Shown here one piece after another: positions 1 through 28,804 of a DNA stretch of 28,804 bases. How positions within the stretch are numbered: the stretch's first letter is position 1; each line of letters begins with the position of its first letter. The translations under genes and the position numbers were made by a program. The DNA lies in IMG/VR virus record IMGVR_UViG_3300010430_006903, positions 1-28,804 of that record. One strand, written 5' to 3'. The notes under the pieces are model-generated. The model saw nothing but the letters and a program-made list of their open reading frames with translations. It searched no databases and had not been told where the DNA came from. The DNA comes from a virus.

Positions 1-1011
1 TTGAGTAGTATTGCCAAAATTGTTGTTGAAGGTCTAAAGATTATAGACCCTACAGTAAAAGGTGTAGACTTAATACAAGCATTAGCTGAGTATGTAAATG
101 AGAGAAACATAAAAAAAATAGATGAAATTAATGAAAGACTACTTAATGATGAAGCTACTGAATATGAAAAACAGAAAATATTAAGTGGAGGTGTTGATGA
201 GGAAGATTATTTAAGTTTTATAAAGGCTGCTGTTAATGAAGATGAAGTAAAAAAAACAACACACTATATAACACTATACAGAAATATTTTAAATGGGAAA
301 GTTGTCGAGGGGAAAGGTAGGTTATATAAAATACTTAAAGATATTCCATATTCTGCAGTTGAATTACTTCCTAAAATATATGTGCATAAAAACTGTAACG
401 TGCAAAACAAAACTTTAGATAACTACATAGCAGAAATTGCTGGGAATGAAGACTTAGCTTTTGAGGTTAATTTACTTTTACAATATGGTTTATTAAAAAA
501 TATACAACTTAGTGGAGGACTAGTACCTTCTAATTCTAATATTCAAATATCATCAAGTTTTGATTCTATTGTTGAGCTATTTTTTAAAAAAGAAGAATTA
601 ACTCCTCACTCACAAGGTATTAAAGTATGGATTAAAAAAGCTTATATTTTTACTGATTTAAACCATTTAGATGATTTAAACTATATAGAGGAACTCTTAA
701 TATCAACAGCTATTAAGCCATTAAACAACAATAATATATTAACACTAAATAAATTCATACCTATACATACAGATATTATTGTTTGTATTTTAAATGACAA
801 AACAATTCCTCAAGCTAGTATTGATGTATTAAAAAAATACTCAAAAATATACAAAATATATAAAGTGTGTATAAATAATGATGTGAATGATCAGTTAGAA
901 GAAATTGAGGGAGAATTAATAAAAATAAAAAAAGGTGTTAAGGAAGATGAATTTCACTTTTTATCTAATTTTGACGTCCATCCAATGGACTTTTTTTCAG
1001 ACTCCAATTAA
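1..1011 (+). CDS. Hypothetical protein, possible prophage cargo or flanking host gene
   Basis: I do not recognise a family. The frame opens with TTG at the window edge, so the true start may lie upstream and the gene may be partial. The 336 visible residues are hydrophilic, with no signal peptide or membrane segment. Residues about 1-130 look mostly helical. Residues about 210-300 alternate short hydrophobic strands (KAYIFTD, TDIIVCIL, YKIYKVCI) with helices, as in a Rossmann-like or TIR/SLOG-like fold, but I see no diagnostic motif. It is transcribed toward the phage methylase gene and stops 6 bases short of it, with two hairpins at the junction. A plus-strand gene at the far end of a minus-strand late block is the usual place for a cargo (moron) gene; it could equally be host DNA past the phage right end. 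The open frame is solid; its role is unknown. Confidence 0.7.
   Translation: MSSIAKIVVEGLKIIDPTVKGVDLIQALAEYVNERNIKKIDEINERLLNDEATEYEKQKILSGGVDEEDYLSFIKAAVNEDEVKKTTHYITLYRNILNGKVVEGKGRLYKILKDIPYSAVELLPKIYVHKNCNVQNKTLDNYIAEIAGNEDLAFEVNLLLQYGLLKNIQLSGGLVPSNSNIQISSSFDSIVELFFKKEELTPHSQGIKVWIKKAYIFTDLNHLDDLNYIEELLISTAIKPLNNNNILTLNKFIPIHTDIIVCILNDKTIPQASIDVLKKYSKIYKIYKVCINNDVNDQLEEIEGELIKIKKGVKEDEFHFLSNFDVHPMDFFSDSN
976..997 (+). terminator. Rho-independent terminator inside the 3' end of the plus-strand gene
   Basis: GTCCAT (976-981), loop CCA, ATGGAC (985-990), followed directly by seven T (991-997). The 6-bp stem plus T-run is a good intrinsic terminator for plus-strand transcription. It lies before the stop codon of the gene ending at 1011, so the last few residues are encoded within or after it. 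Confidence 0.6.
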
Positions 1012-1019
1012 TGGAGTCT
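999..1019. terminator. Perfect 8-bp inverted repeat at the convergent gene junction
   Basis: AGACTCCA (999-1006), loop ATTAA, TGGAGTCT (1012-1019). The TAA of the plus-strand gene lies in the loop and the TAG of the methylase gene overlaps the right arm. There is no T-run after it in either direction. It may be a transcript-end structure protecting both convergent messages. Confidence 0.5.
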
Positions 1020-1800
1020 AATAATTAGTAATAAACACCTCCCTAACCTTCTTATCTCTTTTATGCATATTAGAACCTAAAGTATAATCAATCTCTTTAG
1101 TAGTTCTAATATTAAAGTCTCTATACAGTTCTCTTACTAGTTGACAATCATTATAACTTAATAGAAACCTACCTTTTACATTTGATAATAGATCAGCTAA
1201 CTCTTCATGCTCTTTGATTCCAAATCCACCTGTGTTCTTATAATAACTCTCTGTTGCAACATATGGTGGGTCTACATAGAAGAATGCATCTTCTTTATCA
1301 TATAGAGGTATTAACTTATTAAATGACATATTCTCAATAGTTACACCTTTTAATCTTTTAGACCATTTTGAATAGCTCTTATAGATATCTTTTGGTTTTC
1401 TTCCAGACTTTGCACTCATTGCAAAACTCTCACCTTTTGAACCAAAACTTTGAGTAATAAGATACAAATAAAAAGCAGCTGCTTCAATATTGTTTCTTGG
1501 TTCCATATATCCTTTATATATAGCGTTAAATATCTCTCTTGAGATAAGTAAGTTATTTAAGTAGTATGATAATGTCTCTGGGTTAGTTCTAATAGCTCTA
1601 TGTAGATTTACTAATTGACCGTTGATATCATTTACAATTTCAAGTTTTGATTTTTCTTTTGCGTAGAATACAGATAAACCACCTCCAAATACTTCTATAT
1701 ATTTTGAGTGATTTTCAGGAATAAGATCAATGATATCTGCTGCTAGTCTTGATTTGCCACCTACCCAACCAAATGGGGCTTTTAGTTTTGTTCTTTGCAT
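1018..1800 (-). CDS. DNA adenine N6-methyltransferase, Dam/D12 class
   Basis: The 260-residue protein has the D12-class (alpha) layout. An N-terminal FGWVGGK (residues 10-16) and VFGGG (37-41) form the S-adenosylmethionine site. The catalytic DPPY is at 177-180, near the C-terminal third. The length fits the Dam family (about 260-280). It transfers a methyl group to adenine N6, probably to shield phage DNA from restriction or to tune gene expression; target specificity cannot be read from the sequence. It is the last minus-strand gene, downstream of the tail genes and separated from gpD by 107 bases. This is the position Mu uses for its mom modification gene. The start ATG has a weak upstream GGAT. 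Confidence 0.93.
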   Translation of the reverse strand: MQRTKLKAPFGWVGGKSRLAADIIDLIPENHSKYIEVFGGGLSVFYAKEKSKLEIVNDINGQLVNLHRAIRTNPETLSYYLNNLLISREIFNAIYKGYMEPRNNIEAAAFYLYLITQSFGSKGESFAMSAKSGRKPKDIYKSYSKWSKRLKGVTIENMSFNKLIPLYDKEDAFFYVDPPYVATESYYKNTGGFGIKEHEELADLLSNVKGRFLLSYNDCQLVRELYRDFNIRTTKEIDYTLGSNMHKRDKKVREVFITNY

Positions 1801-1907
1801 AATTATCCTTTGTGAAAAAACGTCACTTTTTTAAAGAAAAGTTTTGTTTTTAGTTAAAATTCTTATGCAGTCAGCTTGGGGAAGGTGGCTGTGGCTTTTT
1901 GGATAAT
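1801..1907. other. Intergenic leader of the methylase gene with a GC-rich patch
   Basis: This 107-base gap separates gpD from the methylase. It holds a GC-rich patch (1867-1895) that stands out in AT-rich DNA and can form only a weak CAGC/GCTG stem, and a GTGA/TCAC dyad (about 1812-1826) close to the methylase start. It may hold the end of the tail transcript and a separate methylase promoter. No open frame of note. Confidence 0.35.
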
Positions 1908-2852
1908 TTAATTCTCTATCTTAATTTGCATATTCCAACCATTACTATCTAATGTATGGTTTACACTTTTTATTTCATACTCTCCATCATCTTCAAAAGT
2001 ACCAGATAAATCTAAGATACCTCCTGCATAGATTGTAAATCCTGCACATGAGATATCACCTACTTTTGTTCCTGCATTTGCTTTATCTAATGCAGCTTGA
2101 GCTTTTGTCTTTGCATCAGCCTTACTCTCAAAAGAATCTTTGATTACTTTCATAGGCTGTTCACTACCAACTATTACACTTTTTTGCTCATTATCTTTTG
2201 TATCTCTCCAGATAGCTTTACATGAGTTATAAAGTGTTTTATTTGTATTTTCTATACTTACACTTGTAAGCTCATCTAGTTCTAGAGGAAATCTTGGTAA
2301 TGCATCACTTTTCTTTCCATCTTTCATTCTCTTTTTAAATACTAATTTATTGTTTTTTAGACTGAATAATGCATTATAAGAAGATGCTAACCTTTTTAAG
2401 AAGTGCAGATCAGATTCACTTGTTTGCTCTTCATGAATTACATATATATCATCAAAATCACTTGATACTTCACATTCACTTCTTTTTGCTATTAACTCAA
2501 CAATCTTTTTAACAGATACATTTTCATATGATCTATTTCTTTTAACTTTTATACTCTTTGAAAAATCAACAGCAGTTGCTGTGATTTCCATACAGTTTTG
2601 TGCACCTTTTTTATATGTAGAAGTTTGCACTTTAAATACACCACAAAAGAACTGCCCTTTTTCTTTAGTACCTATATAAAGTCTTAGCTCATCTTCATAC
2701 TTTGGCTTTTTAAATGAACCTTCTATAACGAGTCTTATTTCATCAGCTACAGTTCCAGCTTCATCTTCAAATGATATCTTTGATGCATCAAGATTAATCT
2801 TACTTGTTACATCTGTTCCATTAGCTATAAGTGTAAATTCTGGTGTAATCAT
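1908..2852 (-). CDS. D: Baseplate hub protein, P2 gpD family (late control D)
   Basis: The 314-residue protein matches the gpD family, structurally like T4 gp27. It forms the trimeric hub at the tail end on which the gpV spike sits. Supporting features are the N-terminal MITPEFTLIANGTDVT strand region, the central LHFLKRLASSYNALF helix region and the C-terminal beta domain ending GWNMQIKIEN. The historical name late control refers to an early reading of P2 genetics, not to a regulator. It is the last gene of the U-X-D run, as in P2, starting 4 bases after gpX. Length is close to P2 gpD. Confidence 0.9.
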   Translation of the reverse strand: MITPEFTLIANGTDVTSKINLDASKISFEDEAGTVADEIRLVIEGSFKKPKYEDELRLYIGTKEKGQFFCGVFKVQTSTYKKGAQNCMEITATAVDFSKSIKVKRNRSYENVSVKKIVELIAKRSECEVSSDFDDIYVIHEEQTSESDLHFLKRLASSYNALFSLKNNKLVFKKRMKDGKKSDALPRFPLELDELTSVSIENTNKTLYNSCKAIWRDTKDNEQKSVIVGSEQPMKVIKDSFESKADAKTKAQAALDKANAGTKVGDISCAGFTIYAGGILDLSGTFEDDGEYEIKSVNHTLDSNGWNMQIKIEN

Positions 2853-2856
2853 CTAT

Positions 2857-3057
2857 TTAATCCCAAAGTGTTTTTACTTCATTTATATTTGATTTTTCTT
2901 CTAGTTCTACTAGTTCAACCTCAGTTCCAGCTTCTAATATATCTTTATTAGCTAATTTAGGATTGTTCTCTAAAATCAAATCAAAGTTCTCAAGGTTTCC
3001 ATAATGTTGAAAAACAACTTCATCAAGTCTAAGAGCTTGAGTTAAAACTATTCTCAT
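2857..3057 (-). CDS. X: Tail protein X, LysM-like
   Basis: The 66-residue protein is the gpX tail protein of P2-type phages. These small proteins have a LysM-like fold: a short hydrophobic N-terminus, then residues such as VVFQHYGN and a central NNPKLANKDILEAGTEVEL segment. It is thought to act at the tail tube/baseplate interface, possibly touching peptidoglycan. Its ATG overlaps the gpU stop codon (ATGA), so the two are translationally coupled. Confidence 0.85.
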   Translation of the reverse strand: MRIVLTQALRLDEVVFQHYGNLENFDLILENNPKLANKDILEAGTEVELVELEEKSNINEVKTLWD

Positions 3058-3419
3058 TTATACCACCTTACTAACTCACATTTAAAGTTCTGTTTTACAA
3101 ACTCACCTGTTCTAATAAATGTATCTTTATTCATTTGGATAGATTGAATAAGAACAAAGATTGCTGGTTTATTTACAAATGATAAAACAACAGGCTCTTT
3201 TAATTTACCTATCTTTTCTAAATCATCAAGAGCAGTAACTCTATTTAATATCAATGTTCCAGAAATTGTAAAAGACTCTTCACTTTTTCCTATACCTTGA
3301 TAAATAGGATTGTTTCCTATCCTTGAAGTTTTAGAATAAGTAAAGTCTATCTTATGAGATATAGCATCTAATTGCTTCTTATTCATCTCAAATTCAAAAT
3401 CATGAATCATTGCTAACAT
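3054..3419 (-). CDS. U: Tail protein U (tail completion), P2 gpU family
   Basis: The 121-residue protein is recognisable as gpU of contractile-tailed P2-like phages by the motif run around GIGKSEESFTISGTL and the C-terminal FKCELVRWY. In P2, gpU is needed to complete functional tails. It sits directly after the tape measure gene, start and stop overlapping at 3419, and before gpX, which matches the P2 order T-U-X-D. Confidence 0.88.
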   Translation of the reverse strand: MLAMIHDFEFEMNKKQLDAISHKIDFTYSKTSRIGNNPIYQGIGKSEESFTISGTLILNRVTALDDLEKIGKLKEPVVLSFVNKPAIFVLIQSIQMNKDTFIRTGEFVKQNFKCELVRWYK

Positions 3420-5455
3420 TAGTCTAAATCCTCAAATTGTCTATTTCTTTGTCTTCTATCATGTAACTCCATAGCTTTAACAACATCAATCTCAGATTTA
3501 GGCTCTTGAATTGTTATGTTATAAGTTGGAGTATTGTTAATCACTTTTGATTCATTACTTTTTTTATTAGTATTTACTACTTGATTAGAAGTAGAAAAGT
3601 CTTGGTTATATACATCTTTTTGAATATTCTCAATACTTTTTTTATTCTCTTTTGTGCTAACACCTGTAACAACTGTATTATTACTTTGACTAACAGGAGC
3701 AACTGTTGCAACTGCAGGAGCTTCTTTTTTATCATCTTTAAAACCAAAGAATGATTTAACACTACTTACTCCAGAGCTAAACTTATCACTAACAGTTGAT
3801 GTTATTCCAGATAGATTAGAAGTAATAGCTCCAACAGTATTAGTAATCCATTTAAACTTACTTTCTATCCATGTAAAGAATGATTCAAAAGGTGATTTAA
3901 TAAAAGATACTGCACCTTGAGTAAATGATGCAATACCATTCCAAGTTGTTGTAAACTTATTTGAAACACCATCCCATAACTCAGTAAAAAATGAACTTAT
4001 TGGTTCCCAATTACTATAAATCAAATATGCAGCACCAGCTATTGCAGTTACTGCTAAACCAATTGGATTTGTTAAAAATAAAGCTGATACTGTTTTCATT
4101 GCAGTTCCTAAGAACATTACAGCACCTGTTACTAAACCAAATCCAGAACTAACAATAGGTAAAGCCATACCAATAGCTCCAACTACTACTCCAATCGTAC
4201 CAAATCCAGTTAATGCTACACCAATTACACCTACTGTTAATCCAATTGTTGAAGCTAACTCTTCATTCTCATCTATCCATGATCCAACAGACTTAACAAC
4301 TCCACCAATTTGAGTTGAAATAAATCCAGCTGCAGGAGCAAAGAAACCACCAATCATAGTTGTTACATTATTGATTTGTTGGTTTAAAAGTTCCCACTCC
4401 TTACCTTTATTTGTAGCCTTTGCCATCTCTTTTGTTTTAGCTGTTCCATCTTGTAATGATAGATTCATACTATTTATATTAGATGTTAAAGTATCAGTTT
4501 CATTATAAAGCAACTTAACAAGGGCAACAGCCTCTTCTGTTCCAAATGCTTTTTTAAGTTCAGCACTCTCTATTGCATCAATTGACTCACCATACTTATC
4601 TTTTATTTTTGTGATAATATCTGGCATTGATAAAAGCTGATTATTTGCATCAGTAAACTGCAAATCTAACTTATCACCAGCTGCACTAACAGAACCTAAA
4701 AAGGCTCTATATTTTGTTGCAGCTTCACTACCACTCATTGTTGATTGTAATTGACCTAAGATAGATAACTGTTCTGCAAAGTTTATTCCAGCAGAAGTAG
4801 CACTTGCTCCTAAATTTGAAAGAGCAGCAGACATTTGAGAACCATCAGTTTTAAAAGCTTGAACAGAGTTTGCAATACCAGCTGAGAAATACTCACCAAA
4901 CTTGATATCTTTCTCTTCCTCTGATAATTTATTCCAACCTTTTATAGTAGTAGCTCCAAATCCTTCAAACTGTTTTCTATAAATTCCATAACCTGTTGCA
5001 AACAAATCTGTCATTTGACCTGTTGATGATTTTGTAGCAGCTGCTGTCATTGCAGATATTTTTGTAAACTCACCAACTGCTGTATTACTTAAACTAGAAA
5101 TACCAGACTTGATATCATATGAAGCCTGTACAAAAGCAGGTGCAGTTGTACCAGCATATTCATTTGTAAACTCTCTAGCACTTTTAGTAATAGACTTAAT
5201 ACCACTATCATCTATTCCTAAAGATGCTATCTCACCTTGAGCTTTTGCTAATTCTTGATAGTCATTGTATGCAGATTTTAACGGAGCAGTTATTGCAGTT
5301 CCTATAGCTAAAGATGCAGTTCCTAACTTTGTAATATTTGCAGATACAGCTGATACTTTTGAATCAAATCCTCCAAGTTTATCTGTTGCATTTCCAAGAA
5401 CTGGAGTTAAATGATCAACAGCAGAAAGAACAATTCCAAGTGTTAATAAAGACAT
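3419..5455 (-). CDS. T: Tail tape measure protein, P2 gpT/TP901 type
   Basis: This 678-residue protein is the longest in the late block. Residues about 55-340 form the TP901-type tape measure core, followed by a hydrophobic, glycine/alanine-rich membrane-active region (about 400-480). A long Ser/Thr/Lys-rich, probably helical C-terminus ends ELHDRRQRNRQFEDLD. By the usual rule of about 1.5 angstrom per residue it predicts a tail near 100 nm, shorter than P2's (P2 gpT is about 815 residues). Its start follows the E' stop by 5 bases, with GGAG upstream. Position after E/E' is standard. Confidence 0.92.
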   Translation of the reverse strand: MSLLTLGIVLSAVDHLTPVLGNATDKLGGFDSKVSAVSANITKLGTASLAIGTAITAPLKSAYNDYQELAKAQGEIASLGIDDSGIKSITKSAREFTNEYAGTTAPAFVQASYDIKSGISSLSNTAVGEFTKISAMTAAATKSSTGQMTDLFATGYGIYRKQFEGFGATTIKGWNKLSEEEKDIKFGEYFSAGIANSVQAFKTDGSQMSAALSNLGASATSAGINFAEQLSILGQLQSTMSGSEAATKYRAFLGSVSAAGDKLDLQFTDANNQLLSMPDIITKIKDKYGESIDAIESAELKKAFGTEEAVALVKLLYNETDTLTSNINSMNLSLQDGTAKTKEMAKATNKGKEWELLNQQINNVTTMIGGFFAPAAGFISTQIGGVVKSVGSWIDENEELASTIGLTVGVIGVALTGFGTIGVVVGAIGMALPIVSSGFGLVTGAVMFLGTAMKTVSALFLTNPIGLAVTAIAGAAYLIYSNWEPISSFFTELWDGVSNKFTTTWNGIASFTQGAVSFIKSPFESFFTWIESKFKWITNTVGAITSNLSGITSTVSDKFSSGVSSVKSFFGFKDDKKEAPAVATVAPVSQSNNTVVTGVSTKENKKSIENIQKDVYNQDFSTSNQVVNTNKKSNESKVINNTPTYNITIQEPKSEIDVVKAMELHDRRQRNRQFEDLD

Positions 5456-5460
5456 AATAA

Positions 5461-5930
5461 CTACTCCATACTATAAGCTTTTTCTATTTCACAAGCTTTT
5501 TTAAAATACTCTTTTAGTTCCCATAAGAACAACTCTAATTGATCCATTACTCCAAAGTGTAGAAAGTGTCCTATCTTTGAAGTAACGATAATCATATCTT
5601 CTGGATAAATTACAAAAAACTCTGTAAAGCCTGTTGTAATCTAATCACTACTTTTGCATCTGCATCATCAAAATCTTCAGGTGATGCATTTAAACCACAA
5701 AGATTAGAGATAAGAGTTAAATCTCTATCTGCTGCATTAGCAATATGAGAAACAGCTCTTAAGTGTTTACCCTTTGGTGGAGGCATGGTAATTTCTTTAT
5801 ATTTTTTACCTGCAATTTCTGCTTCATAATCAGTTTCAATAAAAACTGGTTTTCCATCTACAATTACAGGCTGTCCATTCTCATCTAATTTAATGGCTTG
5901 GTTAAATTTAACTACTCTAGGTTCTTGCAT
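5461..5930 (-). CDS. E': Tail assembly chaperone E+E' made by -1 ribosomal frameshift
   Basis: The gpE frame ends AGT TTT TTG TAA. This places a perfect in-frame slippery heptamer T TTT TTG at 5613-5619, immediately before the stop. A -1 slip there bypasses the TAA and continues as GTA ATT TAT for 50 more codons to a TAG at 5461-5463. The fused product would be 156 residues: 106 from the zero frame plus a 50-residue, Trp/Phe/Glu-rich extension. P2 makes E+E' at the same kind of site, and lambda makes G/GT similarly. The extension ends 5 bases before the tape measure start, as expected for the protein that chaperones tape measure assembly. No other gene explains 5461-5609. Confidence 0.85.
5610..5930 (-). 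CDS. E: Tail assembly chaperone, P2 gpE family
   Basis: The 106-residue protein belongs to the E/41/14 tail assembly chaperone family. It has the typical acidic ETDYEAEIAGKKYKEITM segment, the proline-rich MPPPKGKH and a C-terminal ISNLCGLNASPEDFDDAD region. It coats the tape measure protein before tube polymerisation. Most ribosomes should stop at the TAA at 5610-5612; a minority shift frame to make the longer E' form. It lies between tube and tape measure genes as in P2, 4 bases after the tube stop. Confidence 0.9.
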   Translation of the reverse strand: MQEPRVVKFNQAIKLDENGQPVIVDGKPVFIETDYEAEIAGKKYKEITMPPPKGKHLRAVSHIANAADRDLTLISNLCGLNASPEDFDDADAKVVIRLQQALQSFL

Positions 5931-5934
5931 TTTA

Positions 5935-6426
5935 TTATCCTTTTAGAATTGATCTTACTTCAGACATTAAGTCTTTACCATTGATTTCACAAATCATATT
6001 TTCATGATCTATATTTACTACTGTTTTTCCAGCTGCTTCATGTAAATATGAAATTAGCCCTTCTTGAGTAACTTTTACATCTAAGTACTCACCAGATTTA
6101 AACTCTCCATACTCAATATCAATAGCACCTTTACAAATAAACTCTAAAGCTTCAGTTTTATCACCTGTTTTAATTGCTTTTTTGAAGATAATCTCTGCTT
6201 TATCAAGCTTTGCAATCTCATCATAAATAGCACTAGGAAGAGCTTTAAAAGTGGCTTCAGTACTTAAAGCCTCAACTGCTCCATAAGAGATTTTAGAATC
6301 TCCAGTTCCAGTTGTTTTATCTAATTTCTTTAACTTAATTGCAGGAGTTTTAAGAACCTCTGCAATACCTATAGAACCAAACCCACCAATAAAAGCATTG
6401 ATATCTACAATTACTGATCTATCCAT
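5935..6426 (-). CDS. FII: Major tail tube protein, P2 gpFII family
   Basis: The 163-residue protein matches P2-type tube proteins in size and position. It begins SVIVDINAFIGG, then has a long beta-rich central part and a KISYGAVEALSTEATFKAL segment. It stacks as hexameric rings to form the inner tube through which DNA passes. Its ATG shares a base with the sheath stop (TAATG), so tube and sheath are coupled; both are needed in high amounts. Confidence 0.92.
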   Translation of the reverse strand: MDRSVIVDINAFIGGFGSIGIAEVLKTPAIKLKKLDKTTGTGDSKISYGAVEALSTEATFKALPSAIYDEIAKLDKAEIIFKKAIKTGDKTEALEFICKGAIDIEYGEFKSGEYLDVKVTQEGLISYLHEAAGKTVVNIDHENMICEINGKDLMSEVRSILKG

Positions 6427-7592
6427 TATGCATCTCCAATAATTTTATAAACTCTATCTGAGTATTTATTTACCTTGTCAAAAGTTACATGAATAAGCTT
6501 TGGACTTGGCATCTCTTGAGCTTCAATAGTAAAGTAAAACTCTCCTGCGTCTACTCTTTCTGGAGTAGTTCTCTCAAGGTCTAATTTCACATCAAAACCA
6601 ACCATTACTTCATCACCAACTAATGAACTCATAAATGCTCTTAGTGTCTTTTTTGCTGAAGTTAAAGCACCAATATCTTTATCTACTGCATAAAAGATTC
6701 CATCAATAACAGCTTCTGCTGCTAAATCAAAGATTCTTACTCTTCTTGCATCTTGCCAGATTGGATCAGCTGAACAAGTTGAGTACTCCCAAGTTCTAAG
6801 ACCTTTATATGAGATAAAACTCATAATTTGCTTTTCAGTTAATGGATCAGTTTCATCTAATGCACCAGCATAAAATTCACTTGGACTTTTAACTGAAGAA
6901 AATGGCAGCTCTCTATTTGAAATAGAGTATGAGTAACCAATCTTATTTTGAGAATCAACATAAGCTCTTAAAAATGCAAGAACTACACCAGAGTCATAAG
7001 TATCTGTAGCACTTAATTCAGTATTCCACATACCTAAATCACATTTAGCAACTGTAAGTCTCTCACTTCCCTCTGCATCTCTTTTTGTGATTGCATCACC
7101 ATTTGAATCTGCATCTAAAGATAAGAAACATCTAGCTTTAATTGACTCACAAACAGTTACCATTGCATTATTGATATCTGCATCATCTCTTGCCCAATCA
7201 GCAACAGCTACAATATCTGGCTTAAACCCGATTGCACTATTTTGAGCACTTGCAAGATTTACAGAACCTGCTGCACTTTTTAATGCATTAGTTGCATTGA
7301 TTACATTTGTTTTTGTTTCTGCATCATCAGCTCCAATGTTTGCAACTGATATTACAATTGGAACAATAGCTGGGAACTGATCTACTCCAAGCTTTAAATA
7401 CTTAAGTAAATTCCCTGCATTTGATCCTTTAATCACATCATTTTCTAATGCATCTTTTGCACTATCAAAACCATATAGTCCTGCAGTAATATTTGAAGTT
7501 ACTACTAAACCAATTGGCAAAGTAGAACTAATACTAATATTTCTAGCAGCACTACTTGTTCTACTAACAACTATACCTCTTTTAATACTCAT
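6426..7592 (-). CDS. FI: Contractile tail sheath protein, P2 gpFI family
   Basis: The 388-residue protein is a P2 FI-type sheath (P2: about 396). Clear signs are the N-terminal KRGIVVSRTSSAARNIS linker region that threads to neighbouring subunits, the FKPDIVAVADW segment, and the conserved C-terminal half with the stretch FISYKGLRTWEYSTCSADP and then DARRVRIFDLAAEAV. It encases the tube and contracts on infection, so the virion should be a myovirus. Confidence 0.95.
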   Translation of the reverse strand: MSIKRGIVVSRTSSAARNISISSTLPIGLVVTSNITAGLYGFDSAKDALENDVIKGSNAGNLLKYLKLGVDQFPAIVPIVISVANIGADDAETKTNVINATNALKSAAGSVNLASAQNSAIGFKPDIVAVADWARDDADINNAMVTVCESIKARCFLSLDADSNGDAITKRDAEGSERLTVAKCDLGMWNTELSATDTYDSGVVLAFLRAYVDSQNKIGYSYSISNRELPFSSVKSPSEFYAGALDETDPLTEKQIMSFISYKGLRTWEYSTCSADPIWQDARRVRIFDLAAEAVIDGIFYAVDKDIGALTSAKKTLRAFMSSLVGDEVMVGFDVKLDLERTTPERVDAGEFYFTIEAQEMPSPKLIHVTFDKVNKYSDRVYKIIGDA

Positions 7593-7603
7593 AGTTCAGC
7601 TCC

Positions 7604-8032
7604 TTAAAATTTACTATTTAAAATATCAATGATCTCTTCAATTGTTGAAGCTTCATTGATAGAAACAATCTTTTCAGATGACTTAGAAACATACTCATCT
7701 ACTTTTGTAAGTGAGTTATTTAAAAGACTTGAATCTGAATAACCTTTCTCACTTAGAGATATCATCTTTGAAAAACTCTCTTTTTCTAAAGCACTTAAAA
7801 CAGATAAATCTGGATTTAAAGTCTCAATAAGTTTTGCAAGTAACACAATCCCTTTTGAGTTAGATGTACTTAGCTGAACTTGAGTTCCTAAATCTGATTT
7901 AATCTTTTGCCCTACAATCCAATTAACTGAGTTAAATGCAATTGTTTTAAACTCTTCAACAGAGATTTTTTCAAGTCCTAACTCTTCTAAATTAGTCCCT
8001 TCTCTTACATCTTTTCCAACTACTACAATCAT
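7604..8032 (-). CDS. Hypothetical protein at the position of the tail fibre assembly chaperone
   Basis: I do not recognise the 142-residue sequence. It opens with a short hydrophobic strand (MIVVVG), is Ser/Glu-rich and mostly helical toward the C-terminus, and has no signal peptide or membrane segment. It lies between the fibre gene and the sheath gene, exactly where P2 has G, the tail fibre assembly chaperone. That role is inferred from position only. Spacing to both neighbours is about 10 bases, so it belongs to the late operon. Confidence 0.6.
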   Translation of the reverse strand: MIVVVGKDVREGTNLEELGLEKISVEEFKTIAFNSVNWIVGQKIKSDLGTQVQLSTSNSKGIVLLAKLIETLNPDLSVLSALEKESFSKMISLSEKGYSDSSLLNNSLTKVDEYVSKSSEKIVSINEASTIEEIIDILNSKF

Positions 8033-8040
8033 GAAGACTC

Positions 8041-8937
8041 CTATAAACTAAAATTTAAATTTGATACAACATTTAGTGGTGTACCACCTGTATTTCTAAC
8101 AATGTTTTTAATCCACTTTGAAGAATCATCAATTGGAGAAACTGAAGAGTTTAAAATAACTGGAGTGTTTAAATTATTATGAATAAAATAGCTTCCATTT
8201 GTTGTAATTGGTTTATAGTAAGTTGAACACTCAATTGATGTACAACCATCTGCAGGATGGCCATATAAAAATGAAATTCCACTATCTCCAAGATTAATAA
8301 CAGACCTATTTGAAAATGTTAGCTTTCCATTAAACTGTCTGATTATTCCAAGTAAATTTGGATTAGTTCCAGCTCTTTTATTTTCAATCTCAATTGTGAT
8401 ATATAAATCTGTATCAATATTAAGATTTCCAAAACAATTAATCGCATGATAATTGTCATTTTCTGTGCTTTGTTTAAATATAAATTTTGCTTCACCAGCA
8501 ACATGTCTTGAAATACTAATACTTGATACATAACAAGTAATAGAATCATCTATTTCATAAACATATGTTCCATCATTATCACACATATAACTAATATAAA
8601 GAGGTACTCCTTTTACACCACTTTCAATTGCTTTTTTTAAAGTCTTAAATGGTGTTACTGTTGAACTTCCATCATTAGAATCATCACCATCCACTGAGTT
8701 TATATAAACCCTTTTTCCAATTTGCCCTAATGCTCCACCAACATCATCCCAAATTTGCTTTCTAAACTTAGCAACATTAGGCATTGTTGAGTCAATTACA
8801 TTTCCATTATTATCTATTAACTGAACTGTCACATCTTCAGGAGTTGAAGAATGATACATTTTCCCAACATTCCTATTCCATGAACTCACAACTTCAATAA
8901 AACTGTTCATCTTTTGTTGTAACAAACCTAAATCCAT
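8041..8937 (-). CDS. Putative tail fibre/tailspike, beta-helix receptor-binding protein
   Basis: The 298-residue protein starts with a short helical segment (about 1-30, possible trimerisation or docking) and a linker. From about residue 96 it has KRVYINSVDGDDSNDGSS followed by TPFKTLKKAIESG, which is the entry motif of right-handed parallel beta-helix (pectate-lyase-like) tailspikes. The remainder is strand-rich with many Asn, Ser and Ile, as in beta-helical coils. It probably recognises or degrades a surface polysaccharide. No catalytic residues can be assigned. It overlaps the collar gene by one base (TAATG), which suggests that collar and spike form one two-part fibre. Confidence 0.72.
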   Translation of the reverse strand: MDLGLLQQKMNSFIEVVSSWNRNVGKMYHSSTPEDVTVQLIDNNGNVIDSTMPNVAKFRKQIWDDVGGALGQIGKRVYINSVDGDDSNDGSSTVTPFKTLKKAIESGVKGVPLYISYMCDNDGTYVYEIDDSITCYVSSISISRHVAGEAKFIFKQSTENDNYHAINCFGNLNIDTDLYITIEIENKRAGTNPNLLGIIRQFNGKLTFSNRSVINLGDSGISFLYGHPADGCTSIECSTYYKPITTNGSYFIHNNLNTPVILNSSVSPIDDSSKWIKNIVRNTGGTPLNVVSNLNFSL

Positions 8938-9446
8938 TATTTAACTCCTAATTTATTTTTTATTAGACCTAGTTGTCTAGCATTTTCAATTTCTTGTAAG
9001 CCTAAAGTAAAGCTAACATCAAACATCACTAAAGTATTTTCCTCATAAGAATAAGGCAAATACTGAAAATCAAATAAACCTGTTGCATTTTGATAAACTA
9101 TTTGTATTTTAAATGTTTGTCTTAGTTCTGGAGGAAATGCATATGGAGGTTCTGCAACCATAAATAAAGTTCCATCTTCGAGATATAAACCAGCTAATCT
9201 TGTATAATCATCAGCTTCATCTGGAGTTACATCACAAGTAAACTCAACTGTATTAGCATCAAATGTTCTATATAAAGAGATATCTTTTTGGATAAATCCT
9301 TGAATATCATTTTTATTTAGATTCTCATTTATTTCTAAATCTTGATTAGAGAACTTAAAATATTTAGGTTTGATACTTCTACCATTTGAACTAGCATTTG
9401 CTAAAGCTGCTTTTCCAGCTATTGTTATTAAACTTTTACCAATCAT
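8937..9446 (-). CDS. H: Tail-collar fibre protein, N-terminal part of P2 gpH type
   Basis: The 169-residue protein matches the conserved N-terminal collar domain of P2 gpH-type fibres (DUF3751). It opens with SLITIAGKAALANASSNGR, and the segment DYTRLAGLYLEDGTLFMVAEPP is typical. In P2 this domain attaches a long fibre to the baseplate and is only the start of a protein several times longer. Here the gene ends after the attachment domain (LGLIKNKLG), and the distal part appears to be the separate next gene. Confidence 0.85.
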   Translation of the reverse strand: MIGKSLITIAGKAALANASSNGRSIKPKYFKFSNQDLEINENLNKNDIQGFIQKDISLYRTFDANTVEFTCDVTPDEADDYTRLAGLYLEDGTLFMVAEPPYAFPPELRQTFKIQIVYQNATGLFDFQYLPYSYEENTLVMFDVSFTLGLQEIENARQLGLIKNKLGVK

Positions 9447-9974
9447 TTATACTCCTACTTGAGTTGCTATACATGAAACTTCACCTACAGCTCCACATGA
9501 GATATTTTGTTCACCTCTATTTTTATATGACAAATCAATACTCTCTAAATGAGAACTTTTTCTTTTAGCTGTTTCAACTAGCTTTTTTACTTTATTAACA
9601 TTTGCAATACTTACAGGCTTATCATATGCAGAGATATCAAGTTTAAACTTGTTTGGAACTCCTCCATAATCAAACCATTGTAAAACCTTCACATCATCAA
9701 ATATTGAGTTAGCTGCCATTCTTACTGCATATACAGTTCCAGCATATTTTTTAATCTCTCTTGCATTCTTTAAATATAATCTTTGTTCTTCTTCATCAAA
9801 ACCATCTATATTTACATCTAGTAATAAAGCTAAATGAGGAAGTAAACTCACATCACACTTCAAAGGATTAATAGTTAGATTTGAAGTATCAAACTTTGAA
9901 AGAGTATTAAGAGTAATATTTTCTAAATCTCTTTGCTCTTGTGACTCATTTACAGGTAATAGTGAATTACTCAT
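9447..9974 (-). CDS. I: Tail protein I, P2 gpI family
   Basis: The 175-residue protein has the gpI pattern: the N-terminal SLLPVNESQEQRDLENITLNTL, then LLPHLALLLDVNIDGFDEEEQR, then AGTVYAVRMAANSIF. gpI is a baseplate wedge component next to gpJ and links wedges to fibres. It overlaps gpJ by 8 bases and abuts the collar gene. The order W-J-I-H is the P2 order. Confidence 0.92.
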   Translation of the reverse strand: MSNSLLPVNESQEQRDLENITLNTLSKFDTSNLTINPLKCDVSLLPHLALLLDVNIDGFDEEEQRLYLKNAREIKKYAGTVYAVRMAANSIFDDVKVLQWFDYGGVPNKFKLDISAYDKPVSIANVNKVKKLVETAKRKSSHLESIDLSYKNRGEQNISCGAVGEVSCIATQVGV

Positions 9975-11070
9975 AATTAGCCTTTACAAAGTTAAGATTA
10001 AATGTAAGATTTAACTTCTCATTATTTGCTACATTTAGATCACTATTTGAAGTAAGCTCTACTTTAAATACTCCTGCAACATGAAGATTTTTAATAAGTG
10101 CAGAATATGGTAAATCCTCACCAATTTTAAAACTTCTAGAGAAGTTATCTTCAATCATCTTTCTTACATTTGATTCATCTAATAAATCAAATATATGTAT
10201 AGTTCCTGTAACAGTTACTTCTTTTATAGATGCATGATGTACATTTACATGATCATTTAAAGCCTGTACTTTCTCATCATTGAAAATAGCTTCAACTTTT
10301 GATTTGGCATCATTATTTGAATCAACATCAATATAGATGTCTACTACACCCTCACTAGGACTTTGAACATCAACATCTTTTACTCTTTCATCTGCTTTAT
10401 AAGTGAAGTACTCATAAGCTTTTTCACTCCCTGCAGTTGAGTATTGATTTAAAGATAAAATAGCTCTTTCAAAGAACTCTTCATCACTCTCAACCTCACT
10501 TCCACCTGTAAAATCCTCTAATGATTTTGGAGTTAATACATAAGGATAAGGAGAGATAACATTCTCAGTCTTAACTGTTGACTCTTTAACTTTTTTATTT
10601 AGTTGCACTTTTCCATTTGCTTTTAAAGTTCCTGCAGCTATTGTGATACTCTCAAGTAAAACAGATGTATAAGTATCATCATTGTTACTTAGCACTAATC
10701 CTTTTGGAACTATGATATCTTTTGATAAGCTCTCTTCAATTGAGAACTCATAAGCAGCTGTTGGTTCTTCTCCCTCTAGTCTAGTCTCACCTGCATACAT
10801 ACCAAAGATAAAATTGTCTAAATCTTCATCTTTTGCATAGTGTGGAAGCATTGCTTTTATTGCACTATTAAACATAGTTTTTAACATTGCTTCTTTATAT
10901 GATAAAAGTTCAATATGCATCATGTTTGAATCAGACTCAACAGGTATCCAGTCTGGGTTTGCTTCAGTTAAGATTTTGATATTCTCTTTTTTAATATCTT
11001 CAAACTTTGCAGATGTAAAGATATTTGGAACTGGCAATTTAGATATCTTTTCTTTTAGTGAAACATTCAT
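9967..11070 (-). CDS. J: Baseplate wedge protein J, P2 gpJ (gp47-like) family
   Basis: The 367-residue protein is a gpJ/T4 gp6-like wedge component. Recognisable parts are LTEANPDWIPVESDSNMMHIELLSYKE (start region, shown in part), the central SLEDFTGGSEVESDEEFFER with its conserved GG..ES..... pattern, and the later STAGSEKAYEYFTYKADERV. It builds the outer ring of the baseplate. Length is slightly above P2 gpJ (302). Confidence 0.92.
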   Translation of the reverse strand: MNVSLKEKISKLPVPNIFTSAKFEDIKKENIKILTEANPDWIPVESDSNMMHIELLSYKEAMLKTMFNSAIKAMLPHYAKDEDLDNFIFGMYAGETRLEGEEPTAAYEFSIEESLSKDIIVPKGLVLSNNDDTYTSVLLESITIAAGTLKANGKVQLNKKVKESTVKTENVISPYPYVLTPKSLEDFTGGSEVESDEEFFERAILSLNQYSTAGSEKAYEYFTYKADERVKDVDVQSPSEGVVDIYIDVDSNNDAKSKVEAIFNDEKVQALNDHVNVHHASIKEVTVTGTIHIFDLLDESNVRKMIEDNFSRSFKIGEDLPYSALIKNLHVAGVFKVELTSNSDLNVANNEKLNLTFNLNFVKANYE

Positions 11071-11072
11071 AA

Positions 11073-11411
11073 TTAAAACCCTCCCATATTAAATTCAATC
11101 TCATCATCTTCAAACTCTATTTTTACACTTACACTATAATTGATAGTGTCTATTTCTAAATAGTTAATTCCCTTTGGAATAAACTCATTATCCCAAGGCT
11201 CAAAGTTTTCATCAAAGAAACACTCTAAAAGATACTTTGATAAAAGCATCTTCCACTTTTCAGTCATAGGCTTATCAACTAACTCATGAACCTTACTTCC
11301 AAAGTGTGGAAGATGAACTCTTGAACCAAGTGGAGTTGTAATAAGTCTTGCAAATCTTTGCTCTTTACTATTACTGTAAAATGATTTTTTAAGCTCTATA
11401 TTTAATGCCAT
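11073..11411 (-). CDS. W: Baseplate protein W, gp25-like
   Basis: The 112-residue protein belongs to the GPW/gp25 family. It has RFARLITTPLGSRVHLPHFGS, the hallmark TTP-G-R---P-FGS, followed by helices and a C-terminal VSVKIEFED strand. It is a wedge component that nucleates the sheath. It starts 2 bases downstream of the PAAR gene stop and precedes gpJ by 2 bases. Confidence 0.93.
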   Translation of the reverse strand: MALNIELKKSFYSNSKEQRFARLITTPLGSRVHLPHFGSKVHELVDKPMTEKWKMLLSKYLLECFFDENFEPWDNEFIPKGINYLEIDTINYSVSVKIEFEDDEIEFNMGGF

Positions 11412-11413
11412 TT

Positions 11414-11680
11414 CTAACCTACAAACACATTACTTGAACCACTTGCAGAGTGTCCACAAGTTGCTAAGTCACCCTCATTACAAACAGCTATACCATTTAC
11501 AAACACATTATTAGAACCTGCAATCATTACAGGACCAGCATGAACACCAACTCCATGAGGTGCAACTGGATCACCATTTACAGAAACTAAAGAATCATTT
11601 GCATAAACAGTTCCATCTTGAACAACACCTGTAATTACTCCACCTGCTGCATCAACTCCTACTCTGCAAATTCCAGACAT
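11414..11680 (-). CDS. PAAR-domain spike-tip protein
   Basis: The 88-residue protein is a complete PAAR domain with repeated strand-turn units: SVNGDPVAPHGVGVHAGPV, SNNVFVNGIAV, GDLATCGH and finally SSNVFVG. H42, H47, C67, C75 and H77 are candidate metal ligands near the apex. PAAR proteins cap beta-helical spikes with a sharp, metal-stabilised tip that pierces the outer membrane. It lies next to the gpV gene, whose spike it should cap. P2 itself puts the tip in gpV and has no separate PAAR gene at this place. Confidence 0.9.
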   Translation of the reverse strand: MSGICRVGVDAAGGVITGVVQDGTVYANDSLVSVNGDPVAPHGVGVHAGPVMIAGSNNVFVNGIAVCNEGDLATCGHSASGSSNVFVG

Positions 11681-11691
11681 ATTCTTATCCT

Positions 11692-12168
11692 TTAGTTTAA
11701 ATCAATTCTTGATCCATCAATATCAACTTCTCCAGCTGCTTGAATTTTAATCTTTCCACCAGCTTTTAAAGTGATATCACCTACACAATCAAAACTCAAG
11801 TGTTTAGCCTTTGAATCATAAGAGATTTTAGTGCCATCCTCAAAAGTTATAATTGCTGTATGCCCATTAGAACCATCTGGCTCTTTACAATTTCTATTAA
11901 AAATAGATCTAATAATAAATCCACTATTTGCATTACCAAATGGACTTATAACTAGAACTTGTTCATCTACTCTAAGAGGAAACCAAACTTTTCCATATGA
12001 ATTAGCCAAAGACACAACAGGTAAGAATCTAGTAACTCTTCTCTCCTCTTCATCCTCATCTAAAATCACTCTTGCAAGTGCTTTTCCATCTTTCATTTTT
12101 GTTTCACTAATAGAACCTACTTGAACAATGTTTTCAAGTCTTCTTTTTAGTTCTGTTAAAGAGATCAT
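11692..12168 (-). CDS. V: Baseplate central spike protein V, P2 gpV family
   Basis: This protein has an OB-fold N-terminal part (GSISETKMKDGKALARVIL, then RFLPVVSLANSYGKVWFPL and DEQVLVISPFGN) and a C-terminal triple beta-helix (SFDCVGDITLKAGGKIKIQ). It is the membrane-puncturing trimer under the hub. I place the start at the ATG at 12168 (158 residues), because it overlaps the upstream TGA as ATGA, with a GGGAAG 9 bases before. A TTG at 12186 in the same frame would add six residues inside the previous gene and is less likely. Confidence 0.92.
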   Translation of the reverse strand: MISLTELKRRLENIVQVGSISETKMKDGKALARVILDEDEEERRVTRFLPVVSLANSYGKVWFPLRVDEQVLVISPFGNANSGFIIRSIFNRNCKEPDGSNGHTAIITFEDGTKISYDSKAKHLSFDCVGDITLKAGGKIKIQAAGEVDIDGSRIDLN

Positions 12169-12464
12169 TTCTGTACTGCTTCCCAAATTTTATTAACTGT
12201 CTCTTTTACTTCTGAAACATCTTTATTTAAGTGTTTAATCTCTGCATAAAAGATTTCTCTAGTAACAAAAATCTTTCTTGCTTCTGATTCCTTCAACATT
12301 ACATTACAAAGCTTTTCTAATTCTGTAACTGTATCTTCAAGGGTTTTAATTTTCTTATCATTTTGTCTAGTCATATGCGTATTAATTGCAAAAGCTGAAG
12401 CAATAGTAACAGTAGCAACTAACACATGCCACAACTGAATAGTAAACTCAAAATTCATAATCAA
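12165..12464 (-). CDS. Membrane-anchored coiled-coil protein, candidate inner-membrane spanin
   Basis: The 99-residue protein has one N-terminal membrane segment (about residues 9-27, LWHVLVATVTIASAFAI). A highly charged, coiled-coil-like domain follows (about 33-99, KKIKTLEDTVTELEKL). This N-in, single-TM plus periplasmic coiled coil is the architecture of inner-membrane spanins such as Rz. It lies between a lipoprotein and gpV, in the interval where P2 keeps its lysis genes. A holin-associated or structural role is also possible; the sequence alone does not decide. An AAGGG precedes the ATG. Confidence 0.65.
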   Translation of the reverse strand: MIMNFEFTIQLWHVLVATVTIASAFAINTHMTRQNDKKIKTLEDTVTELEKLCNVMLKESEARKIFVTREIFYAEIKHLNKDVSEVKETVNKIWEAVQK

Positions 12465-12484
12465 AACCCTTTATTTTAAAATCG

Positions 12485-12514
12485 GTAGATACAAAAGAAA
12501 CCTCTTGTACCTAC
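12485..12514 (-). terminator. 13-bp hairpin between lysis-like genes
   Basis: GTAG-TACAA-AG arms (12485-12497 and 12502-12514) pair over 13 positions around a 4-base loop. In the minus-strand RNA the only imperfections are two G.U pairs, whereas the plus-strand RNA would have A.C mismatches. This indicates that the structure works in the minus-strand late transcript. Only a short T-run follows, so it may be an attenuator or RNA-processing site between the lipoprotein gene and the downstream baseplate genes. Confidence 0.45.
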
Positions 12515-12522
12515 ATCACAAA

Positions 12523-12798
12523 CTATTTCGCCTCTTCTTGCTCTGGAGGCTTTACTCTTTTATAAACTGTCTCTGCCATAGAACCACCTGTCTCAACTGT
12601 AGAGTTCAAGTTTTTGAGTTTTTCTGCCGTTTCTTCTGAAACTACACCTCTTTCAATAGCAGCTGCTCCTGCAGCCTTTGTAATTGCATGAGCTGTTTTA
12701 GCTTTTTCCCAGCTAGACTCAACCTTTGCATTATCACAACCTGCAAAGAAACAAGCAGCCATAAAAGCTGCAAACACTACCATCATTAATTTTTTCAT
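12523..12798 (-). CDS. Small lipoprotein, candidate outer-membrane spanin
   Basis: The 91-residue protein starts MKKLMMVVFAAFMAACFFAGC. It has a lysine-charged n-region, a hydrophobic core and an FAGC lipobox, with the predicted lipidated cysteine at 21 followed by Asp 22. The remaining 70 residues are polar, helical and proline-containing near the end (VKPPEQEEAK). Lipoproteins next to a TM/coiled-coil protein in a phage lysis position are typically outer-membrane spanins (Rz1-like), though most are more proline-rich. Its start overlaps the preceding gene by 4 bases (ATGA). Confidence 0.72.
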   Translation of the reverse strand: MKKLMMVVFAAFMAACFFAGCDNAKVESSWEKAKTAHAITKAAGAAAIERGVVSEETAEKLKNLNSTVETGGSMAETVYKRVKPPEQEEAK

Positions 12799-13175
12799 TG
12801 AAAACTCCCTTTATATGTAATTTTCATTTCGTCATTTTTAACTTTGTCTCTCCAGAATGCATCTTGTCCTTTTAAAGCTACTGCTAAAAAGTAATTAACA
12901 GCAAAGAACAATCTAATAGCTCTAGTAAAGATATTTGAACCATTAATAATGATTGCAATTAAATTTACTAAGAACATCACATTTGCAAAAATAAAGTCAG
13001 CCTTTGTCTCACCTTCATGGAACATCCAATCATGGATATTACAAGCCTCTTTAATACAAAGCCCAATAAATACACTTGGTACTTTAATACCACCTTTTGC
13101 TCCACACCCATTGCAAACTGCAGCTCTTTGTGCAGGTGTTGCTTCAACGTATGTATTTGGTTTATATAGTTGCAT
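12795..13175 (-). CDS. Membrane protein with phospholipase A2-like motif
   Basis: The 126-residue protein begins with a cysteine-rich part: CNGCGAKGG (21-29), C40, then ACNIHDWMF (44-52) with an HD dyad at 48-49 and Asp 60. AC--HD------G----AD--F is the active-site signature of phospholipase A2-like folds, with a glycine-rich calcium-loop-like segment before it. Two hydrophobic stretches follow (about 61-78 and 83-101), so it should be membrane-bound. It lies immediately upstream of the lipoprotein, where P2 has holin/endolysin genes. It might act as a holin substitute or a membrane-damaging lysis factor. The motif is seen; the enzyme activity is inferred. Confidence 0.68.
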   Translation of the reverse strand: MQLYKPNTYVEATPAQRAAVCNGCGAKGGIKVPSVFIGLCIKEACNIHDWMFHEGETKADFIFANVMFLVNLIAIIINGSNIFTRAIRLFFAVNYFLAVALKGQDAFWRDKVKNDEMKITYKGSFQ

Positions 13176-13470
13176 CTAATCCTCCTACAACTTTAACCTG
13201 TGCTCTTAATAGAAATACTTCTTTTGATTTTCTAGAATCAACATCAACTTCACTTTCAACAATCTCAAGATATTCACTTGATGCAGTTGCATTCATATAA
13301 TCATTAAAGAACTGCTCACCATTATCAACAGATACAAACATTCCAAAAAAAACATATTTTGATACTAAGTCTTTAGGCTTTCGTCTAAGGATATTTACTT
13401 TCACATCTTTTGTATGTTTCTTTGCAATATCTTCAATTGCTTTCTTTGCATCAGCTTCATTTAAATACAT
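13162..13470 (-). CDS. Hypothetical virion protein, connector or tail-completion-like by position
   Basis: I do not recognise the 102-residue sequence. It has helix-strand alternation with a LLRAQVKVVGG strand near the end and no membrane segment. It overlaps the preceding gene by 10 bases and the PLA2-like gene by 14, so it is tightly packed in the late operon. The position between the capsid and lysis-like genes fits a head-tail connector or tail-terminator protein. Confidence 0.6.
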   Translation of the reverse strand: MYLNEADAKKAIEDIAKKHTKDVKVNILRRKPKDLVSKYVFFGMFVSVDNGEQFFNDYMNATASSEYLEIVESEVDVDSRKSKEVFLLRAQVKVVGGLDATI

Positions 13471-13799
13471 GAGTACTGCACCTCGTTTGGCTCATCATTG
13501 TTTGTTTGGTTTAAAGCACTATTTGATCTATCAAGCCAATAATTTTGAAAAGTCTTAACATCTTTGAATGTTTCTAGCGACTCTTCATACTCATTAACTC
13601 TATCTTGCATATCAACCCAAAGTAATGGAGCAAGATAATAAAAAGCTTTTGATCCAATAACTTCTACTTGTTGAATCTCATCTTCAAAATCAACATGGTT
13701 ATAATCCCAAATTGCTCTATTTAAATGAGGAGTAATTGCATCATCATCTAAACTTAAAGGGAATAACCCCTTTAAATCTGCTATCTTAACTGCTTCCAT
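13461..13799 (-). CDS. Head completion/connector-like protein (position of P2 gpL)
   Basis: The 112-residue protein is mostly helical: LSLDDDAITPHLNRAIWDYNH, FYYLAPLLWVDMQDRV and a Trp/Tyr-rich middle part. This resembles small phage head-tail adaptor proteins, but I cannot name a family with certainty. It follows the capsid gene by 10 bases, where P2 encodes the terminase small subunit M and head completion protein L. I see no convincing gpM here. Confidence 0.6.
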   Translation of the reverse strand: MEAVKIADLKGLFPLSLDDDAITPHLNRAIWDYNHVDFEDEIQQVEVIGSKAFYYLAPLLWVDMQDRVNEYEESLETFKDVKTFQNYWLDRSNSALNQTNNDEPNEVQYSCI

Positions 13800-13809
13800 T
13801 TTCTACTTC

Positions 13810-14973
13810 TTAAGCTGCTGTTACTGTTACTTTAATATCTTTAGTTGAACTACCATCATCAACTACTACAGTTGTTGTTCCTTCAGCTATACCAGTTACA
13901 GTAATTTTTCCAGTTGCACTATCATAAGTAGCAGTTGCAACTGTTGCATCTTTAGAGATTGCCGTAACACCTTCAAGTCCATCTCCAGCTGCACTTGTTA
14001 CAGTTCTTTGACTTGTTGCACCAACTGCAACAGACACTTCATAAGAAGTAATATCTAATGAAACAATTGTCATGTAAGTTACATACTTATGAATATCAAA
14101 TTCATAATCTGGGTAAACTACAAACTTATATTTAAGAGCAGATTCTGCATTGTCATACCATCTATCTCTTTTTACTCTCGATGAGATTCCAAAAATCATG
14201 TTCTTTAAAGGAGTTAATAAGTACTCATCATTTGGAACATCTGGACTCACCTCAATTGGCAACTGCATAAAGCTTCTATTATCAGCTTTTAAAAGTGTTG
14301 CTACATCTTTGTATTTCTCAGCAATTTCAAACTGATACTCTGTGTAATCATCATCACTCATTAAGATTGCTGACATACTTCTTGCATCTTTGTTTGCATT
14401 CTTAACAAGATGTTTAAGTCTCATTAAAATTGAATCACTTGAAGATGTTGGTTTAATTGTATGCTCACTCTCAGATGCAACAGTAAACCAACCTTTTGCA
14501 AGATCAGTAAATGCAGCAGTATGATCATCACTATCACTCTTACCTACAATTCCTAAGTAAAGTAAGTCATTTGAGAAAATAGTATTGAATGAAGAAAATT
14601 GCTCTTTTTCAAAATTTGGATTATCTTGATTATCTTCTAAAGTGTCATCATTAATTTTTGCATTTAACTCAACACCTCTTGTCATATCAAGCTTACAACC
14701 AATTTTTCCAAGCTTCTTAAGGTTAGCTTCTGGTGCTTCCTGTCCAGACTTATGCCTAGTAAGCATTCCTTTAGCTGCATCCCATCCACTTCTTTCTTTT
14801 GTAAGCTTTCCTGTAATATCAGTAGTAACTTTTCCAAGTAAAGCATGAGCTGCAATAATTGACTTAACAAATACTCTACCTTGCTTTGCTGTTAAAGAAC
14901 CAGATAGAGTTACATCTGTTGGATCTACTGAACCACTTTTTGCAATATCGTTTAATCCCATGATTCCACTCAT
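13810..14973 (-). CDS. N: Major capsid protein, P2 gpN family, with C-terminal Ig-like domain
   Basis: The 387-residue protein follows the protease/scaffold gene with start and stop overlapping, as N follows O in P2. Residues about 30-310 match the gpN-type capsid (KLGKIGCKLDMTRGVELNAK, then AILMSDDDYTEYQFEIAEKY and YDNAESALKYKFVVYPDYEF). Residues about 312-387 form a separate Ser/Thr/Val-rich beta domain with DATVATATYDSATGKITVTG and GTTTVVVDDGS, typical of BIG2-type Ig-like domains. The last residues are TVTAA. The extra domain probably lies on the outer surface of the head. P2 gpN (357) lacks it. Confidence 0.92.
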   Translation of the reverse strand: MSGIMGLNDIAKSGSVDPTDVTLSGSLTAKQGRVFVKSIIAAHALLGKVTTDITGKLTKERSGWDAAKGMLTRHKSGQEAPEANLKKLGKIGCKLDMTRGVELNAKINDDTLEDNQDNPNFEKEQFSSFNTIFSNDLLYLGIVGKSDSDDHTAAFTDLAKGWFTVASESEHTIKPTSSSDSILMRLKHLVKNANKDARSMSAILMSDDDYTEYQFEIAEKYKDVATLLKADNRSFMQLPIEVSPDVPNDEYLLTPLKNMIFGISSRVKRDRWYDNAESALKYKFVVYPDYEFDIHKYVTYMTIVSLDITSYEVSVAVGATSQRTVTSAAGDGLEGVTAISKDATVATATYDSATGKITVTGIAEGTTTVVVDDGSSTKDIKVTVTAA

Positions 14974-15806
14974 TATAAAATTCCTCCTGTTTCACTTTCA
15001 GTTTCTTCTTTTTCGATTTTTACATCACCATTTTGTTTGCTCTTCTTAAGAGCTTCTTTTGTTTCTTTGTCACTCTTTTCTAAAGCTTCAACTTTAGTTT
15101 TCATTTCCCCTAACTGATCTGTTAAAGGTTTCATTGCTTTTGTTAAAGCAGCTTCAAACTCTTCTGGTGTCATTTCTTTATCTTCTCCTTCATTAGATTT
15201 ATGAACATTAGCTTGATCGTTATATACACTTCCACTAATTTCAAAGCTTGTTCTTCCAAAAAGCTTTTTAAACATAGAGATAAAATCATTCATTGAATAG
15301 TTCTTCTCATCTGCTTTTTCTACAGTTGGATTTTCTTCCTCTGTTTTAGTAGCAGTTCCAGCCATAGAGATACCAGCAATATCTCCATCTTTTACACCTT
15401 TTTTTAACTCTTCATCTTCAAGTTTGATTCCAACAGCCCAAGAACCTACAGGCTCATCTGGGAAAATAGAATCATTTTCTTTTACAATCCAGCTCTCTGC
15501 AACAAAAGCTTTCTCAACTTCAAAGGAATGGTCTTTATCAACATTGTTAGTAAATCTTGATTTCATAAATGCATATGAAGCTTTTAAGATTTCATCTACA
15601 TCTGTATAATCACCATCAGTATCAACTTCATTTGGTGCATATACAATCCCGTAAATAATCCCTTGCTCATCATCACTTTTCTTAATCTTGATATCTCTTG
15701 CATAAGGTGGCACACCATCAGCAGATTTATAAATAATCGACTTTTTGTTTGCTCCAGCTTTTACAAGTGAAATATGTGTAATTGCAATATTTGACAACTT
15801 AGGCAC
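14973..15806 (-). CDS. O: Capsid protease/scaffold, XkdF-like protease domain (role of P2 gpO)
   Basis: The 277-residue protein has an N-terminal XkdF-type serine protease domain. It contains GIVYAPNEVDTDGDY (53-67), DKDHSFEVEKAFVAESWIV with H93, and GDIAGISMAG with S147 as a likely nucleophile. From about residue 210 the rest is a charged coiled coil (ALTKAMKPLTDQLGEMKTK) typical of a scaffold. P2 gpO also joins protease and scaffold, although its protease is of another sequence type. Translation starts at GTG (15806), preceded by AGGAG at 6 bases. It is the first gene of the main late operon. Confidence 0.87.
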   Translation of the reverse strand: MPKLSNIAITHISLVKAGANKKSIIYKSADGVPPYARDIKIKKSDDEQGIIYGIVYAPNEVDTDGDYTDVDEILKASYAFMKSRFTNNVDKDHSFEVEKAFVAESWIVKENDSIFPDEPVGSWAVGIKLEDEELKKGVKDGDIAGISMAGTATKTEEENPTVEKADEKNYSMNDFISMFKKLFGRTSFEISGSVYNDQANVHKSNEGEDKEMTPEEFEAALTKAMKPLTDQLGEMKTKVEALEKSDKETKEALKKSKQNGDVKIEKEETESETGGIL

Positions 15807-16020
15807 TCTGTCTCCTTTTTTGGATTTGGTAACTGATTAAAGTTTCGATGCAGCCATTTTAATAGCTTTCAAAATGAAAAACACTCCATATACATACATC
15901 TGGAATGATTAATATTTTTTTTTATATTAATATGGCTGGTTATTGATACAACAACATGAAAAGCCCATAAGTAGGCTATTTTGTTTATGTTGTAATAGTT
16001 GTAAGAAAAAAAGGGTTTAA
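15807..16020. promoter_or_regulatory. Divergent late regulatory region between scaffold and portal genes
   Basis: This 214-base gap separates the leftward late operon from the rightward portal/terminase pair, so it should hold promoters in both directions. It contains a very AT-rich stretch (about 15909-15932), a nested hairpin (ACAACAT 15951-15957 with ATGTTGT 15987-15993, inner AGCC/GGCT at 15962-15965 and 15974-15977) and the hexamer GTTGTA twice at 15989-15994 and 15998-16003. The inverse TACAAC lies at 15947-15952. The right part is shared with the leader of the GemA operon. Short frames here (20 codons or fewer) lack a Shine-Dalgarno sequence. Confidence 0.6.
15989..16020 (+). promoter_or_regulatory. 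Shared leader element, copy 1 (portal operon)
   Basis: GTTGTA-ATA-GTTGTA-AGAAA, then AAAAGG, ends exactly at the portal ATG (16021). The second GTTGTA lies 17 bases before the start codon. The same element with the same 17-base distance precedes the GemA gene on the other strand. It combines a likely activator-binding direct repeat (period 9) with the ribosome binding site. Confidence 0.55.
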
Positions 16021-17079
16021 ATGAGTGATTTGATTTTAAAAGGTGCAAAAGAGTCTAAGCAAACAGTTGGTAAAGATAGTCAAAATTCAAATGGAACTAT
16101 TGATCCACATATAAACTTTGATTTACTATTGAAGTTTTATTACTTCAATGTATATCATCAAAGAAGTATTAGATTAAAAGCAGCACTACTATCTCAATAT
16201 ACTAATAGTGACTTAGATAAGTTTATTCCAGATAATGAGATTGCAAACTATTTCTTATATGCACTTACTATGGATATGGAAATATATGGAAATGCTTTTT
16301 TAGAACAAGCTGGAACTAAAAGTGATTTTTACTTATATCATGTCTTAGGCTTTCAAGGTAGAGTTAATAAGAATAAAGAGATATATCAAATTCCAGAGAA
16401 TAATGAAGACCCAGTTAAGTTAGATGGTTTTCATTTTAAATATCACTCCCCATCATCTAAATATTATGGAGAACCAGATTATCTTACAACACTAGAACAA
16501 ATCAACACTACAAAACAAGCAGACCAATATAACAGCTCATTTTTTAAAAATGGAGCTAGACCAGGCTTTGGAATTGTGTTTGAAAACAGCTCACCAAATC
16601 AAGAGCAAGTAAACTCTTTTAAACAGTTCTTTGGTTCTAACTTCAAAGGCTACAGTAATGCTCATAAGAGTTTAGTTTTACATACTGGTAAAACATCAGA
16701 TGGAGCAAACCCAGCAAAAGTAAGACTTGAGAAATTAAGTGGTGTAGAAGATATGAGTTTTGAGAAGCTTAAAAATGTAACTAGAGATGAGATTATTGCA
16801 GCTCATGGAGTACCACCAAGATTAGTAGGTGTTATGAGTGCTGGTGGATTAGGTGGAGGAAGAGAGCTAATAGATCAACTTCATGCATTTAATGAAGTAA
16901 CTATCAAACCAAAAACCAAAGTTATCAAAGATTCATTTGCTCACATTGGAATAAATCATGAACCAGAGCTAATAGATGTAACAAATTTCAAAGATGATAG
17001 TGACTTGATTTCAAACTTAGTTGATAGAGATATTTTAACAAATATTGAAGCCAAAGAGATTTTAGGATTCAACAAGTAA
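16021..17079 (+). CDS. Q: Portal protein, P2 gpQ/PBSX family
   Basis: The 352-residue protein matches the gpQ-type portal in length (P2: 344) and motifs. Diagnostic parts are YGNAFLEQAG (about 96-105), FHFKYHSPSSKYYGEPDYL (about 137-155), PGFGIVFENSSP (about 181) and AAHGVPPRLVGVMSAGGLG (about 260-278). It forms the dodecameric DNA gate at one head vertex and binds the terminase. It is the first gene of the only rightward operon of the phage; P2 likewise transcribes Q in the opposite direction from P. Here, unlike P2, P follows Q on the same strand. Confidence 0.95.
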   Translation: MSDLILKGAKESKQTVGKDSQNSNGTIDPHINFDLLLKFYYFNVYHQRSIRLKAALLSQYTNSDLDKFIPDNEIANYFLYALTMDMEIYGNAFLEQAGTKSDFYLYHVLGFQGRVNKNKEIYQIPENNEDPVKLDGFHFKYHSPSSKYYGEPDYLTTLEQINTTKQADQYNSSFFKNGARPGFGIVFENSSPNQEQVNSFKQFFGSNFKGYSNAHKSLVLHTGKTSDGANPAKVRLEKLSGVEDMSFEKLKNVTRDEIIAAHGVPPRLVGVMSAGGLGGGRELIDQLHAFNEVTIKPKTKVIKDSFAHIGINHEPELIDVTNFKDDSDLISNLVDRDILTNIEAKEILGFNK

Positions 17080-17173
17080 GTAAATGTATGTTTAAAAGTG
17101 TTTAAAACCCGTTTAAAAACCAAAAAAACACTTTAGTCGAGGATTTATATTAAAAAAGGTAAAAAATCAAAAT
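17080..17173 (+). repeat. Three helically phased GTTTAAAA repeats between portal and terminase
   Basis: GTTTAAAA occurs at 17090-17097, 17100-17107 and 17111-17118, with spacings of 10 and 11 bases. The three copies would face the same side of the DNA helix. The 94-base gap otherwise shows only AT-rich DNA up to the terminase start. It could be an operator, a terminase recognition site or chance in AT-rich DNA. Confidence 0.4.
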
Positions 17174-18754
17174 ATGGCGTATTCTAAAGAAGATAAAGAA
17201 AAAGCATTAAATCTTATCAAAGCTGGTGTTCCTATTACAGAAGTATCACGTGATTTAAATATCAATAGAGGAACACTTAACAACTGGATCAAAAAGTCTA
17301 AAGATAAGCAAACAAATGAAAGTTCTATTGAGAATATCAAGAAGCAAATTGAGACTGTCTCAAAAAGAGCACCTACAGAAGCTAACTCAAGAAAACTTGC
17401 AATGCTTACAAAATCCCTTGAGAGATTAGAAAAGCAATCTAAGAAGATTGATAAGAAGGCAAAGCCTAAGATTGTATATAGTGAAGATGTAAAAGTATTC
17501 AAAGAGAAGATATTAGACCCAGAGTATGGACTATATGAATATCAAAGAAAGTTCATGCTTGATGAGAGTAGATTTAGAGTATGGCTAAAATCAAGACAAA
17601 TTGGTGCAACTTATGGATGTTCTGGAGAGTGTTTAATAGATGCTATGTCTGGAATGGATCAACTTATTCTTTCTGCATCTGAGACTCAAGCTTTAAAGTG
17701 GTATTCAGAGATTCAGAAACACGCAGAGAAACTAGATATTCCTCTTAGTGGTTCATCAAGTGAGATAAAAGTTCCAAGTGGAGCTACTATTTATATCTTT
17801 GCAAACAACTTTAGAACTATTCAAGGGTTCTCTGGTTCTGTTTGGATGGATGAGTTTGCATGGTATCTAAACCCTAAAAGAATATGGGAAGCATTTATCC
17901 CATCTATTACATCAGTTAAAGCTGGAGAGACACAAGCTAGAATCACTATTCTATCAACTCCATTTGAGCAAGATAGTTTATTCCATAAGCTTTGTGTTGA
18001 TACGACTAAATACTATATGTTTTCAAGGCATCACACTTCTATCTATGATGCAGTTAAAGATGGTCTTGATGTTGATATTCAAGTATTAAGAGATTTATTT
18101 GATGAAGATTCATGGGCTACGATGTATGAGTGTCAATTTGTGGACGATGATAGTTCATTCTTTCCTATCTCACTTATCAAATCTTGTGTTAAAGATTATA
18201 TGTACTACACACCAAATATTCAAAATGTCTTATGGTCTGGATATGATGTGGGTAGAACTAAAGATGTATCTGTATTATCTGCTATTGATAAAGTAGAGGG
18301 AAGATATGCATTAGCAATCCAAGATGTATATAAAAAAGCTACATTTGAAGCACAAAAGACAATAATCAAGGACCACCTAAATGTATATCAAAAGTCTAAT
18401 ATGAGAATAGATAGAACGGGTATTGGTATGGATTTAGCAGAGGGTATGGAGAGTAAGTATCCGAGTAGAGTTGAAGGGATTCATTTTACAGCTAGTTCTA
18501 AAGAGATGATGGTTCTAAACCTTAAAAAGATGTTTGAGGATAAGTTAATCACAATTCCAAATGACCCAACACTTATAGCAGATATTCATGCTATTAAAAG
18601 AAAGGCTGGTCAAAAAAGAATGTTGTATGATGCAGATAGAAATGCTTATGGTCACGCAGATAGATTCTGGTCTTTAGCATTAGCTGCTAAGAAGTTAGAC
18701 TTCTTAGACAGAGGAGAGAGTGGAGAAAGCAAAGGTGGTGCTATTATTTTATAG
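17174..18754 (+). CDS. P: Terminase large subunit, P2 gpP family
   Basis: The 526-residue protein has the P2-type layout. A helix-turn-helix lies at residues 1-45 (LNINRGTLNNWIKKS). A coiled linker follows, then the ATPase with the Walker A-like KSRQIGAT (139-146) and Walker B VWMDE (223-227). The C-terminal RNase H-like nuclease starts near SGYDVGRTKD. The N-terminal helix-turn-helix may supply DNA recognition in the absence of a recognisable small subunit. As the phage replicates by transposition, it should package by headful from integrated copies, which contrasts with the cos cutting of P2 gpP. It ends convergent with, and overlapping by 6 bases, the last gene of the GemA operon. Confidence 0.94.
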   Translation: MAYSKEDKEKALNLIKAGVPITEVSRDLNINRGTLNNWIKKSKDKQTNESSIENIKKQIETVSKRAPTEANSRKLAMLTKSLERLEKQSKKIDKKAKPKIVYSEDVKVFKEKILDPEYGLYEYQRKFMLDESRFRVWLKSRQIGATYGCSGECLIDAMSGMDQLILSASETQALKWYSEIQKHAEKLDIPLSGSSSEIKVPSGATIYIFANNFRTIQGFSGSVWMDEFAWYLNPKRIWEAFIPSITSVKAGETQARITILSTPFEQDSLFHKLCVDTTKYYMFSRHHTSIYDAVKDGLDVDIQVLRDLFDEDSWATMYECQFVDDDSSFFPISLIKSCVKDYMYYTPNIQNVLWSGYDVGRTKDVSVLSAIDKVEGRYALAIQDVYKKATFEAQKTIIKDHLNVYQKSNMRIDRTGIGMDLAEGMESKYPSRVEGIHFTASSKEMMVLNLKKMFEDKLITIPNDPTLIADIHAIKRKAGQKRMLYDADRNAYGHADRFWSLALAAKKLDFLDRGESGESKGGAIIL

Positions 18755-19003
18755 CTGTTCTATCACCTTATTAAGTGCTTGAATTAATATAATCTTTTTT
18801 TCATTATGTAAAACAATAGGAGTTTCTCCATTAGCATATGATGGTAAACTTCTTATTGTTTCAAACTCACCTTTTAAAAGTAGAACAAAAGGTGTTTCAT
18901 TAATTGAAGCTAATGCTTCAACAACTTGCTCCAATTGAACATCAATAATCATTCCATTTTCTTCTAATTGTTCTTTAAATGTTTTAAGTGTTTGCTTTGG
19001 CAT
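18749..19003 (-). CDS. Hypothetical protein
   Basis: I do not recognise the 84-residue sequence. It has helical ends and a central hydrophobic stretch (PFVLLLKGEF), with no signal peptide. An AAGGAA lies 7 bases before the ATG. It is the last gene of the GemA-led operon and its stop overlaps the 3' end of the convergent terminase gene. Confidence 0.6.
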   Translation of the reverse strand: MPKQTLKTFKEQLEENGMIIDVQLEQVVEALASINETPFVLLLKGEFETIRSLPSYANGETPIVLHNEKKIILIQALNKVIEQL

Positions 19004-19021
19004 TAAAATATTCCTTATTAG

Positions 19022-19303
19022 CTATTTTACTAAAAATTTTTCTTCAATTAATCTTTTAATTCTTTGATATTCACCCATTGCATCTGTAAAATCAAAACTA
19101 TATGCATAAAAAGAATCCGATCGTACTGTTATTAGTTCTATTTTCTTATCAAAAATAGATATATCTAATACATTATTTAAATTTATAAACCTTGAAAATG
19201 TTACCTCAGAATAATCTAGCTCAACATCAATTTTTTCTTTTATTTTTTTATTTTCTTTTATTTCGATAAACACTATTTTCCTTTTTTTGATTTTATTATA
19301 CAT
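19022..19303 (-). CDS. Hypothetical protein, lysine-rich
   Basis: I do not recognise the 93-residue sequence. It is basic at the N-terminus and strand-rich in the middle (ELITVRSDSFYAYSFDF), with a C-terminal helix. The ribosome binding site is weak (AAAGAA). DNA is even more AT-rich than the neighbours. It lies between two other small genes of the same operon, with short gaps. Confidence 0.5.
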   Translation of the reverse strand: MYNKIKKRKIVFIEIKENKKIKEKIDVELDYSEVTFSRFINLNNVLDISIFDKKIELITVRSDSFYAYSFDFTDAMGEYQRIKRLIEEKFLVK

Positions 19304-19317
19304 AATTATTTCTTTTA

Positions 19318-19719
19318 TTAAATAATCATTATTTTTTTTAACGACTTTTTTAAACCTTTAACAAAGTCATCTTTTATTTCTTCTGCTGTGTCATTTAAGG
19401 CTCTATTAAGTCCACCACTTGACATATATTTTTTAAGTCCATCTTCTAAGTAAGGCTGTGGTTTTATACCACCCTTTTTAATTCGTCCTGTAGTTTTACC
19501 CCTTGCTTTTGTTCCTGTTCCTTGATAAACATAAGGAGCATAAGGAGCTAATTTTGAGTTTCCTATAGATATCTCTAAATCATCTATATTATCTGTAAAT
19601 ACTTGAATATCTCGCTTTAAATTTCCAGTTCTATACGGAGCTAAGTCCTTACCTTCATTTGCTATTTCTGAACCTATTCTATAAAGTAGGTTCTTAGCTG
19701 CTTTCATATCCTCACTCAT
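19318..19719 (-). CDS. Virion morphogenesis protein, HK97 gp10/Mu G-like
   Basis: The family is suggested by LAPYRTGNLKRDIQV and by APYAPYVYQGTGTKARGK, a pattern of tail-completion and neck proteins in the gp10/Mu G/P2 S group. I choose the ATG at 19719 (133 residues, MSEDMKAAK), because CAGGAGAA lies 9 bases upstream. The longer frame from 19752 would overlap the preceding gene by 41 bases without a good site. With no R and S genes between the lysis-like genes and V, this gene probably supplies that tail-completion role. Confidence 0.78.
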   Translation of the reverse strand: MSEDMKAAKNLLYRIGSEIANEGKDLAPYRTGNLKRDIQVFTDNIDDLEISIGNSKLAPYAPYVYQGTGTKARGKTTGRIKKGGIKPQPYLEDGLKKYMSSGGLNRALNDTAEEIKDDFVKGLKKSLKKIMII

Positions 19720-20035
19720 CTTTAAAATTCTCCTGTATATATTCAAGAGCATTAATCAATGTACCGTTAAAAGTCTCTTTTTCTTCCCATTCTTGACCTT
19801 TAATATTAAACACTTTGAACTCAGCATTTATATTCATAAAGTCATGTTCCTTACATTTCTCTATCAAATCACTATCAATATTAAATGGGTTTTGAATCCA
19901 TTGAACTTTATCATTGATAATCTCTAACTCAGCTAGTTCATCTATTTTAAAATGTTCTACTTTATGATTTACAGGAACACTCCCTTGATTTTCGATAGCA
20001 AACCCATTTCCGATTGAGATTGAGTATTTTTCCAT
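19712..20035 (-). CDS. Hypothetical protein
   Basis: I do not recognise the 107-residue acidic sequence. It has a strand-rich N-terminus (KYSISIGNGFAIENQGSVPV) and a helical C-terminus (LINALEYIQENF). AAAGGAAAT precedes the ATG. It overlaps the 3' end of the Mu F-type gene by 67 bases and the morphogenesis gene by 8. Its location within the head/neck genes suggests a minor virion role, or, given the extra C-terminal domain of the Mu F protein, possibly a partner of that domain. Confidence 0.6.
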   Translation of the reverse strand: MEKYSISIGNGFAIENQGSVPVNHKVEHFKIDELAELEIINDKVQWIQNPFNIDSDLIEKCKEHDFMNINAEFKVFNIKGQEWEEKETFNGTLINALEYIQENFKDE

Positions 20036-21207
20036 TTTATAATTTCCTTTTTATCTGTATTAGCATTATCTTTAAAATAGTTCTTTCTTGGTTCTTTGAA
20101 GATAGTATATAAATAATCTGCATCAAAAACCATAAAATAACCGTTAGCCGATTTGGCAACTGTTCTATGTGCATAATCTTTATGAGGTGCTATCTCACTA
20201 ATACTATTTAATGCACTTATGATATCTTTATTAGGTATATTTCTCTTTGAGCTTGTAGCAGAGTGATTTAAAGATGCAAAGTTTGTTCTTCTTTGAACTC
20301 CCGTTTTATCAATATGAGTTATTAGATCACTCTTTTTCTTTGATGTAAAGTTTACTTTCTTTCCATCTATTTCCTCACTACTAAGCCATACTGGAACAAC
20401 CTCAGTTCTACATCTAAAGTGATAAGGTGGTAGTCCAAAGTTTTTAGGAAGCTTTCCATATACTGGATTACTACTCCATGCAGCTGCTGTTTTTTTCTCA
20501 CTCATATTTTTAGCAGCTACTACTTGATCTACTTGATTTGATAAGTGAGAGGCCTCTATAACTTTGTTATGCATAGACCTACATATATCACTTGTTTTTT
20601 TATCTATTCTAGCTTTAACTTGGAAATGTTTAACATCATGCTTTAAAGCTTGGTTCACTCTTGAGATGTTTTGAGATTGATTTATTATATGATCTGAAAC
20701 ACCCTCAAAGTATTTCACATCAGCATTGATAACACCTTGAAACTCTTCTTTTAACCTTGAGCTTATTTGCTCTCTTGTGATGTCACCTTTAAAAGCACTC
20801 TCAATAGTCTTCTTGAGCTTTTCTTGAGTTTTACTTGAATACTCAGTACCAACCCAATAAAAGTTGTTTCTCATTGATTCTATAGCTTTTAAATCTATCT
20901 TATTAAATTCAAACTTTGTAGTGGGTGAGTTTACTTGAGAGAGCTTCTTATAAATATCATCTAGCTCTTTAGTATCAAAAGATATATTTAGGTCTTTTAA
21001 CTTACTTCCTACTATTGCAAGAAGTGCTTCATTGTCTGTACTATTATAGTTCCTATTGATATAAACTATCATATCAGATAAAAACTCCTCTAGTTGCTCT
21101 TTAGCATTAATAGATTGAGTCTTTACAAACTCATCTATTATTTCATCTATTTTCTTTTTGTCTTTGCTCTTGGCTTTCAAAAGGGCTTTCAAAAGTTTCT
21201 TTTGCAT
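19969..21207 (-). CDS. Minor head protein, Mu gpF-like, with extra C-terminal domain
   Basis: With the ATG at 21207 (GGAG 5 bases before the start codon is close but good) the protein has 412 residues. Residues about 130-275 form the Mu F-like head morphogenesis domain, with KARIDKKTSDICRSMHNKVI (198-217) and LPPYHFRCRTEVVPVW (259-274). These carry the conserved Cys and Arg positions. After about 300 comes a distinct domain with NHSATSS, HKDYAHRTVAKSANGYFMV (342-360) and YLYTIFKEPRKNYF. Such C-terminal additions to Mu F proteins are often PBECR-type (barnase/EndoU/colicin-like) RNases injected with the DNA. That identity is a suggestion from layout and a few His/Arg/Tyr residues. A longer start at 21228 lies deeper inside the preceding gene. 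Confidence 0.85.
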   Translation of the reverse strand: MQKKLLKALLKAKSKDKKKIDEIIDEFVKTQSINAKEQLEEFLSDMIVYINRNYNSTDNEALLAIVGSKLKDLNISFDTKELDDIYKKLSQVNSPTTKFEFNKIDLKAIESMRNNFYWVGTEYSSKTQEKLKKTIESAFKGDITREQISSRLKEEFQGVINADVKYFEGVSDHIINQSQNISRVNQALKHDVKHFQVKARIDKKTSDICRSMHNKVIEASHLSNQVDQVVAAKNMSEKKTAAAWSSNPVYGKLPKNFGLPPYHFRCRTEVVPVWLSSEEIDGKKVNFTSKKKSDLITHIDKTGVQRRTNFASLNHSATSSKRNIPNKDIISALNSISEIAPHKDYAHRTVAKSANGYFMVFDADYLYTIFKEPRKNYFKDNANTDKKEIIKWKNTQSQSEMGLLSKIKGVFL

Positions 21208-21352
21208 AATCTCTCCAATAATCATCAAACTTTATGGCTTCAATCGTAGAAAATGAATAGCCACATTCTAAACAAGTTCTAAACCTCTCATTTTGTGTTC
21301 CAGTTGTAGTTCCTACAACCTTTGTTTTACCACAACACTTAGGACACCACAT
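21143..21352 (-). CDS. Ogr/Delta-like zinc-finger protein, putative late activator
   Basis: The 69-residue protein begins MWCPKCCGKTKVVGTTTG and contains RFRTCLECGYSFSTIEAI, so C3, C6 and C27, C30 can bind one zinc. The spacing and the C--CG--F-T-E ending match the Ogr/Delta zinc fingers that turn on P2/P4 late genes, and also the NrdR zinc ribbon. Mu Com, which regulates mom translation, has a different pattern. GGAGGG lies shortly before the ATG. It overlaps the Mu F-type gene by 65 bases. It may activate the promoters carrying GTTGTA repeats; this link is inferred. Confidence 0.75.
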   Translation of the reverse strand: MWCPKCCGKTKVVGTTTGTQNERFRTCLECGYSFSTIEAIKFDDYWRDYAKETFESPFESQEQRQKENR

Positions 21353-21360
21353 AATCCCTC

Positions 21361-21744
21361 CTATTGCATTTTTTCAATAGCAATAATTACCTTTGTAGCC
21401 TCAGCTTTTGTAAGAACTTCTATACTACTTCTTTGGGTGATTCTTCCAATAAATGCATTCATAGCACTTGTATTTTTCTTCTTAGCTTTATCTTCCCAAG
21501 TAGTTTTAATCTTCTGTTTTTGTGCTGATGTGATAGGTTCTTCCAAAGGTATATCACTTACTTTTCTAAGGCAAAAGTTAAGCATTTGATTTAACTGATC
21601 AATACTCATATGTTTTGTACTAACACAGTTAAATCTACTTTTCATAAAATCTCGCCTTGACTCATCATCTGGAAATACATTACTTTTATTGATTTGTATC
21701 TTTTGTATTAAGCTATTTTTATAAGCTAATTGTTTATTAGTCAT
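21361..21744 (-). CDS. gemA: GemA-like regulatory protein, Mu gp16 family
   Basis: The 127-residue protein matches the Mu gp16/GemA family (DUF1018). It has DESRRDFMKSRFNCVSTKHM (28-47), DQLNQMLNFCL and a C-terminal LTKAEATKVIIAIEKM. In Mu this protein modulates host gene expression and DNA supercoiling late in growth. It is the first gene of the minus-strand operon that ends at 18749. The repeat-bearing leader described at 21745-21826 precedes it. Confidence 0.87.
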   Translation of the reverse strand: MTNKQLAYKNSLIQKIQINKSNVFPDDESRRDFMKSRFNCVSTKHMSIDQLNQMLNFCLRKVSDIPLEEPITSAQKQKIKTTWEDKAKKKNTSAMNAFIGRITQRSSIEVLTKAEATKVIIAIEKMQ

Positions 21745-21776
21745 GTTGTACCTTTATTTCTTACAACTACTACAAC
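21745..21776 (-). promoter_or_regulatory. Shared leader element, copy 2 (GemA operon)
   Basis: Read on the minus strand: GTTGTA (21776-21771), GTA, GTTGTA (21767-21762), AGAAATAAAGG, then the GemA ATG. The second repeat ends 17 bases before the start codon, as in the portal leader. A further inverse copy (TACAAC on the minus strand) lies directly before the ATG at 21745-21750. Confidence 0.55.
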
Positions 21777-21826
21777 AACTACAATAACCCGTAAAATAGG
21801 CTTATTGTTATTGTTGTAGTTGTTGT
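21763..21826. repeat. 25-bp near-perfect inverted repeat upstream of GemA
   Basis: The left arm 21763-21787 and right arm 21802-21826 match at 22 of 25 positions around a 14-base loop that starts CCC and ends GGC. Both arms are made of ACAAC/ACTAC units, that is of the GTTGTA/TACAAC hexamer family. The right arm reaches the stop codon of the RepA-like gene, so the structure could both terminate the early transcript and serve as binding site for a regulator of the next operon. Confidence 0.65.
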
Positions 21827-22728
21827 TATATAATTTTGTAAATCTTTCTATTACCTTGTTCTTCTTTCATATAGAATCTATTCTCAAACTTATCAAGCAT
21901 TGCTTTTGTAGTCTTATCTGTGCTTGAGCTTCCAATAGCTGAAAGTAGTTTTCCTTGAAGCATTCCATCTGGATTTTGTTTTAAAATCTTTTTGATTGAT
22001 TCAACAAAATCTTTCTCTCTTGGATTCATACTTGCTTCTTGTAGTTCTATTGGATAAAGTTCTAAAGTGTCAGTATCAACTCTAAAGGCACAATCTTTAA
22101 CTCCACCTCTCTCTTTTTTAGTTTCTAATCCAAGATGAAGCTTACCTTCTGGACTTGGAAGCTTTGTAAGCTTAAACATACAATCTAAAGAGTTTTTGAT
22201 ATTGTTACTTCCCTCGTAGTTCTTACCATCTTTATTTGCATGGTGTACTAAGATAATAGTTGCTCCAGCTTCTCTGATATTCATAAGCATATTCATTAAC
22301 TCCATAGCTTTCTTATCATCTTTGATATAGTCTAAGTTTCTAATAGAATCAATAATAAAAACCATATCATCATATGCATGAGCTACTGCATTATCACTAA
22401 GGCCTTTTATAAGTTCAATTGGAGCAACTTTTAATTTACTTCTTTGAATGTAATTAAGATGTGAATATTTATCAATCAATAAATTATCAACATTTCTCTC
22501 TTTCAAAGTTACAATAGGATTATCAAAGTCAAGATAGTAAAGTTCTTTACATACTGCATTACTACAAAGATATGATGCAACTCCATAACTTAGCCATGTT
22601 TTACCATTCCCACCATCTGCATAAAACATAGTAATCATCTTCTTTGGGATAAAATCATCTATTAAAAACTCTACATCCACATGAAGTTCATTACTATTTA
22701 ATGCCATGTCTTTTAATACATCAATCAT
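21826..22728 (-). CDS. RepA-like hexameric RecA-fold ATPase
   Basis: The 300-residue protein has a Walker A GGNGKT (39-44), a likely catalytic glutamate in LKERN (E77), Walker B FIID (124-127) and VHHANKDGKNYEGSNNIKNS (161-180). These form the plasmid/phage RepA helicase pattern (AAA_25/KaiC-like). The last about 70 residues look like a winged helix (LKQNPDGMLQGKLLSAIGSS). It could unwind DNA or remodel the transpososome at replication. Its start overlaps the stop of the preceding gene by 4 bases. It is the final gene of the early block. Confidence 0.85.
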   Translation of the reverse strand: MIDVLKDMALNSNELHVDVEFLIDDFIPKKMITMFYADGGNGKTWLSYGVASYLCSNAVCKELYYLDFDNPIVTLKERNVDNLLIDKYSHLNYIQRSKLKVAPIELIKGLSDNAVAHAYDDMVFIIDSIRNLDYIKDDKKAMELMNMLMNIREAGATIILVHHANKDGKNYEGSNNIKNSLDCMFKLTKLPSPEGKLHLGLETKKERGGVKDCAFRVDTDTLELYPIELQEASMNPREKDFVESIKKILKQNPDGMLQGKLLSAIGSSSTDKTTKAMLDKFENRFYMKEEQGNRKIYKII

Positions 22729-23045
22729 TTAGCATCACCTCCTACACTTTTTAAACTCTCTTTTAACCAGTTCTCAAACTTTGTCTTTTGTTCTGGACTA
22801 ACTCTCTCACATAGCACATCAAAATCATGCTTTGGTATTTCAAGACTTGGACGTCCATATCTAAACTCAATAAATAAAACTTTCAAAAGCCACATATTTA
22901 ACTTGTCTTTATCATCTGTTTTAACTACATCTTTGAAATAGTTATAAAAAGCAGAAAAACTATCAAAAGTGCTAATATGTACTTGCATATTTTTGTAAGC
23001 TTCATCAAGCTTTTCATTTCCAGTTTCTACTTGTAATATGTTCAT
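22725..23045 (-). CDS. Hypothetical early protein
   Basis: I do not recognise the 106-residue, wholly helical sequence (for example FDSFSAFYNYFKDVV and KTKFENWLKESLKSVGG). It lies between the zinc-ribbon gene (directly abutting) and the RepA-like ATPase (4-base overlap), so it is likely to be made in fixed ratio with the ATPase. It may be a loader or partner; this rests on position only. Confidence 0.6.
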   Translation of the reverse strand: MNILQVETGNEKLDEAYKNMQVHISTFDSFSAFYNYFKDVVKTDDKDKLNMWLLKVLFIEFRYGRPSLEIPKHDFDVLCERVSPEQKTKFENWLKESLKSVGGDAK

Positions 23046-23264
23046 TTATGCACCTCCTACATATCCACATATTTTGCATTTCACTGCTACACCTGCAAAA
23101 GCAGTCATTTCTAAATCATGCAAACAGCAATTTTGTAGTTTTTTTATATCGGCTTCATATAGATTTATCTTTTGCTTTTCTTTTTTTATAGTCTCTTTGG
23201 ACATCTTGATAAACTGATTATTTGTTTCTATTTTACTTTTTATAGCTCTTTGCTCATTTGTCAT
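23046..23264 (-). CDS. Small coiled-coil protein with C-terminal zinc site
   Basis: The 72-residue protein has a lysine/glutamate-rich coiled coil (about 8-44) and a C-terminal group: C46, C47, H49, then CKIC (63-66). C-H plus C--C suggests a small zinc ribbon. The function is unknown; this layout occurs in small phage proteins that bind nucleic acid or polymerase. It is the first gene after the 311-base gap and heads the run into the RepA-like gene. Confidence 0.6.
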   Translation of the reverse strand: MTNEQRAIKSKIETNNQFIKMSKETIKKEKQKINLYEADIKKLQNCCLHDLEMTAFAGVAVKCKICGYVGGA

Positions 23265-23293
23265 ATTTCTGCCTTTTATTGAAAAACTTAATA

Positions 23294-23312
23294 AAATAGT
23301 TGCTAACTATTT
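23294..23312. promoter_or_regulatory. Operator-like perfect inverted repeat
   Basis: AAATAGTT (23294-23301), GCT, AACTATTT (23305-23312): 8-bp perfect arms with a 3-base centre, 30 bases before the start codon at 23264. Symmetry and position fit a dimeric repressor or regulator binding site. Confidence 0.45.
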
Positions 23313-23387
23313 AATTAAATTCTTGGACTTATTTTGATAGTATTTCTTAGTGTTTTGATGTAAATTTTTTATGCAAGGAGGTTTAAT

Positions 23388-23459
23388 ATGATTGACATTA
23401 CAATCAGAATTAAACTATCTTTGAAATCAATTATTGATTTCTTTATTTTCTGGAAATAA
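23388..23459 (+). CDS. Candidate 23-residue hydrophobic peptide
   Basis: An ATG at 23388 follows an ideal AAGGAGG (23375-23381) by 6 bases, the strongest ribosome binding site in the window. The frame runs 23 codons to TAA at 23457. The peptide begins MIDITIRIKLSL and ends IIDFFIFWK: amphipathic, rich in Ile/Phe with lysines at the end. Such peptides encoded opposite to an operon in a gap resemble type I toxins, which are known in Campylobacterota (AapA family), but I see no matching sequence or antisense RNA. It could also be a leader peptide or chance. Confidence 0.4.
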   Translation: MIDITIRIKLSLKSIIDFFIFWK

Positions 23460-23554
23460 CCAGATTTAAAACCGCAATCTTTAAAAAAACTTAATTGATT
23501 AAAAATACAAACAACAAACAAAAAATGGCAATAATGCATCAAAATACACTTTTA

Positions 23555-23580
23555 AATAGAACAGCCTAAGCTGTTCTATT
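23555..23580 (-). terminator. Perfect 11-bp hairpin at the end of the amidase gene
   Basis: AATAGAACAGC, loop CTAA, GCTGTTCTATT. The TAG of the amidase gene lies inside the stem. Only a weak T-run follows on the minus strand. It resembles the hairpin at 24766-24789 (both contain TAGAACAGC). Confidence 0.6.
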
Positions 23581-24049
23581 CTTCAACTCCTACAAACTGT
23601 TCCAATGGATCACTCATCAAACAAGCTTCTACAAACTTTGAAATATCCAAACCACAACAATGAGGTTTTTTAGTATCTAAATCACTATGAGAGTAAATTT
23701 TATGAGGTTCTAAACCACACTCATTTACAAAGTATCTAATTACTTTTTTAGTTGCTTCCAATTGCTTTAATGTAAACTTTCCAGATTTACCAATAAAACA
23801 TAATGCTTCCATATCATTAAAACCTCTTGTATGAGCACCACTTCTATCAATATCTCTTCCCCATTCAATAGCTCCGTCCATAAATGGCATATAAGTATTG
23901 TTTTCAACTTGTCCATTACAAACAACTATCGTATAACCGATGTCACTCCATCCATTACCTTTAACATGCCAATCTTTAAGGAGTGTAGCACTTCCAAAAG
24001 TGCTATCACTACAATGGATTACTAATCCACTAACTTGCTTCTTGTTCAT
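23576..24049 (-). CDS. N-acetylmuramoyl-L-alanine amidase (endolysin), T7 lysozyme-like
   Basis: The 157-residue amidase_2/PGRP-type protein has VIHCSDS with H12 as zinc ligand, GWSDIGYTIVV with Y39, GAHTRGFN (71-78), and HSDLDTKKPHCCG with H121 and C131 as the other zinc ligands (T7: H17, Y46, H122, C130). It cleaves the amide between MurNAc and L-alanine. No signal peptide is present, so it needs a holin. Like T7 lysozyme it might also have a regulatory role, because it sits among the early genes and not in the late lysis-like block. GGAG precedes the ATG by 8 bases. It overlaps the DUF3164 gene by 20 bases. Confidence 0.88.
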   Translation of the reverse strand: MNKKQVSGLVIHCSDSTFGSATLLKDWHVKGNGWSDIGYTIVVCNGQVENNTYMPFMDGAIEWGRDIDRSGAHTRGFNDMEALCFIGKSGKFTLKQLEATKKVIRYFVNECGLEPHKIYSHSDLDTKKPHCCGLDISKFVEACLMSDPLEQFVGVEE

Positions 24050-24725
24050 TTTCAGTCTCCTTTTGAATCTCTTCTACTGCTTTGAAAATCTCTGTTTCTT
24101 GAACTGGTAAAGCTGCAATATCAAGATTTACCATCTGCATTGCTCCATCTGTTGCTAACTGCTCTCTCTTTTTAAATCTGATATATGATTTAGTTCCAGC
24201 AATCTCTGTAGCTTCATCAATCATCTTCATTGCTTCTTTCCACTTTTCATGAGTGATTGGATAAGCTTTAAGAGCTAAAATTTTTTTAGCATCTACTTTT
24301 CCATTCTTAACATCAAAGGCTCTAGTAATAAGTGTTTGAATCTCTGGATCAGAGTTCTCTGTTTTTTCAGTTAAATATGCATCAATCTTTTCTTTTGCTA
24401 AATTTAATTTAGTATCAAAAGAGATAAGCTTTGCAACTTGAATCTGTACTTCCATAGTTCCGTTGAAGTTCTTTAAAGTTACAGAGCCAGTTTTTCCAGC
24501 TACTCTTTCCATATCATAGTTATCTCTCAATAAATCAATAAAGGCATAACATTCAGCAAATGCTTGAATCTTAAACTCTCTAAGTTGAGCACTATAAACT
24601 TCAGCATTCCCTACAAGTTTCTCAACTAGTTCATCTTCTAATTGCTTATCAATTCGCACCATATCTTTGTGAACATACTCACCCTCTTTGTTTTGCCATT
24701 TACCTTTTTCATCTAATATAGGCAT
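24030..24725 (-). CDS. DUF3164 family protein of Mu-like phages
   Basis: The 231-residue protein matches the DUF3164 family commonly found in the early region of Mu-like phages. It has an N-terminal WQNKEGEYVHKDMVR (11-25), the AGKTGSVTLKNFNGTMEVQI strand region, and a C-terminal TKSYIRFKKREQLATDG. No biochemical role is established. The place matches that of Mu genes between B and gemA, where Mu has gam. It is followed by the amidase with a 20-base overlap. Confidence 0.85.
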   Translation of the reverse strand: MPILDEKGKWQNKEGEYVHKDMVRIDKQLEDELVEKLVGNAEVYSAQLREFKIQAFAECYAFIDLLRDNYDMERVAGKTGSVTLKNFNGTMEVQIQVAKLISFDTKLNLAKEKIDAYLTEKTENSDPEIQTLITRAFDVKNGKVDAKKILALKAYPITHEKWKEAMKMIDEATEIAGTKSYIRFKKREQLATDGAMQMVNLDIAALPVQETEIFKAVEEIQKETENEQEAS

Positions 24726-24746
24726 ATAAACTCCTTTTAAATATTT

Positions 24747-24763
24747 AAGTACTCCAAGTACTT
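24747..24763. repeat. Palindrome upstream of the DUF3164 gene
   Basis: AAGTACT-CCA-AGTACTT, 7-bp perfect arms, 22 bases before the DUF3164 start codon. It may be an operator or a structure in the leader. It lies next to the hairpin 24766-24789. Confidence 0.4.
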
Positions 24764-24765
24764 AA

Positions 24766-24789
24766 TAGAACAGCTCATAAGCTGCTCTA
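24766..24789 (-). terminator. 10-bp hairpin between small gene and DUF3164 gene
   Basis: TAGAACAGCT, loop CATA, AGCTGCTCTA. In minus-strand RNA the single mismatch becomes a G.U pair, so it folds as a full 10-bp stem. It shares TAGAACAGC with the hairpin at 23555-23580, and the pair brackets the DUF3164-amidase genes. Confidence 0.5.
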
Positions 24790-24796
24790 TAAATAC

Positions 24797-25015
24797 TCAT
24801 TTAACCAACCCCTCTTTTGTATGGTTTGTATTTGCAACACCCAAGAAACCATTTTGAAAGTTTGATGCAGTTGGTTTGATATTCCAATTTAATAAACTGC
24901 ATAACCTAATAGCTAAAGACTGTGCAGACTCACGACTTACTTGTATCTCTTGTCCATCAGCTTCAACAACTACTACACCTGTTTCATCTAAAAATACTTT
25001 TGTATGATCTACCAT
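24797..25015 (-). CDS. Hypothetical early protein
   Basis: I do not recognise the 72-residue sequence. Residues 4-27 form a strand pair (VFLDETGVVVVEADGQEIQV), followed by a helix ESAQSLAIRLCSLL and a polar tail. Its ATG begins directly after the TAA of the 38-residue membrane protein gene, with that gene's AAGGAGG-like segment as ribosome binding site, so expression is coupled. Confidence 0.6.
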   Translation of the reverse strand: MVDHTKVFLDETGVVVVEADGQEIQVSRESAQSLAIRLCSLLNWNIKPTASNFQNGFLGVANTNHTKEGLVK

Positions 25016-25132
25016 TTAAATATCCTCCTTAAAAGGTATTTTTTCATCTTGTTTAGTTCTAATTACTTCATTCAATACAAAACCAACAATAAAACATATA
25101 ATGCACACCACTAAATACACAATTCCACTCAT
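25016..25132 (-). CDS. 38-residue single-pass membrane protein
   Basis: This frame begins at ATG 25132, which overlaps the stop of the previous gene as ATGA, and ends with TAA directly before the ATG of the next gene. It begins MSGIVYLVVCIICFIVGFVL, a single membrane helix (about 4-20), followed by a charged tail (RTKQDEKIPFKED). GGAG precedes the start. The ATGA and TAAATG junctions make a chance frame very unlikely. Its role is unknown; small early membrane proteins in temperate phages often act in superinfection exclusion or host-membrane modulation. Confidence 0.7.
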   Translation of the reverse strand: MSGIVYLVVCIICFIVGFVLNEVIRTKQDEKIPFKEDI

Positions 25133-25983
25133 ACAATCTCCTTTAATATCTCTACTGCATCTTCTAATTTATGACCTTTTGAATCTGCTCCTAATATCTG
25201 TTTGTTTAATCCCAACCTTTCATAAACTGTGCTAATCATCTTTTGTGGGTTTGGATATTTTTCATTTAAAAGTAAGCTAATAGTTCCTTTTGAAACTTTA
25301 GATTTTTTAATCAACTCTGCTCTTCCATAAGTTTCATCAAAATCTTTGATATCTCTAATCTTTCTCTTATAGTCAGATGTTTTCATATACTTTTGAGATA
25401 GTTCAACTTTTGATATCTTTTTCACTTCTGGTTTAGATGCAGCAACAACTTTAAAAGGTTTTGATTGATCTAGCAGCTTCTTAATTTGAATTGAGTTTTT
25501 CTTATCAACTAATGCTTTTATCTCTTGATATGTAGATTCAATAACCTCATATGTCCCCTTATGGTTTCGTGTTACATAACCTTCATCTATAAGTTTTAAA
25601 ACACCCAACCTTTGTAAAGATTTTAGAATCTCTTTAAAAGGTCCTCCTAGTAACTTTGTCTTTCCAAATAAATAAGCATATGAGATAGAACCATTACTTG
25701 GAAGTAAATCAAACAGTTCATAGAAAGACTGAAAAGACTTACTTCCCTCTTTTCTAACTCTTATATTTCCTACTGTTGCATCTAGTTTTTTTACAACTAA
25801 ATACTGTCTATCAGTTATCCTGTTCCCAGATTGAAGCTTGATATATCCTTTAGCTTCATATTCAGCTAGTAACTGCACTAAATAATCTTGAGTTACTTTT
25901 GTTACCATCATCACATCAGAGAAAATAAAAAACTTTTTCCTTCTGATGTATTTCCAAACATTGTTTTCAATGGTTTTATCCAT
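25129..25983 (-). CDS. DNA-binding early protein with winged helices and a MuB-like helix-turn-helix
   Basis: The 284-residue protein shows two winged-helix-like parts (about 5-65, FSDVMMVTKVTQDYLVQLL; about 85-145, SYAYLFGKTKLLGGPFKEIL). A basic linker (160-200) follows. The C-terminal helix-turn-helix (about 219-257) contains RAELIKKSKVSKGTISLLLN and then EKYPNPQKM. The last part resembles the N-terminal DNA-binding domain of MuB (GLSTGTISSFINDKYNG, from memory), which the preceding ATPase lacks. It overlaps the ATPase gene by 8 bases. It may help target capture or regulate early genes. Confidence 0.65.
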   Translation of the reverse strand: MDKTIENNVWKYIRRKKFFIFSDVMMVTKVTQDYLVQLLAEYEAKGYIKLQSGNRITDRQYLVVKKLDATVGNIRVRKEGSKSFQSFYELFDLLPSNGSISYAYLFGKTKLLGGPFKEILKSLQRLGVLKLIDEGYVTRNHKGTYEVIESTYQEIKALVDKKNSIQIKKLLDQSKPFKVVAASKPEVKKISKVELSQKYMKTSDYKRKIRDIKDFDETYGRAELIKKSKVSKGTISLLLNEKYPNPQKMISTVYERLGLNKQILGADSKGHKLEDAVEILKEIV

Positions 25984-26677
25984 GATTTAACTCCACTTCC
26001 ATTGCTTTAAAAGTTGATAAATCTACTGTGTCTAAATCACTACTTTCACAAACACTTTCTAGTGATGTGATAAGCCCTTTTATTGGTCTAAAACTTTTAT
26101 ATGTTTCATACAAGTATTTAACTAGATCATCTTCAATCTTTACATCAGAGTTATTACAAAGTTTTCTTACATCATTAAGGCTTCTTTCTTTCATCTTCAC
26201 TTTTCTAGCAAATCTGTCATAGTAATACTTGTCTTTTTGAAATATCTTTTCACAATCTTGCATACCAGTTAAAACTATTGGAATCTTTGCCATGTCGTGG
26301 ATATCTCTAAGAACTACAAGTAAAATCTTTTTATTACTTTGAAAAAGTGTATCAATCTCATCAATAATCAAAATCCTTTTCTTTTCAGTTAGATGCTCTA
26401 TAAGTCTTGTTTGTAAACTTGAAGCAGTTCCATCATCTGGAAGTCCAATCTCAAAACAAATATCTTGAAGCATTGTTTTAGCAGTCCAAGTTCCTCTTGT
26501 TCTAACTAAACCAGCTTCCAAATCATTAGCTAACTTTTCAATGATTAATGATTTACCCTCACCAGCTCCACCATAAATAAGCCCCATCATGTCCATATCT
26601 TTTGGAAGAGAATCAAGTTCTTCCAATGCTGCTAAACAATTTAAATAGTTATCTGTTTCAATAAATTCATGTTTCAT
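25976..26677 (-). CDS. MuB-type AAA+ ATPase, transposition target protein
   Basis: The 233-residue AAA+ protein has Walker A GGAGEGKS (36-43), Walker B ILIIDEID (102-109) and a sensor-like IPIVLTGMQDCE segment. A C-terminal helical part contains RPIKGLITSLESVC. MuB binds target DNA with ATP and activates the transposase; the position directly after MuA (12 bases) fits. At 233 residues it is clearly shorter than MuB (312) because the N-terminal helix-turn-helix is missing. Confidence 0.87.
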   Translation of the reverse strand: MKHEFIETDNYLNCLAALEELDSLPKDMDMMGLIYGGAGEGKSLIIEKLANDLEAGLVRTRGTWTAKTMLQDICFEIGLPDDGTASSLQTRLIEHLTEKKRILIIDEIDTLFQSNKKILLVVLRDIHDMAKIPIVLTGMQDCEKIFQKDKYYYDRFARKVKMKERSLNDVRKLCNNSDVKIEDDLVKYLYETYKSFRPIKGLITSLESVCESSDLDTVDLSTFKAMEVELNHG

Positions 26678-26689
26678 TTTTTCTTCTCC

Positions 26690-28804
26690 TTATGATACTT
26701 TTGCTATTTTTACTGCTGTTTCGTAAGACTTTGGATATTTCTCTTTAAGTTCAATATCCTTTGCTGTCCATTCAGCATCATGTTCTAAAATCCAAACAAA
26801 TCTTTCAACTCTATTTTTGAAGAAAACTGGTCTTCTACCACTTTCATGTACTTTTTGAGGAAGTCCATTTTCATCTTTATTTTTAAAGTCATGTTTTTTT
26901 GATTTTTCTAAAGCTTCTTTTTCTTGAGCTTCAATAATTGGAATGTTTTTAATAGTTGCTTCAATAACTTCAGTCTTTTTAGCTACTGTGATAGTGTTTG
27001 AATGGATAATATCCTTAGCTTTTTCTATCCTATCTTCAATAGTTACTGTTGCAATATCTTTAGATGCTTTAATCATCTTGTCTAAGTGTCGAGTAAGAGC
27101 ATTCCAAACTTTCTCACTCTTTTTAGCCATTGCTCTACTTTGTCCTGTATATTGTGGGTCTTCTGCAATACAAATAAACTTCATCTTTTCATCATGTACA
27201 AAAATTAAGCCCATATCATCTGGAGCTTGAATTAATACTTTTTGTCCAGATAATTCAACTAAATTTTCATGTGCATAATGACAATTGTCATGTCTAATCT
27301 TCCCTTTTCTAACAGTTCTCACAAAGCTCTCTCCTAAAAGAAGATTTAGCATTGTCTTATCTGGAACAGTCTCAACTGGAACATGACACTTGTTCCATTT
27401 AATGATTGGTTTTTGATTGATTCCTTTATGTTTCTTTTGGTCATAAAGTTTTTTAACCCAGTTATCACATAGAACTTGTAGTTGTTCAGCTGATTTAAGA
27501 ACATTTAGTTCTAAACCTAAGTTTTCTTTTTTGATTTTCCAAGCATCTTTTATAAGTTTTTTCTCTTCATTGCTTTTAGACTTTAACTCTTCTCTCCATC
27601 TTTGGATTGAATTGATCTTATGAGCAAATGATTGTCTTGCTTGGATTTGAGCCTTTTGAGATACATTGCTTCCAACATATCCAGCTACTTGCATAAATAG
27701 TTCTCTTGATAGCCTTCCAAAAACTCTCTCAACATGAGGTTTTTTCTCACCAGAGAAAGGAGGAACTTTAATAGGATTGATTCCCAAGTTATAACAAATA
27801 CTCATAAAGTGATTTGATGTATAATCCTTACCATTGTCAATAACTACATTCTTTGGAATACCAAGAGTTAAAATAGCTTTTCTTAGTAGCTGTGCAATAC
27901 TGTAAGCACTTGAAGTTTCTGATACATGAAAAACTACTCTTCTACTATAAATATCAAGAGCAGCCATAATTGAGTATCTCTTCCCATCAGCACAAATGAT
28001 ATCTGCTGGTGTTGAGTCAAGCTCCCAATAATGATTTCTATACTTAGCTTTTTCATCAGCTCTTCCAATTGCTGGTTTATGTTTATTCTTTGCATCATCT
28101 GGAGACTGTGCAAAATCATAAAGCAATGGGTTAGTTACTTTCCACTCTTTATAATAATTATTAAGAACATCATAACTAGGCATTAGCTCACCAAATGTTT
28201 CTAACATATTTAGATGAACTTCAGTAATAGTTATAAATGTATCTTTTAAGAAGTATGCTTCAGCTACTTTCTTCATATCATCACTCATACACTTAATCCC
28301 AGCTCCAGCTTTTGCACCTCTTTTATCAATAAAACATTCAACAACATTTCCACCAGCTGCTTCTGTTTCATTATATTTTCTAAGCCAGTCATTTAATTGT
28401 TTTAATGTTACTTTTCCAAGTGCATCAAAATCTAAACTACTTCTTAGTATTTCATCAAGCCATTGCTGCTGGTTTAAATCATCATCTCTCTTTTTATAAA
28501 GTTTAATAAGTCCACATTTCTGTTCTGCTTTTATTCTCTTATCTGGAGATGCTAAAATATAAGTTCCAGTAAAATTTGCTTTTGAAATGTTAGTAACTTC
28601 TTTCACTTCATCTTCTGGAACAACACCTTTACTTCTAAGTTTTCTCTGATACCTTTCTGGTAAATCTTCAAACTTATAATGCTTTACTTTTTTTGTAGAG
28701 CCTTCTACTTCTTTAAGTTTATAGAGGCATTTTTTTAATGCTTTATCTATGTTTTGTTGTCTAATCTCAAGATAAGGAACTAATTCTTTAACTGTAAATT
28801 CCAT
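26690..28804 (-). CDS. MuA-type DDE transposase
   Basis: The 704-residue protein begins at the window edge. An N-terminal winged helix (about 1-65, VKELVPYLEIRQQ; FEDLPERYQRKL) is followed by helical end-binding domains (about 100-220). The RNase H-like core has D263 (WELDSTPADI), D323 (NVVIDNGKDY) and E359 (EKKPHVERVFG). The D-to-E gap is 35 residues, against 55 in Mu (D336, E392). A beta-barrel and a basic C-terminal region (about 500-704) with many lysines follow, the latter probably contacting MuB. It cuts and joins phage ends during integration and replicative transposition. Upstream regulatory genes and the left end lie outside the window. Confidence 0.95.
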   Translation of the reverse strand: MEFTVKELVPYLEIRQQNIDKALKKCLYKLKEVEGSTKKVKHYKFEDLPERYQRKLRSKGVVPEDEVKEVTNISKANFTGTYILASPDKRIKAEQKCGLIKLYKKRDDDLNQQQWLDEILRSSLDFDALGKVTLKQLNDWLRKYNETEAAGGNVVECFIDKRGAKAGAGIKCMSDDMKKVAEAYFLKDTFITITEVHLNMLETFGELMPSYDVLNNYYKEWKVTNPLLYDFAQSPDDAKNKHKPAIGRADEKAKYRNHYWELDSTPADIICADGKRYSIMAALDIYSRRVVFHVSETSSAYSIAQLLRKAILTLGIPKNVVIDNGKDYTSNHFMSICYNLGINPIKVPPFSGEKKPHVERVFGRLSRELFMQVAGYVGSNVSQKAQIQARQSFAHKINSIQRWREELKSKSNEEKKLIKDAWKIKKENLGLELNVLKSAEQLQVLCDNWVKKLYDQKKHKGINQKPIIKWNKCHVPVETVPDKTMLNLLLGESFVRTVRKGKIRHDNCHYAHENLVELSGQKVLIQAPDDMGLIFVHDEKMKFICIAEDPQYTGQSRAMAKKSEKVWNALTRHLDKMIKASKDIATVTIEDRIEKAKDIIHSNTITVAKKTEVIEATIKNIPIIEAQEKEALEKSKKHDFKNKDENGLPQKVHESGRRPVFFKNRVERFVWILEHDAEWTAKDIELKEKYPKSYETAVKIAKVS

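Follow-up and report, generated by a model that had tools for sequence, protein, structure and literature searches.

In phage-inducible islands the origin follows the initiator gene directly on its 3' side, with a melting region between two sets of iterons, and it drives plasmid replication (PMC6092414). The island beside phoQ in E. coli CFT073, which from its position is probably the one tested in that study, carries TCTACC iterons with a 9-bp spacing, arranged in inverted sets directly 3' of a primase-family gene. The DNA analysed here, an IMG/VR virus record of 28.8 kb (hereafter the window), contains the MuA and MuB transposition genes, gemA, and P2-like portal, terminase and head genes. 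Its gemA and portal leaders each hold an array of short repeats, in which the unit is six conserved bases plus a variable linker of three, with as many as three units in each of two inverted sets.

Judged from sequence, the closest known anatomy is that of the SaPI and Gram-negative PICI rep-ori. Common to both are the six conserved bases, the 9-bp period, the two inverted sets, the location directly 3' of the gene for the presumed binding protein, and an iteron sequence that differs between elements. Unlike a rep-ori, the arrays are found in transposable phages and in several dispersed copies, the portal copy of the window being remote from the presumed binder gene. The protein encoded by that gene is a RecA-fold ATPase without a primase domain, not a primase-Rep initiator, and the core between the arms in the window is not AT-rich; because of these last two differences, the arrays are described here as resembling PICI rep-ori anatomically and are not classed as members.

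Partial parallels exist with other systems. The alpha protein of phage P4, an initiator-helicase, has iterons at more than one place (ori and crr), with several kb between them; it resembles the present case in having multiple iteron sites for one protein, but its ATPase fold is unrelated and P4 replicates as a plasmid. The hexameric helicases of the IncQ plasmid RepA type belong to the same Pfam family (AAA_25) and have the same fold core as the ATPase described here, which differs by an extra C-terminal winged helix; IncQ RepA loads through a separate iteron-binding protein. The P2 Ogr and P4 delta systems share with the window P2-like head genes, a small zinc-ribbon protein and a dyad upstream of portal. 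Unlike P2 Ogr and P4 delta sites, the arrays do not track the zinc-ribbon gene, and the dyad that might do so is CACTC...GAGTG, not GTTGTA. The central strong gyrase site of Mu is, like the arrays, a cis element inside a transposable phage; by their estimated positions in the phages where this is measurable, the arrays are not central.

Two inverted arrays in the window

The gemA gene is on the minus strand (21361..21744; PF06252 GemA, E 6.7e-11), and its array has 3+3 units of 6 bp with a 9-bp period, inverted around an 18-bp core. The gene-proximal arm (21762..21785, minus strand) reads ATTGTA-GTT-GTTGTA-GTA-GTTGTA, while the distal arm (21804..21827, plus strand) reads ATTGTT-ATT-GTTGTA-GTT-GTTGTT and overlaps the stop codon of the ATPase gene. 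Between the arms, the core (21786..21803; AACCCGTAAAATAGGCTT on the plus strand) contains G or C at 7 of its 18 bases, against a G+C content of 31% across the window. Its orientation is flipped relative to that in two relatives, L005 and L010.

The array before the portal gene (16021..17079, plus strand; PHROG 12 / 68 portal) has one clear unit on the left and two on the right. The left unit, TACAAC on the plus strand and GTTGTA on the minus strand (15947..15952), is the same hexamer in the opposite arm; the right arm (15989..16003, plus strand) is made of two exact units, GTTGTA-ATA-GTTGTA. A degenerate third right unit (15980-15985) overlaps the core, which is an inverted repeat, AAAAGCC...GGCTATTTT (15957..15983), and has similar counterparts in other phages. 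The embedding of both copies in larger inverted repeats of the GTTGTA hexamer, reported in the initial annotation, is thus borne out. In the TGAAAC-class arrays of L024, L048, L050, L023 and L164, the cores have AAAGCCC...GGGCTTT inverted repeats in common with the portal core of the window, which suggests that these repeats are a third conserved element beside the units. A -10 promoter box in the array core was also considered, and no consistent hexamer was seen. Spacers of 6-7, 17-18 and 28 bp are suggestive of helical phasing, yet 0 and 11 bp also occur, and no claim is made.

The annotated common string GTTGTA-RTA-GTTGTA-AGAAA-W-AAAGG is indeed present at both leaders and occurs exactly twice. 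Perfect matches to GTTGTA-N3-GTTGTA are confined to two places in the window, 15989-16003 (plus strand) and 21762-21776 (minus strand); when up to two mismatches are allowed the count rises to 19, where 3.35 would be expected, and no shuffle came to 19. By itself GTTGTA is common and barely enriched (23 copies for 15 expected); it is the pairing at 9-bp spacing that is uncommon in the window. The distance from the second repeat to the ATG is, as had been noted, exactly 17 bases for both portal and gemA. In the relatives L005, L010 and L015 it is about 11-17 bases, and since it is not kept, the equality looks coincidental and is given no further meaning.

The ATPase gene and the repeat unit across relatives

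Upstream of gemA, the ATPase gene (21826..22728, minus strand) encodes an AAA_25 / PHROG 6357 protein, the predicted binder of the arrays. The PHROG 6357 profile matches the whole protein (E 9.5e-91), and the Walker A lysine, Lys43, is invariant. An AlphaFold model (mean pLDDT 94) has a RecA/KaiC-like core and a C-terminal winged helix formed by residues 236-300; its fold matches in the PDB are RecA, KaiC and RadA. A PDB sequence search with the protein gave no match, and no primase domain was found in it by profile and fold comparison. The family is present in 49 of 298 sampled Campylobacterota genomes. Twelve gene copies with identical scores were seen in one draft assembly, that of Methylophaga thiooxydans DMS010 (G004, L076-L087), due either to many insertions of one transposable phage or to duplication at contig ends.

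Relatives were gathered by terminase (49), with further ones via the ATPase, and come from Campylobacterota and Gammaproteobacteria. A search of related phages for GTTGTA pairs of 9-bp period had been proposed, and arrays do recur in transposable phages: nearly all array-carrying relatives with enough sequence have MuA, MuB or another transposable-phage marker. Whatever gene lies downstream, the array on the gemA side either starts at the ATPase stop codon or overlaps it. A 9-bp-array score of at least 6 was obtained at 26 of 64 ATPase 3' ends (41%); of 1587 control ends, taken from the other genes of those same loci, about 1% scored as high. Arrays with the TACAAC unit are present in about 40 loci, and 15 permutations of the hexamer gave 0-1; a unit-free scan returned 19 arrays with two arms, and 17 of these lie at the ATPase/gemA junction, with none in three Markov controls.

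The presence of the ATPase gene predicts arrays. TACAAC arrays were found in 34 of 62 loci with the gene and in 0 of 24 without it (p 7e-7, an exact value weakened by contig ends and by the relatedness of the loci); some ATPase genes have no detected array. Related phages are non-independent data points in these counts. The zinc-ribbon gene, which follows gemA (21143..21352, minus strand; NrdR N-terminal-like in Pfam) and was an earlier candidate regulator, adjoins gemA in almost every relative with P2-type head genes for which the gemA region is available. It does not predict arrays: the 12 loci with a zinc ribbon but without the ATPase have no array, and arrays are present in 22 loci without a detected zinc ribbon.

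Arrays lie before the portal gene in the window and in L005, L010, L011 and L015; sibling phages have no portal array. Elsewhere they precede gemA or a gene of 97-101 amino acids, the terminase gene (L064), a gene of 85 amino acids (L066/L069/L098) or a MuB-like gene (L161). They are also found within the MuA coding sequence (L161, 9093-9145; L052, 470-519), between convergent genes (L050), and at ATPase 3' ends with no late gene nearby. The two MuA-internal arrays occupy a similar N-terminal position in separate loci. In gammaproteobacterial phages the array comes after the ATPase gene, where the late region, on the lysis side, begins. Several phages hold two or three arrays, many of them in leaders just before the ribosome-binding site, the spacers are only 0-7 bp in several phages, and the larger arm can point towards the gene or away from it.

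Arrays of one phage have the same unit, and units differ between phages, which argues for a common trans-acting binder at both sites. To this extent the proposal of one regulator for both leaders stands; its extension to all morphogenesis genes does not, given the arrays inside MuA, before the MuB-like gene and between convergent genes, and the siblings without a portal array. L161 has CACCAC arrays at three places and L050 has TGAAAC arrays at three places, none of the latter adjoining the L050 ATPase gene. The TGAAAC unit is common to L020, L024 and L048 as well, and TAAAAC- and GCAAAAC-like variants occur in L019, L023 and L164. A direct comparison is provided by L007 and L008: their zinc-ribbon proteins are identical and their GemA proteins differ at two N-terminal residues only, whereas their ATPases are different and so are their units, GTATTA and GTTGTA.

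A change of recognition helix in the winged-helix domain also goes with a change of unit. DKTAR-type helices go with TACAAC (25/40 against 0/10) and DRxGK-type helices with TGAAAC (3/10 against 0/40), in tests that are not independent since the helix classes are clades; a DKLAR helix occurs with a TACCAC unit in two genomes, and for some variants the unit is known from one genome only. A one-residue code, asparagine with TAATAC, was broken by L131; a looser link of asparagine with a YGC linker was retained, as were the two helix classes. In L160 (G214), adjacent arrays of differing units, of GCATCA type and then TACCAC type, lie between the ATPase and the gemA region (3841-4061), possibly a specificity switch caught in progress. 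Possible degenerate TTTAAC arrays with an AAAGYC...GGGCTT core were seen in Campylobacter phage CAM-P21 (L053, 8554-8670) and in L132, adjoining a divergent ATPase with a DNFSR helix.

A separate dyad upstream of portal

Upstream of the portal array, at 15881..15935 on the plus strand, a conserved dyad ACACTCCATATA...GGAATG is followed by a T-tract and a -10-like TATATTAATATGG. The dyad motif CACTCYATATA...GAGTG is present in the portal leaders of 20 of 40 relatives, against 0.0075 expected per leader, and occurs both with and without an array. It is 77-120 bases from the portal ATG in phages that lack the array, and 134-139 bases from it in phages that have one. Because the dyad lies farther from the ATG in array-bearing phages and is kept in those that lack the array, the portal array appears to be an insertion into the leader, below a promoter already in place.

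The dyad is probably the portal promoter or operator, and a likelier late promoter or operator than the array. As the array sits inside the leader, below the existing promoter, most of the earlier regulatory inference belongs to the dyad instead. The zinc-ribbon protein, which we take to resemble P2 Ogr, is a candidate late activator and dyad binder. A search with one short query gave no Mor-like match, either in the window or among the relatives found by terminase.

Predicted role of the arrays

The co-occurrence of arrays and ATPase gene, the exchange between L007 and L008, and the co-variation of unit and protein even at sites remote from the gene all point to the ATPase as the binder. It is highly probable that the phage's own ATPase and its arrays form a cognate pair, and direct binding of the one to the other is what we infer from these patterns. 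Whether the arrays serve as loading or origin-like sites is evenly balanced. The account as a whole, in which they are cognate iteron arrays of a RecA-fold ATPase with loading or an origin-like function as the most likely role, is one that we favour by a little.

The C-terminal winged helix would read the unit, TACAAC in the case of DKTAR-type recognition helices, and a RecA-fold ring or filament would assemble on the array. The assembled ATPase would then be loaded on the phage DNA at this place, as at the iteron origin of a phage-inducible island, and a transcriptional effect on gemA and portal may accompany loading. Several observations run counter to an origin role: the window core is not AT-rich, there are multiple arrays per phage, many arrays lie before ribosome-binding sites, and all carriers examined are transposable phages. 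Mu replicates by transposition and, by analogy, transposable phages need no iteron origin; an origin is therefore unexpected in carriers that, like Mu, would replicate in this way.

A bolder and rather doubtful possibility is that transposable phages of two phyla carry a second replicon of the iteron type, made up of a self-loading RecA-fold helicase and dispersed arrays, the winged helix co-evolving with these 9-bp iterons. If true, there would be origin-based replication beside or within replicative transposition; we found no description of iterons in Mu-like phages in the open-licence literature. The cognate-pair reading itself provides a widespread, uncharacterised phage ATPase family with predicted DNA targets, and its readable recognition code makes binding, specificity swaps and function directly testable. 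Either this type of origin extends to transposable phages, whose arrays have an island-like anatomy, or the site design has a further use in them.

The main rival to a loading or origin-like role, in our view unlikely, is that the ATPase binds the arrays as transcriptional operators, acting as a roadblock or switch at the junction of early and middle/late operons, gemA and portal included. Most arrays do lie just upstream of gene starts (gemA, portal, the L064 terminase gene and the 85-amino-acid gene), and the late-region position in gammaproteobacterial phages also fits an operator. However, the arrays inside MuA and between convergent genes, and the indifference of the larger arm to the direction of the gene, are not expected of one, and the siblings that keep the portal dyad without the array place the array inside a transcribed leader.

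In Mu, pairing of the ends depends on a central site (PMC10052514). A protein that bridges dispersed arrays for end synapsis or segregation, like the Mu central gyrase site, would agree with this precedent and with the dispersed sites, one to three in each transposable phage and independent of orientation, but the Methylophaga array, by its contig positions, lies roughly one quarter into the phage and not centrally; we hold such a genome-organising role to be improbable.

The inverted repeats might instead form a leader hairpin in the RNA, as a terminator, attenuator or RNase site. Array cores have somewhat more stable predicted folds than shuffles (mean z -1.7), and linkers are complementary between the arms more often than in shuffles (p 0.0015), as a hairpin would have it; against this, the unit is constant while the linkers vary, one arm is sometimes a single unit, and the units change with the recognition helix of the winged-helix protein. 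The flips of core and arms, together with the arrays in coding or convergent regions, further disfavour a strict leader-RNA element, making a function in RNA very improbable.

In the first proposal, the repeats would be bound by the zinc-ribbon protein or by GemA, with every morphogenesis operon turned on in consequence. The two genes do adjoin each other in this head family, and the zinc-ribbon protein is taken to resemble Ogr, but we find this reading scarcely credible; it was rejected because of the different units of L007 and L008 and the co-occurrence of arrays with the ATPase and not with the zinc ribbon.
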